Shown here piece by piece: positions 1-64,000 of a stretch of 64,000 bases of DNA. Both the position numbers and the translations under genes were made by a program. The DNA is taken from NCBI RefSeq assembly GCF_900105865.1, contig NZ_LT629804.1, forward strand, positions 620,001-684,000, written 5' to 3'. The stretch comes from Arcanobacterium phocae (GTDB lineage Bacteria; Actinomycetota; Actinomycetes; Actinomycetales; Actinomycetaceae). The notes under the pieces are model-generated. The model was not told the origin of the DNA. It was given only the letters and a program-made list of their open reading frames with translations, and made no database searches. Within the stretch, counting starts at the first letter, position 1. Every line of letters starts with the position of its first letter.

Positions 1-1
1 T

Positions 2-1912
2 CTTGCGACGCAGCGTCCGGCAGGTGTTGTTAATGACGATATCTTAGCGAATACTAATATGCGTGCAGCGCTTCGTGTTCAAAGCCGCGAAGATTCTTCA
101 AATGTTATCGGAGTGCCGCTAGCTGCAAGTATTGGGCGCAACCAACGCGGGCGAGCATATATCAAGCTTGGAGAGGAAGACATAACACCAATCCAGACTG
201 CACTAGTTACCGGTGTGAGTGGAATTAAACAGACAAACGATCTTTTTGTTGATCCGATGATTTTAGGAATGCCCCCTCAAGATCACACTGTCACCACTAG
301 CACAGATAGCAACAATGACATGGAAGTATTGATTGAAGCTATTAAAGAGGCGAACAAAAAGAAAGGCTTCAAACCGGCTCGAAAAGTATGGCCAGATCCG
401 TTAGAAGAACATGTGCGGTTGCGTCTTGAACATGCTTTGGACGACGACGAACATGCACAGCTCCAAGAAATACGTGCAGATAATAGAGCGAAATCAGTGA
501 TACAAGTAGGCCTATATGATGATCCGGATCATCAACAACAGTATGTATCTGGCTGGGATATTTCCGATGGCAACCTTGTGATCGCAGGCATACCAGGTTC
601 TGGAACGTCGAGTGCGCTGGTGTCGCTGGCATTGCGGATAGCAGACACGTATGCTCCCGATGAGGCTGACATACTTGTTCTAGATGCGGGAACATCGTCG
701 TTGAGTGCACTTGAAGAGTTATCGCACGTTCGCGGGTTTGCTGGAGCAGGAACAGCAAACCGGGAACTCCAAACACGGTTGTTGCGTTACTTGCATAATG
801 AGTTAGAGAAGAGGACTGCCGATTCGCAGCAAAAATATCCTAAAGTTTTTGTTCTTATCGACGGTTTAACAGTGCTAAAAGAAGAATATAATGACATTGA
901 CGGAACGCAGTTGCTAGAACAGTTCTATCGAGTGTGGGCAAAAGGACCTGCATTGGGGATCCATTGTGCCGCAACCACTAATCGCCTCAAGGCGCTACCC
1001 ACGGCAATTAATGAGATAACAAGCCAAAAGTGGCTTTTCCGATTGGCGGATAGCTACGATTACTCACTCGCCGAAATTGCTAGGGACAACCATCCAGCGC
1101 CGCTGCCAGGGCGATATGTTGATGCGTTGCGGTCACATCAAGCTCACATCGGATTAGCGCAAGATGCTCAACGCAGTATTGAGGAGATTAACAAGTCGTG
1201 GGGTCTTGAATACGCCCACAGACCGTTATTAGTGCAAAAGCTTCCGACGTTCGTTGAGCCGACTTTGCTAGCAGATTATGCACGTATTGGGACAGAACCA
1301 TGGAATATTCCGATTGGAATGAGTGAAGCTGATCTGCAACCGCATATGCTTCACGCATATGGTGGAGAACATGTGTTAATTGCGGGGCCAGCACGATCTG
1401 GTAAATCAACAATGCTAGGGGCGATTCGTTCTGTTTTTGCTGCTGCTGCAAAGAAGAACAATATTGATTTGACCATTTTTACAGTGGCATCTCGACGTTC
1501 TACATTACATACGTTATTTGATGATGTTCGAGAGCATGATGAGATTTCAGCCGTTGTTGCAAGTGCTCAAGCATTATCTGGTCCATGTGTCATTTTAATT
1601 GACGATGGACACCTTGTTACTGATTCTGACCAGTCGTTATTCTCGCTGATCAAGAAGTCAGATCCGCGAATTCTCATTGTTGTTACCGGAAGAAATGAGG
1701 ATTTACGAAACATGTACGACAATTGGATAAAAGAATTACGCAAATCTCGCTTGGGTGTTTTGCTGGCACCTAACGTTGATTTCGATGGACCTCTATTGGG
1801 TGCTCAGATACCGCGACGTTCGCCGGTGAATCTAAGTATTGGCCGTGGGTATGCTTGTCAAAATGGGGTAGTATCATTGATTCAAGCAGCTACGTTGTGG
1901 AAGGATCAGTAA
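2..1912 (+). CDS. EccC/EssC-like FtsK/SpoIIIE ATPase of a type VII secretion system (5' truncated by window edge)
   Basis: C-terminal part of a membrane-bound FtsK/SpoIIIE ATPase that drives export of WXG100-type substrates in type VII secretion. The frame is open from base 2, and the first visible residues, LATQRPAGVVNDDI, are the conserved end of an FtsK domain, so the gene begins upstream of the window; an internal Met at 59 is not a believable start. Two further ATPase modules are visible. The first has a degenerate Walker A, GIPGSGTSS, in which Thr replaces the catalytic Lys, followed by an acidic strand (VFVLIDG). The last has an intact Walker A, GPARSGKST, and a Walker B-like VILIDDG. 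A degenerate middle ATPase module is plausible for the EccC family. The stop overlaps the start of the following kinase gene. Family call is firm; the substrate and the rest of the secretion locus are outside the window. Confidence 0.85.
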   Translation, partial: LATQRPAGVVNDDILANTNMRAALRVQSREDSSNVIGVPLAASIGRNQRGRAYIKLGEEDITPIQTALVTGVSGIKQTNDLFVDPMILGMPPQDHTVTTSTDSNNDMEVLIEAIKEANKKKGFKPARKVWPDPLEEHVRLRLEHALDDDEHAQLQEIRADNRAKSVIQVGLYDDPDHQQQYVSGWDISDGNLVIAGIPGSGTSSALVSLALRIADTYAPDEADILVLDAGTSSLSALEELSHVRGFAGAGTANRELQTRLLRYLHNELEKRTADSQQKYPKVFVLIDGLTVLKEEYNDIDGTQLLEQFYRVWAKGPALGIHCAATTNRLKALPTAINEITSQKWLFRLADSYDYSLAEIARDNHPAPLPGRYVDALRSHQAHIGLAQDAQRSIEEINKSWGLEYAHRPLLVQKLPTFVEPTLLADYARIGTEPWNIPIGMSEADLQPHMLHAYGGEHVLIAGPARSGKSTMLGAIRSVFAAAAKKNNIDLTIFTVASRRSTLHTLFDDVREHDEISAVVASAQALSGPCVILIDDGHLVTDSDQSLFSLIKKSDPRILIVVTGRNEDLRNMYDNWIKELRKSRLGVLLAPNVDFDGPLLGAQIPRRSPVNLSIGRGYACQNGVVSLIQAATLWKDQ

Positions 1913-3879
1913 TGACTATCAAATCGCTACCGTGCGATTTTGGGTCAGCATACCGTATTGACAGCGAGATTGGGCAAGGGGCATCTGGCACAGTTTACCG
2001 GGGCACTAATAAAGAAACAGGGCAAGCTGTAGCAATTAAAATTCTCCATTCCCAATTACAAGGGGATTCAGAAATTCTGCATCGTTTCATCACTGAACGG
2101 CAGACACTAACACAACTTAATAATAATTTTATTATCGGAGTGGAAGACCTCGTCGTTGACGCTGGAATGTTAGGCATCGTGATGGAACTAGCGGCTGGTC
2201 CAACACTTGGTGAAATTCTGTCCACAAGCGGCCCCTTACCACCTTCCTATGCGTTAGCTATCGTTTCTCAAGTTGCTCAAGGTTTGGCCTATGCGCATAG
2301 CCAACACGTAGTTCATCGAGACATAAAACCAGACAATATTATTATTACTCAACCTAACAACATAGCTGATCCAGGCGTAAAGATTGCAGACTTCGGAATC
2401 GCAAAAATAATCGATGCTTCTTCAACCGCTACACAAATGGTGGGAACAGCACATTATATGGCACCGGAGTTCATTCAAGAAAACATAGTTAATCCCAGCG
2501 TTGATGTATACGCTTTGGGAATTTCGCTATATCAAATATTGTCGAATAGGTTCCCATTCGGAAAACCAGAAGATAATCCTTTCGCGATTGCTCAGCATCA
2601 TCTACATTCCGTGCCACCGATACTTTCCGGTCTGGAACCTCGTATATGGGATATCGTCGCGCGGATGCTGGAGAAAAATGCGGAACGCCGGCCATCTGCG
2701 AACGACGTCGTCGAAATCATCAAATCGATACCGAACGACATACAAACACTATCGCCATTAGACACGTCAGATATGGAACTTTCCCCACATCCGCAAACGA
2801 TACTGCGCGGTAGTAACAGTGGTGAAGGTGATTCCGGCGAATCTCTAACTCCGCACATACCTAATATCAATAGCGCATCGTTGCGAATGCTTGATCAGCC
2901 TGCGAATGCAACTATTTTAAAACTCACGCCGCAGAAGTCAGAAAAATCTTCGGTTGCACACCAAACTAAAAAACTAGCCAAACCCGCTAAGACAAAAGAT
3001 CATATTCAAAAATATCTGATCATTACTTCAGTAGCGATAGCTGTGCTTGTGATGTTCGGCGTCGGCATATGGTATTTGACTAGCGGCGCAAAGGCAAAGA
3101 ATTCACATCAGGAAGCTAATGTACAAGCAAACATTCCTTCGACGACGTATCCGTCAGGACTAGTTGTTGGACGGGAAGCAGAAATCGCTGACAATAAGAT
3201 TACATATACGATCACGTATTCCTCGGTGAAAACGCCACTATCTGGCAAAATCTATGAGTCAGTACAGAACGAAAAAACCTGTATTGAACCTGTGTGGTCT
3301 CCAAATAGCAACGCCACGCCACACAGCACCTCAATAACATCTATAGAATCAGAATGTGGCTGGACCTTGGCTTTGGATCGTATCCAGCAAAATCAACCAG
3401 TAACTGTTAAAGCAGAAATAAGCCTTGATGATCTAGATCTTTCCACATCTGAAGACCTGCAAAAATGGTTAACAGCTCAAGCCAGCCAGAATCAGGCGGA
3501 TTTAAATGATTCATCCACTACATCTACTGCTTACCCATTGCAGCGCCTGATAGGTATGCATATCCAAGCGCCATCAAGAATTAATCAAGGAAACGTCATC
3601 CCTATAACAATAATAGGGCAGTGGCCAGGTGGTGAAAATACGTTAACTCCTATTTATACAACTCCGTCAACTCCCAATCCGACGAGTATTTTGCATGATA
3701 TTACCGGCGGAGACTTGTCCGGCCTCCGGTTAACGGATAGGTGTTCGGGTGCAGTTTCTGTTACACCTGATGGGCATGATATGAGTGCGCTTCATCCAGC
3801 AACATGTCAAATAGGGGCAACTGTTGGGAATTATGACGTGCCGGAAGTTCCCCTTACAATCACGTCTACAGGATCGTAA
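1912..3879 (+). CDS. Membrane-anchored Ser/Thr protein kinase (PknB/Hanks type)
   Basis: 655-residue receptor-like kinase. The kinase domain fills about residues 10-275: glycine loop GQGASGTVY (about 21-29), Lys in VAIKIL (about 43), catalytic loop VVHRDIKPDN, DFG in IADFGIAK and an APE-like HYMAPEF. A linker of about 90 residues leads to one transmembrane helix (about 366-390) and an extracellular part of about 265 residues containing cysteines, presumably the sensor; I recognise no PASTA repeats. An in-frame ATG exists at 1855, but ATG 1912 is preferred: it overlaps the upstream stop as TAATG and has AAGGA 6-7 nt before it, so translation is coupled to the secretion ATPase. The pairing suggests a role in controlling the secretion system, which is inference. 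Confidence 0.9.
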   Translation: MTIKSLPCDFGSAYRIDSEIGQGASGTVYRGTNKETGQAVAIKILHSQLQGDSEILHRFITERQTLTQLNNNFIIGVEDLVVDAGMLGIVMELAAGPTLGEILSTSGPLPPSYALAIVSQVAQGLAYAHSQHVVHRDIKPDNIIITQPNNIADPGVKIADFGIAKIIDASSTATQMVGTAHYMAPEFIQENIVNPSVDVYALGISLYQILSNRFPFGKPEDNPFAIAQHHLHSVPPILSGLEPRIWDIVARMLEKNAERRPSANDVVEIIKSIPNDIQTLSPLDTSDMELSPHPQTILRGSNSGEGDSGESLTPHIPNINSASLRMLDQPANATILKLTPQKSEKSSVAHQTKKLAKPAKTKDHIQKYLIITSVAIAVLVMFGVGIWYLTSGAKAKNSHQEANVQANIPSTTYPSGLVVGREAEIADNKITYTITYSSVKTPLSGKIYESVQNEKTCIEPVWSPNSNATPHSTSITSIESECGWTLALDRIQQNQPVTVKAEISLDDLDLSTSEDLQKWLTAQASQNQADLNDSSTTSTAYPLQRLIGMHIQAPSRINQGNVIPITIIGQWPGGENTLTPIYTTPSTPNPTSILHDITGGDLSGLRLTDRCSGAVSVTPDGHDMSALHPATCQIGATVGNYDVPEVPLTITSTGS

Positions 3880-3882
3880 CAC

Positions 3883-3954
3883 GCTCAAAATCTCGCCCAG
3901 CGAAACGATAGCAGTCTATAGCGTGCTACCGTGCTGGATTTCGAGATTTTGTGC
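3883..3954. repeat. 72-bp palindromic intergenic element, copy 1
   Basis: Long imperfect hairpin with outer arms GCNCAAAATCTCG and CGAGATTTTGTGC (3883-3895 and 3942-3954) and an inner pair around CTATAGCGTGCTACCGTG. It lies between the convergent ends of the kinase gene and gatD. A near-identical element of the same length and orientation sits at 6241-6312. It may serve as a terminator, or be a REP/MITE-like dispersed element. Confidence 0.75.
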
Positions 3955-3977
3955 AGGGATCCCCGGCGGGCCAGGGC

Positions 3978-4021
3978 AATCGGACTGGCTAACCGGGCTA
4001 ATCGGACTGGCTAACCGGGGT
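3978..4021. repeat. Two tandem copies of a 22-bp unit
   Basis: AATCGGACTGGCTAACCGGG recurs with a period of 22 bp (starts 3978 and 4000) in the gap between the kinase gene and gatD, just after the palindromic element. No function is apparent. Confidence 0.8.
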
Positions 4022-4043
4022 GATGGGCCCGGGCCAACGCCGG

Positions 4044-4862
4044 CTACTGACCTGCGATAAACTGCTCGCGCTCGGCGCGCAAATCAGCCACCCCCGGCAC
4101 ATCCAGTGGCGCAAGTGAATCCCCGGTAGCCATGGCAATGAGCATATCTGCCAGCTGCGGGTTACGTGCCAAGACCGGGCCGTGCATGTAGGTAGCAAAA
4201 ACCGATCCTTGCACTGCGCCGTCAATCCGCCGACCATCAACCTCAGTCACATAACCATCAGGCGTGCCAGCCAAAACTAGTTTCGGATCGGGCGTGCGCG
4301 AATCGTTAGTACGCGCCGGTGCAACACCCGGAACGCCATTACCAGTACCGAACGTGACCAGCCCAAAAGGCGAAGCATCCGGCCCGAGCGCCGTACCGCC
4401 ACCATGATTCTCAAAACCATACAGCGTGTCGGTTACCCCGCGGGCAGCCAGCCCCGGCCCAGGTTCGCTCCGCAATTCGCCAATCGCGCGCAATCCTTGG
4501 GGGAGAGTGACGACGTCGAGCAGGCCAGCCCCGGCAGTTTTCTTGCCGTCTGCGTCAGTATAGTAAGTGCCGAGCACCTGCAAGGCGGCACAAATCGCCA
4601 GCACCGGCCGGCCAGCAGCCACCGCGCGGGCTAGCCCAGAATCGGCTGCGAGTTTGCGAGATGCAATGGTTTGGGCAATGTCTTCGCCCCCGCCGAGAGT
4701 GTAAATATCGAGCGAGTCCGGGATGGCTTCGTCGATACCTACATGAACGATTTGCGCATCGATTCCGCGAGCCTGCGCCCGAAACGCCAAAATCTCAGCG
4801 TTTCCCGAATCGCCGTATGTGCCTAACACTTCTGGCAGAAGCACTCCAATACGTAAACTCAT
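4044..4862 (-). CDS. gatD: Lipid II isoglutaminyl synthase, glutaminase subunit GatD
   Basis: 272-residue class I glutamine amidotransferase that supplies ammonia to MurT for amidating the D-Glu of lipid II stem peptides to D-isoglutamine, at the cytoplasmic face of the membrane. It begins MSLRIGVLLPEVLGTYGDSG, the typical GatD N-terminus, has the LGGGED segment, a nucleophile Cys in LAICAALQVLG and the catalytic His in TYMHGPVLARNP. The length is slightly longer than the roughly 240 residues usual for the family. The start overlaps the murT stop by 4 nt (ATGA), so the two subunits are translationally coupled. The 3' end faces the kinase gene across a palindromic element. Confidence 0.93.
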   Translation of the reverse strand: MSLRIGVLLPEVLGTYGDSGNAEILAFRAQARGIDAQIVHVGIDEAIPDSLDIYTLGGGEDIAQTIASRKLAADSGLARAVAAGRPVLAICAALQVLGTYYTDADGKKTAGAGLLDVVTLPQGLRAIGELRSEPGPGLAARGVTDTLYGFENHGGGTALGPDASPFGLVTFGTGNGVPGVAPARTNDSRTPDPKLVLAGTPDGYVTEVDGRRIDGAVQGSVFATYMHGPVLARNPQLADMLIAMATGDSLAPLDVPGVADLRAEREQFIAGQ

Positions 4863-6220
4863 ACCTCATAGCCTCGTTTCCTTAATGCTGCGCGGGTGTC
4901 GCGGAATGACGTGTAGTTCAGCAGAACATCAACATCGCCAGGCGGGGTGGCCTGGATGGCGTCCACCGGATCGGCCACGAAATCGGCTGCTACGCCGGCA
5001 TAGTGGAGGCGCACGTTGAGGTCGGCGCCGCGTTCACCACACGCCCAGACCTGCCGAGTGGCGAGTTGAGAGAATTCGACGTCCCACAGCCAGGACAGGT
5101 CGACGCCGTCGGCCACTTGCCCGTTGATTCCTACCACGAGGGCTGCGCCGGGGCGAAGCATAGTTAATGATTCTTGCCAGCCAGCCGGGTTTTTCGCCAG
5201 CAATAACCGTACGTTTCGCCCGTCGATGTTCATGTTCGCGTACCGTCCAGCCACCGACGAAACGCCGGCAATACCGCGGGCGGCGACCTTCGGGTTCACG
5301 CCGAGCGCATGGGCTGCGGCGAGTGCTTGGCTCGCATTGGAACGATTTGCACGGCCCGGAAGATTGACGACGACGTCCGTGGTTCCATCTGGTCCATGCA
5401 CCTGCATGGGAACACCAGGCTGATAGTTGGACTCTGCCACGCTCCACGACCAGTCTGGGTAGGGGCGCGCAAAGGTTGACGTGTCGGATGTGCCGAGGTC
5501 TGCATCAAGGCCAACGGCCCGCCACCACACCTGTGAATCTTGACCCGAAGCTGGCGGAACCTGTGAACTGGACGGGTGGGCTCGTTCGTCGTCGCCATAA
5601 ACAATGATTCCGCCGGTGCGCGGCGAGGTGAGCGAATCGCCGGACCAGCCTTGGCCGGCAGCCACCCATACTGGATTGTGAGAATCCCAGGCGGCGGAGG
5701 TCATGAGTGGATCGTCGATGTTGGCGATCACGGTGGCGTTCGGGTGAGCGTCGATGGCGCTGCGTAACCGGCGTTCGATCGAGGCGATTTCGCCAACGCG
5801 ATCCAGCTGGTCTCGGCTCAGATTCAGGAAAACGAAAACGTCTGGGTTAACTTCTTGAGCTACGCGCGCCACCCACATTTCATCCACTTCGAGGACGGCG
5901 ACGTCAGCTTTCGGATCCTGCAGGACGGCAGCTAAAACGCCGGGGAGCATATTGTCCCCGCCACGATTGGTTGCCACACTCAGGCCACCGGCGGTGACTG
6001 CCTCCGCGATCATTCGTGTGGTGGTGGATTTACCGTTCGTGCCAGTAATGACGACTACTTTCATGCGCTGGGTTAAATCGCGCAGGAGGTTCGGGGCGAT
6101 CCGGGAAGCTACCCGGCCACCGATCATGCCGCCCGAGCCACGGCCTAGTGTGCGCGACGCGGTAGCAGCAAGATGCCCGGCAATCATGCCAGCAGTATTG
6201 CGTAAACCAAGAAAAGTCAT
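4859..6220 (-). CDS. murT: Lipid II isoglutaminyl synthase, ligase subunit MurT
   Basis: 453-residue Mur-ligase-fold partner of GatD. It activates the alpha-carboxylate of D-Glu in lipid II with ATP and amidates it with ammonia from GatD. The P-loop is VVITGTNGKSTTTRM (about residues 56-70), followed by a Mur central domain and a C-terminal DUF1727-type domain (about 330-453). Where characterised MurT proteins carry a CPxCG...CxxC zinc ribbon, this one reads SPRTGG near residue 206, and I see no compensating cysteine pair, so the ribbon seems to have lost its metal ligands. First gene of a two-gene operon. The 72-bp palindromic element lies 20 bp upstream of its start. Confidence 0.93.
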   Translation of the reverse strand: MTFLGLRNTAGMIAGHLAATASRTLGRGSGGMIGGRVASRIAPNLLRDLTQRMKVVVITGTNGKSTTTRMIAEAVTAGGLSVATNRGGDNMLPGVLAAVLQDPKADVAVLEVDEMWVARVAQEVNPDVFVFLNLSRDQLDRVGEIASIERRLRSAIDAHPNATVIANIDDPLMTSAAWDSHNPVWVAAGQGWSGDSLTSPRTGGIIVYGDDERAHPSSSQVPPASGQDSQVWWRAVGLDADLGTSDTSTFARPYPDWSWSVAESNYQPGVPMQVHGPDGTTDVVVNLPGRANRSNASQALAAAHALGVNPKVAARGIAGVSSVAGRYANMNIDGRNVRLLLAKNPAGWQESLTMLRPGAALVVGINGQVADGVDLSWLWDVEFSQLATRQVWACGERGADLNVRLHYAGVAADFVADPVDAIQATPPGDVDVLLNYTSFRDTRAALRKRGYEV

Positions 6221-6240
6221 GAAGTAATTCTACTGTACGC

Positions 6241-6312
6241 GCACAAAATCTCGCCCAGCGGCACGGTAGGGGTCTATAGCGTGCTACCGTGTGGGATTTC
6301 GAGATTTTGTGC
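6241..6312. repeat. 72-bp palindromic intergenic element, copy 2
   Basis: Same length, orientation and core as the element at 3883-3954: arms GCACAAAATCTCG and CGAGATTTTGTGC with an inner pair CACGGTAG/CTACCGTG around TCTATAGCG. It sits just upstream of murT. The two copies therefore bracket murT-gatD as direct repeats. Confidence 0.8.
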
Positions 6313-6383
6313 GGGGGTCTAGCCGGCGGGCAACGCGGTTGCCGCGGCCAGCCACTGCGGCCAGCCACCAGCGCATCCGGCAT

Positions 6384-6419
6384 AAAAAATCGACCCAGCG
6401 GGATAATTCACCACTGGGC
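6384..6419 (-). terminator. Rho-independent terminator of tRNA-Arg
   Basis: Read on the minus strand, a CCCAG/CTGGG stem is followed by a TTTTTT run, just downstream of tRNA-Arg(ACG). Confidence 0.6.
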
Positions 6420-6426
6420 CGAAACG

Positions 6427-6499
<73 letters not shown>

Positions 6500-6627
6500 A
6501 GTGTTCGTTGGAACGTCCTCTAGCTTACAACGATTTCCGCCAAGATGCTAACTAAAAAACGTGGCGTAGGAAACACTTAGGACGGTGGTTGGTGGGCGAC
6601 AGTCCGCAGCCACCGCCCAAACTACTA

Positions 6628-8184
6628 TTAATAGCCGAAAATCAGCGGTCCGACCCATACGGTGAACACGGTTATTAGGGCAATGCTGATGATGTTTAGT
6701 CGCATGCCGGCCTTCATCATCTGGCGGATCTTGATGAATCCAGAACCATACGCGATTGCGTTTGGTGGGGTGGCTACCGGCAACATGAATGCGCATGTTG
6801 CCGCCAGTGCCACTGGAATGACGAGTGCTTCAACAGGAACACCCATGCCAATTGCTACCGCGCCGATTATTGGTAAGAAGGCGGCCGCAGTGGCGGTGTT
6901 GGAAGTCATTTCAGTCAGGCCGATGATGAGCGCGGTAACGATGACTACGATAACTACCAGTGGCAGTCCAGCGAGAATTTGAGCGTGGTCGCCGATCCAT
7001 AGTGATAGGCCGGAAGATCCGAATGCGGCGGAAAGGGATAGACCGCCACCGAACAGAATCAGGATGTCCCACGGAATGTCTTTCGCAGTGTTCCAATCCA
7101 GCAGCGCGATGCCTTGTTTTGGCTTAGCTGGTGTTACAAAGAGTAGCAACGAAACGATCATGGCGATGCCGGAATCGTTGATTGGGGTTTCGGGCCAGAT
7201 GACTGGCAGGAAAATCCATGCCAACCCGGCGCCAATGAAAATCACGCCTACCGTGATTTCTTGCATTGTCACCGTCCCCATTGCGGCGAGTTCGCGCTGA
7301 ATAATTGCTTTCCCGCCGGGAATTTCGTCTATTTCTGGCTTATAGATGCGGACCAACACTGCCCATGCCAGAAGGAGGAACGTCCATGCCATTGGTGCGG
7401 CGAAGAGCATCCATTGTCCAAAACTTAACGTGATTCCGTGGGTTTCTTGAAGGTAGGCGCGCAGTAGAACGTTCGGTGGGGTTCCGATCAAGGTGGATAG
7501 AGACGCGATTGACGCCGAGTACGCTATTCCGAGCATGAGAGCAGTTGCGAATTTCGGATAGCGCAAGGTGGGGTTGGCGCCGTCGTCGGAAACGTTCCCA
7601 ACTGTGTTCAAGATTGACAGGCCGATCGGCAGCATCATCACGGCGGTGGCGGTGTTTGATACCCACATGGAGAGGAAGCCGGTGGCGATCATGAAGCCGA
7701 GGATGAGGCGCTTTGGGCGCGTGCCAACGAGTAGTACCGTGATAAGGGCGATGCGGCGTTGCAGGTTCCAGCGTTGCATGGTGAGTGCGAGGAAGAATCC
7801 GCCCATGAAGAGGAAGATCGTATCTGAAGCGTAGGGCGCGGCCGCGGCTTTGATGGGGACGACGCCGAACGCCGGGAACGCAATAAGTGGGAGGAGTGCG
7901 GTTGCGGGTAGGGGTATTGCCTCAGTCATCCACCATAGACCCATGACGACGGCGATCGCGGCGGTGATGGCGAGGTCGTGCCGGGTGACGTCCATGTTCT
8001 TTGCGGCGAATGTTTCGCGTAGCGAATCGGAGATGGTGTCCGGGAAGATGAAGTAGACGAGTGCTCCGAGGAGGAGCCCACCGACCACGGGAAGGAAGTG
8101 GCGGATGAGCGCATTTCCGATTTCCGGCTGGGCTTGTGAACCTTCGGAGATTGCGGTGCTTTCGTGGGTGATTGGGGTGGGCAT
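6628..8184 (-). CDS. SLC13/DASS-family sodium:dicarboxylate symporter
   Basis: 518-residue inner-membrane transporter with about a dozen hydrophobic segments. It carries the two SNT signatures of the divalent-anion:Na+ symporter family, MWVSNTATAVMMLP in the N-terminal half and MTSNTATAAAFLP in the C-terminal half, each in a re-entrant hairpin context. Likely substrates are C4-dicarboxylates such as succinate, fumarate or malate; the sequence does not settle which. The start at 8184 is supported by GGAGG about 5 nt before ATG. It is monocistronic. An imperfect GC-rich hairpin (about 6580-6618) follows the stop and may terminate transcription. Confidence 0.9.
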   Translation of the reverse strand: MPTPITHESTAISEGSQAQPEIGNALIRHFLPVVGGLLLGALVYFIFPDTISDSLRETFAAKNMDVTRHDLAITAAIAVVMGLWWMTEAIPLPATALLPLIAFPAFGVVPIKAAAAPYASDTIFLFMGGFFLALTMQRWNLQRRIALITVLLVGTRPKRLILGFMIATGFLSMWVSNTATAVMMLPIGLSILNTVGNVSDDGANPTLRYPKFATALMLGIAYSASIASLSTLIGTPPNVLLRAYLQETHGITLSFGQWMLFAAPMAWTFLLLAWAVLVRIYKPEIDEIPGGKAIIQRELAAMGTVTMQEITVGVIFIGAGLAWIFLPVIWPETPINDSGIAMIVSLLLFVTPAKPKQGIALLDWNTAKDIPWDILILFGGGLSLSAAFGSSGLSLWIGDHAQILAGLPLVVIVVIVTALIIGLTEMTSNTATAAAFLPIIGAVAIGMGVPVEALVIPVALAATCAFMLPVATPPNAIAYGSGFIKIRQMMKAGMRLNIISIALITVFTVWVGPLIFGY

Positions 8185-8415
8185 GGGGTCCTCCAGTTTT
8201 GTCTCAAGGAGTGCTAGCGGGTCGTCATAGGAAAACTGTAACCCACATCATAGGACTTTGGTACCGATTTTGGGAAAGTCATTAAAAGTCATACGTCTGA
8301 TTAGTTCCACAATGCTATAACGGCACTATTGCTGAGAACGAGCAAATTAGGGATGCCTATGGAACGATGGAAGGGTATTTGGCGATCATTCAACGACGTA
8401 TGACAAGGGGGCGGA

Positions 8416-8817
8416 ATGCGTATAGGCCCTGCATGCTCGTTCGGCAAACCCATAACTGTGCAACAGTTTTTACGTCGGCTCCCACATACCATCGCTAGTG
8501 ACGCCACCGAGCTTGCGCATATTTTCCGTGAGGTGACTGGCCATGAGCCGATTATGTGGGGTCCGGCCATCGTTGGTTACGGGGAAACTAAGCCAGGGGT
8601 CAAGCCTGACTGTTTATGCGATGGCCTAGAGGTAGGATTCGCGGTGCGCCCGAATCGAATATTCCTGTATTTACGCCGATATACGAGCTATTACGAAGAG
8701 TTTGCTACCCGGCTTGGTAACGTCCATTGTGGCCGGACGTGCATATCGTTTGCTTCGCTTGCCGACGTCGATCGTGCGGTTTTGCGGGAACTTCTTGCGT
8801 TTGCTTGGCATGAGTGA
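8416..8817 (+). CDS. DUF1801 (YdhG-like) domain protein
   Basis: 133-residue cytoplasmic protein that follows the DUF1801 pattern along its whole length: MWGPAIVGYG, then VGFAVRPNRIFLYLRRYTS, then GRTCISFASLADVDRAVLREL. The family has a small alpha/beta fold of unknown biochemical role, sometimes linked to iron or phosphate handling without firm evidence. GGGGGCGGA precedes the ATG. The next gene is 59 bp downstream on the same strand, so cotranscription is possible. The family assignment is from motif pattern only. Confidence 0.7.
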   Translation: MRIGPACSFGKPITVQQFLRRLPHTIASDATELAHIFREVTGHEPIMWGPAIVGYGETKPGVKPDCLCDGLEVGFAVRPNRIFLYLRRYTSYYEEFATRLGNVHCGRTCISFASLADVDRAVLRELLAFAWHE

Positions 8818-8876
8818 TGAATGCGCGAGTACTCTGAGGAGAGTCAGGCGTGTTCGTATTTTTTTAAGGACTAATC

Positions 8877-9653
8877 GTGCGGTTATCTGTGACTGAAACT
8901 GGCAAAAAGCTGGACGGCATTATCGTCGCTTTTCATGGGGTTACCGATAATGGAGCATCACTTGCTGATTTAGCTACTCGTTTCGGGGCTCGCTGGCAGG
9001 TTGTGTTAGTTGATTCCTTGGGGCACGGTTTTTCGGAGCGATTTTCCGACGACGATCTGCGCGATCCGTTCCATGCCGCATGTGAAGCGGCAAGCGGCGT
9101 CGTCAAACGATACGCACAGCAGGCCGCCACCGGAAAAGTCTTCGTTATCGGGCATTCGATGGGTGGTGCGATTGCCGCGTGGGTGGCGGTGAACTATCCG
9201 GATTTAGTGGCGGGAGCAGTCTTAGAAGATCCAGCGATTTTGACTGCCAGTCAAGCAAAAAGCTATCGGGAAGCTGCGCCGGACCTAGCGGCCGGAGTGC
9301 GCGGAGTGTGTGCTGACCCAGGGCAAGCGCTGACGGATATCCGTGCTGCACACCCAGCTTGGTCGGCATCGGAATGTGCTGGTTGGGTGCAAGGCAAAAC
9401 CCACGTGGATATGCGTCTGGTAGAAAGTGGCGTGGTTGGAACTACGGACGAGTCTCTGTTCGCAAATCTAGCTGTGCCGACGCTGCTCATCGCCGGAGAT
9501 CGAGACAATATTTTGTTTGATGACGGACGGCTTGCGACCATCATCAACCCGGTAATAACTATTGAGCGCATCGCTGGAGCAAGCCATTGTGTGCGCCGCG
9601 ATCAGCCGGAAAAGTTCTATGACGCAGTGGATCGATGGATGAGTAATCAATAG
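8877..9653 (+). CDS. Alpha/beta-hydrolase fold protein
   Basis: 258-residue soluble hydrolase. The nucleophile elbow is IGHSMGGAIA (Ser at about residue 92), an oxyanion strand IIVAFHGVTDNG lies near the N-terminus, a likely acid is in AGDRDNILFDDG (about 203) and the catalytic His is in GASHCVRRDQP (about 238). The pattern matches carboxylesterase or C-C hydrolase-like enzymes; the substrate cannot be told. A GTG start at 8877 is chosen because AAGGA lies 6 nt upstream, and the next in-frame Met would remove the first strand. No signal peptide, so it acts in the cytoplasm. Confidence 0.85.
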   Translation: MRLSVTETGKKLDGIIVAFHGVTDNGASLADLATRFGARWQVVLVDSLGHGFSERFSDDDLRDPFHAACEAASGVVKRYAQQAATGKVFVIGHSMGGAIAAWVAVNYPDLVAGAVLEDPAILTASQAKSYREAAPDLAAGVRGVCADPGQALTDIRAAHPAWSASECAGWVQGKTHVDMRLVESGVVGTTDESLFANLAVPTLLIAGDRDNILFDDGRLATIINPVITIERIAGASHCVRRDQPEKFYDAVDRWMSNQ

Positions 9654-9794
9654 TTGACCAGATGGACTTAATACTTGCTTTTGGGGCGGAAATAAAGTAG
9701 CTTATTTGCATAAGGAGCTCCTGCCGTTGACCATCCACCTATAAGGATAGTGCCGATGACAGGAGCATATCTTTGATGAAATGGGATAGTAACA

Positions 9795-10547
9795 ATGGGG
9801 TTACAACGGCGAACGTTAACTCATGCTACCCGGCCAATCGTGACTGCAATATTGGTCGATGGTGGCTTTTATCGAAGAAGGGCTTATTCGCTTTTTGGCG
9901 ATAAGACGGAAAAAGATCGTGCAGATGAACTTTTGAAATATTGCCACCGGCACATATCCAAATCTCGTAGCAGTCTTTACCGAATTTTTTACTATGACTG
10001 CCCGCCGTCGGATAAAGTTTTTTATCACCCGCTTTTAAAGAAACAAGTTGATCTTCGCAAAACTGACAAGTATCGATGGAGTACAAACTTTTTCGAAGAA
10101 CTTACGAAGAAACGAAAAGTAGCTCTTCGTCTAGGGGAAGAGCTGGAAACACAGAGTGGTTATCGACTAAGACCTGTAATCCTAAAAAAGTTACTTGCAG
10201 GCAGAATAGCTATCGAAGACTTATCTGAGAGAGATTTCGAGCTTGATATTGTGCAAAAGGGTGTTGATATGAGAATTGGACTTGATATTGCCTCTCTTGC
10301 TGAACGACAGTTTGCCAATCAAATTATTATGATTTCGGGAGATTCTGATTTTGTGCCTGCTGCTAAGCATGCTCGACGGTCGGGAATAGACTTTATTCTT
10401 GATCCGATGTGGGCCAAAATCGCTCCAAGTCTAAGTGAACATGTGGATGGGATTCGGCAGTGTGTTCTTCCTCCTCCGGACAACCTTGACGATCCGTTAC
10501 ATGTGAAAGTTGATAGCGAAGAGGCTGATTTCGACGACGAAGCATAG
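9795..10547 (+). CDS. NYN-domain (PIN-like) protein, LabA/DUF88 type
   Basis: 250-residue protein with a NYN fold, a PIN-like RNase superfamily. Acidic residues that would bind metal are visible in AILVDGGFYRRRA (about residue 19), in QKGVDMRIGLDI (about 156-162) and in IMISGDSDFVPAAKHA (about 180). Family members are predicted RNases or RNA-processing factors; some sit in defence or regulatory loci. It stands alone upstream of the gnpA operon with a gap of about 130 bp. The ribosome binding site before ATG 9795 is weak, so the start is less certain than the frame. Confidence 0.8.
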   Translation: MGLQRRTLTHATRPIVTAILVDGGFYRRRAYSLFGDKTEKDRADELLKYCHRHISKSRSSLYRIFYYDCPPSDKVFYHPLLKKQVDLRKTDKYRWSTNFFEELTKKRKVALRLGEELETQSGYRLRPVILKKLLAGRIAIEDLSERDFELDIVQKGVDMRIGLDIASLAERQFANQIIMISGDSDFVPAAKHARRSGIDFILDPMWAKIAPSLSEHVDGIRQCVLPPPDNLDDPLHVKVDSEEADFDDEA

Positions 10548-10681
10548 GTTTATTTTGTGCTACGATTTTTGCAGTTGTGGAGTGTCATCGTGGACTCTCC
10601 AAGCCAGTCGCTGATCGTTCCACTGGCACAGCTGAGGGATGCTTATACCTTGCCGTGAGTACCTGTTATGAGGGAGTAAAT

Positions 10682-12844
10682 ATGAGCGTTGGTCGCTTTA
10701 CTATACCTACCGAAGAAAACTTTATTCAGCAGTCCACTGAGTTAGCCGAAAAATGGGGTGCGGATGCTATCCGTAATTCAGACGGCACCCACCTCGATGA
10801 CGACGTCATCAACATGGGCAAACGTATATATTCGGCATATTTCCCTAACCGCGGTCACAACTATTTTATGAAAGATCATATGGACTGCGTGCCCATGGTC
10901 TACCTGATGTCGGAACGTACCCGCGCCACGGACACCACGGTTGATGTGCCGTTGATGGTCACCTATTTTGCCGAGCAGCTCACCATTAACCGGGACGCTA
11001 CGCCGCAACGTTTCTGGGAAGTTATTGACCGTACTTCCGGTGAAGTCCTGCCCATCGACCAGTGGGAGCTCGATCCGCACACCGACGTCGTTCATATTCA
11101 CAACGCTCATCCGATGCACGAATACACGGTGACGTTCTTGGCATACGTCATCTGGGATCCGGTGCAGATGTACAACCACATCACCAACGATTGGGGCGAT
11201 AAGGAACACGAAATCGCGTTCGATCCGCGCCATCCGGAAATCCAAGAATTTATGCTGAACACCTTGGATAAGTGGCTGGTGGATAACCCGCATGTCGACG
11301 TCGTTCGCTTCACTACGTTTTTCTATCAGTTCACGTTGATTTTTAACAACGAGCGCAAAGAGAAAATTGTTGACTGGACCGGTTTTGCGGTGACGGTTTC
11401 GCCGCGTGCGCTCGATGAGTTCGAACGTGAGTATGGTTATCGGATGCGTCCAGAACACTTCGTCGACGGCGGCTCCTACGGTTCGTCCTTCGTCTACCCG
11501 AGCAAAGAACAGCGTGACTGGCTCGACTTCACGGCGGACTTTGTTCACTCGCTGATGAAGCAGATGGTGGAGCGGGTTCAGGCGGCCGGTAAGGAAGCCA
11601 TGATGTTCCTCGGCGATCAGTGGATCGGCACCGAACCTTACTCGGACACATTCCCGGCAGTAGGAATGGATGCGATCGTTGGCTCGGTTGGCGATGGCAC
11701 CACCACCCGCATGATCGCCGACATCAAAGGCGTAAAGTACCATGAGGGCCGCTTCTTGCCTTACTTCTTCCCAGATTCTTTCTATGAAGGTGCTGATCCG
11801 TCAATCGAAGCTTGGGATAACTGGCGTAAGGCACGCCGAGCAATCCTTCGTTCCCCACTAGAGCGTATGGGATACGGCGGATACCTCTCCTTGGCAGCGA
11901 AGTTCCCGAAGTTCGTAGACGACGTAGCAACGATTGCGAACGAGTTCCGCGATATTTATGACAAGTCTGGCGGTACTGGTGCTCAAGCCCAGCTCACAGT
12001 GGCATTGCTAGATGCCTGGGGTGCTCGCCGATCCTGGCAGGAGTTCACGGTTGCTCACGCATTGCCGAACAAATACAACCGCTCGTTCTACGGCATCCTC
12101 GAAGCACTCTCGGGTATGCGCGTCAATGTGCGTTTCTTGAGTTTCGACGACGTCCTCACCAACGGTATCGATTCCGATATCGACGTCATTATTAACGCCG
12201 GTCCACAGGGCACATCGTATTCCGGTGCACAAGCCTGGAAGAATCCGCAGCTCGTTTCGCTGATTCGTTCTTGGGTCAGTTCTGGTAAGGGCTTCGTAGG
12301 TGTTGGCCAGCCGAGCGCCGTCGAACACGGTGGCCGGCTCTTCCAACTCGCCGATATTCTGGGCGTGGATCAAGAAATCTACCACAGCCTCAACGTGGAC
12401 AAGTATTGGCCCGAGCTCACAGAGGATCACTTCGTCATCCAAGATATTCCGCGCGAGAGCCTCGATTTCGGCGAAGCTATTATGAACACCTTCCCGATTT
12501 CGCAACAGACAACCGTGATTTCTGGGCTCGACGGCCAAGTTCAGCTCGCAGTCAACAGTTACGACGACGGCCGTGGCGTCTACCTCTCTGGCCTACCATA
12601 TTCGGCACTGAACGCACGATTGCTCGAACGCGCATTGTTCTATGCGGCACACAAGGAAGACCAGTACGCCGTTTGGGGTTCATCGAACCCAGAATGTGAA
12701 GTGGCATACTTTGCCGAGAAAGGTATCTACGCAGTAGTGAACAACTCGGAACAGCCACAACACACTGTGGTGAGCCTGCCAGGGAGTAAGGCGGCAACAT
12801 TTGATCTGGCGCCGTCAGCGATTGAATGGACGTCGATATCATGA
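10682..12844 (+). CDS. gnpA: 1,3-beta-galactosyl-N-acetylhexosamine phosphorylase (GH112)
   Basis: 720-residue cytoplasmic phosphorylase that cleaves lacto-N-biose I and galacto-N-biose with phosphate to Gal-1-P plus GlcNAc or GalNAc. The N-terminus, MSVGRFTIPTEENF, and the segments DHMDCVPMVYLMSE and MFLGDQWIGTEPYSD are typical of GH112; from memory the catalytic acid lies in the GDQW segment. Length fits clostridial and bifidobacterial homologues (about 720-750). The open frame extends to 10577, but ATG 10682 has GAGGGA 6 nt upstream and starts at the conserved residues. The stop overlaps nahK as ATGA. With nahK and galT it forms the core of a mucin/milk-glycan disaccharide pathway; no dedicated sugar importer lies beside it. 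Confidence 0.93.
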   Translation: MSVGRFTIPTEENFIQQSTELAEKWGADAIRNSDGTHLDDDVINMGKRIYSAYFPNRGHNYFMKDHMDCVPMVYLMSERTRATDTTVDVPLMVTYFAEQLTINRDATPQRFWEVIDRTSGEVLPIDQWELDPHTDVVHIHNAHPMHEYTVTFLAYVIWDPVQMYNHITNDWGDKEHEIAFDPRHPEIQEFMLNTLDKWLVDNPHVDVVRFTTFFYQFTLIFNNERKEKIVDWTGFAVTVSPRALDEFEREYGYRMRPEHFVDGGSYGSSFVYPSKEQRDWLDFTADFVHSLMKQMVERVQAAGKEAMMFLGDQWIGTEPYSDTFPAVGMDAIVGSVGDGTTTRMIADIKGVKYHEGRFLPYFFPDSFYEGADPSIEAWDNWRKARRAILRSPLERMGYGGYLSLAAKFPKFVDDVATIANEFRDIYDKSGGTGAQAQLTVALLDAWGARRSWQEFTVAHALPNKYNRSFYGILEALSGMRVNVRFLSFDDVLTNGIDSDIDVIINAGPQGTSYSGAQAWKNPQLVSLIRSWVSSGKGFVGVGQPSAVEHGGRLFQLADILGVDQEIYHSLNVDKYWPELTEDHFVIQDIPRESLDFGEAIMNTFPISQQTTVISGLDGQVQLAVNSYDDGRGVYLSGLPYSALNARLLERALFYAAHKEDQYAVWGSSNPECEVAYFAEKGIYAVVNNSEQPQHTVVSLPGSKAATFDLAPSAIEWTSIS

Positions 12845-13914
12845 ATGAAGCATGGAGCATTACACAAAAATTCGGTATTCGCGGGGAACACGTCTCGAGT
12901 ACCCGCTGGGGTGACGGGCATATCAACCGAACCTATCGAGTGACAACCAGTAGCGACGACTATATCGTGCAGCAGATCAACACAACCGTGTTTGCGGATG
13001 TGGATAGTTTGATGAACAACATCAAGCTCGTCACCGAACATTTAGGGAAGAAAGGCAAAGAGACGCTGGAGATTATTCCGACGCTCGATAACAAGCTGTA
13101 TCTTCGCCACGGGGAAGAATATTTCCGCGTGTATCGCTATATCGGCAACTCGCGCTCATACAGTTTGGCAACTTCGCCAAACATGGTGCGATCAGTTGCT
13201 GCAGCGTTCGGTCAATTCCAGCGTGACTTGGCAGATTTCGATGCCACGTTGTTGGCAGAAACGATACCGTTCTTCCACCACACCCCAACGCGATACCAGA
13301 ATCTGTTGACCGCGATCGAGAAAGACACTGCGGGACGGGCGGCCGACGTGCAAGACGAGATCGCGTTCTTTATGGAGCGGGCCGCTGAATATTCGCGTGT
13401 GACAGACCTGATGGCTAGCGGGGAGATTCCCTCTCGCGTCACCCATAATGACACCAAGATCAACAACATCTTGCTTGATGCAGATACCGGCGAAGCCCGG
13501 GCCGTGATCGATCTAGATACGGTGATGCCTGGATCACTCCTCTACGATTTCGGCGATGCGCTGCGCACGGGTGCTGCGCTCGCGGACGAGGACGAAAAAG
13601 ACCTCACCAAAGTTGGGTTCAGCCTGGATCTGTACACTGCATACTGTGAAGGATTCATCCCGGCTTTGCGGGAGACGCTCACTCCCGCCGAACTCGACTT
13701 GTTTGCTTTTTCGGCAAAGTTGATGACGGTGGAATGCGGCATGCGTTTCTTAGCTGACTACCTCGACGGCGATATATACTTCGGCACCGCATACCCAGAA
13801 CATAACTTGGTCCGGGCGCGTAACCAGATCGCGATCGTTGCCGATATTGAACGCAAATATGACCAGATGCGGGCAATCGCCGAGCGAGTCTATAACGAGG
13901 CAGGAGAGAAGTAA
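12841..13914 (+). CDS. nahK: N-acetylhexosamine 1-kinase
   Basis: 357-residue anomeric kinase that phosphorylates the GlcNAc or GalNAc released by GnpA to the 1-phosphate using ATP. It has the aminoglycoside-phosphotransferase fold: a nucleotide-binding N-lobe (GDGHINRTYRV, about residues 24-34), the catalytic Brenner-like motif THNDTKINNIL (about 200-210) and the metal-binding AVIDLDTVMPG (about 222-232). Length matches bifidobacterial NahK. The start at 12841 is chosen for the 4-nt ATGA overlap with gnpA, against an in-frame ATG five codons upstream. It ends one base before the galT start codon. Confidence 0.93.
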   Translation: MNEAWSITQKFGIRGEHVSSTRWGDGHINRTYRVTTSSDDYIVQQINTTVFADVDSLMNNIKLVTEHLGKKGKETLEIIPTLDNKLYLRHGEEYFRVYRYIGNSRSYSLATSPNMVRSVAAAFGQFQRDLADFDATLLAETIPFFHHTPTRYQNLLTAIEKDTAGRAADVQDEIAFFMERAAEYSRVTDLMASGEIPSRVTHNDTKINNILLDADTGEARAVIDLDTVMPGSLLYDFGDALRTGAALADEDEKDLTKVGFSLDLYTAYCEGFIPALRETLTPAELDLFAFSAKLMTVECGMRFLADYLDGDIYFGTAYPEHNLVRARNQIAIVADIERKYDQMRAIAERVYNEAGEK

Positions 13915-13915
13915 C

Positions 13916-15403
13916 ATGAGCGACAGCGAGTTGACAGCGTTCTATCGTGCAGTCGATGCGCTGGTTGATTATGCGGACGCCCATCTGGGTCTTGACCCGA
14001 CGGATGCGGATTGGACCCGCAACCGGATCTTCGGGCTGTTCGGACTCAACTCGTATCGGCCAACCGGTGCTACCGGGCGTGAACACGAGCGCCCAGATGC
14101 GTTGATTACACAATTGCGCGAGACGGGTATCGCGGCAGGTTTGTTTGACGCGGATGATGCGCCGTCGTTATGCGACCAGATGTTCGGGATCGTCAGCCTA
14201 CCGCCGTCGGGAATCAAAAACCGATTTTTCGACGACGTCGCTGCGCACGGCGGATCGTATGCAATGGACAGGCTCTACGATTACTCGGTCAAAAACAACT
14301 ATGTGCGGTTGAGTGTACTGGAGGAAAACCCGCGGTTTGAAACGAACGGGCTCGTTGTGACGATCAACAAAGCCAAACCGGAGTTTAAGAGCAGTGCTAC
14401 CGCGAAGGCCGGGAATGCGGTTGCCGGTGGATACCCGCAATGCTCGATCTGTCACGAGAATGAGGGCTTTGCTGGGCGTGCAAAATTCACCCTCCGCACG
14501 ATTCCGGTAACTCTTGGGGATCGGCCCTGGTTCTGGCAGTTCTCGCCATATGGCTATTTCCATGAGCACGGTATTGTGGTTAATCAGGAGCATAAGCCGA
14601 TGCACGTGAGCCGAGGAACGTTCCGGCGGCTGCTTGATTTCGTCGATCAATTCCCGGAGTTCTTTATCGGTTCTAACGCGGCGCTTGCTGGGACTGGTGG
14701 TTCAGTTCTGGGACATGACCATTATCAGGGCGGTAGGAAAACCTTGCCGATGCATACGGCTGGCACCTGGAAATCGTTGCGTTGCCCGGATTTCCCGAAC
14801 GTGACTGTGGAAATTTTGGACTGGCACAATACGGCAGTTCGGGTCGTGTCCACTGATCGTGATGCGATCGAGGAAGTATCGGAGCGGATTCGGGACGGTT
14901 GGGTCAACTATCGTAACGACGAGTTGGGCATTATTCCACGCGATGGCGATCAGGTGTTCTCGTCTGTTTCACCAACGGTGTTGATGACCGATCGTGGCTA
15001 TGAAATGTCCATTATTTTCCGGTCAAATATCACCAGCGAGAAATACCCTGAAGGCGTGTTCCATGCGCATCCGGAATACTTCGCAATCAAGCAAGAATCG
15101 ATCGGGCTCATTGAGGCTCAGGGCTTGTTTATTTTGCCGGGGCGTCTGGACGGGCAGCTTGCGCAGATCGGGGAATTGTTGGCTGAAGACCAGAAGCTTC
15201 CGGAAGAACTGAGCGAGTTTGCTGGAGTTTTTGCTGAGCTTCGCGAGCGGGTAGGTGATAGCCGAGATCCAGAGCGCATCGCTCAAGCGATCCGCGACGA
15301 ATTAGGAAGCGTATGCCAGCGAATCTTGCGGAACACTGCCGTGTTCAAAGAACATTCGACGACGCTCAGCTTCCTGGAGGACCTCGGGTTTATTGCTGAA
15401 TGA
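13916..15403 (+). CDS. galT: UDP-glucose--hexose-1-phosphate uridylyltransferase (GalT, bacterial family 2)
   Basis: 495-residue uridylyltransferase that exchanges UMP between UDP-glucose and Gal-1-P, linking the gnpA product to UDP-galactose and glycolysis. The active-site HxHxQ motif appears as GHDHYQGG (about residue 263), and the overall sequence is of the longer Firmicutes/bifidobacterial GalT class rather than the short E. coli class. Start at 13916 is supported by GGAGAG 8 nt upstream and by MSDSELTAFYRAVDAL being a typical N-terminus. Third and last gene of gnpA-nahK-galT; a strong hairpin follows. The epimerase galE needed to complete the pathway is not in this window. Confidence 0.92.
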   Translation: MSDSELTAFYRAVDALVDYADAHLGLDPTDADWTRNRIFGLFGLNSYRPTGATGREHERPDALITQLRETGIAAGLFDADDAPSLCDQMFGIVSLPPSGIKNRFFDDVAAHGGSYAMDRLYDYSVKNNYVRLSVLEENPRFETNGLVVTINKAKPEFKSSATAKAGNAVAGGYPQCSICHENEGFAGRAKFTLRTIPVTLGDRPWFWQFSPYGYFHEHGIVVNQEHKPMHVSRGTFRRLLDFVDQFPEFFIGSNAALAGTGGSVLGHDHYQGGRKTLPMHTAGTWKSLRCPDFPNVTVEILDWHNTAVRVVSTDRDAIEEVSERIRDGWVNYRNDELGIIPRDGDQVFSSVSPTVLMTDRGYEMSIIFRSNITSEKYPEGVFHAHPEYFAIKQESIGLIEAQGLFILPGRLDGQLAQIGELLAEDQKLPEELSEFAGVFAELRERVGDSRDPERIAQAIRDELGSVCQRILRNTAVFKEHSTTLSFLEDLGFIAE

Positions 15404-15410
15404 TAGTGAC

Positions 15411-15447
15411 TGTGCGGTGGAAGATTAGTGATGTTTTCCGCCGCACA
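15411..15447 (+). terminator. Terminator hairpin after galT
   Basis: A 12-bp stem (TGTGCGGTGGAA against TTCCGCCGCACA, one wobble pair) begins 7 bases after the galT stop. No long T-run follows, so termination may be inefficient. Confidence 0.6.
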
Positions 15448-15477
15448 GCAGATGGTTATGCACATATGGCTACAAGT

Positions 15478-15560
15478 TGAAACTCATTCGGTAAACAACC
15501 GGAAAACAAAAAGCTCATACCGTCAGCCGAGCTACAATTGCTCGGAACGTATATGAGCCT
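15478..15560 (+). pseudogene. Fragment of a MuF-C-like phage-associated domain
   Basis: An open stretch reads NSFGKQPENKKLIPSAELQLLG. It matches the C-terminal part of the larger remnant downstream, where KELISIPALQLLGSNIS is encoded around 16142-16190. The DNA also matches around GCTACAATTGCTCGG. No start codon or upstream domain remains. It is best read as the tail of a second, older copy of the same kind of gene, left after deletion. Confidence 0.55.
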
Positions 15561-15729
15561 TAGTTGGTATTGTATACTAAATCTACTGATGTTTGCGCTG
15601 AAAACAGAAGTGGTTTGCTAAATATAGTTCGCCTGAATTTTTGGGACGTGGCATATCTATCAAGACCCGTACTATAACGTGTTGTTGTTCTGGACAAAAT
15701 TCCCCTAGTCAAATAAGCATCCAGCTCAA

Positions 15730-15756
15730 GAACCATCCCGCGTGTGCAGGGAAAAG
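15730..15756. other. Orphan degenerate CRISPR-repeat-like sequence
   Basis: CCCGCGTGTGCAGGGAAAAG inside this interval matches the core of the array repeat with two differences, in the same orientation as the array on the + strand. Its 5' part reads GAACCAT rather than GAAATAC, which resembles other type I-E repeats. It lies 2.1 kb beyond the trailer end of the array, past the IS remnant. Confidence 0.6.
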
Positions 15757-16490
15757 CTCCATCGATCTATAAAAACATGGGTTGGAGCAACAGCAATATC
15801 TCCCATACACAAAAACATATCTATAAAGAGGTAGAACCCGAGCCGCAAGGGCACGGTCTAAGTGTCGAAACACTAAAGCAGCTACCAGAATTATTAGAGA
15901 AGCCCGCAGCAGTGTTCAATAGCCTTACAAAAAGTAATGCATACACTGTGCTCTTGGATATAAAAGACAATGTTGGTCGAGTCATACTCGTTGCTTTACA
16001 GCCGGACAGTCGAGCATACTACCGAGGGTGACACGTTAATGAAGCTATCGCACTAAGTGTCTACGGTCGAAGCAGTATTGAGCAATTCCCGCAAAGGAAT
16101 GTCGAACAAAGCGCTGTCAAGTATGTAAATCTAGAGATATTAAAAGAGCTTATATCGATACCCGCGCTACAATTGCTCGGCTCAAATATAAGCTCTATTG
16201 AGAGCGTACAGCAATCACCAGCTATTCCACAACCCCAAACTATGAACAGAATAATGGTCTGCGTACCTATCAGTGGAGCCATAACACAAACTCCTGACGG
16301 CGCACGCTTCAGTGTGCGAGTAGAGGATTTGCGAGTAATAGTTGAAGCCCCTGGCGAAGTAGGATCGTTCTTGATCGAGAACACCGATATTTTTCCCGAC
16401 GGGCAAGATGTATTCATATCCGGAACCCTCAATGAAGCTTCAACACCAATAGTGATTGAAGCTACCAACGTTGGTCTACCAGTGATCTAG
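15744..16490 (+). pseudogene. MuF-C-like phage/effector protein remnant with in-frame stop
   Basis: One reading frame runs through 15744-16490, interrupted by a single TGA at 16029-16031. Before it, GLSVETLKQLPELLEKP and AYTVLLDIKDNVGRVILVAL match the C-terminal barrel/nuclease-like domain found after phage MuF head proteins and in mobile-element effectors. After it, NEAIALSVYGRSSIEQF continues the same domain, as the family would predict, and a tail of about 100 residues (VPISGAITQTPDGARFSV) follows. The region upstream of 15744, where a MuF or delivery domain would be, is missing and replaced by a CRISPR-like repeat. The likely state is an inactivated 5'-deleted gene. The domain call is from remembered family pattern. 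Confidence 0.6.
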
Positions 16491-16498
16491 GGGCGTAA

Positions 16499-17809
<1,311 letters not shown>

Positions 17810-17834
17810 CTCCATCGAAATTAAAGACAACAAA

Positions 17835-20800
17835 GAAATACCCCCGCGTGTGCGGGGAAGAGTTAAGCCAATACCTTTTGTTACTGCTCGTACAGGAAAT
17901 ACCCCCGCGTGTGCGGGGAAGAGCTGTCATAACATAGGCTACAATCACCATGAATGGAAATACCCCCGCGTGTGCGGGGAAGAGTCGAGACAGCGTGTAA
18001 ACAGTTATCTCTCGATGGAAATACCCCCGCGTGTGCGGGGAAGAGATTTTTAAGCAGCATGCCGGCGTCGTTCACAAGGAAATACCCCCGCGTGTGCGGG
18101 GAAGAGACCCATACGGGCAAAACAACTGCTCATTCCACGGAAATACCCCCGCGTGTGCGGGGAAGAGCGTTGGTGATCCAAGTGAAAGTAATTTCTGCGC
18201 CGAATACCCCCGCGTGTGCGGGGAAGAGGCGATTCTTTTGGCTAATGGCGGTTCGGTTGAGGAAATACCCCCGCGTGTGCGGGGAAGAGCCTTGATTCAC
18301 CGCAGAGCCAAGGCCGCGTAGTGAAATACCCCCGCGTGTGCGGGGAAGAGTCTTTGGCAGCGTTGAAAGCGCCAGTTAATTTGGAAATACCCCCGCGTGT
18401 GCGGGGAAGAGCCCGTAAAACGCAGCGTAACCTTAATGCGCTTGGAAATACCCCCGCGTGTGCGGGGAAGAGCAACTCCAGCCGGTTCTTCCAATCGCGC
18501 GGCCTGGAAATACCCCCGCGTGTGCGGGGAAGAGGCGAAAGTTGAGCAGGACGCGCCGAAAGTCCTGGAAATACCCCCGCGTGTGCGGGGAAGAGCCGGA
18601 CTAAGACACATGGGACAGAGGATCGTCGGAAATACCCCCGCGTGTGCGGGGAAGAGCCTTGATTCACCGCAGAGCCAAGGCCGCGTAGTGAAATACCCCC
18701 GCGTGTGCGGGGAAGAGCCTCTCTCTTTAAAGGTGTTTGGGAAAGCCACGAAATACCCCCGCGTGTGCGGGGAAGAGTCTTTGGCAGCGTTGAAAGCGCC
18801 AGTTAATTTGGAAATACCCCCGCGTGTGCGGGGAAGAGCCCGTAAAACGCAGCGTAACCTTAATGCGCTTGGAAATACCCCCGCGTGTGCGGGGAAGAGT
18901 AAACTGCGCGATCCCTAACGCCATGTGCTGCGGAAATACCCCCGCGTGTGCGGGGAAGAGCCAGAACGGAATCTAATATCTTTAGAAATGATGGAAATAC
19001 CCCCGCGTGTGCGGGGAAGAGCTTAAAAATAGCGTCCAACCGTTCTAACTCAACGAAATACCCCCGCGTGTGCGGGGAAGAGAAATCAGAAGCTTTCTCC
19101 AAAGGACGATCCACGGAAATACCCCCGCGTGTGCGGGGAAGAGGATCTTTGAGCGTTGGTGCTGGAATATCGTTTGGAAATACCCCCGCGTGTGCGGGGA
19201 AGAGTTGTGACCGTCGCGTCCGACGGTAAAGTGTTTGGAAATACCCCCGCGTGTGCGGGGAAGAGCACTCAAAGACGCGCAAGAGTTCAAGCATCTCGGA
19301 AATACCCCCGCGTGTGCGGGGAAGAGTTGCTCGTGAATACTACTCGCAGTATGCAGGTGGAAATACCCCCGCGTGTGCGGGGAAGAGCGGCGAGCTTTCC
19401 AGATTTAACAGGGATGAGCGGAAATACCCCCGCGTGTGCGGGGAAGAGCTGCGGGGTGCTAGCCTGCGGGGTGCTGTCCTGGAAATACCCCCGCGTGTGC
19501 GGGGAAGAGGTCGCGTGCGACTAGGACCTCGGTCTGCAACCGGAAATACCCCCGCGTGTGCGGGGAAGAGCGTAAAAGAAACATCACACAAGGGGAACTT
19601 ATGGAAATACCCCCGCGTGTGCGGGGAAGAGCGTAAAAGAAACATCGCACAAGGGGAACTTATGGAAATACCCCCGCGTGTGCGGGGAAGAGCGCCGGTC
19701 AAATCATCACCACGATTCTAAGCGAGAAATACCCCCGCGTGTGCGGGGAAGAGGCGGTAGCAATGATTTGCGTTTCTGGATGTCCGGAAATACCCCCGCG
19801 TGTGCGGGGAAGAGGAAAGGTGTATTAGCTGGAGTAGCTTCAAAAGAAATACCCCCGCGTGTGCGGGGAAGAGCCTAATTCAGAGGTGAAGAAATGATCA
19901 CAGTTGGAAATACCCCCGCGTGTGCGGGGAAGAGACCAGCGTCCAACCCGCCAAGTCTTCTATAAGGGAAATACCCCCGCGTGTGCGGGGAAGAGGCGTG
20001 GAATCCAGACGGGACAACCGCGCGTATGGAAATACCCCCGCGTGTGCGGGGAAGAGAGACTAAATCAGTGGGCAATCGAAAACTTATCAGGAAATACCCC
20101 CGCGTGTGCGGGGAAGAGATAAGGTCACATCGGGACCATTCCCTTTCGTTGGAAATACCCCCGCGTGTGCGGGGAAGAGTATCTGGCGTTCGCGCACTTA
20201 TCTACACTGGCGGAAATACCCCCGCGTGTGCGGGGAAGAGGTGAAGATGTTGTTTTTACTCGATAAATAAACGGAAATACCCCCGCGTGTGCGGGGAAGA
20301 GAGTGCCGGTAAGTTTGTGCATATACTTCTCTTGGAAATACCCCCGCGTGTGCGGGGAAGAGCTCGGGCTTCGCTCGAAAAGATTATTTCTAGCGGAAAT
20401 ACCCCCGCGTGTGCGGGGAAGAGCCAGGGAAACGCGCGACGTGCATTTCACACATGGAAATACCCCCGCGTGTGCGGGGAAGAGGGTTTGCCAGCAGTCA
20501 AGCCAGATCTTGATAAGGAAATACCCCCGCGTGTGCGGGGAAGAGTGGATCCATATTTGCCGGAAAGAAAATTTATCGGAAATACCCCCGCGTGTGCGGG
20601 GAAGAGCAAACCGAATCTATTGCGCTTTGGCTTTGGCAGGAAATACCCCCGCGTGTGCGGGGAAGAGTGAGGGTTAAGATCGGCTCACGTTGTGTACCGG
20701 GAAATACCCCCGCGTGTGCGGGGAAGAGCTCATAGTCCAAATAGCTAAGCGAGCCAAGGCGGAAATACCCCCGCGTGTGCGGGGAAGAGAATAAAGCAAT

Positions 20801-23800
20801 CGAACACCCGACCACATATTCGGAAATACCCCCGCGTGTGCGGGGAAGAGTGTACCGATTGTTGCTAGATTCTCCATTACTTAGAAATACCCCCGCGTGT
20901 GCGGGGAAGAGCGCTGCCGAGGAAAACGCCGCTAATGATTCCAGGAAATACCCCAGCGTGTGCGGGGAAGAGGTAAGATCTCCGAGTAGACGACCCAATG
21001 CCCGGGAAATACCCCCGCGTGTGCGGGGAAGAGCCTGTTTAAGGGCTCCAGTAACTAATATAGGTGGAAATACCCCCGCGTGTGCGGGGAAGAGACGGTG
21101 CGGATACTTGCCTGCACGGTAGGTGTGGAAATACCCCCGCGTGTGCGGGGAAGAGTTGCTATTACACTAGCTTTATACGGATTAGAAGGAAATACCCCCG
21201 CGTGTGCGGGGAAGAGTGGCTAACTTCCTTGCTATTGTCGGTGTGGTTGGAAATACCCCCGCGTGTGCGGGGAAGAGTTGTCTTGGGGTGGCTCTTTCCA
21301 TATCTGGACGGAAATACCCCCGCGTGTGCGGGGAAGAGCAAACGCTGGCGCTTCATCAGGCTTCTCCGGAGGAAATACCCCCGCGTGTGCGGGGAAGAGC
21401 GCCAACGCCGAAATAACACCATTCTTAAAAGTGGAAATACCCCCGCGTGTGCGGGGAAGAGTACGCGGCTACTAGGATTCCAGCCGTAAAATTGGAAATA
21501 CCCCCGCGTGTGCGGGGAAGAGGACGCCAATCTTTGAATAACGCATAGATCCGCGGAAATACCCCCGCGTGTGCGGGGAAGAGTAGATGGAATACGAAAA
21601 ACTAACCGGGCTAGAGGAAATACCCCCGCGTGTGCGGGGAAGAGCTAAAACGGCAGTGCCGGTTAAGTGCCGGTTGGGAAATACCCCCGCGTGTGCGGGG
21701 AAGAGGTGTGTTACCGGACCAACACTCAAATCTCTACGGAAATACCCCCGCGTGTGCGGGGAAGAGCTGATGCGGTTAGGATCACCGAGGATGCGTCGGG
21801 AAATACCCCCGCGTGTGCGGGGAAGAGCTGCGCTAGTATCTTCCCTTGTAGGTGTAAGTGGAAATACCCCCGCGTGTGCGGGGAAGAGGTTAGCATTTTA
21901 CGTTTGCCGTTTTTATCGTAGGAAATACCCCCGCGTGTGCGGGGAAGAGACATTAGCCTCGCCGAAAATCTCCTTCAACACGGAAATACCCCCGCGTGTG
22001 CGGGGAAGAGTCTAGGTAAATGCTGATTCCGCGCTTAATATCGGAAATACCCCCGCGTGTGCGGGGAAGAGTGTGTACCTGTGTGTGTACCGGCTTTTGT
22101 ATCGGAAATACCCCCGCGTGTGCGGGGAAGAGGCGTAACCAGTCTGGGTATCCGATCAATGAGCGGAAATACCCCCGCGTGTGCGGGGAAGAGTCATACG
22201 ATCGGTAAGCGCAGCGTACTGTGCCGGAAATACCCCCGCGTGTGCGGGGAAGAGTCATACGATCGGTAAGCGCAGCGTACTGTGCCGGAAATACCCCCGC
22301 GTGTGCGGGGAAGAGTAGTCGCACCGATAATCGTCGCACCAGTGATAGGAAATACCCCCGCGTGTGCGGGGAAGAGGAGATCGCGGATGGCGTATTTGAC
22401 GATTTCGAGGAAATACCCCCGCGTGTGCGGGGAAGAGTGTTTTTAAGATTGAAACTCGAAATCTTGGCGGGAAATACCCCCGCGTGTGCGGGGAAGAGCT
22501 AAATCTTCAACAGTCGCGTAAACAGTCATCGGAAATACCCCCGCGTGTGCGGGGAAGAGTCACCGATTCGGTAAAAGCGCAAGAAATCAGCGGAAATACC
22601 CCCGCGTGTGCGGGGAAGAGAGCGCTAGTGCGGCTTGTTGCGGTACTACTCCGGAAATACCCCCGCGTGTGCGGGGAAGAGCGGCAAAGACTGGCAAGAA
22701 ATCAAAAACGGACGGAAATACCCCCGCGTGTGCGGGGAAGAGTACCCAACGGGTGTCGATTTCGCCGAATGCGAGGAAATACCCCCGCGTGTGCGGGGAA
22801 GAGTTAGACGAATCAGTAGCCCTGATCCGATACCTGGAAATACCCCCGCGTGTGCGGGGAAGAGATCAACGTCCAGATCAACTAGGCTAATGAGTTGGAA
22901 ATACCCCCGCGTGTGCGGGGAAGAGATTCGCGAGCGCGTCTACTTCGTCGCTGGTTAGGAAATACCCCCGCGTGTGCGGGGAAGAGCTTCTATTTTTCCT
23001 TGGCTTCCCAATAAAAAGTGAAATACCCCCGCGTGTGCGGGGAAGAGACGTCGTCTAAGTTCGTTTCGTCCTTGAATACGGAAATACCCCCGCGTGTGCG
23101 GGGAAGAGTGCGATAGTCTCCGCCTAATATGCGGATTTCTGGAAATACCCCCGCGTGTGCGGGGAAGAGCGCCTATTATTATGGCGATTGTTTCAGTGGT
23201 TGGAAATACCCCCGCGTGTGCGGGGAAGAGACGGCCGCTACAGACTGATCCAAATAGAATTAGGAAATACCCCCGCGTGTGCGGGGAAGAGCTGTGGTTA
23301 CGCGCCAGCGCCCGGCTGGGTCGGAAATACCCCCGCGTGTGCGGGGAAGAGACTCCGACGCCATAAGCCCGTGGGGAGCCGCCGGAAATACCCCCGCGTG
23401 TGCGGGGAAGAGCTAAGATTTCACTTACAACCGGTAGGACTAAGGGAAATACCCCCGCGTGTGCGGGGAAGAGTAGCAGCCGTTGCTATGGGCGGCGTAT
23501 ATGTAGGAAATACCCCCGCGTGTGCGGGGAAGAGAGATCTTGGCACGGGCTTCCACCCGCAATGATGGAAATACCCCCGCGTGTGCGGGGAAGAGTTTTG
23601 AAAGACGGTGCGCTGCGCAGCGTGTCAGGAAATACCCCCGCGTGTGCGGGGAAGAGGTACACGGGGGGGCAAACGGCAACCCGCTAAGGGAAATACCCCC
23701 GCGTGTGCGGGGAAGAGCGGCAGCGATTGTTATCGCGATTGCGAACCTAGGAAATACCCCCGCGTGTGCGGGGAAGAGCTTCAGCACTACGATTAACAAA

Positions 23801-23900
23801 CGATGCACGAGGAAATACCCCCGCGTGTGCGGGGAAGAGGCGGTAATGCAGATATCGGGAAATACACGCTAGGAAATACCCCCGCGTGTGCGGGGAAGAG
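17835..23900 (-). CRISPR. Type I-E CRISPR array, about 100 repeats and 99 spacers
   Basis: A 28-nt core repeat recurs every 61 bp from 17835 to 23873. The spacing arithmetic (6038 bp = 98 x 61 + 60) gives 99 intervals, with one spacer a base shorter (between 23264 and 23324). On the minus strand the repeat begins CTCTTCCCCGCACACG and ends GCGGGGGTATTTC plus a variable 29th base that is mostly C, the orientation normal for type I-E crRNA. So transcription runs right to left, the leader end is at 23900 next to cas2, and the oldest spacers are near 17.8 kb. Internal variants: the repeat near 20944 has one substitution and the one at about 18201 is altered at its edge. Duplicated spacers occur at 18290-18870, 19570-19662 and 22190-22282. 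Confidence 0.98.
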
Positions 23901-23920
23901 ACTAACGAAACCCTTTATTT

Positions 23921-24235
23921 TCAACGATTTCGAATTTTGGATTTTCCACGTCCGGGACGCATAGCTATAACGGTCAGGCCGTCCAGGTCCAATACTTTTC
24001 GTGAATTTTTTCCTGCAGTGAGCATCGAGAATCCTTGTTCTTGTCGCGGGTCGTTATAAATCATAGTAGAAGTTCCTTCGTCGAGCGTAGTGCTCACACG
24101 TTCCCACAAGCGTTCACGAACGTTTCGTGAAATATTTCCAACGTAAACACCACTTTCAACCTCAGTGAGGAATCGGGTCACGTACCCATGAAGATGCTCG
24201 GGAACTGCGGATATTGTTAAGACTGCAAACATCAT
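23921..24235 (-). CDS. cas2: CRISPR adaptation protein Cas2 (type I-E)
   Basis: 104-residue Cas2e, the scaffold of the Cas1-Cas2 integrase that inserts new spacers at the leader end. The sequence MMFAVLTISAVPEHLHGYVTRFL with a following GVYVGNISRNVRERLW is characteristic of the type I-E subfamily. The start overlaps the cas1 stop as ATGA, so it is the last gene of the leftward cas6e-cas3-cas1-cas2 operon. The stop lies only 20 bp from the first repeat of the array. The 3' part of the coding sequence also contains a candidate promoter for the array, which would make this a dual-function segment. Confidence 0.95.
   Translation of the reverse strand: MMFAVLTISAVPEHLHGYVTRFLTEVESGVYVGNISRNVRERLWERVSTTLDEGTSTMIYNDPRQEQGFSMLTAGKNSRKVLDLDGLTVIAMRPGRGKSKIRNR
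23964..23992 (-). promoter_or_regulatory. Candidate array promoter inside cas2
   Basis: On the minus strand, TTGGAC (23992-23987), 17 bases, then TATAGC (23969-23964) make a sigma70-like promoter. Transcription would begin near 23957, about 55 bases before the first repeat. This is a sequence match only. Confidence 0.4.
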
Positions 24236-25185
24236 TCATCGTCTTTTCCATATTGGACATGCCCAGAAACTTCACCGTGATCGTTGATCAAACGGTCATC
24301 ATCACGGTTTGGCAGGTGCGGCTCTAGAATTTCCATGAGCGTTCCAAGCATATCTTCCAATATATGCTTGTTGTGAATTTGCCTCCGTAAATCGCGTCTA
24401 ATTTCGCTGATAGGATCCTCATCGTGTGCATGGCTAAAAACGAGAGGCAAAACGATACGCGCTTTATATAAGTCTGCTAGGTCAAACAGTAGTGCGCGAA
24501 TGTCTCCACGATGAATAATTCCTAAAGCAGGATTAACCCCTATCGCTGCACACACTGTGGCTGCTACACCGTACATAATGGAATTTGCAACATTAAGGCC
24601 AGTATTTATTGGGTCAGCGGCGGCGGTGTCCCTTTTAAAGCCTTTAATCTTGGCTTTTTTAGCTAAATCGCGGTAAGTGGTGCGCATGATGCGCCCTTCA
24701 ATACCGCGCATTACTTTGATCGAAGCGTCCCTGACCTGTCCAGCGCCGAATTGTTTCGAATAGAGCTTAATAGCAGCAACTTTTTGCGCGTCAAGGGAAG
24801 ATATTAAACGGGCCTGCGCTATCGCCCATTTTGCAGAAGACGATAAAGGGGTTGCATGTGCATAGGCATTGACGCCGCCACCTCCTGAAAAGGCGACAGT
24901 GCATCCTGAACGAGCGCATGACGTTATTGCAGCATTAGAGATACTAGTCCCAGGTCCAAGGCATAGAACTCCTAGTCCGGCAACAGGGAGTTGGATTCGA
25001 GTTACGGTTGCTTCGGAGTCTGGGTTATCGTCGTCGTCAGTTGCGTCTTGAATGGCGACGACGCCGGTGCGATCTTGTCGTACGAGGCAATACTCCAGAT
25101 ATAAAAACGATATTCTGTCTTCAATTCGCACCTGATGGTTTGCGGGTATTGTACTGAACGCGAGTGCTTCTTGGGAATAACTCAT
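24232..25185 (-). CDS. cas1: CRISPR integrase Cas1 (type I-E)
   Basis: 317-residue Cas1e, the metal-dependent integrase that catalyses spacer insertion together with Cas2. An N-terminal beta domain starts MSYSQEALAFSTIPANHQVRIEDR. The helical C-terminal domain has the conserved Glu in MRGIEGRIMRTTYRDLA, the His in LGIIHRGDIRALLFDLAD and the following Asp, which together form the metal site. The frame is open to 25269, but ATG 25185 is preferred because it starts at the conserved strand and lies 4 bp after the cas3 stop. The stop overlaps the cas2 start by 4 nt. Confidence 0.95.
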   Translation of the reverse strand: MSYSQEALAFSTIPANHQVRIEDRISFLYLEYCLVRQDRTGVVAIQDATDDDDNPDSEATVTRIQLPVAGLGVLCLGPGTSISNAAITSCARSGCTVAFSGGGGVNAYAHATPLSSSAKWAIAQARLISSLDAQKVAAIKLYSKQFGAGQVRDASIKVMRGIEGRIMRTTYRDLAKKAKIKGFKRDTAAADPINTGLNVANSIMYGVAATVCAAIGVNPALGIIHRGDIRALLFDLADLYKARIVLPLVFSHAHDEDPISEIRRDLRRQIHNKHILEDMLGTLMEILEPHLPNRDDDRLINDHGEVSGHVQYGKDDE

Positions 25186-25189
25186 AGTG

Positions 25190-27841
25190 TCACGAATTCT
25201 GTAGTAGGCCAGTAAAACCGATGGAAGAGTCGTAGAACTGGTCGGCGTTGGGAACGAAATAGTAACCACTCAAAAGTGTACGGGATTCAGTTAATGGGAT
25301 GGCGCCAAGTTCTTCGAGAAAATCTTCCTTCACATGCGGGTTACTCTCCGAATTGCGGGGAATTGAAAGTGGCATGGAAGCGCGTAAAGCCTCACGAAGG
25401 TTTTCTTTATCTTGTGAAGATAAGGCGAGAAGGTCCTCCACCGTTCCAGGCCAAGCACCTGGAATCATAGATTCTGAGCTACCCAGAATAAACCGACCAT
25501 TAGACCCTTTGTCGATAAGCCGTGTTGTTGATTCGTCCGCCGGGTTATTCGTGGTGAGTGCAACGAAATTCCCAACGATAGAGCGCTCTGTTAAGGCGTC
25601 TGTTATCCGGGCGCGGTTAGATTCTGCACGCATCGCCTTCAAAACTCCTTCAGTAACAGCCTCCATGTCAAAATCGGTGAGTGCGTTCTCAAATTTAACG
25701 TGAGCAGAGTCAATAAACTCTTGTGCATCGTCTGGAATCACAAGTTGGGAGTGTTGATCAAGCCACTCATGGGTGTGTTTAATCTCCGCAGCTAAATATG
25801 GACGGTAGGGCCAGCTTTGGTCAGAATCAAACCAAGTCACAGTGAGTGTTTTCTGGTTTTCTTCAGGGCAACGAGATTCGCGAAGAGGATCATTTCGGCG
25901 CCATTGCCTGCCGGCACGCTGAACGAGTGACGGTGCTGGACAAACTTCGGTATTCAAGAAATCAAGATCAATATCGAGAGAAGCCTCGATCGCCTGTGTT
26001 CCAACAACGGTGATGTTAGTGCCGGTTCCGTGCGGCCCAAGTAAATCAAGGAGTAATTGTGCATTTTGACGACGATGTTCCGCAGTCATTCGTGAATGTA
26101 AAACTACGACAGTCTCGCCGCTTTTAGCGATTTGTCGTGCAGTTTCTTGCGCTCGCGCTACAGTGTTACAAATAATTCCCAGGCGCGCTTGTGGAAACTT
26201 CGCACGTACTTCTTTGTGCCAAAGTACGTGGGAGTCAACGAGGGAATCATATTCTGTTTGACGCAGGTCAATTGCCATAGCTGCAGTGAGAGACTCAACT
26301 GGAATTGAGGCAGTTTTATTTTTGGTAACGACGTCGATCGATGGGAAAACTGGTGGCTCAAGTTCTTTTTCTACTTGAGAATATGCGGAAATGAGTTGCT
26401 GACGTTGTTCACTGGGCATCGTGGCAGTTAGGAATGTTACTCGAGTCCGAGTTTTTGCTAACCACGGCAGTAGCTCCTCCAATAACTTGGTTTGGTAAAC
26501 ATCGAGGGTATGAACTTCGTCGATAACAATATGTGCATTAGCTAGCGCTAGAAGTCTGAAATGTATCCACTTCCCAGGTAATGCAGAAGCCAATGCTTGA
26601 TCGATTGTTCCTACACAAACAGGAGCGAAAAGTCGGGCGGCTCCGGCTCGCACAAATGATGACGGATATAGTCCACTGGGTTGATCGGTCTGGTTTTCAT
26701 GTGAAACGTATTGTGCTTCGTCGTCGTAGAGTGAAAGCGGCTGCTGGTAAAAATCTTCCACGGAAGCTAAGCCGTGGGCTAGTGCTGCTACGTTGCTTGT
26801 GTCTCGATAAGCATGTTGGACTCGGCGCATAATAGCGTTAGACGTAGCTTGAGTGGGTAGCAAGAAAATGAGACGTTCAGGTCGGGTAGAATGACGCAAC
26901 AATGCTGCTTCAGTTTTACCGCTACCAGTAGTAGCCATCAATGACCATAACCCTTCTCGAGCATTGAGGGCTTCTTGCTGAATCGGGCGTGGGTCATAAT
27001 CACCTAAAATTGCATGCTTAGCCGCCTCTTCGTCCTTCCATGGAGAATAAACACCCACTGTGGCACGAACCCGTGATACTGCTTCTTTTTCGCGTTCGAT
27101 TATCCAACGTGCTGGATTTTCAAGTATGTCAGGGGAGCTCTCAAGCAAAGCAAATCCGCCGTCAACGAATGGTTCTCCAGAAGCGATCCGATCAGCTAAA
27201 ACAATTAGCCCGGAAAGAAACAACGTCAAAGTTGAATCTAGCTTTTCTGGAATATCTTCGCGACCGAGGTCGCAGGATTTCAATACACCGTCCGTTAAGT
27301 CGTTCTGGGCGGCAGACCAGCCGCCGTATTCTAGTTCTTCGAGGAGTTCTTTGGTATCCGATGCGGAAATTATAGTAGTGAACTTTCCGTGATGGCCGCC
27401 GAGAGTTAAATGGAGCCATGCTCTCTTAGCTAGTTGGCGTGAAGACGGCAGGATTGGTTGACTAGCGTACGCAGATAGTTGTTCATGTCGGCGAGCTTGC
27501 GGATTTGACCGTTCTAAAGCTATTGAATCGTTTGAAAGGCTGGAGTAGCTACCAGATTCCTGTATGTTTTTTCGAATCTTTTCCCAGCGTTGTGCTTTAT
27601 CTGCTGGACGTTGCTGAAATAGTGGAATGGCTTTACCAACATCATGGAGTCCCGCAACGCATTGGACGATGGATTTAGCTTTGTCTCCAAGATTTTCACG
27701 GAATAGTTCGCGTAATCCTTCGCGGAGCCACTGGTCATAGAGAACACCAGCAATCGTTGTGGTGTCAAGTAAATGAGCAAGTAATGGATATGTTTTATCA
27801 AATCCGTCTTGTTTTGCCCACAGTTCAGATCGTGTGTTCAT
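25190..27841 (-). CDS. cas3: CRISPR helicase-nuclease Cas3 (type I-E)
   Basis: 883-residue fused HD nuclease/superfamily 2 helicase, recruited by target-bound Cascade to unwind and degrade DNA. HD domain, about residues 1-270: LLAHLLDTTT, GLHDVGKAIPLFQ and a later HEQLSAYA histidine. Helicase, about 270-800: Walker A MATTGSGKTEAAL, DEVH box IDEVHTLDVYQ, motif III LTATMPSE and motif VI QRAGRQWRR. The C-terminal domain is short. The start at 27841 overlaps the cas6e stop as ATGA, against an in-frame ATG ten codons earlier. Cas3 is thus translated in the leftward operon together with the adaptation genes, apart from four of the five Cascade genes. Confidence 0.96.
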   Translation of the reverse strand: MNTRSELWAKQDGFDKTYPLLAHLLDTTTIAGVLYDQWLREGLRELFRENLGDKAKSIVQCVAGLHDVGKAIPLFQQRPADKAQRWEKIRKNIQESGSYSSLSNDSIALERSNPQARRHEQLSAYASQPILPSSRQLAKRAWLHLTLGGHHGKFTTIISASDTKELLEELEYGGWSAAQNDLTDGVLKSCDLGREDIPEKLDSTLTLFLSGLIVLADRIASGEPFVDGGFALLESSPDILENPARWIIEREKEAVSRVRATVGVYSPWKDEEAAKHAILGDYDPRPIQQEALNAREGLWSLMATTGSGKTEAALLRHSTRPERLIFLLPTQATSNAIMRRVQHAYRDTSNVAALAHGLASVEDFYQQPLSLYDDEAQYVSHENQTDQPSGLYPSSFVRAGAARLFAPVCVGTIDQALASALPGKWIHFRLLALANAHIVIDEVHTLDVYQTKLLEELLPWLAKTRTRVTFLTATMPSEQRQQLISAYSQVEKELEPPVFPSIDVVTKNKTASIPVESLTAAMAIDLRQTEYDSLVDSHVLWHKEVRAKFPQARLGIICNTVARAQETARQIAKSGETVVVLHSRMTAEHRRQNAQLLLDLLGPHGTGTNITVVGTQAIEASLDIDLDFLNTEVCPAPSLVQRAGRQWRRNDPLRESRCPEENQKTLTVTWFDSDQSWPYRPYLAAEIKHTHEWLDQHSQLVIPDDAQEFIDSAHVKFENALTDFDMEAVTEGVLKAMRAESNRARITDALTERSIVGNFVALTTNNPADESTTRLIDKGSNGRFILGSSESMIPGAWPGTVEDLLALSSQDKENLREALRASMPLSIPRNSESNPHVKEDFLEELGAIPLTESRTLLSGYYFVPNADQFYDSSIGFTGLLQNS

Positions 27842-28536
27842 GCTAGAGCCTGTACTGTTAATAGGCCACATCCGTACGCTTTGGCTCGGCCAACGCCATG
27901 AAGAATGAGGCTGTTGAGTTCTGTCCCATCTACAACAGTTGCTATCGCGTCTACAGTATCGACTTGGACGATCATAGAACCTGTAGACTTCCCGTTTCGG
28001 TCAACACCCAAGAGTTCACGTTGATGATTGGTTATTGTTACGTCACCGAGGGCTTTTTTGAGTTTGTTCCTCAGCCAAGGAGTCATTGTTTCGTGATTCT
28101 GTGATTTTTCGGAGGCTTTTGGAGAGAAATCGAATGGGATAGGTGCGGCAATAATTTTAGGCTTTGTTAAAGAGGTGCCATCGGTAGTTGTTTTCCGTCG
28201 AATGGCGTTAACTGACAATCTCAACCGAACCGGAGTTGCTGTGGGCAGCACTTCAAGTTTCCGTTCGACTGTGAGTGTTCCGGTAGGGGCATGTGTTGGT
28301 GGAATTTTTGATTGAACTAAAAAGAAGGGAGCTTGGCCAGCGAGGTAATCTGCACGGAAAAGGATAGCGGCATTCTCACGGGGTTGATCTGACTCAATGG
28401 TGTCAAAGAGCGCCATGACTGCACGGTGACGGAATTGTGGATCGGTTTCATCCCAGCCGTGTCGTGGTTTGTTAGCAGCCTTCTGACTAAGCGCAAGATG
28501 AATAGGATACTTTGTCAGATACAGTGACTCGACCAT
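27838..28536 (-). CDS. cas6e: CRISPR RNA endoribonuclease Cas6e (Cse3/CasE)
   Basis: 232-residue pre-crRNA endonuclease that cuts at the base of the repeat hairpin and stays bound to the 3' end of crRNA within Cascade. Two ferredoxin-like folds are expected. The C-terminal glycine-rich loop GVGRAKAYGCGLL is clear, and an N-terminal His in LTKYPIHLALSQKAAN or the RHGW segment is a candidate catalytic residue. AAGGGG lies 5 nt before the ATG. It is the first gene of the leftward operon and diverges from cas8e across the 248-bp gap that holds the pseudo-repeat locus. Finding cas6e separated from cas5e is not the usual type I-E order. Confidence 0.94.
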   Translation of the reverse strand: MVESLYLTKYPIHLALSQKAANKPRHGWDETDPQFRHRAVMALFDTIESDQPRENAAILFRADYLAGQAPFFLVQSKIPPTHAPTGTLTVERKLEVLPTATPVRLRLSVNAIRRKTTTDGTSLTKPKIIAAPIPFDFSPKASEKSQNHETMTPWLRNKLKKALGDVTITNHQRELLGVDRNGKSTGSMIVQVDTVDAIATVVDGTELNSLILHGVGRAKAYGCGLLTVQALA

Positions 28537-28556
28537 GTCCGCCCCTTAAGTGTAGA

Positions 28557-28565
28557 TGCTATTAT
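28557..28565 (+). promoter_or_regulatory. Extended -10 promoter for the crRNA-like RNA
   Basis: TGCTATTAT fits an extended -10 element (TGN plus TATTAT). The start site would fall at about 28571-28573, at the beginning of the first pseudo-repeat. No convincing -35 is seen, as is common with extended -10 promoters. Confidence 0.4.
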
Positions 28566-28569
28566 TATC

Positions 28570-28642
28570 CAGTTCCCCATTCTTATGGGGGTATTTCCAT
28601 TGTTTTACAAGTTAGATTCCCCGCATACGCGGGGGTAGGTTT
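28570..28642 (+). ncRNA. Putative crRNA-like regulatory RNA (CreR type): pseudo-repeat, 15-nt pseudo-spacer, pseudo-repeat
   Basis: Pseudo-repeat 1 (28570-28598) matches the crRNA-strand repeat at 20 of 29 positions. Its last 12 bases, GGGGGTATTTCC, are exact, and the inner stem has changed from CCCCGC/GCGGGG to CCCCAT/ATGGGG, so pairing is kept by compensating changes. The pseudo-spacer is ATTGTTTTACAAGTT (28599-28613). Pseudo-repeat 2 (28614-28642) matches 21 of 29, with a perfect hairpin CCCCGC-ATAC-GCGGGG and a diverged 3' end. The parts a mature crRNA needs, the 8-nt 5' handle and the 3' hairpin, are the conserved ones. An exact copy of the pseudo-spacer lies in the cas8e promoter. The RNA would be read rightward, opposite to the array. 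Confidence 0.7.
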
Positions 28643-28703
28643 CTCCGAACTTTTGGAGGAATTGCCTTCTCTTATAAAAGTACATGGCTCTTTCAATAAA
28701 ATC

Positions 28704-28737
28704 AACATTGTTTTACAAGTTGAAATACCTATATTCT
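28704..28737 (+). promoter_or_regulatory. cas8e promoter region containing a protospacer-like copy of the pseudo-spacer
   Basis: ATTGTTTTACAAGTT at 28707-28721 is identical to the pseudo-spacer and is preceded by AAC (28704-28706). A candidate -35, TTGTTT (28709-28714), and -10, TATTCT (28732-28737), are 17 bp apart, so a complex bound to the 15-mer would cover the -35. The 15-mer also contains TTGT-N3-ACAA, so a protein operator is the alternative. Confidence 0.55.
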
Positions 28738-28784
28738 GATACTACAGTTTATGTTATACCAATCACTATGAGGAGTAGGGGAAG

Positions 28785-30434
28785 ATGGATATTAATGCAT
28801 TAACAGACATTAATTGGGTCTCCACAACACAAGGTGACGTTTCTGTGCGTGAAGCGCTAATACGAGCCCATGAACCGGATTTCATGCTAGATCTACAAAA
28901 ACCAGCATACGATGTTGCGGCAACGTTCAGATTTCTGCTATCTGTTGTTGCGCTCGTGCTTCGTTATGAAGAGAACTCAAAGTGGGAAAACGCGGGAGAC
29001 ATGGCAATTTTGTCTGCTGATGGTCTGAGTAGTTTTGCAATAGACCGTGCTTTGGGTGTGCTCTCGTCTAGTGCCAATCTCTTTGATTCAGCACATCCAT
29101 TTATGCAACGGCCGGTTTTGCCCCTCAAATCAGGTAAAGACACTTCGCGTAAAATAGGGCCTGGGGATCAAGAAGTCAAGAAACTTTCTCCTGCCATGCC
29201 TTCTGATCGCGGAGAGGATTATTGGGATCTTATTGTCAGCTTTCCAACGAAACTCTCCCTCTCAGAAGCTGTTATGAAGCTAGTGACCTATCATTACTAT
29301 TCCATGGCCGGAAATAACAAATATGATGGCGATAAAACACGCATGGGTGCTCCAGGAATTAGGTTTCTCGGAAAAGGCAATGCGGCTACAGAATTTATTT
29401 GGAAAGTCGATGGAGAGAGTTTCTTATATTCGCTTCTTGCGTCTTTACCAAAGAATTGGGTTGACGGGCAAGGGCTTCCGGCATGGGCAGACCGTGAGAT
29501 GAATGCATCGAAGCTATTAAATGGGTTACCTCATCCGTTATGGATGGGGACCTGGAGTTCGAATACTGCAGCCTGCTACTGGGAAGAAGAAAACGGCCAG
29601 CAACTCCTAACCGGAGTTCGTGTTGGGGGTGTTCCACCACAATGGTTACCAATTGCTTATGTTGGTAAAGACTCAGAAAAAGCATTAAAAGAATGGTGGG
29701 ATATCCGAAACGAAAATGATCCAATGTATCTCTACATGGGAGATTCGAAAAATGGTGATGGAGCTAAAAAAGCTCAGCGCATTGACTTTGGTCGAGATGG
29801 AATCGATCTAGCAATAGAATGGGCTGCGGAAGACAAGCTTGCTGCACTGCTGAACTCCGGTAATGCAAATGTTCTTCCAAGTGACGCGGAAGATCGTACA
29901 CCTATCTTTTTTAGACATCAGATTGAAGGTACAGCTTCCTCGCCAAGCGTTAGAGCATCGGATGTCTTTTACGCAGATCCAGATGTTTGGGGCTTCGGGT
30001 TGCGGTCTCGACAACAGAAAGTGATCAAGCGTAAAGCAACGTTAATTCGTGCTATTCATCGCAAGGTCACTGGAGTGTTCCGACGTCGGAATGCGTCAGA
30101 TGCGAAAACTGAAGCGAGCGGTTATCCGGCACTCGTGTTGGACGCTCTGGAAAACTCTAGAGCTGATGCCTCGGCAGAATTTTGGCGCCAAATAACGCCA
30201 GTTTATGAAGCGTATATGAGTGAGCTTCGAGCTGGTAGCCCAATCGATGAGGAATTATCAAAAGGAATATATCGCGCGGCAATGCAAACTTTTGATCATG
30301 TGACAGAGCCTTTTATCGGCCAATACTCGCAACAAATTTATGCAGTTCGAGGAAGCCTTTCCCGCATTATTCAGAAGATCATTCGTGAACACCACAACGT
30401 AACCGAAGAAAACAACGTTACCGAAGAAAACTAA
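28785..30434 (+). CDS. cas8e: Cascade large subunit Cas8e (Cse1/CasA)
   Basis: 549-residue large subunit of type I-E Cascade, which recognises the PAM, starts R-loop formation and recruits Cas3. The N-terminus MDINALTDINWVSTTQGDVSVREAL and the motif DPMYLYMGDSKNGD fit the Cse1 family, and a C-terminal four-helix bundle is expected from about residue 400. The ATG at 28785 has GGAG and GGGG purine tracts 5-11 nt upstream. It is first in cas8e-cse2-cas7-cas5, with a leader carrying the protospacer-like sequence, so its expression is the natural target of the proposed regulatory RNA. The last residues contain a short duplication (NNVTEEN twice). Confidence 0.93.
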   Translation: MDINALTDINWVSTTQGDVSVREALIRAHEPDFMLDLQKPAYDVAATFRFLLSVVALVLRYEENSKWENAGDMAILSADGLSSFAIDRALGVLSSSANLFDSAHPFMQRPVLPLKSGKDTSRKIGPGDQEVKKLSPAMPSDRGEDYWDLIVSFPTKLSLSEAVMKLVTYHYYSMAGNNKYDGDKTRMGAPGIRFLGKGNAATEFIWKVDGESFLYSLLASLPKNWVDGQGLPAWADREMNASKLLNGLPHPLWMGTWSSNTAACYWEEENGQQLLTGVRVGGVPPQWLPIAYVGKDSEKALKEWWDIRNENDPMYLYMGDSKNGDGAKKAQRIDFGRDGIDLAIEWAAEDKLAALLNSGNANVLPSDAEDRTPIFFRHQIEGTASSPSVRASDVFYADPDVWGFGLRSRQQKVIKRKATLIRAIHRKVTGVFRRRNASDAKTEASGYPALVLDALENSRADASAEFWRQITPVYEAYMSELRAGSPIDEELSKGIYRAAMQTFDHVTEPFIGQYSQQIYAVRGSLSRIIQKIIREHHNVTEENNVTEEN

Positions 30435-30454
30435 GAAGATATAGGAGGAGTAGC

Positions 30455-31063
30455 GTGGTTAATGATGTACACCAAAGTGCGGAATACGCGTTGATCTATC
30501 AAATTCTGGACCGTCGAAGTGTAGATACTTTCCGGCAACAAAGAGCTAATATTCGACGCGGAGCTGATCCGTTTACCGAACATTACGCATATCCGTACAT
30601 ATATCCAGCTTTAGGGCCCGATGCGCGATCTGAGGTCCGGAAGACAGCAGTGCGAGTCGCTGCCCTTATCGCTGAATTCACTGATATTCCACAGTCTCAA
30701 GAAAATGGGGAACGAAAATTCAAATCATTTGGTACCTGGTGTAGTGAATTGTCGGTAGCGTGGGCTCGGCAAAAGAAACCAGACCAGCAAGTCTCGTTCG
30801 ATCCGCGAAACCCTGATGCGGTAGCTCAACGATTGGCTTACATTCACACTCAAGACTTTGAGGAAGCATACAAGTCAATCTGGCGATTGATGCAGATGGC
30901 TAACTCATTACAGATCTCACCAGCATGCGACTATTTCTCAATTTATCGTTTACTCAGCCGATGGGGAAATGGTGTAAGCGAGCAGTCACGTGCGTTAAGA
31001 ATGCAAATATTAAAAGACTATTACGGCAATATCGGCCAAACTGCTGATGCTTCTGAGAACTAA
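30455..31063 (+). CDS. cse2: Cascade small subunit Cse2 (Cas11/CasB)
   Basis: 202-residue helical small subunit, two copies of which stabilise the displaced strand in Cascade. Conserved elements include an N-terminal arginine-rich segment (RRSVDTFRQQRANIRRGAD) and the C-terminal YFSIYRLLSRWGNG, typical of Cse2. A GTG start at 30455 follows GGAGGAG at the right distance. It lies 20 bp after the cas8e stop, in the same operon. Length is normal for actinobacterial Cse2, slightly longer than the E. coli protein. Confidence 0.92.
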   Translation: MVNDVHQSAEYALIYQILDRRSVDTFRQQRANIRRGADPFTEHYAYPYIYPALGPDARSEVRKTAVRVAALIAEFTDIPQSQENGERKFKSFGTWCSELSVAWARQKKPDQQVSFDPRNPDAVAQRLAYIHTQDFEEAYKSIWRLMQMANSLQISPACDYFSIYRLLSRWGNGVSEQSRALRMQILKDYYGNIGQTADASEN

Positions 31064-31095
31064 TCATTATCCATATAGCAATTGAAGGAACAATC

Positions 31096-32151
31096 ATGGC
31101 AAAGAACCTAACATTACACATTATTTCTAACGTCCCATATTCCAACCTTAACCGTGACGATTCCGGAACTCCGAAACGCCTGATGCAAGGTGGTGCATTG
31201 CGTGCAATGCATTCCTCTCAGAGTATTAAGCGCGGTATTCGAGGGAAATATGAAGAAGCTAGCCTAGATATTTCGGTGCGTTCTGGAAAACTTGTTGATG
31301 AAGTACTTGATATCGCTACCAAGCTGAATCCAGAGACTGATAAAGAAGCGTTACGTAAGCCAGCAGCAAAGCGTATTGGCGAATTGACAAAGGGCGAAGC
31401 TGTAGATAAAGAATCAGATCGTTCGGCATGGCTATCAGTCGAAGAACTCACAACTCTCGCGCAGAGCCTCCTTGACGGCGAAGAGAAGAAAGAATTTATT
31501 ACCGGTGGCAAGACTGGATCATTAGCGATTGCGGCTTTTGGACGTATGTTTGCCAATGCGCCAGGGAAAAACACTGAAGCTGCGATTGCAGTATCGCCAG
31601 GAGTTACTACTCACGCTGCAACAATCGAGTCAGATTACTTCTCCACCGGAGATGATGTACGTGAACGTAACCGTGAATCGGGTGCGACTTATCTGGGCGT
31701 ATCGCGATATGTGAACGGCACATTTTATCGGACAATTTCGATAGATAAAGAGCAACTGAAGGCTGTTTGGACTGCTTTTGACCTTCCAGAAGCGCGGGAT
31801 AACCTGCGCGAATTCATTCGAGCTACGGTTTACGGCATGCCACGCGGTAAGGAAAATTCTACTGCTCCTTATACAATGCCAAGTCTTGTTTTTGCGGAAG
31901 AACAGCGTTACCGCACTGCATACAGCTTTGAAAAGCCAGTAAAAGTAGGTGCAGACGGTGGTTATGAAGCTGAATCTATCAAAGAACTTGCTGCACAATA
32001 TCAGCGAGCACGATCGTTTGATCCGCATAATTTCGGCCCGCTCGAAGTCGTTTCAGGAACTGCTGAAATCTCCGAAGAACAGTTCGCAGGCGCAGAACGC
32101 GACAGCCTTGACGGCATGATCGATCGCATTGTTGATTGGATTGTCCAATGA
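31096..32151 (+). CDS. cas7: Cascade backbone subunit Cas7e (Cse4/CasC)
   Basis: 351-residue RRM-fold backbone protein, six copies of which coat the spacer part of crRNA. The N-terminus is diagnostic: LHIISNVPYSNLNRDDSGTP, then LMQGGALRAMHSSQSIKRGIR, equivalent to the family's NLNRDDxGxPK motif. The C-terminal YFSTGDDVRERNRESGATYLG and GKENSTAPYTMPSLV segments also fit. GAAGGA precedes the ATG. The stop overlaps the cas5e start as ATGA. Confidence 0.95.
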   Translation: MAKNLTLHIISNVPYSNLNRDDSGTPKRLMQGGALRAMHSSQSIKRGIRGKYEEASLDISVRSGKLVDEVLDIATKLNPETDKEALRKPAAKRIGELTKGEAVDKESDRSAWLSVEELTTLAQSLLDGEEKKEFITGGKTGSLAIAAFGRMFANAPGKNTEAAIAVSPGVTTHAATIESDYFSTGDDVRERNRESGATYLGVSRYVNGTFYRTISIDKEQLKAVWTAFDLPEARDNLREFIRATVYGMPRGKENSTAPYTMPSLVFAEEQRYRTAYSFEKPVKVGADGGYEAESIKELAAQYQRARSFDPHNFGPLEVVSGTAEISEEQFAGAERDSLDGMIDRIVDWIVQ

Positions 32152-32885
32152 TTGAATCGCTATATATCCGACTGAGTGGACCACTTCAATCGTGGGCTGG
32201 CCCGGCGGTGAGCGGTAATATCATTCGCACTGAGCCATGGCCTACCCGTTCTGGCCTTATCGGTCTACTTGCGGGCGCCCTGGGTGCTGAGCGTGGAAAA
32301 TGGCCGGAGTGGTTAAACGATATCGAATTCGTTGTACGTCAAGATCGGCGTCCTAATATCGTCGATGATTTTCATACAATTAATCCGCGAACGGAATCCG
32401 CGCTTTTTCGCAGAAGGCATCTGATTGTTCAGGGACTTTCCTCCGGTAAAGCCAAGGGCAAGGCACTGATTTTCACCCCTGATGCACAAGGTGGGACGTC
32501 GGTTGTTAACCGTACCTATCTCGCAGACGGCGAGTTTATCGTGCGAATTACATCCGAAAAACATCTTGATGAGCTGGAAAACGCCTTAGCAACACCTGGT
32601 TTTGTAACCTATCTTGGACGCAAAGCGTTTGCTCCAGATTTCCCGTTCTATCTGGGGCGGGGATCTGCCGATTGCATTAACGAGATTCCAGTAGTTTCCA
32701 ATCTGCATCGAACTGTTGAGAACGAACAACCTCAATCTCAGCCGGTAACAATGGTGACTTATGGTCCATTCCATCCGGCTAGTGGGCGGCGGAATCAAAC
32801 TGCTATTACCGTAGTCAACCAACGCGATGAGCAATTATCTTTTATCAGCGACCATTTGGTTATCCGACGGCAACTAGCTGCCTGA
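32148..32885 (+). CDS. cas5: Cascade subunit Cas5e (CasD)
   Basis: 245-residue RAMP protein that caps the 5' handle of crRNA in Cascade. The opening MIESLYIRLSGPLQSWAGPA with TEPWPTRSGLIGLLAGALGAERG is characteristic of Cas5e. The start at 32148 is chosen for the 4-nt ATGA overlap with cas7, against an in-frame ATG four codons earlier that lies inside cas7. Last gene of the rightward operon, followed by a strong hairpin. cas6e, which normally follows it, is instead the first gene of the divergent operon. Confidence 0.94.
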   Translation: MIESLYIRLSGPLQSWAGPAVSGNIIRTEPWPTRSGLIGLLAGALGAERGKWPEWLNDIEFVVRQDRRPNIVDDFHTINPRTESALFRRRHLIVQGLSSGKAKGKALIFTPDAQGGTSVVNRTYLADGEFIVRITSEKHLDELENALATPGFVTYLGRKAFAPDFPFYLGRGSADCINEIPVVSNLHRTVENEQPQSQPVTMVTYGPFHPASGRRNQTAITVVNQRDEQLSFISDHLVIRRQLAA

Positions 32886-32904
32886 TCCAGAACCGAATAG
32901 CGAG

Positions 32905-32940
32905 GTGGGGGAGTAAACCAAACTTGGTTTACTCCCCCAC
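32905..32940. terminator. Strong bidirectional hairpin between cas5 and the flotillin gene
   Basis: GTGGGGGAGTAAACCAA pairs with TTGGTTTACTCCCCCAC across two bases, almost perfectly, between two convergent genes. A hairpin at 35649-35686 has the same core sequence, so this is a repeated terminator-like element. Confidence 0.8.
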
Positions 32941-32962
32941 AGCTGTCAATAGCTACCTGCGC

Positions 32963-34462
32963 TTACTTCTCATCCGTTTCAGGTTCGGATGCTCCGAACC
33001 TGTCTCCGAAGGCGTCAGCGTCATGCTTGACGGCTTGGCCGAGCTTGGTGGATTGCACGATGCTGCCGGTGAGCGCACCTAAGTCGATGCCGAGCAGGTC
33101 ATGAATCACCTCGTTGAGCTGGCTGACGTTGTTGGTGACGCCGCGGGTGAGCGCGGTGGTACCGTCTGTCGAGATGACGGTCATCTTGTCAACGCCTTCG
33201 TAAGCCTTGGCGTATTCGCCGGCGATTTGTGGCAGTGCCTTCACGAGTGTCTCGATAATAGCTGCCTGGCCATACTTCTCTAATGCTTCAGCCTTGGCAT
33301 CCATCGCGGTTGCTTCAGCCAAACCTTGCGCTTGTTCGGCTTCAGCGCGTGCCAAACCTTGTGCCTTTTCAGCTTCTGCACGTGCCAAGCCCTGAGCCTT
33401 GTCTGCTTCTGCCTGAGCCAAACCAAGAGCCTTGCTAGCTTCTGCCTGGGCGTTACCGGTCTGCTTGATCGCTTCGGCTTCGGCTTCTGCCTTTACCAGA
33501 CGGGCGCGAGCATCAGCCTCTGCCCGCAACACGGCCTCAACCTTGCGTGCCTCAGCCTCTACCTCGACGCGGTAACGCTCCGCATCTGCCGGCTTACGAA
33601 CCGTTGCCTCCAGCTCGCGTTCTTTCAAGACTGCCTTCTGTTCAGCAACTTCCTGCTCACGTAACGTGATCAGCTTTTCTTGCTTAGCACGTTCGATCGG
33701 TTCGGCCGCATCCGCAACCGCGCGAGCTTCCATCGTCATGCGCTTCATTTCAGCCTGGTACACTTCCAGGTCCTTGTTTTGCTCTGCAATCTTGCGCTTC
33801 GATTCGGCTTCGGCCTCGTTAGCTTGGGTTTCGTTCTCTGCCGTTGCCACACGCGCAATACGCGAAACTCGCTGTGCTTCGGGAGCACCTAGCGCCATAA
33901 TGTAGTCGTTCTTATCGGAGATATCTTTGATCTGCAGCGTATCAACTGTGATACCCATACGTGCGAGATCTTCTTCGGCGCCTTGCGCTACCTGGCTCGA
34001 AAACATTTCCCGATCAGAAATAAGCTCCGATACAGAAAGTCGGCCAGCAACCGAACGCAGCGTTCCAGAAAGGACTTCGACGACGGAGTCCGGCAAGGTT
34101 TCCTGCCGGCCATTAAAACGTTCTGCCGCAGCTCGGATAGAAGAATTTGACGAACCGATCTTGACCATTGCTACCGCCTCAATATCGAGCGGAATCGTGG
34201 AGCGGTCTAGGCAGTCAATCAACAACGGAATCTTGTAAGCTTCCAATGAAATTTTGGAAACACTCTGGACGATCGGTACAACAAAAACTTTTCCGCCCGG
34301 TGGGACAATTTTCATTGCGCCGGATTCGCCAGCACCCGAAATGACGAGTGCTTCATCAGGGCCAGCAACCCGCAATCGAGATACGAGAAGTTGGAGTGCT
34401 GCTAGCACGGCAATGATTGCTAATGCAACAAAAAATGGTGTTGAGGTAAAGAGACCTTCCAT
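32963..34462 (-). CDS. Flotillin-family membrane scaffold protein
   Basis: 499-residue flotillin/SPFH protein, expected to form oligomers in ordered membrane patches. An N-terminal membrane segment (about residues 8-27, FFVALAIIAVLAALQLLVS) is followed by an SPFH/Band 7 domain (about 30-200) and a long alanine/glutamate-rich coiled coil (about 200-400) with near-repeats such as ARAEAEKAQGLARAEAE. The C-terminal part matches flotillins (YAKAYEGVDKMTVIS). It follows an NfeD-type gene with a 39-bp gap, as in Bacillus yuaF-yuaG. The ribosome binding site of the ATG is moderate (GAAAGA). It ends facing the cas operon across a hairpin. Confidence 0.9.
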   Translation of the reverse strand: MEGLFTSTPFFVALAIIAVLAALQLLVSRLRVAGPDEALVISGAGESGAMKIVPPGGKVFVVPIVQSVSKISLEAYKIPLLIDCLDRSTIPLDIEAVAMVKIGSSNSSIRAAAERFNGRQETLPDSVVEVLSGTLRSVAGRLSVSELISDREMFSSQVAQGAEEDLARMGITVDTLQIKDISDKNDYIMALGAPEAQRVSRIARVATAENETQANEAEAESKRKIAEQNKDLEVYQAEMKRMTMEARAVADAAEPIERAKQEKLITLREQEVAEQKAVLKERELEATVRKPADAERYRVEVEAEARKVEAVLRAEADARARLVKAEAEAEAIKQTGNAQAEASKALGLAQAEADKAQGLARAEAEKAQGLARAEAEQAQGLAEATAMDAKAEALEKYGQAAIIETLVKALPQIAGEYAKAYEGVDKMTVISTDGTTALTRGVTNNVSQLNEVIHDLLGIDLGALTGSIVQSTKLGQAVKHDADAFGDRFGASEPETDEK

Positions 34463-34501
34463 GGTTACACCGTCTTTCTTTATAACAGGTTGAAGTAGTT
34501 T

Positions 34502-34993
34502 TTATGACTCAACAACGCGAGAAATTTTAATATATGGGCGCACATCGGAGAGCACAGTAAACCGGTCACCCGGAAGAACAGGCCCATCGTTAGGAGCGTG
34601 GGCCAGGAATTCGACGTCGGCACCACGGAACCGCACCGTTCCACGAACGATGTTGTTCGTCGTCGAAACTGCAACGAACTCTTTTCCAACAACCGATTCT
34701 TCAATGTCGGAAGTTTTTGCTGCAGAATCTAACAAGCGATAAAGCCCAAGGAAAATCAGTAATCCCACAATAGTCACGGCGAAAATAACGGCGTAGATTG
34801 TTCCGCCACGTGCTCCTGCACCCATCGCAATAGCACCCGAACAACCGATTAACGTCAGTGCCAAACCAGCTGAGAGCAGGAGCGGGAAACCGAATAGATC
34901 GTCCGGGATAATTAAGTCGAAAATGCCATCAAAAATCAGCGAAAGCACAATGACGGCAGTGCCGATGATAGCTAAAATAGCGAAAGTCAACAT
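34502..34993 (-). CDS. NfeD-like membrane protein (YuaF type), flotillin partner
   Basis: 163-residue protein with three or four hydrophobic helices in the first 105 residues and a C-terminal OB-fold domain of about 60 residues (GKEFVAVSTTNNIVRGTVRFRG, then PGDRFTVLSD), the NfeD arrangement. NfeD proteins act with SPFH partners at the membrane, and this one lies directly upstream of the flotillin gene on the same strand. The start at 34993 begins with a membrane segment and has only a weak ribosome binding site. Confidence 0.85.
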   Translation of the reverse strand: MLTFAILAIIGTAVIVLSLIFDGIFDLIIPDDLFGFPLLLSAGLALTLIGCSGAIAMGAGARGGTIYAVIFAVTIVGLLIFLGLYRLLDSAAKTSDIEESVVGKEFVAVSTTNNIVRGTVRFRGADVEFLAHAPNDGPVLPGDRFTVLSDVRPYIKISRVVES

Positions 34994-35118
34994 AGTAGAA
35001 TTCCAATTCTTATGGGTATGGAAATATGTCTATATCTTACTGGAATGTGGCTCTAAGATACTCATGTAGTTGTGCTTGATATGCGTGAATTAGCAGATAT
35101 ATGTTTTATATTTAAGAT

Positions 35119-35634
35119 ATGAATAAAAAGATTACCATGCTTATCGGTGCTGTTATTCTTGTGTTCCTTATGTATGCTGTTTTTTCTCAAAAACCGCACC
35201 ATAGAGATGACGAGGAAGACACGTTCCTGAGCAAAAGTGAATCCGGAGCAACACAAGTTGTGAAAATAGGGCAGTCGGTGACGTTCCCCGACGGAATGAA
35301 GATTACAGTCAAAGATATGGGCGAATTTACCCCCAGCGCACACGTGACGCTGCCACTTAATCGGATATCGCACGATATTGAAATAACTTTAGAGAACACC
35401 GCAGATGAACCACTGAGTCCGGCAACATACACAGTTACTGCCTCATCGTCAACCGAAGAAGCAAAAGGTTTCCGTGACGAAAAGCGTGGCCCCACCGATA
35501 GCCCAACAACGAGCATCCTGCCGGGGAGAAAGATTGTTTTCCACCACTTCTTTTCGTTTATAGATCCAACCGACATGGTCGTTGAAGTCCGGCCACATTC
35601 CACGTCTAGCTGGCGAGCTATTTTTACCCAATAA
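35119..35634 (+). CDS. Predicted membrane-anchored extracellular protein of unknown function
   Basis: 171 residues: a short basic start (MNKKI), one hydrophobic segment (about residues 6-23, ITMLIGAVILVFLMYAVF), then an extracellular domain of about 140 residues. The IGQSVTFPDGMKITVKDMGEF and DIEITLENTADEPLSPATYTV segments suggest an immunoglobulin-like beta sandwich of the DUF4352 kind. There is no lipobox cysteine, so it is probably a signal anchor. It stands alone between divergent and convergent neighbours, with a terminator-like hairpin just after the stop. I cannot assign a function. Confidence 0.65.
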   Translation: MNKKITMLIGAVILVFLMYAVFSQKPHHRDDEEDTFLSKSESGATQVVKIGQSVTFPDGMKITVKDMGEFTPSAHVTLPLNRISHDIEITLENTADEPLSPATYTVTASSSTEEAKGFRDEKRGPTDSPTTSILPGRKIVFHHFFSFIDPTDMVVEVRPHSTSSWRAIFTQ

Positions 35635-35648
35635 ACAGGCAGAAAAGC

Positions 35649-35686
35649 AGGTGGGGAGTAGACCAAACTAGGCCTACTCCCCACCT
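35649..35686. terminator. Bidirectional hairpin related to the one at 32905
   Basis: AGGTGGGGAGTAG pairs with CTACTCCCCACCT between convergent genes. The core GTGGGGAGTARACCAAACT is shared with 32905-32940, 2.7 kb away. Confidence 0.75.
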
Positions 35687-35700
35687 TGCTATTTCAGGTA

Positions 35701-38403
35701 TTAGTCGGCTTGATCTGCCTGGTCAGCCGATCGTGAATATGTGAAGACAATCTTTTGACCATCTTTGGATAGCTGGATAGCTTGTTCCGTCGTATCCACT
35801 TGGTATCCCTTATTTAAGAGATAGCTTTCCGCTTTTTCACTGACTGTAGCGCCAAGGAAATCGATCTTCTTGACTGGGTAGGTCAGCGGTTCGCCAGTTT
35901 CCTTGTCTATATGCTCAACTGTGTACGAAACGAAGGTCTTTTCTGAGTGGTCATTCTTGGCTCGCTCAACGACGCCATTGATAGCGCTTGTTGAAGACAG
36001 CTCACGAATTTGGCGCTCGTACTTGATCTTCGACGTCATCGAAAGGTTGTTGAGTCGGTCAACGGTCATGATCGCTTCATGCTGGTCAGCCGCAGATGCT
36101 GTGTCCGTATCGTCTGTAATATTAACCGTCAGTTCGCGGACTTGAGGAGCTTCTTCCTCATATCGGGCAGTCACCTTTATGCGATACGAACCTGGTTTGC
36201 GAACCAAGTCAACCATCTTGATTCCATCAAATAATCGGTTGCCGTCAGCGTCAATAAACATATCTTCTTTCTCATCGTATGGCCATTCCTTGCCAGTGGA
36301 ATCGATCAGCGAAATGACATCGTTGACTTGAGAAGAAAAACCGAGAGATGTTGTACGTTTAGCAATAAGGTTGACGCTTTCACGCTTGCCTAGGAAGCTA
36401 TGGAATGATGACGGTGCAATATAGTATTTCGTGTCGGCGGCGATATTAAACGCATCTGCGTTGTTATTAGTAGAAATCGTAACGCTACTTGGTTTTAGTT
36501 TCTTATCGACGACGACGGTGTAGTCGGCTTTCGTCCGTAAACCATCTTTACCCTTAGCAACCACGAGGACGGGATAGCTTCCGGGCACATCGACTTTAAC
36601 GGTATCTAAGCCACGAACGGAGAGCTCAATGCTCGACGTATCGGTAGTTCCGTCTGCGTAGGAGACTTTAACGCTGTTAAGAATTGTCTTTTCTGCTTCG
36701 GTACGGCGCTCATCAAATGCTTCTTTATCAGCGCGCGCATCGTAGCTGTCGCCACTTGGATGGATCTGTTCAACATGGATAATGCCGTCTCCGGTGTTGA
36801 TGCGTGCTAGAGCATGCGATTCTTTTCCCGGTTCTACGACCGAAACAGGGATAGTAAGTTTAGCGCCATTCTGAGCAAGTAGCTGGAGAGTAACATTTTC
36901 ACCGATCGTGTCTTTAACCGATTCCCAATCGGCTGCGTTGTCAACGAAGACTGGTGAATCTTCAAGTGTGCCTAATACGTAGGGCTTTTCCGATGTGCTA
37001 GTAGTGATCCCTTGAATATTCAAAGCCTGTGGAAGGTCTGCAGTTGACGTGCCTGCAGGTACCTCAACTGCGACGTCGTTCTGATGTGGAGAGATTAGTT
37101 GTGAAACTGGTTGGGCATTTCCCATTTTCGTGTGTGAAGGGAGATGACTTTCAGTCAGATCGTTAAAATTACCAAGCAGGTGATTCGATCCGTTGAACGC
37201 TGGAGATATTGCTCGATACATATCACGTGGGCTAAATAAAGAACCAAAAGACATCGGAGTTAGTGCAGGTTCAGCTTCATTTTTGTTCCAGGTTACGTTG
37301 GCATAACCGGTGTAGCTCTTGTTGTCATAAATACCAAGCCACCATGTTGCTGGCTTGTCAAACTCTGCATCTGTTAGTAAGAATGCGCCATAGGTGTATT
37401 TGTATAAGGATCGTGCAGCAACCGCATCCACTGTGAGATCCAGGTGGTACCAGTGCCCGTCGATCTTTACCTGATTCCATGCGTGATTCGCCTCTGACCA
37501 GCGGCCACCTTTAGCAGCGATTTTTTTATCTGCTTCGGCTTGTTTGTCCAAACGGTCCTTTGTCTTTGTGTCACCTTCGACGTAATAGTCGAATGTTTTC
37601 TTTCCACGAAGGAACCGAGTTTCTAGCCCCATTCGAGAAGCAATCCGGTCAAACATAATAGCGTAAGTTTGGCAGACGCCCTTTTTTGCAAATAGACCAG
37701 CTTCCAAGGAATGGATTTCGTATTTCTTTCCGTCGCCTTCGGCGGAATTCACAAAATATTGACCATTTGCCGTTTTATCGTCAGCTTCTGGTTCAACATT
37801 TTTAATGATGTAATCGTGAATCAGCCGAGCTTTACGGAAATCGTTACTACCATCTGTTCGAGGGATCGGTTTTTGTTCGTCAAGCTTTTTGGTCAGAAAC
37901 TGTGCAATTTCGTCAATGCGTTGATCGGCGCGAATAGCGTCATTCTTATTCACTAGATAGGCAAAACGAACAGTGTGTTTATAAAGGCCTTTTTCAAAAG
38001 AAACTTCTTCTTTGTCAATTTTCCACTCGCCCGCAACATGTTTAACTAAAGAGCCGTACGATGGGCTATAAATAACAGATGTGATAGCTCTATCAGACAA
38101 ATCATAGTCGCCGTAAAAAACTAGTACCCCTTGCATTTCGCTAATACCTTTAATGAGATATTCTTGTGCGGCTCGAAGATCGATTTTTCCTTGTGGGGCT
38201 AATGTGGGTTTACTCCAATCGATCTTGCGAGAAAGATATGATTTTAAACCCTGAGAGGGCTGCCATGGATGTTGGTCACTTTGAGTTTGTGATGCGTGTG
38301 CGACAGAATTCATTCCAAAAGGGTCAATGAGTCCAACATGTGCTGAAGTTGTTGCAACACATAACGCAATCGTTGCTCCAATTAAACTTTTCATTTTTTG
38401 CAT
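35701..38403 (-). CDS. Secreted transglutaminase-like protein with C-terminal MucBP-type domain
   Basis: 900-residue exported protein. A signal peptide is followed by a transglutaminase/protease-like core with a complete triad: Cys in KKGVCQTYAIMFDRIA (about residue 244), His in NHAWNQVKIDGHWYHL (about 304) and Asp in LDLTVD (about 321). A middle region has Ig-like or bacterial surface repeats (about 540-800), and the last about 80 residues, YTVEHIDKETGEPLTYP onward, match the MucBP fold. There is no LPXTG motif, and it ends in a short QAD repeat. The start at 38403 is used because GGAGAG lies 4 nt upstream; an in-frame ATG four codons earlier overlaps that site. A role in host mucin or matrix interaction is inference. 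Confidence 0.8.
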   Translation of the reverse strand: MQKMKSLIGATIALCVATTSAHVGLIDPFGMNSVAHASQTQSDQHPWQPSQGLKSYLSRKIDWSKPTLAPQGKIDLRAAQEYLIKGISEMQGVLVFYGDYDLSDRAITSVIYSPSYGSLVKHVAGEWKIDKEEVSFEKGLYKHTVRFAYLVNKNDAIRADQRIDEIAQFLTKKLDEQKPIPRTDGSNDFRKARLIHDYIIKNVEPEADDKTANGQYFVNSAEGDGKKYEIHSLEAGLFAKKGVCQTYAIMFDRIASRMGLETRFLRGKKTFDYYVEGDTKTKDRLDKQAEADKKIAAKGGRWSEANHAWNQVKIDGHWYHLDLTVDAVAARSLYKYTYGAFLLTDAEFDKPATWWLGIYDNKSYTGYANVTWNKNEAEPALTPMSFGSLFSPRDMYRAISPAFNGSNHLLGNFNDLTESHLPSHTKMGNAQPVSQLISPHQNDVAVEVPAGTSTADLPQALNIQGITTSTSEKPYVLGTLEDSPVFVDNAADWESVKDTIGENVTLQLLAQNGAKLTIPVSVVEPGKESHALARINTGDGIIHVEQIHPSGDSYDARADKEAFDERRTEAEKTILNSVKVSYADGTTDTSSIELSVRGLDTVKVDVPGSYPVLVVAKGKDGLRTKADYTVVVDKKLKPSSVTISTNNNADAFNIAADTKYYIAPSSFHSFLGKRESVNLIAKRTTSLGFSSQVNDVISLIDSTGKEWPYDEKEDMFIDADGNRLFDGIKMVDLVRKPGSYRIKVTARYEEEAPQVRELTVNITDDTDTASAADQHEAIMTVDRLNNLSMTSKIKYERQIRELSSTSAINGVVERAKNDHSEKTFVSYTVEHIDKETGEPLTYPVKKIDFLGATVSEKAESYLLNKGYQVDTTEQAIQLSKDGQKIVFTYSRSADQADQAD

Positions 38404-38565
38404 GTGACTCTCCATAAATTACGCGATCAAAATCGCTCAATGCAGTCCTCTAATAGACAAGATTGATAGTAATGAAATAGCGGACTAATTTCCCTATCAA
38501 CCACTTTTAGGAATTTCACACAACCAATAAACCTTGTAAAACCGGCGAATTGGTAACTTAAGAAA

Positions 38566-38606
38566 GCGGATGTATCAAACTTCACAGAACGATTTGATAC
38601 ATCCGC
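38566..38606 (-). terminator. Terminator of the AhpD-like gene
   Basis: A perfect 14-bp stem (GCGGATGTATCAAA against TTTGATACATCCGC) lies 22 bp after the stop of the AhpD-like gene, followed on the minus strand by a T-rich stretch. Confidence 0.75.
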
Positions 38607-38628
38607 CTCATACTAGTAAAAGTGCTAA

Positions 38629-39123
38629 CTATCGCGGATACTTCCGGGTTGGGTGCTGTGAAACTACCGAAACTCGGTTAAATGCGTTGATAGAAATAAT
38701 GCCCCACTCCAACGCAACTAGCTGTTCCTTCGTAAACAGTGTCAATGCCTCCCCGATCAGCGCATAATAATCAGCGCTTTCTGGTAATCGAGTAATAGTC
38801 TCTGCCAATCGGATTGCCATAAGCTCTTGCTCAGAGAAAACCCGCTGTGAATGACGCCATGCTGGCAACATGTCGATCTGACGCTGGGAAACTCCCGCCT
38901 GCAATGCGCGTGGCACATGAACAGACAAGCAGGTTGCACAACCGTTAAGTTGTGAAGCACGCACATAAGCAAGCTCAACAAGAGTGCGCGGGAGTTCGAC
39001 GTCGTCATACGCCTTCCCTAACGCAACTGCAACGCCCTCCATCGCGTTATAAACATCCGGAAGTACCTGATCGATATAAGGTGGCTTAACAGGTGTAACC
39101 GGGTTTGAAATCTGCTCAGTCAT
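38629..39123 (-). CDS. AhpD/carboxymuconolactone decarboxylase-family protein
   Basis: 164-residue all-helical protein with the AhpD redox core CATCLSVH (about residues 60-67): CxxC plus a His three residues on, the pattern of alkylhydroperoxidase-type peroxidases. Likely a thiol-dependent peroxide reductase or a related enzyme; the electron donor is not in the window. The start at 39123 is chosen because AGGAG lies 7 nt upstream; the open frame continues 22 codons further without support. Monocistronic, with a clear terminator. Confidence 0.85.
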   Translation of the reverse strand: MTEQISNPVTPVKPPYIDQVLPDVYNAMEGVAVALGKAYDDVELPRTLVELAYVRASQLNGCATCLSVHVPRALQAGVSQRQIDMLPAWRHSQRVFSEQELMAIRLAETITRLPESADYYALIGEALTLFTKEQLVALEWGIISINAFNRVSVVSQHPTRKYPR

Positions 39124-39228
39124 ATATGGTCTCCTGACAATTTTTTCATTAATTCCACACAGACTGTACCAACCTGTCCAAGAGCTCAACCACTTTGTTC
39201 ACTGAACGCGGTGCGTGGGAATAAAAAA

Positions 39229-39256
39229 TGTCCCGGTAGGTTTTCCTACCGGGACA
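39229..39256 (-). terminator. Rho-independent terminator of tRNA-Ser(GCT)
   Basis: A perfect 12-bp stem (TGTCCCGGTAGG against CCTACCGGGACA, 4-nt loop) followed on the minus strand by TTTTTT, directly after the tRNA. Confidence 0.9.
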
Positions 39257-39258
39257 AG

Positions 39259-39350
39259 TGGCGGAGACAGAGGGATTTGAACCCTCGAGCCGCTTTTAGG
39301 CGACTACTCCCTTAGCAGGGGAGCGCTTTCGACCACTCAGCCATGTCTCC
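39259..39350 (-). tRNA. tRNA-Ser(GCT)
   Basis: Minus-strand class II tRNA of 92 nt including an encoded CCA. The acceptor stem GGAGACA pairs with TGTCTCC, the anticodon loop CTGCTAA carries GCT, and the long variable arm GTCGCC...GGCTC is present. Confidence 0.95.
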
Positions 39351-39416
39351 AGGTCTCCAACCATAGCTGACTTGAGGAGGTTTTCACCAGCCCAAATCCA
39401 CCACAGTGGCAACCAG

Positions 39417-39504
39417 CGGAGAGTAAGGGATTCGAACCCTTGATGCAGGGTCACTGCATACTGGTTTTCAAGACCAGCTCATTCGGCCGCTCTGACAACT
39501 CTCC
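39417..39504 (-). tRNA. tRNA-Ser(TGA)
   Basis: Minus-strand class II tRNA of 88 nt. The acceptor GGAGAGT pairs with ACTCTCC, the anticodon loop CTTGAAA carries TGA, and the variable arm is TGCAG...CTGCA. CCA is not encoded. It lies 66 bp upstream of tRNA-Ser(GCT) on the same strand. Confidence 0.95.
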
Positions 39505-39631
39505 TTAGCCTCAAAACTACACTATTAATCTTGACGCTTTCATTATTGTAAGGGAATTGATCCTCAAGTAAAAACTGGTAGAGAAGATTTTTGTTTTAGT
39601 ATGGAAGAGGGAACTGTTTGAAGGGGTGGAC

Positions 39632-41893
39632 GTGCGGGTACGTTTAATAGCCATATTGGTAGCAATGCTTGGCATTTTTCAGGTCGTGAGCGCAAGTGTT
39701 TTTGCGTCCGCTTCTTCGACGACGACGCCGACTTCTCCCAACGATTCCATACTGTTTGTGGGGATGGCAGGGGTCCGCCCCCTCGATATTGACAGCACCA
39801 ACCCGCAGCTGTCACGGCTCCTAGCTAACTACTCGGTTGCTGCTCTCAGTCCTCGTTCCGTATCTCCATTGACCTGCCCATCAGAAGGTTGGATGCAGTT
39901 ACGAACATCACGTGACGTATCTGATCGCCTTCCGGAATCTTTCGTCGTCAGTCTCGGAGACGAATGTCATCCAGCTACTATTTTGGAAGACCCAGCGACG
40001 CTCTACAAGGGATACCCACAAACAGTTCATATCCGTAACTTTTCCTTACGTTTGGGTGAAACCGAATGGCCCGACGAGCCGCTCTTTTCCCGCAATGTTA
40101 CGGCAGTAGGGCGCAACGCCGGCATTCCTATTGCCACGCAAGATGGCACAGTTGACCAGTGGCTGGCGTTACCGGATGCCGGTTTCCCGGACGCCGCCGC
40201 AAAAGCCCAAGGGGACCTGACTCGTATTCTCGACACAGTTGATGACGACGTCGTCGTCGATCTGGGCAGCATCCGGGGATCGCCCCGCTATCTCAACGTT
40301 GCCGATCAGCGTGCCTTGATGCAACAAAAACTGATCAACATTCTCACCGCGAACGAAAATAGCGAACATCCGCGCAAAGTTATTATTGCCTCGCTCGGTG
40401 ACCAATGGCGTCGGGCACACCTACATTTCTTTGCCACAAATATTGCGCTCGATGGGACAACCTCCGGCGCTGGCACAATCCGCTCCGACCTCACCCGTGC
40501 CGACGGATTCATCACCATCACCGATGTTCGAAACCTCATCACTGGCAAATATTCCGGTCTACATGTCCAGCCACAGCCATCGTTGACTGCGGCAATGAAA
40601 CCCGTCCTCGACACTGCCCAACACGCCTATATTGCTGCTTCATCATCCGCAAAGTGGTACCAAATCTTCAACACCGTGGTTCTCCTAGGCACCCTGGGTG
40701 TCCTCGGCTTATTCCTGATTACACCTGGCCCAGAAGGCCACCGTTGGGGCGCTCCGAGGCGATTCTGGTCCGGTTTAGAACAATTCAACTTGTGGGCATT
40801 CGCTTGGGTTCCCAGTGCTATGATTCTCAACCTGCTCCCGTGGTGGGATCTGCCAGGATCGCCTGGTGCCATGCAAGCGTGGGCAATCGCGATGACGGCA
40901 CTGATTGCTGTTGCGATTGTTGCACTGTCACACCTGAGCGCGCACCGTGCTGGCTTTATTAGCTTGGTGGCGTTCGCCCTCTTGTGCATTGACATCGTGG
41001 CCGGATCGGTCCATCAGCGTAACGGATTTATGGGCTCACTTATGCTCACGTCCCGTCGGTACTACGGAATCTCCAACCGCACATATCTGATTCTTGTTGT
41101 GTGCGGTTTGATCGCATCGTTGCTGGTTATCGCGTGGCTACGCAAACGAGCCAAGAACGACGCCGGTGCCCGCCTGCCATTGTTCGTGCTGCTTGGAATC
41201 GGAATAATCGCGGTTGCAGTAGATGCACTGCCGCTATGGGGTGCCGATTTTGGTGGCCCGCCTGGACTTATAGCCTGCTTTGGCATCACCGCTATCCTGC
41301 TTACCGGGAAAAAGCTACGCTGGTGGCATGGACTGGTGTGGCTGGTGAGTACCGTTGCCGTAATGGGAGGAGTTGGTTTGATCGATGCTCGCCGTGGCGG
41401 TGAATCCCATATTGGCCGGTTCTGGGCTAAGTTCGGCACGGCCGAAAGCTGGGCAATCATCGGCGGAAAAATCCGTGACGTCACCCGGTCCTTCATCGGC
41501 CGGCCAGATCTGCTTGCACTCATCGCCATCGCAATTATGATTGGAATCTTGGCCGTCTTCGCAACCCGGTACTTAAATTCAGTCAGCGGAATCCATTTAG
41601 GATCCCTTCGTGCCCTCACCTCTGACTACGGTTTCATCCCAGTCGCAATTGGCATAGCCGTAGGTATTTTGGTTGCCGTACCGATCAACGATTCTGGTGC
41701 AATTATGATTAAAGAGGGCATGTATATTGCTCTACCAGCATTGGCAGCTATGGTTGCCGGGCAAGCAACGCGCCGCAAGCCCTTAGAGCAAGGCCTCCAG
41801 GACGGCAGCGCATCCGTCGTCGTCAACATGATCCGTAACAGCATTGGCATGGTTACGAACGTAATCCGGCGCATTACCCATCGCAACTCCTAA
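39632..41893 (+). CDS. Multi-pass membrane protein with large extracellular N-terminal domain (paralogue 1)
   Basis: About 753 residues. A signal-like segment (LIAILVAMLGIFQVVSASVF) precedes an extracellular domain of about 310 residues (ILFVGMAGVRPLDID, CPSEGWMQLR, VVDLGSIRGSP) that recalls an alkaline-phosphatase-like fold, then about ten membrane segments. It is clearly homologous to the protein at 45251-47428: similar domain order and motifs such as TCP(S/N)(E/A)GW, GGPPGLIA/GGVPALVA and AVPINDSGAIM/VALNDSGLVI. I do not know a function. GTG 39632 is preferred because AAGGGG lies 5 nt upstream; GTG 39626 is the alternative. The last 111 bp overlap the convergent HAD gene. Confidence 0.75.
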   Translation: MRVRLIAILVAMLGIFQVVSASVFASASSTTTPTSPNDSILFVGMAGVRPLDIDSTNPQLSRLLANYSVAALSPRSVSPLTCPSEGWMQLRTSRDVSDRLPESFVVSLGDECHPATILEDPATLYKGYPQTVHIRNFSLRLGETEWPDEPLFSRNVTAVGRNAGIPIATQDGTVDQWLALPDAGFPDAAAKAQGDLTRILDTVDDDVVVDLGSIRGSPRYLNVADQRALMQQKLINILTANENSEHPRKVIIASLGDQWRRAHLHFFATNIALDGTTSGAGTIRSDLTRADGFITITDVRNLITGKYSGLHVQPQPSLTAAMKPVLDTAQHAYIAASSSAKWYQIFNTVVLLGTLGVLGLFLITPGPEGHRWGAPRRFWSGLEQFNLWAFAWVPSAMILNLLPWWDLPGSPGAMQAWAIAMTALIAVAIVALSHLSAHRAGFISLVAFALLCIDIVAGSVHQRNGFMGSLMLTSRRYYGISNRTYLILVVCGLIASLLVIAWLRKRAKNDAGARLPLFVLLGIGIIAVAVDALPLWGADFGGPPGLIACFGITAILLTGKKLRWWHGLVWLVSTVAVMGGVGLIDARRGGESHIGRFWAKFGTAESWAIIGGKIRDVTRSFIGRPDLLALIAIAIMIGILAVFATRYLNSVSGIHLGSLRALTSDYGFIPVAIGIAVGILVAVPINDSGAIMIKEGMYIALPALAAMVAGQATRRKPLEQGLQDGSASVVVNMIRNSIGMVTNVIRRITHRNS

Positions 41894-42610
41894 CCCAGCC
41901 CAGGACAGCATATCGACGTCGTTACCAGAATCTCCCACACAGACCGTGTGGCTGGAATCGACCCCAAAGAACGCTCGAACTTCCTCTAATGCAGAGGCTT
42001 TCGAAACGCCTTCGGGTGTAATATCCATCCAAGCCGACCATCCCACCGCATACTCCACACCGCGCAACCCTAGTTGCGCTACAGCTTCCATCAACTCGTG
42101 AGCAGTCATCTGCGAAGCTCGGACCGTTAATCGAGTAGCCTGAGCAGACGCTAATTCGGAAATCGGAACAAGCCGGCTCGGGCCAGACAGCTCATCTTCG
42201 GGGAATGGGAACGTTACTCGAGTCGGCTCATCAAGCGTCTCCAAAGCGAACCAGACATTATCTGGCAGCCCTGCCGATAACAGCTCAATCTCACGGCTTG
42301 GATCAAACGTGTGGGCAGTAACCAGGCGGTAAGCCGGGCCGCTATTATCTAGAAAGTCAGGCAAGGGGGTAGTCAATGAATCCGGGACAGCGCCACCAAC
42401 AGACGTTATCGCAGCACCATTACACACCACGGCAATGCCGTGATCGAAGCCGACATCCTGCAACGCCACCTGCGTGCCTGTAATACCGCGACCCGTTGCA
42501 AAAACAAGGCGCGTCCCGGCGTCCAGATGAGCATGAACCGCTTCGCGAACTCGCGGCGAAAGTGACGTGTCATGGTGAATCGTAGTGCCGTCAATATCTA
42601 ACGCCACCAT
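41783..42610 (-). CDS. HAD-superfamily (Cof-type) phosphatase
   Basis: 275-residue HAD hydrolase with a C2 cap, probably dephosphorylating sugar phosphates or other small phosphometabolites. Motif I is MVALDIDGTTIHHD right at the N-terminus, motif II ATGRGITG, and motifs III/IV are VCVGDSGNDVDMLSWA followed by GVAMGNAPDYVRNHANAVT, all intact. Start choice is uncertain: ATG 42610 begins at the conserved strand but lacks a strong ribosome binding site, and GTG 42718 just after the serS stop is the alternative, though a GC-rich hairpin lies between. The 3' end overlaps the convergent membrane-protein gene by 111 bp, with both C-termini apparently genuine. Confidence 0.85.
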   Translation of the reverse strand: MVALDIDGTTIHHDTSLSPRVREAVHAHLDAGTRLVFATGRGITGTQVALQDVGFDHGIAVVCNGAAITSVGGAVPDSLTTPLPDFLDNSGPAYRLVTAHTFDPSREIELLSAGLPDNVWFALETLDEPTRVTFPFPEDELSGPSRLVPISELASAQATRLTVRASQMTAHELMEAVAQLGLRGVEYAVGWSAWMDITPEGVSKASALEEVRAFFGVDSSHTVCVGDSGNDVDMLSWAGLGVAMGNAPDYVRNHANAVTDHVDDDGCAAVLEALL

Positions 42611-42670
42611 CAAATCTGGCCCGGCAGGCGGAAGAGACTGCTGGGTAAGCAGATCAGTAAAATATGGTAG

Positions 42671-42697
42671 CGGTCCGGGAGTCAGACCCCCGGACCG
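42671..42697 (-). terminator. GC-rich hairpin between serS and the HAD gene
   Basis: A 9-bp perfect stem, CGGTCCGGG against CCCGGACCG, lies 23 bp after the serS stop, followed on the minus strand by CTACCATATTTT. It could be a terminator or attenuator limiting read-through into the HAD gene. Confidence 0.5.
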
Positions 42698-42719
42698 TTG
42701 AGGATCTCTGATCGTCACG

Positions 42720-43988
42720 TTACTGAACACTAATGAGTTCGCGGCCACCCAGATATGGACGCATTGCTTGCGGAATATACAACGATCCATCTGGCTGCTG
42801 ATGGTTTTCAAACATCGAAACCAGCCAACGAGTAGTAGCCAAAGTGCCGTTCAACGTCGCAACAGCGCGAGTAGAACCCTCAAAACGTTCCCGAATACCA
42901 AGTCGGCGTGCCTGGAACGTGGTGCAGTTCGACGTCGATGTGACCTCCATGTAACGATTTTGAGTAGGCAACCAAGCTTCACAATCAAACTTCTGAGCTG
43001 CCGACGAACCCAAATCACCAGCTGCCGTGTTGATGACGCGATACGGAAGCTCCATCTTCTGGATCATTTCCTCTTCCCACGCCAAGAAACGCTGGTGCTC
43101 ATCGGTAGCTTGCTCTTCTGGGCAGAACGAGAACATCTCAACCTTGTTGAACTGGTGAACGCGAATAATTCCACGAGTATCGCGACCATACGAGCCAGCC
43201 TCGCGCCGGTAACAAGTAGACCAGCCAGCATAACGCTTCGGACCATCGGACAGATCCAAAATCTCATTCGAATGGTAACCTGCCAAAGCAACCTCAGATG
43301 TACCGGTTAGGTACAGGTCATCGGCTGGCAAGTAGTAAATCTCATCCGAGTGAGCACCCAAGAAACCAGTACCACCCATAACTTCTGGGCGAACCAAAGT
43401 TGGGGTATTCATCAGCGTGAAACCGTTAGCTTCTGCCTGATCGGCAGCCATAGTGAGCAACGCCAACTCCAACCGGGCGCCAATACCTTTCAAATAGTAG
43501 AAGCGCGAACCAGAAACCTTTGTGCCACGCTCCATATCAACTGCGCCCAAACCTTCAGCCACATCCAAATGGTCCTTCGGTTCAAAGCCACGCGTAGCGA
43601 AATCAGGAATCGAGCCAACTTCGCGCAGAACTTCGTAATCATCCTCGCCACCAGCAGGGACACCCGGCAAAACAGGGTTAGCGATTTTATACATCGCAGC
43701 CTGAAACTGCTCTGCGGCCACATTAGCTTCAGCTTCGAGCGCCTTGACATGCTCAGACATTTCCTTAGCTTGTGCCAAGATTGCCGGCCGTTCTTCAGCA
43801 GACGCCTTACCAATAGTGCGAGAAAGATTCTTTTGTTGCGCACGCAAATCTTCAAACGCCTGCTGGGAAGCACGACGCTTTTCATCTGCGGCTAGGACAG
43901 CATCAACAAGCGCGGGATCATCGCCGCGGGCTTGTTGCGAGGCACGCACGGCCTCTGGGTTTTCGCGAAGAGTACGGATATCGATCAT
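42720..43988 (-). CDS. serS: Seryl-tRNA synthetase
   Basis: 422-residue class II synthetase that charges tRNA-Ser, three of which are in this window. An N-terminal coiled-coil tRNA-binding arm (about residues 30-100, [19 protein letters not shown]) precedes the catalytic core: motif 2 [19 protein letters not shown], serine/ATP residues in [11 protein letters not shown], and motif 3 [19 protein letters not shown]. Start at 43988 ([19 protein letters not shown]) is the standard N-terminus; the longer frame to 44021 is not supported. It diverges from the lipid kinase gene with about 100 bp between them. Confidence 0.97.
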
Positions 43989-44090
43989 GATTACAAGAAT
44001 AGTTCTTTTCCGGCCCACCATGCTAACCGTGACTAATCATTGAGACAATGCCTGCTCATGGAGTGGCACACATCGAGTAAACTAAGTCCT

Positions 44091-45251
44091 ATGGATTGGG
44101 AATTAATTCTTGTCGTGGCTACATTCGTGATAGCACTGGTAGCACTCTTCGGCATGCTCCGAAATCGGCGAGTCATAAAAAATATGCGTATTGACCGCCG
44201 TCGATCAGGTGTAGCTCGGGACACGCAAGTAACAACTAGCGAGCCATACCTAAACCAAGGCCCACCCTATATTATTTTCAATCCAACGAAAAAAGCTGAC
44301 TGGAAGCTTATCCGCGAAGCCTTGGCTCGAAGTGCCCGCGATGCGTCACTTGGCGAACCCGTATGGTTAGCTACCACTGCTGACGATCCCGGAGTTAGCC
44401 AAACTCAAGCGGCTATCAAGGCCCGGGCAGCCGTTGTTATTGCCGCTGGCGGTGACGGGACTGTACGCGTAGTTGCCGAAGGCCTTGCCAATACCGGAAT
44501 CCCGATGGGACTCATGCCAGTAGGAACAGGGAACCTCCTGGCTCGTAACCTGAATTTTCCACTCGATGATATTCACGAACTTGCCATCATCGCTGTCACC
44601 GGTGCGCCACGCAAGATCGACGTCGGCATACTCACCGTTAAGGAATCATCGGGACCGGTACCCGAATCAAAGAAAAATCATGATGTCCATCCGGCAACGC
44701 CTGGCGAATACGCCTTCGTAGTGAACGCCGGCATGGGGCTCGATGCCACCATCATGCTCGAGGCAGACGCAAACAAAAAGCTCAAGGAAGTCATCGGTTG
44801 GGCTGCCTACTTCAAGGCCGCTATGCCACACATTCTCGCCCCCAAAATGAGCGCCACGATCACAGTAGGAAACAGCACCACGCCAGTAACAACTGACGCT
44901 CGAACCGTCATGTTTCTCAACTGCGGCGAACTCGTTGGCGGTCTCGTTTTTGACACCGCAGCAAAAGCCGACGACGGCTGGATGGAACTCGTCGTCGTCG
45001 ATACCCGTGCCGGACTCATCGGCTGGGTAGACCTCCTCCGGCGAACCGGAATGCGAAGCAAAGGAATCAAAAAAGTTGATATCCCAGGCGTGCCCGCCCA
45101 AGGAGACCTCGACATCCACCGAATCGTTGAAGCTTCGCTCGATATCGACAAACCCCAACCCGTCCAAGTCGATGGTGATGTCCTTGGCTACACAGACCAC
45201 GTCCACGCACGAATAATCCCCGGTGCGCTAACGGTACGGGTAAAAAACTAA
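44091..45251 (+). CDS. Diacylglycerol kinase-family lipid kinase
   Basis: 386-residue protein with one N-terminal membrane helix (about residues 4-24, ELILVVATFVIALVALFGML) and a DAGK catalytic domain. It shows PYIIFNPTKK, the nucleotide-binding VVIAAGGDGTVRVVAEGL (about 118-135), and PVGTGNLLARNL. Likely phosphorylates diacylglycerol or a related lipid for phospholipid recycling. Start is uncertain: ATG 44091 is chosen because the membrane helix begins there, with ATG 44058 upstream as an alternative; neither has a strong ribosome binding site. Its stop overlaps the start of the next gene (TAATG), coupling it to the membrane paralogue 2. Confidence 0.88.
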   Translation: MDWELILVVATFVIALVALFGMLRNRRVIKNMRIDRRRSGVARDTQVTTSEPYLNQGPPYIIFNPTKKADWKLIREALARSARDASLGEPVWLATTADDPGVSQTQAAIKARAAVVIAAGGDGTVRVVAEGLANTGIPMGLMPVGTGNLLARNLNFPLDDIHELAIIAVTGAPRKIDVGILTVKESSGPVPESKKNHDVHPATPGEYAFVVNAGMGLDATIMLEADANKKLKEVIGWAAYFKAAMPHILAPKMSATITVGNSTTPVTTDARTVMFLNCGELVGGLVFDTAAKADDGWMELVVVDTRAGLIGWVDLLRRTGMRSKGIKKVDIPGVPAQGDLDIHRIVEASLDIDKPQPVQVDGDVLGYTDHVHARIIPGALTVRVKN

Positions 45252-47428
45252 TGAAACAGAACACTGCACGTACATGGCGATGGTGGGGGACCGCCGTCGT
45301 TATCATCCTGCTACTGATCGGGACACTACTGGCTCCAGCATGGCGTGGCAAAACTATTAGCCAAGCCGGAACCATAACAGGCATCCCCGGAAACAAAACA
45401 GTTTTCATCGGAGTTAGCGGCGTAACCTGGGCAGATATCTCTGCCGAAAAAACGCCAACCCTCTACGACTTCGTCGGGCGAGGCTCCTCAGCAAACCTAG
45501 TCGTTAAAACAATCGGCGTCACCACCTGCCCAAATGCCGGATGGTTGACGATTAGCCAAGGAGTGCGCGCAGCTGACCCCATCGAAAAAGGATGCGCGAA
45601 ACCCATCACCGCAGCAACAGACGGCGTTCTGCCAGCACGAGTAGACAAAGCGCGGATAGCTGGCGAAGCAACATCGCCGTTCACCCCACCCGAAACCACA
45701 TTCGGTGACGAACTAGCTAGTCGCGGAATGTCCGTTGGTACAATCGGCTCTGGAGCTGCGCTCGCGTTACGAACTTCTACAAATCTGCCCGCTGGTCAAC
45801 GCCATCATGCCAATATTACTTACACCAACGGAATCGCAACCCATCCGGCAGACGTATATCCAGCTGTTTCGCAAGCCGACCTCGTCGTCGTCGATCTAGG
45901 ACGAGTAACGAACACCAGTCACGCCATTGCGCGGGCCAAAGGCAAAGGAATCCTCGAAGACATGCGGGCCGCCTTTGTGCCTCCGGTTGCGCGGTCAGTC
46001 CATGCCACTGCACAAATCTCGGCACTTGACCGAGAACTTGGCGAACTATTAGACGTGATCGATCCGAACACCACAATCATGATCGGATCCATAGCAGATT
46101 CCGATTCGCGCACCGCACAACTGCAATTTATGAGTGCCGCGGGACCAGGCATTACCCCCGGAACCGTGTCCTACACCAACTCCACTAGGCATCGGGGCCT
46201 CGTCCAACTCACCGATATCCCACAAGCCCTATTGACTCTTCTAGGGCAACAGCCAATTGCAGATTTCGTAGGATCGCCAATCGCATTCCATGACGACGAC
46301 GCACAGGCAACCCCGGACATAGTCGCCGAGCTTCGGGACAACAATGCACGTGCTATTGCAGTGCGACCCGCCGTCGGACCGTTCTATCTTCTCATGAGTA
46401 TTTCCGCTGGTATCTTCCTTATCGGCTCTCTCGTGCGCTGGTGGCGTCTGTCTCGTGCTGGGAAAACTGCTATCTTGAGCAACACTCAACGAGCCATCGG
46501 GCTCACCATCGCACTCCTCCCGGCCGCATCTTTCCTAGCAAATCTTGTCTCGTGGTGGGACGCCCCGGCTCCTACTGTAGCCTTCCTCGGATGCGTTCTA
46601 GGCATAAGCATCGCAGGAGCAGCCTTGAGCCGCCGAACACCATGCGCAGCTGGATGCGTTGCTCTCATCAGCGCAACCACAATCGGGCTCGATGTTGTTT
46701 TCGGTTCTGTCCTGCACGCATCATCAGTACTTGGCGACCAACCGCAACAAGGTGGCCGCTTCTATGGCCTATCAAATGCGCCGTTTACCGTATTCGCTTT
46801 ATCAATGATCTATCTAGCTTTCGTAGCTGCACGCATCCTGCGTACTCGCTACGAACAGGTAGCTGTTCCAGCCGCGGTTATGGCCCTGGGAATCATTGCC
46901 GTCGTGATTGACGGTGCAGGTTCTCTTGGCGCAGACTTCGGTGGTGTTCCGGCACTCGTTGCAGCCTTCCTCGTACTCCTATTTTCGATGGGCGGGCGAG
47001 CCCTGACGCCGCGCACATTCGCCATTATCTTCGGGACTGCAACCCTCATAGGAATCGGCGCAGCCTTCGTAGACTGGCTCCGACCCCAAGAATCCTGGAC
47101 CCATCTGGGACGATTCTTCCAAAGTATTATCGACGGCGAAGCCATCAACGTGGTCTACCGTAAACTGATGTTTATGCTCGGCTCGGCCCCGTGGTTTGTG
47201 TGGCTCCTGCTTGCAATCATTGTGCTCGCAATGTGGATATGGCGAGACCAGATACGCGTACTTACCCTCAGCGCTCAAGACAGCGATATTCGCTGGGCGA
47301 TTCGGGCGATGGCGACGCTCGTCGTCGTCGGAGTGGCACTCAATGATTCAGGTCTAGTCATTTTGTTACTCGGGGTAGCATATGGCGCCCCGCTTATGAT
47401 GGCAACCGATACGCGTTACCACCCATGA
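45251..47428 (+). CDS. Multi-pass membrane protein with large extracellular N-terminal domain (paralogue 2)
   Basis: 725 residues with the same plan as the protein at 39632-41893. A membrane start (RWWGTAVVIILLLIGTLLAPAW) precedes an extracellular domain of about 310 residues (VFIGVSGVTWADIS, TCPNAGWLTIS, LVVVDLGRVTNTS) and about ten membrane segments with conserved DGAGSLGADFGGVPALVA and VALNDSGLVILLLGVAYG. The extracellular part looks like a degenerate alkaline-phosphatase-type domain; I see no complete metal-binding set. It is translationally coupled to the lipid kinase (TAATG), hinting at a role in envelope lipid or polymer metabolism, which is inference. Confidence 0.78.
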   Translation: MKQNTARTWRWWGTAVVIILLLIGTLLAPAWRGKTISQAGTITGIPGNKTVFIGVSGVTWADISAEKTPTLYDFVGRGSSANLVVKTIGVTTCPNAGWLTISQGVRAADPIEKGCAKPITAATDGVLPARVDKARIAGEATSPFTPPETTFGDELASRGMSVGTIGSGAALALRTSTNLPAGQRHHANITYTNGIATHPADVYPAVSQADLVVVDLGRVTNTSHAIARAKGKGILEDMRAAFVPPVARSVHATAQISALDRELGELLDVIDPNTTIMIGSIADSDSRTAQLQFMSAAGPGITPGTVSYTNSTRHRGLVQLTDIPQALLTLLGQQPIADFVGSPIAFHDDDAQATPDIVAELRDNNARAIAVRPAVGPFYLLMSISAGIFLIGSLVRWWRLSRAGKTAILSNTQRAIGLTIALLPAASFLANLVSWWDAPAPTVAFLGCVLGISIAGAALSRRTPCAAGCVALISATTIGLDVVFGSVLHASSVLGDQPQQGGRFYGLSNAPFTVFALSMIYLAFVAARILRTRYEQVAVPAAVMALGIIAVVIDGAGSLGADFGGVPALVAAFLVLLFSMGGRALTPRTFAIIFGTATLIGIGAAFVDWLRPQESWTHLGRFFQSIIDGEAINVVYRKLMFMLGSAPWFVWLLLAIIVLAMWIWRDQIRVLTLSAQDSDIRWAIRAMATLVVVGVALNDSGLVILLLGVAYGAPLMMATDTRYHP

Positions 47429-47455
47429 GCTAGGGCACCATAAGATGCTTGGGGT

Positions 47456-49939
47456 TTACTTGATAGTTAAGCGCTGCCGTAACATGATCGCTCCAGCGAA
47501 ACCGATCAATGCAAGCCCACCAATGACGAACGGTAATGTTCCAGTCCCGCCTGTTAATGGCAATTGGGGTGGGGTGATTTTCGTGTTAGGGATCGGGTCA
47601 AGCGCGATATTGAGTTGCTCAGGCGCCTCACCAATGGTAAAGGGATACGTTTTATCGCTCAGGTAGTAGCCAGCTGGAGCGGTTTTCTCGACAAGCGTGT
47701 ACTCGCCCAACGGCAGTTCACTAACCCTAAACTTTCCTGGCTCAGGATCAGTGTCCACGAATGAAGAATCGGTGGCTCCCGCAAGACATGGGGCTTCCAT
47801 ACAATCACTAACAAGCGCGATCTTTGTTGTCCGTCCGTTGGCGATATGGTTTAACATCCACTCGGAGTTACTCAAGGTAATAGTCCGATCTTCGTCATCA
47901 ACTTTGGACCAGCTAACTGAACCCGTGGACGGTTCTGGTTTCTTCTTCTCATTAGTAGCCACACAATCAACTGTGTCACCGGCGCGGATTCCGGCAACAC
48001 TTACTGACGTATCGGTTAGCCGTGTCACCGTAATAGTTTCGGGATCTGCTTTTGGCGTCACCGAGCATGAGATATCTTTTAACGAGTAGTCGGGCTTCTG
48101 TGCAGTATCTTCAGTAATAGTGACGCTGGCTGGTGCACTAATCGGGACGTCAAACATGACTGTTTCACTTGCCGATACTGATTTGTTGTTTTTTATGTCA
48201 GAATTCTTCGTAGTTATCGGCTTAGTGTAACTACCATCGGTCAGCGTAAACGTCCAACCATCGGCGTCAGCTTTGGACACTGCCGAGCTGTCAGGCGCTA
48301 TTACCTCTTTACGAATTTCTACTTTCGCTGGCGCTGGCTTCGGAGGATTATCGTAGGAATTAATCGCGGTAACTTGAACAGCAGGATAATCTTGACCGTT
48401 ATGAGAGTCTGGAATCGTGAATTGGGGAGCGGCAACGTCTTCACGTCCGATTCGCCATCGAACAGTTGGTTGAGAATTGTTAAGAATCGCAGAATCTAGA
48501 TTTTCATTTACTGTACACATCGAGTTTTTGCTGACATCTTTGATGTGTTTGTACTGGTTAGCCTTAACTTTAACTGTTCCACTATTGGTTGTTGATGAGG
48601 TGGTACATTGATACGTGAACTCAAATTCTTTATCTGCCAGTTTAGCGGAATCAATTCCTGTTACGCGTTTGCCGATAGTGAATCCACCGAGTAAGCCAGA
48701 TCCTTCACCAGAAGCGCCAGGAATGAAAACGTCACCTTCATATAGTTTTCCGTTAATATGCACTCGGTTAGTCACAATAGAATTCGGTTCAGGAGTTTTT
48801 GATACTTCTTTTAAAACAGTTTTTGCTTGAACAATGATGTCATATTTTGCTGATATTCCGTAAGGGAACGTGGCGGTTATCTTGTTATCTTCGCATGAGA
48901 GTGTGTACGCGGGATTTTGGTCATTGAAACTAGCTTCGCGGTAGTATGCATGAAAGTTGAAGTCAGCGAAATAATGTGATGTGGTATTAACTGGTTTACT
49001 CAGAAGTGCATTTTTCATTGCTGTTTGGGCTGCAGGTAACGATATTACTCCAGCCTCGCCCCATACCTGGTAAGCGTTATAAGGATTATGAAAATGAGTG
49101 TTTGACGGAAGGAAAACCACATGATCCATCCAAATCGCTTGACGGGCGTGTGTAGGATGGTTATCTGGAAGATTAACCAGAGTCTTGACGTATGTGGGAA
49201 GCGTGTTATTTTGCGGTATAGGCTCGCACATGAATTTCCAGCCGGCCGGAGCCGTATCTGTTACGGTAAACGGTTTTTCTTGTTGACCGGTTCCATTAAC
49301 ACCGATGGACCAGATGATGGATGAATCTTGTGGGCGATACTCGCCTTGTTTACCGTTATCGTGATGGAATCCGGGTGGACCATCAGGGGCAATATTTCCT
49401 TTAAGTTCCTCTTTTCCGCATCCACTAAATTCTAGGTTGAACTCACCGCCTGTTTTGACGCGGTCGTCATTACGATTCCACGTGATCGATAGACGAGCGG
49501 TACCAGCGATATTGGAATGGTTTGTGGCGTAATCTGTTGCCGTAATAAGAAACTTGTTTCCGCTCCATGTCCCAGTAGCAACATGATTTCCTTGTGAATC
49601 GCGAAGGATAACCGTATTTGTAGTTGCGGCCTGTAGCTCTGCGGGAAGGTCCGTATGGAGCGCATCGCCTTCTTTGACGGGATCGTTAAACTTCCACTCA
49701 AATTCAATATCTGCATAGCGTCCTTTCTCAGAATAAACACCATTCTGAGCACCACTACCTGGAAAGTCTTTCCACTTCAGACCGTTCCAAGAGCCGTGAC
49801 ACTGGGGATCGCTCTCTTCAGCTGCAGAAGAGGATGCTGGCAAGAAACTCAAAAGTAGTATAACTATCAAGCTAGTTGTTAAAAGAAAAGAGATGAAAAA
49901 ATCTTTATGCGTGGCAGACTTATAATTCTTTTGAGACAC
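47456..49939 (-). CDS. LPXTG-type (LPLTG) cell-wall-anchored adhesin/pilin-like surface protein
   Basis: 827-residue sortase substrate. A signal peptide (about residues 13-41, FISFLLTTSLIVILLLSFLP) leads to a large N-terminal domain with Ig-like adhesin folds (about 45-380), then repeated modules in which VEIRKEVIAPDSSAV and SVSWSKVDDEDRTITL start Cna-B/SpaA-like beta sandwiches. The last of these ends in LPLGEYTLVEKTAPAGYYL, a hallmark of isopeptide-forming pilin domains. The anchor is LPLTGG (about 793), a hydrophobic helix and RQRLTIK. A GTG start at 49939 follows AAGGAGAT. No sortase gene is adjacent, so it probably uses a housekeeping sortase. Host attachment is the likely role. Confidence 0.88.
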   Translation of the reverse strand: MSQKNYKSATHKDFFISFLLTTSLIVILLLSFLPASSSAAEESDPQCHGSWNGLKWKDFPGSGAQNGVYSEKGRYADIEFEWKFNDPVKEGDALHTDLPAELQAATTNTVILRDSQGNHVATGTWSGNKFLITATDYATNHSNIAGTARLSITWNRNDDRVKTGGEFNLEFSGCGKEELKGNIAPDGPPGFHHDNGKQGEYRPQDSSIIWSIGVNGTGQQEKPFTVTDTAPAGWKFMCEPIPQNNTLPTYVKTLVNLPDNHPTHARQAIWMDHVVFLPSNTHFHNPYNAYQVWGEAGVISLPAAQTAMKNALLSKPVNTTSHYFADFNFHAYYREASFNDQNPAYTLSCEDNKITATFPYGISAKYDIIVQAKTVLKEVSKTPEPNSIVTNRVHINGKLYEGDVFIPGASGEGSGLLGGFTIGKRVTGIDSAKLADKEFEFTYQCTTSSTTNSGTVKVKANQYKHIKDVSKNSMCTVNENLDSAILNNSQPTVRWRIGREDVAAPQFTIPDSHNGQDYPAVQVTAINSYDNPPKPAPAKVEIRKEVIAPDSSAVSKADADGWTFTLTDGSYTKPITTKNSDIKNNKSVSASETVMFDVPISAPASVTITEDTAQKPDYSLKDISCSVTPKADPETITVTRLTDTSVSVAGIRAGDTVDCVATNEKKKPEPSTGSVSWSKVDDEDRTITLSNSEWMLNHIANGRTTKIALVSDCMEAPCLAGATDSSFVDTDPEPGKFRVSELPLGEYTLVEKTAPAGYYLSDKTYPFTIGEAPEQLNIALDPIPNTKITPPQLPLTGGTGTLPFVIGGLALIGFAGAIMLRQRLTIK

Positions 49940-50178
49940 CCAATCTCCTTATAAAGTAATGATGGTGCAGATTGATCCACTGGAAAGCACTGATCGTCAA
50001 TCGGTGCTATTGAAAAGTTATTAAGTAAGCTAAGTAGACTTAAAAATGATGTACCGCTAAACCCATTTTCAGTCTAACGTTTGTCCTTAAATATAATGTG
50101 ATCTACGCGAGGAGCGAATCTGCCATGTCGACAAAATGCCACTATCTGTCAGTTATTTGCTTATGGTTCATCACTCAT

Positions 50179-51120
50179 CTACAGAAGATCAGAACTGTCA
50201 ATAAGAGAATTTTGTTGGACCTTAAGCCCTAACTGGAAGCGGGTATTGATATTTAACGACGACATTAGCGCACCAATACGTCGCGCTACAGTGCGAGAAC
50301 TGATGTTCAAACGCCGAGCAATTGCCTCATCGGTAAGTCCCAAGGTCATCAGGTTGATAATATCCTTCACATTTTCTGGAAGCTCGCCATCTGATAGATT
50401 CTGGTTCAAACCAAAAGGGATGCTCCGGTCCCAGACATGGTCAAAGCCCTTATGCATGATGGCAATCAAGCTAGGATCGTTCGATACCAGTGCGATAGGA
50501 ATGTCAACATCGTTCTTCCACATAATCAGCACCTCACGATCGTCAGAAATGACCATGCGGAAGGGTAATTTGGCTGCAATGCTAACGTGCTCGCCCATCT
50601 GCACACAAGACAAAACAGAATCAGTGAATTCAGAGTTCTCGAATGATTCCGACTCGTAAATCGCTTCGACGAAAATATTGCGATCAAAAAGTGACGAATA
50701 GCCAGGAAAAATAAGCTCGTTTCCTAGGTGAGGTTCACTATCCCAATAGCGGATCCGCTCACACGCTTCCGTAAAAATTCGCTCATACCAAACACCGATT
50801 TCATACACGCTCACGCTCGTATGGTAATAATTGTCTTGGGTGCGAGTCTCCATTGCCTCAAACGCCACCAATGAATCTTTAAGCGCTTTAACCTCATCGT
50901 ATTTGACGTGAAGAGCATTCTCAATCACCTTAGATGCCGAAATCGGTTTAGGCCCATCAGTATCAGGCAAGATTAATCCAAGGTTTTCAAGCTCGTGTTC
51001 AACTGAATCTTCAAGTTCATGATCATCTTGCAGTAAGAGTTTCAAATATGCCTCTTCTGCCGCTGGTGATACTCCGAGCGGTTTAAGAAGACGGTTTCCA
51101 TCCGAACCAAAATTTCTCAT
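50179..51120 (-). CDS. LuxR-type HTH transcriptional regulator
   Basis: 313-residue cytoplasmic regulator. The last about 65 residues form a LuxR/GerE helix-turn-helix: LMTLGLTDEAIARRLNISSRTVARRIGALM. The preceding about 240 residues begin like a TrmB or winged-helix module (SPAAEEAYLKLLLQD) and include a sensor-like region (EVLIMWKNDVDIPIALVSNDPSLIAIM), an arrangement seen in many actinobacterial orphan regulators. Start 51120 (MRNFGSDGN) has GGAGG 5 nt upstream; an in-frame ATG six codons earlier is inferior. It sits upstream of the adhesin gene on the same strand with a gap of about 240 bp and may control it, by position only. Confidence 0.82.
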   Translation of the reverse strand: MRNFGSDGNRLLKPLGVSPAAEEAYLKLLLQDDHELEDSVEHELENLGLILPDTDGPKPISASKVIENALHVKYDEVKALKDSLVAFEAMETRTQDNYYHTSVSVYEIGVWYERIFTEACERIRYWDSEPHLGNELIFPGYSSLFDRNIFVEAIYESESFENSEFTDSVLSCVQMGEHVSIAAKLPFRMVISDDREVLIMWKNDVDIPIALVSNDPSLIAIMHKGFDHVWDRSIPFGLNQNLSDGELPENVKDIINLMTLGLTDEAIARRLNISSRTVARRIGALMSSLNINTRFQLGLKVQQNSLIDSSDLL

Positions 51121-51254
51121 AGCATCCTCCAAGAACAACGAAACGTGATCAAATGTAACACGATGTAAATATTTTAGTGTAAGCCCGTTGGCTTGGAAAA
51201 GGATGGCAGATAGTCATTATGACATGACAGAAAAATGACAGGCTTTAGTGCGTC

Positions 51255-52037
51255 CTATTTTTTATATGCGTTAAACGGTTGACCAGGTACCGACGGAGCT
51301 ATTGCGGTAGTGGTGACTTTATGACGACGCATTGTGCGAACCGCCAACGCTTTGATGACACCACGTAACTGAGCTGCACGATGAAGCTGTCCAGCCAAAT
51401 CATTCGTTGATACACGATGCCGTAAATCGCATGGAACTTCTTGGACAGTAAAACCTGCAACAAGAAGATCGACTGTCATTCCAACTTCCACACCCCAGCC
51501 AGAAGCAAGCGGAGTGACTGCATCAAAAGCAGCCCGAGTCAAACAGCGTTGCCCAGACAACGGTTGTTGAGGAGACCAGCCAGTAAGACGCTCGATGCCT
51601 TTGCGGCCCGTCGTCGTCACAACACCATGCCCGCCCGCACCAGACTGTGGCGGAAGATAAGCTATCGCACAATCAACCCCGCCAGCAAAAATAGTTGACA
51701 CCAGCGGAGCGCACTCGACCGCCGACTCAGCCAAATCTGCATCAAGGAACAATAGCGCACGCGGCGGCTGCCCGTTAATATCACGCATAGCAACAACAGC
51801 AGCGCCAGTTTCCATCGCAGCTGCCTTGCCACGATTAACAGTATGGCGAGCTACTGAAGCTCCAGCATCTCGCGCCACACCTTGGGTATCATCAGTTGAT
51901 CCATCGTCGATAACAACAATAAGATCAACATGAGGAATCGAACGAGCCGCTTGAATAGTGGCTCCAATCCGATCTTCCTCATTCATGGCTGGAATAATAA
52001 CTGCTACACGTTGTTCTTCATTCACAATACGTAACAT
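51255..52037 (-). CDS. Family 2 glycosyltransferase
   Basis: 260-residue GT-A glycosyltransferase resembling glucosyl-3-phosphoglycerate synthase and dolichyl-phosphate-type enzymes. The nucleotide-sugar site is VAVIIPAMNEEDRIGATI and LIVVIDDGSTDDT, the metal-binding DxD is LFLDADLAESA, and a later GWGVEVGMTVDLLV supplies the acceptor-side motif. No membrane helix is evident. The donor and acceptor are unknown. The exact start is uncertain: ATG 52037 has no strong ribosome binding site, and a GTG a few codons in is possible. Confidence 0.83.
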   Translation of the reverse strand: MLRIVNEEQRVAVIIPAMNEEDRIGATIQAARSIPHVDLIVVIDDGSTDDTQGVARDAGASVARHTVNRGKAAAMETGAAVVAMRDINGQPPRALLFLDADLAESAVECAPLVSTIFAGGVDCAIAYLPPQSGAGGHGVVTTTGRKGIERLTGWSPQQPLSGQRCLTRAAFDAVTPLASGWGVEVGMTVDLLVAGFTVQEVPCDLRHRVSTNDLAGQLHRAAQLRGVIKALAVRTMRRHKVTTTAIAPSVPGQPFNAYKK

Positions 52038-52112
52038 TACTCTAAAAGGTCAGTAAGTTTATTCCGAATGTTCAGATTCATTACCGTGAGCACACTCGAA
52101 AAGATCACATAA

Positions 52113-52142
52113 AAAGGTGGCCCGGTTACCCGAGCCACCTTT
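52113..52142 (-). terminator. Rho-independent terminator of the DUF5926 gene
   Basis: AAAGGTGGC pairs with GCCACCTTT (inner pairs CCGG/CCGA extend it), followed on the minus strand by TTTTTATG, 11 bp after the stop. Confidence 0.85.
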
Positions 52143-52153
52143 ACATCAAAAGA

Positions 52154-53011
52154 CTATCGCAACGTCACCTGGCGAGAAATAATACCCGCACGTGCGCGCC
52201 GCTCCTCAGCCGTCAACGGCTCTGAAACAGCCAATGCCTCCTCGAACCGCTCCACGAACGCAGACATCGACGTCGTCAACTCATCAGCTTCCGAACCAGC
52301 ATCAAGCTCAAAAACAGGAATCAGCAAACCCAACGCGCGGAACGCCCCAACAAAACGAGCACCCTCAAAACCAAGCTCACGTACTTGATGCAACCGAGCA
52401 AGCGCATCTAGCACTGGTCCTTCTGCCTCTGGACGTATCCAGCGCACAAACTCGCGCTGCATCCGGCACCAGAAAGCACCCGCAACTTCAGGAACCTCAG
52501 CAGTAGGAAGAATCTGCTCACGAGTCTGCTCAAGAGCCGACTTGATCTCCGGATTCTCCAACTCGGCAGGATCGATCCAGAACGCATAATCCTCATGCAA
52601 AACCATCTCAGAATCAACGCTCAGATCAAGAATGTCCTGCAACCGTGGACCCGGAACCGGCTGATCAGCCTGACGCAACGTCTCGCCCGGCTTGAGCTCC
52701 AAACCCTTGAGAATACGATCCGCAATATCAAGCGAAACATCACCAGAATTCATAACCGTCTGCGCAGCAACCAACAACATGCCGTCCTTGCGACGCATCG
52801 CAGCAGCCATATCCGGTAGCAATGTCACCAACAGCAAATCCTCGCCACCATGCTCAGCTACCGTACGAACCGGCAACGTTGCTGCCGGCAAAATCTCGCG
52901 CATCGCAACGAGCTGTGGTTCAAACGGCAAACCCTCAAACGGGCGATCCACAAACTGAATCCGAACCTTCTTAGGCTTCTTGTCTTTATTACGGCGGCTT
53001 GCCTTGCCCAT
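52154..53011 (-). CDS. DUF5926 family protein
   Basis: 285-residue actinobacterial protein of unknown function. It opens MGKASRRNKDKKPKKVR, a basic tail, followed by VDRPFEGLPFEPQLVAMREILPAATLPV and the PDMAAAMRRKDGMLLVAAQ segment that I associate with DUF5926. No membrane segment and no catalytic motif are recognised. Start 53011 has AGGAGA 7 nt upstream; the open frame runs 16 codons further without support. Monocistronic, with a clear terminator. Confidence 0.8.
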   Translation of the reverse strand: MGKASRRNKDKKPKKVRIQFVDRPFEGLPFEPQLVAMREILPAATLPVRTVAEHGGEDLLLVTLLPDMAAAMRRKDGMLLVAAQTVMNSGDVSLDIADRILKGLELKPGETLRQADQPVPGPRLQDILDLSVDSEMVLHEDYAFWIDPAELENPEIKSALEQTREQILPTAEVPEVAGAFWCRMQREFVRWIRPEAEGPVLDALARLHQVRELGFEGARFVGAFRALGLLIPVFELDAGSEADELTTSMSAFVERFEEALAVSEPLTAEERRARAGIISRQVTLR

Positions 53012-53101
53012 CGGCCTATCTCCTTTGAGTAACAGGTTACGCCGCCTCGCGCGGCACACAATACGTATATAAGAGTAAACGCTTACGTGGCACGGTGCGA
53101 A

Positions 53102-54100
53102 TCAACGCTGAAGTTGGCTGACCGCCCACCGAATCGAATCGCGCGTATAGCGACTACGAGCCGGAAGCTCCGACAGCGATAAATCGTGACGACCCCCGAT
53201 AACCTCCAAGGTGTCCACATTCTTGCCCAGTGTTGGCGCCAGCCGCTTCATATCCTCGACGTTTAACACCACATCAGTATGAGCCAGCTCCCACTCAGAC
53301 GGATGGAACTGATCGCCGGAAGCATCCGAATGAGCTACCAACACTGGCTCTTGGATATTCAGCCCCTCTGCAACCATCGCATGACCGCGGCGAGCAGCCG
53401 TGAAGAACGCAGCAAAAACCGGGACAGACGTCAGCGGCTTATGTGCCGGCTTAAAGTAGAAATCCCCGCCGTAATCAACATGTAAACTGCGAGCATACGC
53501 TGGCTCAAGCCGAGCAATCGGCGTCAACGGTGCAACCTTCGCCAACTTTGCTACCGCAGACGTCAACACAGTTCGCTGCCAAGCAGGGCCATTATGCTCA
53601 AGCCACGGCGAATTCAAAACCACCGCCGAAACCTCTCCCGGATGGCGATCAGCAAACAATGCTGCCTGCAAACCACCCGTAGAATGTCCAATCAACACAA
53701 TCTGCCGAGCACCATGCGCCCGCAGATGCGCCAACGCCGCAAAAATCTCTTCCTCGCGAATCAACATGTCGCGCAGATCGTCGCGCCGATTCGGCACCCG
53801 CAACGCCCGGCCCGAGCGCCGAAAATCTAGACCATACAAGGCGATTCCGGCCTCACGCCACGCTTGTGCCTGCTCGACATGATAGAACGAGTCCACAAAA
53901 CCGGGCAACCACAAAGCTGCCACACCGCAATCCGCCACATGAGCATCGGCGTCGGCCTCGCTCACCAGCACCGCAACATCCGGGCGTCCCGGCGGAGTAC
54001 CGGCGTCGACGTCGTTCAAAAACGCTGTGCGCGCAACCCAATTCGGCCCCAAATAATCTGGAACCCGCGGACCAAATGTTGGAATAAGGCCGGAAAACAT
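53102..54100 (-). CDS. Alpha/beta hydrolase (serine aminopeptidase S33/lysophospholipase type)
   Basis: 332-residue hydrolase. The nucleophile elbow is VLIGHSTGGLQAAL (Ser at about residue 139), the oxyanion strand AALWLPGFVDSFYH precedes it, a likely acid is in VAHSDASGDQFHP (about 253), and the His is in VIGGRHDLSLSELP (about 309). It resembles monoacylglycerol-lipase-like enzymes. No signal peptide. The start lies 1 bp after the upp stop on the same strand, so it is cotranscribed with upp; the functional link is unclear. Confidence 0.86.
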   Translation of the reverse strand: MFSGLIPTFGPRVPDYLGPNWVARTAFLNDVDAGTPPGRPDVAVLVSEADADAHVADCGVAALWLPGFVDSFYHVEQAQAWREAGIALYGLDFRRSGRALRVPNRRDDLRDMLIREEEIFAALAHLRAHGARQIVLIGHSTGGLQAALFADRHPGEVSAVVLNSPWLEHNGPAWQRTVLTSAVAKLAKVAPLTPIARLEPAYARSLHVDYGGDFYFKPAHKPLTSVPVFAAFFTAARRGHAMVAEGLNIQEPVLVAHSDASGDQFHPSEWELAHTDVVLNVEDMKRLAPTLGKNVDTLEVIGGRHDLSLSELPARSRYTRDSIRWAVSQLQR

Positions 54101-54101
54101 G

Positions 54102-54740
54102 TCAGTCTACGATTCCGTACAGACGATCGCCAGCATCGCCCAAACCAGGAACAATGAAGCCCTTCTCGTTGAGCTTCTCGTCAACCGCGGCCACCAAAAT
54201 ACGTACATTGCCACGATCGCCGATATGTTCCTCAAGAGCCTTCAAACCCTCCGGGGCTGCCAAAATACAAATAGCAGTCACATCGCGTGCCCCGCGCTCA
54301 AGCAGGTAATCAATCGACGCAATAAGAGTGTGTCCGGTAGCCAACATCGGATCCAGCACGAAACACTGACGATCGTGCAAATCATCTGGAAGACGGTTCG
54401 CGTATGTGATCGCCTCGAGCGTCTTCTCATCGCGCTTCATGCCCAAGAAACCAACCTCGGCAGCTGGAATCACACGAACCATGCCCTCAAGCATGCCCAA
54501 ACCAGCGCGCAAAATCGGCACCACAACCGGGCGCGGGTGCGCCATCGTGGTGCCCACCATGTGAGCGACAGGGGTGTCGATTTCCTTCGGCTCAGTAAGG
54601 ACTTCACGGGTTGCCTCATAAGAGAGCAACATGATGATTTCCTCAACCAACTGGCGGAAAACAGGAGACGGAGTGCGCTTGTCACGCAACGTGGTGAGCT
54701 TATGTGCCACAAGTGGGTGGCTGATAACTTGAAGTTCCAT
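54102..54740 (-). CDS. upp: Uracil phosphoribosyltransferase
   Basis: 212-residue salvage enzyme that makes UMP from uracil and PRPP. The N-terminus [25 protein letters not shown] and the PRPP-binding loop [20 protein letters not shown] are intact, as are [15 protein letters not shown] and the uracil-binding [13 protein letters not shown] near the C-terminus. Length is normal. It diverges from tadA with 50 bp between starts. The exact ATG at 54740 begins at the conserved residues. Confidence 0.96.
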
Positions 54741-54790
54741 ACCTCTAATCTACCGGTTTTCTGGTGCCGAACGTGCATAAAATAGGAGAC

Positions 54791-55279
54791 ATGTTTGAAT
54801 CTGAGATGGGTGCCATGCGTCACGCTATGGAATTAGCGCGCCGTGCCGGGGATGCTGGGGACGTGCCAGTTGGGGCAATGGTTTTTTCCGACGACGGCGG
54901 GCACGGGCTAGGCCCGCTTATCGGGTACGGCTGGAACACCCGGGAAGCGGACGGCGACCCGTGTGGTCATGCTGAAATTAATGCGTTGCGGGCGGCTGCG
55001 CGTCAGTTGGGGAACTGGAATTTAAGCGGTTGCACGTTGGTGGTGACGCTGGAGCCGTGCACGATGTGTGCTGGCGCAATCGTTAATTCTCGTTTATCGC
55101 GGGTAGTGTTCGGTGCGTGGGATGAGAAAGCTGGGGCAGCCGGTTCGGTACGGGATGTTCTACGCGACGCTCGACTCAACCATACTGTTGAAGTCGTCGG
55201 CGGGATCTGCGAAGAAGAAAACGTTGAGCTACTGCGGCAGTGGTTTCAGCATTTGCGCGGTAGCTACTTGTCAAGCTAA
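54791..55279 (+). CDS. tadA: tRNA-specific adenosine deaminase TadA
   Basis: 162-residue zinc deaminase that converts A34 to inosine in tRNA-Arg(ACG), whose gene is in this window. The zinc/proton-shuttle motif is CGHAEINAL (His and Glu at about residues 61-63) and the two zinc cysteines are in LEPCTMCAGAIV. Start is uncertain: ATG 54791 has AGGAG very close (2 nt), and ATG 54806 (MGAMRHAMELAR) is nearer the usual N-terminus. It is followed by tRNA-Ser(CGA), the attachment site of the downstream element. Confidence 0.93.
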   Translation: MFESEMGAMRHAMELARRAGDAGDVPVGAMVFSDDGGHGLGPLIGYGWNTREADGDPCGHAEINALRAAARQLGNWNLSGCTLVVTLEPCTMCAGAIVNSRLSRVVFGAWDEKAGAAGSVRDVLRDARLNHTVEVVGGICEEENVELLRQWFQHLRGSYLSS

Positions 55280-55292
55280 TATTAACAGTCGA

Positions 55293-55383
55293 GGTAGCGT
55301 GTCCGAGCGGCCGAAGGTGCAGCACTCGAAATGCTGTGTACGGTAACCCCGTACCGAGGGTTCAAATCCCTCCGCTACCGCCA
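55293..55383 (+). tRNA. tRNA-Ser(CGA)
   Basis: 91-nt class II tRNA including encoded CCA. The acceptor GGTAGCG pairs with CGCTACC, the anticodon loop CTCGAAA carries CGA, and a long variable arm is present. Its 3' half is the left attachment site of the integrated element and is rebuilt intact by the integration. Confidence 0.96.
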
Positions 55384-55427
55384 TAGGAATCCCCGGGATA
55401 TCAACGAAAAGTTGGTTCCCGGGGTTT
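55355..55427 (+). repeat. attL: 73-bp core in tRNA-Ser(CGA)
   Basis: Identical to 62055-62127. It spans the T-arm, acceptor 3' strand, CCA and terminator of the tRNA. Confidence 0.92.
55390..55427 (+). terminator. Terminator of tRNA-Ser(CGA)
   Basis: CCCCGGG and CCCGGGG around a loop with AACGAAAAGTT, followed by TTTTG. A copy of the hairpin is carried by attR (62090-62127). Confidence 0.8.
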
Positions 55428-55923
55428 TGTTCTAGGGGTTCGTGGTCCCTACGTGGACCAGTGAAATGAAAATGCTCCCCACAGTCATGAACATAAGGTG
55501 GCGAAACACCACCCCACAGGCTTGATCCGATGGGGTCGCAAAACGCTACCCCGTTACATGGTTGAGTGCGTCAATAGTGTTTACATCCTTTTAACCGTCC
55601 ACAGTATAGACACCCTTTAAGGGTTGGCAGATCGTGCCAATGGTGACAACCAGCCTCCACAGTATGGAGAACACGCACCACAATAAACACCCGTACATCA
55701 CCCCACCCCAATACCCCTAACCTTGTTTGTATGACCGCTACGCGTTTAGGAGCTGACAGGCTGTACGGGTTTTAGAGTTTCGTTGTGTTTTCGGCGGGGG
55801 GATATATCGCTACGCTGTGCCTAGGGTGCGAACCAGGAGGGGGAGGGTAATGCACCCCATGGGTATGCGCTCGCGGTCAGGCTAGAAACTTATGGGCTTT
55901 CAGGTATGTTTAACGCTGTTTTA

Positions 55924-55976
55924 ACGCACTATTTGTGGTTGCCAACTATCTTTGTTGGCAAACATTGTTAGTGCGT
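55924..55976. repeat. Nested inverted repeat
   Basis: The outer pair ACGCACTA/TAGTGCGT and inner pair TTGCCAAC/GTTGGCAA are both perfect and concentric. It could be an origin hairpin or a recombination or protein-binding site. Confidence 0.7.
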
Positions 55977-56753
55977 GTAATTCACGTGTGTGGCGTGCTG
56001 TGGGCACTGTTGTACGGTTAATGTGTGAATACTGTTGCTAGTTGGCTGTATTGCTAAGGCGTGTAAGTATCTCGGTCGGGTCGTACTGGTTTTGTTCACA
56101 CCACGTGAGGAACTCGATCAGGTTCATGTTTAGTAATGCTTCATTGTCCATAGGTTCACTCATACACTGTTATCTCGTTGTGTGTCTGCGGTGTATGCCT
56201 GCTGTGGGCTAATGAACTTAGGGGGCTGTATCCCCTCCCTGCCTGTGTTTGTCGCTCCACGGGTCATAGCGATATCTCTCCCCACTATTTTTTCCACAAA
56301 CACACTCATGTGGGGGGGCGGGTACTCCCTCCCTGCCGGGTCTGTGCATAACCGCCGGATAGCAACATAATTTGAGCTAGCTTCGATGGAACGCTGTTTT
56401 TTATACCAAACACGCTTCAAATGGTGGGAGATCGTTGCAATATCAACGTTTTAATCGTTACAAGGCTGGGCGCTCGCGGTATGTTGTTTACTTGTTTTGT
56501 GGTGGTAGGGCGCTGTTTAAGCGTTGCTGTAGCTGTTTGAGCGCATGGGAATAAGTGCGTTTAGATAGCTGTTTTCATGCCATAAACACATGGTTAGGGT
56601 GGGGGATGACTCCCTTGCTTGTTTTGTGTTTAACCGCCGGATAGTGGCTCTGTGCGAGCGAGCGGTCAAAGTTCTGTTTTTTATTAAGCGTGGCGGGTTT
56701 ATGGCGTAGCGTCAACGATTGTGCCTAGGTTCAAGGGTGAGCGGTTTGTGGGT

Positions 56754-56792
56754 GGCCGGGGAACCTGTGCGCGTGTGACTGGCTCCCCGGCC
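56754..56792. terminator. GC-rich hairpin after the small CxxC gene
   Basis: GGCCGGGGA pairs with TCCCCGGCC, followed on the + strand by TTTTGTTT. It lies just beyond the 3' end of the minus-strand gene row and may isolate it from the gene-free region. Confidence 0.5.
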
Positions 56793-56802
56793 TTTTGTTT
56801 GT

Positions 56803-56964
56803 TTAGGTAGCCTGTTGGTGATGTTGGATTTGTTCTCGTTCCCATTGACACCACGGGTGGAGAGTTAAGCCTTTGAGGTGGACGCGTGGTAGTCCACACC
56901 AGCTACACCAGTAACCGGTGATGGGGTAGGTGTGCCCATCACCGGTTATAGTTCTTCTTTGCAT
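56803..56964 (-). CDS. Small CxxC protein (53 aa), unknown function
   Basis: A 53-residue reading frame starting MQRRTITGDGHTYPITGYWC, with CSWCG and a later WCQWER: three cysteines and several His that could bind zinc. GAGGGAGGG lies about 8 nt before the ATG, a strong ribosome binding site placed inside the end of the helicase gene; the two frames overlap by 19 nt. The upstream protein also ends in a CxxC segment. Such small zinc-finger-like genes are common in phage and plasmid operons. I cannot assign a role. Confidence 0.5.
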   Translation of the reverse strand: MQRRTITGDGHTYPITGYWCSWCGLPRVHLKGLTLHPWCQWEREQIQHHQQAT

Positions 56965-58754
56965 TGATCGCACCCTCCCTCATGGTCCAGTACCGTCCCA
57001 TGCCGTGGGCATGTGGCTTTGTGGTCACTGGCTTGCTCGCTGGGTGACGTGTGACCTGAATGGGGTTCTAACGGCTTGTTTTCGTTGCTATCAAGCGGTT
57101 TTGTCATTGTGGTCACAATGTGGTCATTAGGGCTTGTTTGACCTGAATGTGACCGCATTGCAGAAACGTTGCTAGAGTGCGGAAAAGTGGCAACTGTTTC
57201 CCCATTGTGGTCACCGTGGTCACGTTGAGCGGACTGCGTGACCTTAATAGTGTCTTCCGTGTCCATGCTTGGGGGAACATGCCCGGGCGCGTAAACGATA
57301 GAACCGCCTTGAAAACCTTTCACACGTTCAGTTATTAGACCGGCTCTATTCTTAGCACGCTGGTATGTAGACTTAGACCCTAGGCCTGCCGCCTTAAACT
57401 TGTCGTGCAATTCCCTATCTTTTATAGACGTGGTTTGCCCGGTGAATTGTTCTAATAGCCATTGGGCTTTGTCCTCTGTCTCCTGAGCGTCTTCGTAAGA
57501 TGATGGAGAGTAGTTGGTTACTGCCTCAGCAGACACGTCAGATTCTCCAACGTAGCGCAATGTCCCCATATCTTTTTGTTGTACCCCTGCGATAGTTAAG
57601 GGTACTGAATCGAACATATACAACCTGTGCTTACCGGCTTCTCCGTGGTTAAACTTTATTACCGACATTACAGATTCTTTAGCATCGGGTTTTTTAGCCA
57701 TTAACAAAAGACTGCGGGAACTGTCACGCCATTTAGTTGAGCCCAATAGTGCGTCTGCGCCGCGCCCGCCGCCTTTTTTCACGTGACTTAAACACAAGAA
57801 TGTGACACCGGTTTGCTCAGCAACACGGGTCAATCCTTGTACGAACCGTTCCACTTGTAGAGGGTTATCGTTATCGCCTTGGAATAATGCACTAACGGGA
57901 TCGAGAATAACAAGGGTCACGCCCGTGTCTTTAAGGTCTCCGAGAACATCAATCACGCTAGTTGCGGTTAATTCCTTATCCCCGTCTCTAGCGCTCATGT
58001 CGTAAAACTCGTTCAGGTCTATACCAGCGGCGCGCGCTCGCGGCCGGGTAATGGATTCTTTAGAGTCGTCTAGTCCAAGATAGGCAACTTTCCCGGGTTT
58101 GCCATAGTAGTCACCCTCTAGAGTGCCTTTAATGACTTGTGCGGCTATTTGTAGCGCTAGCGTGGTTTTACCACTACCGCCACCACCTCCGAGCATGGTT
58201 ATTGATCTTGCGGGTATGTATCCCTCCCACAGCATGTAGCTTGGTTCTTCTTCTATCTGGCTGTAAGGGGTCAGGACAAGACGCTTGCTAGTTCCTTTAG
58301 TGGAAGATTCGGTGTTAAGGAACTGTTTAGTTGCCTCTATCTCACTAAGAATCACATCACGGTCTGCCTTACCATCGCGTAACTGACTTAACCGCTCTAT
58401 GCGGCTACCAAGTTCCTTATCAACATAAGCGTCTTTGAGTTGCTTTATATAATCAGGGATAAGCGAAGCTGCGGGCTCCTTGTGAACACAATCGCCTATA
58501 TAGGCTCGGTTGATTCCCCTGCGGTCTTGTTCGTTGATAGTTTCAATGATCGGCCATGAGGTTACATTGTCGAACTGTGTACCAGACTGATCTAGCTCAC
58601 TGAACACGTGCCAGATATGTTGGTGTCGTGGATCGTTGAACCATTGCGGTTGAACCTCATGTAAGTGTTTCCAGTTGCCACTCGATAAAGCCGCACCTAT
58701 TAAACCCTGTTCAACGTCTTTCAGGTGCTCAAGCATGTCATTACTAGCGCTCAT
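56946..58754 (-). CDS. Replicative helicase: DnaB-like N-terminal domain with RepA/RecA-type AAA ATPase
   Basis: 602-residue protein. Residues 1-120 resemble a DnaB N-terminal domain (EQGLIGAALSSGNWKHLHEV). The ATPase core (about 170-400) has Walker A MLGGGGGSGKTTLALQIA, Walker B VTLVILDPVSALFQG and FLCLSHVKKGGGRGADALLG, as in plasmid RepA-type helicases (AAA_25). The C-terminal part has a winged-helix-like segment (DKFKAAGLGSKSTYQRAKNRAGLI) and ends with CPRHGTVLDHEGGCDQCKEEL, a zinc-ribbon-like CxxC. Probably unwinds the element's origin. Start 58754 has GGAGG 7 nt upstream and a 4-nt overlap with the preceding stop. Confidence 0.82.
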   Translation of the reverse strand: MSASNDMLEHLKDVEQGLIGAALSSGNWKHLHEVQPQWFNDPRHQHIWHVFSELDQSGTQFDNVTSWPIIETINEQDRRGINRAYIGDCVHKEPAASLIPDYIKQLKDAYVDKELGSRIERLSQLRDGKADRDVILSEIEATKQFLNTESSTKGTSKRLVLTPYSQIEEEPSYMLWEGYIPARSITMLGGGGGSGKTTLALQIAAQVIKGTLEGDYYGKPGKVAYLGLDDSKESITRPRARAAGIDLNEFYDMSARDGDKELTATSVIDVLGDLKDTGVTLVILDPVSALFQGDNDNPLQVERFVQGLTRVAEQTGVTFLCLSHVKKGGGRGADALLGSTKWRDSSRSLLLMAKKPDAKESVMSVIKFNHGEAGKHRLYMFDSVPLTIAGVQQKDMGTLRYVGESDVSAEAVTNYSPSSYEDAQETEDKAQWLLEQFTGQTTSIKDRELHDKFKAAGLGSKSTYQRAKNRAGLITERVKGFQGGSIVYAPGHVPPSMDTEDTIKVTQSAQRDHGDHNGETVATFPHSSNVSAMRSHSGQTSPNDHIVTTMTKPLDSNENKPLEPHSGHTSPSEQASDHKATCPRHGTVLDHEGGCDQCKEEL

Positions 58755-59002
58755 GCCTGCACCTCCAACCCATACCATGTGGCTACCGCGTCTAATAGTG
58801 CGTGTCCAAGGCTGCGCCCGGTGGCCGGGTCAAGATCGACGACGACACCATTGACCCGCACCCTTATCGGCGCGTACTGGTTAGACGTGATCGCAACCAA
58901 CCCATGAGGCTTACGTGTTGGGTCTATAGGTGCATTATTTGCGAGCGCATGAGGTAGAATATTGGTAGACCGTTTAGCACCCCCTAGATGGTCTTTTTTC
59001 AT
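58751..59002 (-). CDS. Small unknown protein of the element (83 aa)
   Basis: 83 residues, no recognised domain; VRVNGVVVDLDPATGRSLGHALLDAVATWYG looks like a small alpha/beta fold. It overlaps the genes on both sides by 4 nt (ATGA at each junction), which argues that it is a real coupled gene of the operon that leads into the helicase. Confidence 0.65.
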   Translation of the reverse strand: MKKDHLGGAKRSTNILPHALANNAPIDPTRKPHGLVAITSNQYAPIRVRVNGVVVDLDPATGRSLGHALLDAVATWYGLEVQA

Positions 59003-59184
59003 GCCACATCACCACCCATTACCAGATAGTCAGGCAGTAGGTCAGCCAACATGTTATAGACGGCTTGGGCTTGTTCCCACGTTAAAACCATCTGCTGGTT
59101 ATCGACTTCTAGGGTTGCGCCTTGCGCGCTCGCGGTTACTGAGGCGATTTCACGCGTGGTGTCTGTGTTGGGTACTAGTCTCAT
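58999..59184 (-). CDS. Small unknown protein of the element (61 aa)
   Basis: 61 residues with a predicted C-terminal helix pair (TWEQAQAVYNMLADLLPDYLVM). No family recognised. The start overlaps the stop of the HTH gene by one base (TAATG) and the end overlaps the next gene by 4 nt, which supports translation by coupling. Confidence 0.6.
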   Translation of the reverse strand: MRLVPNTDTTREIASVTASAQGATLEVDNQQMVLTWEQAQAVYNMLADLLPDYLVMGGDVA

Positions 59185-59366
59185 TAGTTCACCCCCTCAT
59201 CAATGATGGTGTTGAGGGTGGTGTCACTGATCATGACGCGGCGGCCTAGGCGTGTTGCTTTAATTTTCCCGGCGTATTCCCATTTGCGTAAAGTTGGGAC
59301 TGCTATGCCTAATACTTGAGCGGCTTCGTGGAGTGTGTAGAGTTTCTTTTGGCTAATGTTTTCCAT
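59184..59366 (-). CDS. Excisionase-like helix-turn-helix protein
   Basis: 60-residue DNA-binding protein of the MerR-like HTH_17/excisionase type: LYTLHEAAQVLGIAVPTLRKWEYAGKIKATRLGRRVMI, with a recognition helix and a wing. In an integrated element it probably assists excision or regulates the operon. Start 59366 (MENISQKK) has GAAAGG 7 nt upstream; an in-frame ATG six codons earlier has none. First gene of the coupled small-gene/helicase row. Confidence 0.82.
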   Translation of the reverse strand: MENISQKKLYTLHEAAQVLGIAVPTLRKWEYAGKIKATRLGRRVMISDTTLNTIIDEGVN

Positions 59367-59528
59367 TGGTATGCCTTTCGGCATTGCGGAATTAGGCGCG
59401 GTTAATCCTCCGGTACGTTAACCGGCTTTCGACACAGACAAGTTTTGCCTGTGTGGTGTTCGCGCCGCCTACATATCAGGCACCATGTCACCACTAGCTA
59501 AAATAGTATCAAAACGTGTGAATGTACA

Positions 59529-60272
59529 TCAAATAATCTGTTTGTTGAGATCAATAGCTTTAATCAAGCTACTAGCGCTTATCTCTGTAATATTGTGCTC
59601 TTTCAACTGGTCAAGTACAGGGGAGAGTTCTTCATCGCTTATTGCTCTGTATCTGCGCCTGCATGGGCAATTTAATTCGTACACCCAACGTCCAGCATGT
59701 TTTTGGGGTAAAACGCCGTTGAAAAATTGAGACAAGTTGGTAAGCTCAGGCTCTAATGCGATATCCGCGGGGGTTATAATTCTAGGATTATAGAATTTTG
59801 CTGGCGTAATGCCGATGATATTGTCTCCCGTTTCAGAGGCTAGGTCGTTTTCATCTACAAGGCCAACATCTAGGGCTTCGGATAAAGGAATGTCATAATC
59901 TACATCATGATAACTATCGCTTATGAATATGGTCGTGTCGTCCTCCCCATAGGCTGATCTTTCGACTTTTTTTAAAACAAAATCAGCCGCAATATCGTAA
60001 GGAATATTGTCCAGTAGAACTCTCTTGATAGTCTCTTCGTATTCTCGTTTGCGTGGCAGTAAAACAGTTCCCCATGTTTTTGGTTCGAGAGACACTGGGG
60101 AAAATAGTGCTAGCCATCTTTTTTCCTTTTTGGAGTGGAAACTACGTTTCGCATTGCAAAATATGGCAATTCCTCCAGATTTTTTCCAGTCATCTGCCGT
60201 GGTTGCATAACGGTCTATGTCTTCTAGAAATGCTTCTTCTATCAGTTCTTGAAAGTTATTGAACTCAAACAT
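59529..60272 (-). CDS. Unknown protein carried by the element (247 aa)
   Basis: 247 residues, not recognised. It starts MFEFNNFQELIEEAFLEDID, contains FCNAKRSFHSKKEKRWLALF and FISDSYHDVDYDIPLSEALD, and a C-terminal NCPCRRRYRAISDEELSPVLD with a CPC pair. It is AT-richer than the neighbouring element genes and has no membrane segment. GGAG precedes the ATG. It overlaps the end of the 110-residue gene upstream by 8 nt, so the two form a pair between the integrase and the HTH gene, a common place for accessory cargo such as defence or exclusion functions; I claim no function. Confidence 0.7.
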   Translation of the reverse strand: MFEFNNFQELIEEAFLEDIDRYATTADDWKKSGGIAIFCNAKRSFHSKKEKRWLALFSPVSLEPKTWGTVLLPRKREYEETIKRVLLDNIPYDIAADFVLKKVERSAYGEDDTTIFISDSYHDVDYDIPLSEALDVGLVDENDLASETGDNIIGITPAKFYNPRIITPADIALEPELTNLSQFFNGVLPQKHAGRWVYELNCPCRRRYRAISDEELSPVLDQLKEHNITEISASSLIKAIDLNKQII

Positions 60273-60597
60273 CGCGCTGTCTCCTCACGCGCGCTCCTGT
60301 TGTGGCCTTGAGGAACATAGCGGCCTGTGAAACGTCCTCAGCATGTTTCACTAAATAGTCGCCATCTAAACTTTCCCCATTGTCTATTGTGATATCCACG
60401 GGGCATAGCTCCCCGCCGTTACCGCTTGCGTGTGCCACATACCCTAAGGCAATGAGGCCAAAATATTTAAGCCCGCAAACACTGTATGCGTGACCGTCAG
60501 GACAACGGGTGTCAGCATTGTAGTTATATTCGTCAAGGTTATCTGGCAGTAGTGCGCGTAGTTCTTCGCGTGGTTGTGTTGGTTCTGTCGTCGTCAT
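60265..60597 (-). CDS. Unknown protein carried by the element (110 aa)
   Basis: 110 residues with no recognised family. DTRCPDGHAYSVCGLKYFGLIALGYVAH is the most distinctive part. AAAGGA lies 7 nt before the ATG. It begins 16 bp after the integrase stop on the same strand and overlaps the 247-residue gene by 8 nt, so it is translated as its partner. Confidence 0.65.
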   Translation of the reverse strand: MTTTEPTQPREELRALLPDNLDEYNYNADTRCPDGHAYSVCGLKYFGLIALGYVAHASGNGGELCPVDITIDNGESLDGDYLVKHAEDVSQAAMFLKATTGARVRRQRDV

Positions 60598-60612
60598 AGT
60601 AGAGTTCCTTTC

Positions 60613-61893
60613 TCATTTAGCCTGCTGGCTTGTGGTGTTGTTCTGGTTTTCGTGTTCTCTGCGTTTAGCGTCGAGTGAGGGGATATTCTTTGCCGATTCA
60701 AACGCGCTGTTAATCTGATCCACCGCCTGTGCGTTACGCTCTTGCGTGGCCTTGGCATAACGCAACGTCATGTGTGGGGTTGTATGTCCAACAATGGCTT
60801 GTACCTTGTATTGCGGTATATCAATATCAAGCATGTTTGTGATCGCTGTACGACGGAAATCATGCGGTGAGAAACTCTCAATACCCACACGTTTAGCGGC
60901 GCGCTTTAAGTTGATCTGATAAGTGGACTCAGGCAAGTATGCCCGCCTATTCGTAGACGCATGAAACATGATCCCGTTTAGCCCAACTTGTTGTGCGCGT
61001 TCTTTCATCTCAGGAACTAGCACGGTTGGCACTTCCAGCACGCGAACACCGCTAGCAGTCTTAGGGGTATCCAATCGTAAGTTTTCGCCCTGCCCACTAA
61101 TGGCCTTGTTAATAGAAATCTGCATACGCTCAACGCCGTCTTTATCTTTGTAGAGAATACAATCCCCGCCAGTAAGCGCACGCGCTTCACCAGACCTCAG
61201 ACCTAACAGGCCAGACAACCGCACTAACAATGACATATATTGGGGTACTTCATCGGCTATAGCCTCTAATTGTGCCCATGTAATAGCCCGCTGCGAACGC
61301 TCATGGCCTTTACCTGGCTTAGCACACTCAGGGGCTTTTACTTTCCCCAATAACCCGCGAGTACACGGGTTATGGTCAAGTAATTCATCATCAAACGCCG
61401 TAAGAATCACGCTACGGAACAGCTCATAAGACTTTTTACGCGCGCCGGGACTACCGGGACTAAGTACGCTTAACCATTGCCGTATATCTAACGTTGTGAT
61501 CTGTTTTAACGGCACATTACCCCACCGGGGCAACACATGGTTATCCATGCGCGCTTCTTCAGCACGCCGGGTTGAATACTTCCAAGCACGGGTAGGCAAC
61601 CAAGAATCACGCACATACTCCCCAAACGTATATGCCTCTGCCCGCGCCCGACGTTCAGCCTCTACGCGCTCGCGGTCTAGCTGTTCGGGGGACTTCCATA
61701 CGCCGCGTTCTATGTCCGCCTTTACTTGTGCGAGCCATGAGCGCGCCGCGGTCTTGGTAGTGAATGTGGTGGGAGCGTTAATGTAGTTGCGTTTGCCGTC
61801 AGTCTTGTAGGGCTGATTTGGGTGTATATATCGGGCTCTATATTTGCCGTTTTTCGTTTTTGGAGTGTCTCCAAATGCTTGAGCTCTAGCCAT
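60613..61893 (-). CDS. int: Tyrosine recombinase (phage-type integrase)
   Basis: 426-residue integrase. The N-terminal arm-binding region (KTKNGKYRARYIHPN) precedes a SAM-like core-binding domain (about residues 85-165) and the catalytic domain: Arg in LGLRSGEARALTG, HxxR in SPHDFRRTAITNML, His in VGHTTPHMTLRYAK and the nucleophile Tyr in that same segment. It catalyses site-specific insertion at tRNA-Ser(CGA). AAGGGG lies 6 nt before the ATG. It sits 160 bp from attR, the usual position. Confidence 0.95.
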   Translation of the reverse strand: MARAQAFGDTPKTKNGKYRARYIHPNQPYKTDGKRNYINAPTTFTTKTAARSWLAQVKADIERGVWKSPEQLDRERVEAERRARAEAYTFGEYVRDSWLPTRAWKYSTRRAEEARMDNHVLPRWGNVPLKQITTLDIRQWLSVLSPGSPGARKKSYELFRSVILTAFDDELLDHNPCTRGLLGKVKAPECAKPGKGHERSQRAITWAQLEAIADEVPQYMSLLVRLSGLLGLRSGEARALTGGDCILYKDKDGVERMQISINKAISGQGENLRLDTPKTASGVRVLEVPTVLVPEMKERAQQVGLNGIMFHASTNRRAYLPESTYQINLKRAAKRVGIESFSPHDFRRTAITNMLDIDIPQYKVQAIVGHTTPHMTLRYAKATQERNAQAVDQINSAFESAKNIPSLDAKRREHENQNNTTSQQAK

Positions 61894-62054
61894 TTAATGC
61901 CCCTTAAAGCTGAGTAGCCATTGAGTAGCGAAACAATATAATTTAATGGTACTACAGGGTAAATGAGAGTAATAGCTAAATAAGATAAATTATTGCTACA
62001 TCAACGAAAACACGGGAAAACGTTGAAAACTCAAGCCGGCCAAAAAGGCGTACG

Positions 62055-62127
62055 CGAGGGTTCAAATCCCTCCGCTACCGCCATAGGAATCCCCGGGATA
62101 TCAACGAAAAGTTGGTTCCCGGGGTTT
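62055..62127 (+). repeat. attR: 73-bp core copy
   Basis: Identical to 55355-55427. It holds the 3' end of the tRNA and its terminator but no tRNA 5' half, as expected on the element's far side. Confidence 0.92.
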
Positions 62128-62201
62128 CTTTTTAGGGATTTGCATACTGTACGCAGGACTAGTTTTCCAGTCGCTGTACGCGGGGCAGCGTCGCCGAATC
62201 T

Positions 62202-62252
62202 CGGCAATAGCGCAAACCTAGACGTATATGGCCTTGGTTTGCGCTATTGCCG
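62202..62252. repeat. Palindromic element of a second family, copy 1
   Basis: A perfect 17-bp stem, CGGCAATAGCGCAAACC against GGTTTGCGCTATTGCCG. The right arm contains the stop codon of the acyltransferase gene, so the hairpin can act as its terminator. A diverged copy is at 63906-63960. Confidence 0.85.
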
Positions 62253-63302
62253 TGTTTTGCCTACACCTACGATTCGCCGCAGCACTGGTCGCATCAACCG
62301 GGACATCACAATCGTCAGCCCAACAGTCACCATCAGCGATACCACCACAAACACATAGCGGTATTCCGCCCACCCGGCAGACGTCAGCACCATCATCGGC
62401 AGCCGCTGCAGCACATAAATCCAAAACAGATTCCGGCCACACCACGCCAACACCGGGCTGTCCAGATGAACCACCATCGTCACCAACACTGCTACTGCGC
62501 AATACCACAGTGCCGCCATCTGAAAAACCAAATAATGCATTCCGGCATAATTGTTAACGACGACGAAGCCCGCCGTCGTCGTCACCAATAAAAACAACCA
62601 ACGCCGCCAAGAATGAGCACCGCGCAACCACTCCTCGACTGGGGCACGATAAGCCGACCAAGCCATACCCAACGGATAGCACAGCGCCGTATTGTATGAA
62701 TACGTGGCCGAAAAATCCTTCGCCCACCACATGAGCAGACTAAAAGCGAGCGTCACCGCAAACATTGCAGCGAGCGCAAGATGCGGGCACGAACCCACCA
62801 GCGAATAAACCACGAACGTCAGCGCATACAACACCAAAATCGCAAAAATATACCACGCCGAATTGCCAACACTCGTCCAACCAGTAAATGCCAACACAAC
62901 CTGTGCCAGGGTAAAATCCCGACCCAATAGCAAACCAACGAGAGCATAAATTGCTACCACACACGCGAAATTAACCCAAGTTACCCCAAACCGCTTCACC
63001 GGAATCGACTGAACATATCCTGGCTTGCGGCGGATAGACTCATGCACCCCGAACCCGGAATAAAACAAAAACAAAGCCACCATGAGCTGACCCAAACCCG
63101 TTGCTAAACCAAGCATCCAGCTATCTGCGTGCGGATCAACCGGAATATAGGTGCGCACATGTGCATAAAAAACAATCAAAATAAACAGGCCATTAATGCG
63201 CGTTGTGTGAGCATGAGAAATATAGGACTCCACATCCGGTTGGTGCATAATCCGCGCCCGAAAAACCGTTACCGCTAGTAAAGCAACAAGAAAAATATTC
63301 AC
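62244..63302 (-). CDS. Membrane acyltransferase (acyltransferase-3 family)
   Basis: 352-residue integral membrane protein with about ten hydrophobic segments. The N-terminal region has the family's RINGLFILIVFYAHV (His for catalysis) and FLFYSGFGVHESI, and later AWYIFAILVLYALTF and WCGRNLFWIYVLQR. Members transfer acyl groups to sugars or other envelope components. A GTG start at 63302 is given by the frame. The last codons lie in the palindromic element at 62202-62252. Confidence 0.82.
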   Translation of the reverse strand: MNIFLVALLAVTVFRARIMHQPDVESYISHAHTTRINGLFILIVFYAHVRTYIPVDPHADSWMLGLATGLGQLMVALFLFYSGFGVHESIRRKPGYVQSIPVKRFGVTWVNFACVVAIYALVGLLLGRDFTLAQVVLAFTGWTSVGNSAWYIFAILVLYALTFVVYSLVGSCPHLALAAMFAVTLAFSLLMWWAKDFSATYSYNTALCYPLGMAWSAYRAPVEEWLRGAHSWRRWLFLLVTTTAGFVVVNNYAGMHYLVFQMAALWYCAVAVLVTMVVHLDSPVLAWCGRNLFWIYVLQRLPMMVLTSAGWAEYRYVFVVVSLMVTVGLTIVMSRLMRPVLRRIVGVGKTRQ

Positions 63303-63335
63303 GCACCTAGCCTAAACGACGATTGGCAGGAAACG

Positions 63336-63551
63336 TCACTCGGGAGAGTCGGTATTGTCGCGTCGTTTCTTAGCTCGGCGGTTGCGGATAATCGCAATGA
63401 TTCCGGCACTCACTCCGGCTAGCACAGGAAGCCATAGTTTTGGATGAGTAACGAGCCATGATAGCCAGTCTGGGAGCTCCGGGAGATCGGGGAGATCGGG
63501 AAGGAAGGAGCTGAGCCAACGGAAAAACTTGACGATTGGAGCCCAGAGCAT
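63336..63551 (-). CDS. Small membrane protein (71 aa)
   Basis: 71 residues: a hydrophobic N-terminal helix, a proline-rich FLPDLPDLPELPDWLSWL stretch with three near-copies of DLP, a second helix (LWLPVLAGVSAGIIAII) and a basic tail (RNRRAKKRRD). Unknown function. The gene follows the next membrane protein gene on the same strand by 30 bp and precedes the acyltransferase, so the three may form one operon. Confidence 0.6.
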   Translation of the reverse strand: MLWAPIVKFFRWLSSFLPDLPDLPELPDWLSWLVTHPKLWLPVLAGVSAGIIAIIRNRRAKKRRDNTDSPE

Positions 63552-63581
63552 GGCTAATACGTACGATATTGGTTTCCAGAT

Positions 63582-63821
63582 CTAGCTCAGTAACCAGCCG
63601 ATTGGCGATAGGAGCGTGCCAACTAGCCACCAAAATGATTGCCATAGCCAAATGACAGGATAGAAGAACCACTGTAAGAAAGATTTTGTGGCATCCCAGT
63701 AGGGGTGAAAGAACGCTTCGATAATCGGAAGTACAAGGAGCACAATCCACGCCCACCCAACTTTGCCTAGTCCGATAAGGATAGGAAGGAAAAAGCGTTT
63801 GAGAGGAGCAGTTTCTAGCAT
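63582..63821 (-). CDS. Small membrane protein (79 aa)
   Basis: 79 residues with two or three hydrophobic segments rich in Trp (VGWAWIVLLVLPIIEAF; FLQWFFYPVIWLWQSFWWLVG). The open frame extends to 63950, but the extra N-terminus would be encoded within the palindromic element at 63906-63960, so MLETAPLKRFFLP at 63821 is the more believable start; no clear ribosome binding site decides it. Function unknown. Confidence 0.5.
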   Translation of the reverse strand: MLETAPLKRFFLPILIGLGKVGWAWIVLLVLPIIEAFFHPYWDATKSFLQWFFYPVIWLWQSFWWLVGTLLSPIGWLLS

Positions 63822-63905
63822 TTTCTGGCGTTGCTGGGCAGGCTCAGAGTGTGGTTCTGACTCGGGTAGAGTGCTCTTTTCGGGCTGCGGTGAGCGTCGA
63901 GTAAA

Positions 63906-63960
63906 CCCGGCAATAGCGCAAACCTCGGCGAATATGGCCTTGATTTGCACTATTGCCGGG
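63906..63960. repeat. Palindromic element of a second family, copy 2
   Basis: CCCGGCAATAGCGCAAACC pairs with GATTTGCACTATTGCCGGG, with two non-Watson-Crick positions. The loop GGCGAATATGGCCT resembles the loop of the copy at 62202-62252. Confidence 0.8.
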
Positions 63961-64000
63961 TTTAGCTACCGGAAGCCGCGTCTATTAATCGGCATCCTCA

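Follow-up and report, generated by a model that had tools for sequence, protein, structure and literature searches.

A mini-CRISPR unit whose guide co-varies with the cas8e promoter in Arcanobacterium phocae and its relatives, very probably a CreR-type autorepressor of a type I-E system

CreRs are reportedly cas-regulating RNAs of type I-B, I-E, and V-A CRISPR-Cas systems, as described by Liu et al. (Cell Host Microbe, 2023). The available text of further papers assigns CreR-mediated autorepression to types I-B, I-E, and V-A (PMC13131331) or to type I and type V-A (PMC12737573), and presents CreR as a mini-CRISPR RNA (PMC12948488). CreTA, which comprises the CreA antitoxin RNA and the CreT toxin RNA, belongs to haloarchaeal type I-B systems according to the available part of PMC9458426. 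CreA is stated there to have degenerate repeats, psiR1 and psiR2, of which psiR1 has kept and psiR2 has lost its 5' handle (PMC9458426), and it acts by a short 11-bp seed match to the promoter, as given in the accessible text of PMC10989794. The locus described here shares this repeat anatomy with CreTA. With CreR, as far as the available descriptions go, it has in common a mini-CRISPR RNA partially complementary to a cas promoter, type I-E being among the subtypes named. Set beside these descriptions, the particulars of the present element are its occurrence in five actinobacterial genera, a co-evolution of guide and target that is read from sequence, and the 15-nt pseudo-spacer of the group to which A. 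phocae belongs.

The window, i.e. the whole stretch of 64,000 nucleotides that was analyzed and to which all coordinates refer, lies within a single-contig genome of 2.0 Mb and contains a type I-E locus with cas2-cas1-cas3-cas6e on the leftward side and cas8e-cse2-cas7-cas5 on the rightward side, cas6e and cas8e being divergent and separated by a gap of 248 bp.

17834-23900, minus strand: CRISPR array with 99 copies of the repeat core, the presumed source of competing crRNAs
23921-24235, minus strand: cas2, passes the NCBIfam cut-off
24232-25269, minus strand: cas1, passes the NCBIfam cut-off
25190-27871, minus strand: cas3, passes the cut-offs for the Cas3 core and the HD domain
27838-28536, minus strand: cas6e, divergent, with an NCBIfam score of 42.3 bits, slightly below the cut-off of 45.2
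28785-30434, plus strand: cas8e, which heads the operon presumed to be regulated, Pfam Cse1 score of 55.4 against a cut-off of 24.7 bits
30455-31063, plus strand: cse2, passes the NCBIfam cut-off
31096-32151, plus strand: cas7, passes the NCBIfam cut-off
32136-32885, plus strand: cas5, passes the NCBIfam cut-off

The cas8e product had no match among the NCBIfam models. The consensus repeat of the array, which reads leftward, is CTCTTCCCCGCACACGCGGGGGTATTTCC (99 copies). An initial annotation of the window had proposed that the cas6e-cas8e gap encodes a CreR-type regulator. The gap contains, in this order, psiR1, a 15-nt guide, and psiR2, followed after 61 bp by AAC and an exact copy of the guide.

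28557-28565, plus strand: candidate extended -10 element TGCTATTAT (TGC TATTAT) of the putative CreR gene, from sequence
28570-28598, plus strand: pseudo-repeat 1 (psiR1), 20/29 identical to the array repeat, stem CCCCAT/ATGGGG
28591-28598, plus strand: 5' handle GTATTTCC within psiR1, identical to that of the array repeat
28599-28613, plus strand: 15-nt guide ATTGTTTTACAAGTT, established by direct reading, genome search, and comparison
28614-28642, plus strand: pseudo-repeat 2 (psiR2), 21/29 identical, with the stem of the array repeat and a degenerate handle (4/8)
28638-28663, plus strand: weak terminator-like hairpin at the end of psiR2, a possible end of the CreR transcript
28704-28706, plus strand: PAM AAC preceding the target
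28707-28721, plus strand: target, an exact guide copy in the cas8e promoter region
28720-28748, plus strand: probable cas8e promoter, with -35 TTGAAA (28720-28725) and -10 TACAGT (28743-28748) separated by 17 nt

The degenerate repeats thus listed lie outside the array and beside the cas genes, as is typical of CreRs, and the guide has the limited complementarity to an effector cas promoter, next to a PAM, that is likewise characteristic of these RNAs, the promoter assignment being weak when taken alone. The repeat identities given in the initial annotation proved exact against the array consensus, and direct reading confirmed that the 15-mer recurs at a distance of 93 bp. It had also reported an exact handle in repeat 1 and a perfect hairpin in repeat 2, for which 8/8 and 12/12 matching positions were counted; retention of precisely these two parts is a trait known from CreTA. 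The RNA was found to fold into the two hairpins described (z -2.59), an equally good fold being reached by 3/200 shuffles. A search of 28400-28900 against Rfam returned no match up to an E value of 1.

The second copy had been placed over a candidate -35. The only sigma-70-like promoter in 28400-28900, TTGAAA-17-TACAGT, does overlap the target by two bases; with 1.3 sites of this kind expected at random, the promoter scan alone constitutes no evidence. The extended -10 proposed ahead of repeat 1 fared similarly: it exists at 28557-28565 and in 3/4 aligned loci of the genus (it is absent from L011), but the consensus promoter scan of 28400-28900 reported no promoter there. Transcription of the CreR gene is expected to start near 28572, and a mature CreR of 44 nt (28591-28634) is predicted, both of its ends being deduced from the DNA. 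A terminator scan found two sites against 0.3 expected, the second being psiR1 itself.

The exact 15-mer occurs at two places in the whole genome, guide and target. Allowing up to two mismatches gave 7 places, as compared with 6 for a reversed control pattern. No further genomic target was convincing: the best candidate, at position 457719, has GTC as PAM and falls where a coding region ends, and such hits are consistent with chance. Downstream of the target, the cas8e leader (28750-28775) contains a block ATGTTA-(2 nt)-CCAATCACT-TGAGG that is kept in four genomes of the genus (the window and L009 to L011). It is constant, in contrast to the drifting spacer on the upstream side of the target, and it seems to be more than a ribosome site needs.

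For comparison, Cas8e homologues were collected from the family of A. phocae (23 of 213 genomes, two of them matching weakly; initially 21 of 151), from samples of the order (12 of 396) and the phylum (24 of 396, by Pfam Cse1), from one other family (2 of 245), from one genus (4 of 35), and from named genomes (19 loci); a search of 351 genomes of another family gave no match and is uninformative. Altogether, 62 upstream stretches were examined, certain genomes being represented twice. The 15 nt after each handle-like GT[AG]NTTCN served as guide candidates, and the best downstream match was sought with all positions unmasked and no PAM demanded; the pattern fits these repeats, and units with other handles could escape it. 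Matches with at most 3 mismatches were found in 21 of the 62 stretches, and the other 41 had no handle or no significant match. These 21 were reduced to 14 distinct pairs by dropping L009, whose guide is that of the window (L008), and the duplicates or near-duplicates L017, L018, L033, L037, L038, and L041. Four named Rothia genomes (L090 and L092 to L094) were counted once, and the weak Cas8e matches L056 to L060, L091, L103, and L104 were left out.

The distinct pairs comprise the window, L010, L011, and A. pluranimalium (L013=L033) in Arcanobacterium; Trueperella bernardiae (L020=L041), its genus-mate L014, and Actinotignum schaalii (L016=L037) among other Actinomycetaceae; Rothia halotolerans, R. 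endophytica, Rothia sp., and R. nasisuis (L031, L032, L034, and L047); and Corynebacterium sp. MSK297, C. propinquum, and C. halotolerans (L039, L040, and L042). A weaker fifteenth pair, in Varibaculum cambriense (L024=L046), has four mismatches (positions 6, 12, 14, and 15); it is visible only with the search narrowed to 350 nt and was left out of the 14. A hairpin-based detector applied to the 62 stretches recovered 12 of the 14 distinct pairs, missing L047 and L032 (as well as L024). On 23 upstream stretches of 27 phylum-wide Cse1 loci, which exclude the window's own locus and three partial matches and cover the upstream side of cas8e only, it found nothing convincing, an absence that is weak evidence; at its loose threshold, 64/310 shuffled stretches score too.

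Guide sequences have little in common between genera, and each fits its own cas8e promoter with 0 to 3 mismatches. Single-base shuffles of the downstream sequence never matched as well in 13 of the pairs (0/300), and did so once in 300 in L032. On average, 12.8 of 13 read positions match in a guide's own target, as compared with 4.6 of 13 in the targets of other loci, the highest value for a foreign target being 11/13 (L039/L040, one genus). The initial annotation had called for an alignment across relatives to see whether guide and target co-vary, and they do, turning over together except at positions 6 and 12. The guides of the window and L010 differ at positions 1, 4, 8, 10, and 12, and their targets differ identically at 1, 4, 8, and 10 but not at 12. 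Wherever a guide has changed at a read position, its target shows the same change (L008/L010, 4/4; L008/L011, 3/3; L039/L040, 2/2; L014/L020, 3/3), with a single target-only change, at position 15, between L014 and L020. The promoter match spans approximately the first 15 nt in each clear pair, even where the pseudo-spacer has 32 nt (L031).

The mismatches are far from evenly spread. Of the 18 found over the 14 pairs, guide position 6 accounts for 8 and position 12 for 7; the remaining three are at read positions (15 in L014, 9 in L032, and 10 in L034). For random placement within pairs, the probability of at least 15 mismatches at 6/12 is 5.6e-13, a figure that assumes independent pairs though several share a genus and is to be taken as a guide only. 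With L024 added, 17/22 mismatches are at 6/12; the pair of the window is exact and carries no such pattern of its own. Type I-E Cascade leaves every sixth base of the crRNA flipped out and unpaired, and a 5-nt seed with a good PAM is often enough for binding by E. coli Cascade (available text of PMC5904413). The same text reports position 6 of off-target sites to be matched above chance (45%) (PMC5904413); here it is matched in 6/14 pairs.

This bears on the possibility that a protein repressor, as considered in the initial annotation, or an activator binds the two 15-mers as a duplicated operator with TTGT-N3-ACAA half-sites. The 15-mer of the window does contain this palindrome, and the guide of A. 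pluranimalium has a different one; moreover, GAAATACC, which flanks the target, matches the end of psiR1 in inverted orientation. However, the exact palindrome is confined to one of the 14 distinct guides, that of the window, while the other 13 lack it and yet fit their own promoters. GAAATACC is lost in the nearest relative, where L009 has GAAAAAAT, and an operator would be expected to show the same motif at both copies in relatives, which the comparison with foreign targets contradicts. The mismatches at 6/12 and the trinucleotide ahead of the second copy argue in the same direction. We know of no protein operator that would leave a 6/12 mismatch pattern together with such co-variation, and a duplicated operator is considered extremely improbable. 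Relatives with the 15-mer pair but no pseudo-repeats, which would have favored it, did not appear when the first 20 upstream stretches were inspected by k-mers; loci picked by their handle could miss handle-less pairs.

The trinucleotide in question is AAC or GAC in 14/14 distinct targets. Ahead of the guide copies, the handle pattern enforces TC followed by any base, and the guide unit itself therefore has no such PAM. Of 18 C. halotolerans spacers, 6 match Corynebacterium phage Lederberg with at most one mismatch, four of them exactly, and the flanks of these protospacers are AAC (four), GAC (one), and CAC (one); a seventh match (5 mismatches, flank AAG) was left out of the count. Because these phage flanks agree with them, the promoter targets bear the PAM expected for such systems, and the AAC that had been proposed as PAM is supported. 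The spacers of the window gave no protospacer in the phage collection, nor did three of them in viral contigs (0 matches), so that the PAM of the window rests on a relative. One record of the phage collection that matched a window spacer looks like another array rather than a protospacer, and 13 plasmid records matching at 66-76% identity are probably other arrays as well. The arrays of L106, L039, and L032 also gave no protospacers.

The anatomy of the RNA is conserved beyond the window. Over 17 loci (L040 scored with the array repeat of L039), the psiR2 stem is kept (94 and 97%) and the psiR2 handle lost (53%), whereas in psiR1 the handle is at 85%, a value inflated by picking on the handle pattern, and the stem letters are at 64 and 76%. 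It had been suggested that the psiR1 stem is kept through compensating changes. Its positions pair in 88.5% of cells, as compared with 46-69% when the alignment is slid, with two-sided changes in 12 cells; these counts cover 13 of 17 psiR1 copies, L032, L034, and L047 (irregular stems) and L026 being omitted, which favors the stem. The percentage paired, the number of cells with two-sided changes, and the covariation score beat all 500 shuffles, but two of the five measures fail (pairs with a two-sided change, 212/500; pair types, 374/500), and this suggestion is thus upheld in part.

The start of psiR2 varies and lies 15, 19, 20, 21, 27, 31, or 32 nt after the handle (20 or 21 in L034, decided by one match). 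In all 17 loci, the pseudo-spacer length differs by at most one from 32 minus a multiple of 6, a post hoc rule that half of all lengths would pass, and the independent cases are judged to be about ten. Length-altered Cascades with changed subunit numbers are known for E. coli type I-E. These were engineered, in contrast to the natural lengths seen here, which lie near 32 minus multiples of 6 and would fit such complexes; altered Cascade stoichiometry is also mentioned in the available text of PMC10989794. It is conceivable, with the odds somewhat against it, that CreR guides shrank in whole Cas7 steps and form natural mini-Cascades beside the normal Cascade, which would serve only gene control and could not license Cas3. 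In the group of A. phocae, such complexes would have about three Cas7 subunits fewer. If true, these small natural Cascades would bind without cutting and could be useful for gene control without removing Cas3.

The anatomy, the PAM, the position at the promoter, and the co-evolution of guide and target with a type I-E pairing signature are direct observations, and the initial annotation is supported by the joint turnover, the 6/12 mismatches, and the PAM. We consider it very probable that 28570-28642 is a CreR, i.e. a two-repeat mini-CRISPR outside the array that autorepresses the cas8e operon, where transcription, processing, repression, and titration are deduced from the DNA. The transcript would be cut after the psiR1 and psiR2 hairpins by Cas6e, the expected processing enzyme, to give a crRNA-like product of 44 nt with the handle GTATTTCC, the 15-nt guide, and a 3' hairpin. 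Cascade loaded with this RNA would bind AAC and the 15-mer at 28704-28721 and block the -35 of the cas8e-cse2-cas7-cas5 promoter, so that Cascade would limit its own synthesis. If crRNAs of the 99-repeat array, or an anti-CRISPR protein, took Cascade away from CreR, the operon would be derepressed. With pairing limited to 15 nt, neither a full R-loop nor cutting by Cas3 is proposed to occur. Short spacers of a type I-B system repress without interference, and those of 16 and 20 bp lowered the target only to about two thirds, according to the accessible text of PMC10989794; the 15-nt guide could therefore be a mild repressor.

The same general anatomy, an ectopic repeat unit, is that of CreTA (available text of PMC9458426), and the RNA might accordingly be thought to repress a small toxin gene within the cas6e-cas8e gap and so render Cascade addictive. 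The target is at the cas8e promoter, however, and only 36 nt lie between the end of the promoter-like -10 there and the cas8e ATG, which appears to leave no room for a separate gene; an antitoxin of this type is thus hardly to be expected. A further difference is the clear hairpin with a conserved stem, none having been seen in haloarchaea as far as the text of PMC9458426 extends.

Not all related systems possess the element. Of 21 family genomes with Cas8e, 10 have a clear pair and one has the weaker pair of L024; in 9 the pair is absent or unclear, and one is cut by a contig end. One of four named Corynebacterium loci, L043, has no pair. Since about half of the related systems are without a clear pair, the CreR element is dispensable. 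In Actinotignum timonense (L019=L036), repeat remnants upstream of cas8e have no guide match. These absences, and the remnants in particular, would fit a decayed mini-array left by an old rearrangement and devoid of present function. A relic, however, would not hold a changing guide matched to a changing promoter, and for the window this explanation is very unlikely. A. timonense itself looks like a case of rearrangement through arrays with a decayed CreR, and the loss fits, but does not prove, a mutual dependence of guide and target. Mobiluncus mulieris (L026/L048) has both pseudo-repeats and a 19-nt guide, the best promoter match of which has 7 mismatches; its target may be elsewhere, or the pair may be decaying.

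Type I-E CreRs are already in print, and the unit described here is most likely a further, well-supported CreR. A literature search gave no report on CreR in these genera among the matches listed, subscription journals being mostly outside its coverage. Within one group of actinobacterial type I-E systems, autoregulation by a crRNA-like guide seems to be a recurring feature. Guide turnover amounts to a natural experiment on the crRNA positions that Cascade uses (6 and 12 free, nearly all others held), independent of structures.

Several minor observations concern the arrays and their surroundings. In A. timonense, an array reaches to approximately 0.6 kb upstream of cas8e, where the sister species have cas6e, and cas6e is some 270 kb away. 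Actinotignum loci L016 and L017 have an inverted repeat, GTTTCTCCC/GGGGAGAAAC, between psiR2 and the target. In the array of the window, a 153-nt stretch (18323-18475) recurs 427 bp on at 18750-18902 with 99% identity, and neighboring identical or near-identical spacers are found at 22187-22272 and 19575-19658. Finally, array stretches of three of the genomes tried match positions 14010-14642 of MT835722.1. This 20.7-kb record, a 'Bacteriophage sp.' from human faeces that is without annotation, probably contains a CRISPR array whose repeat is related.
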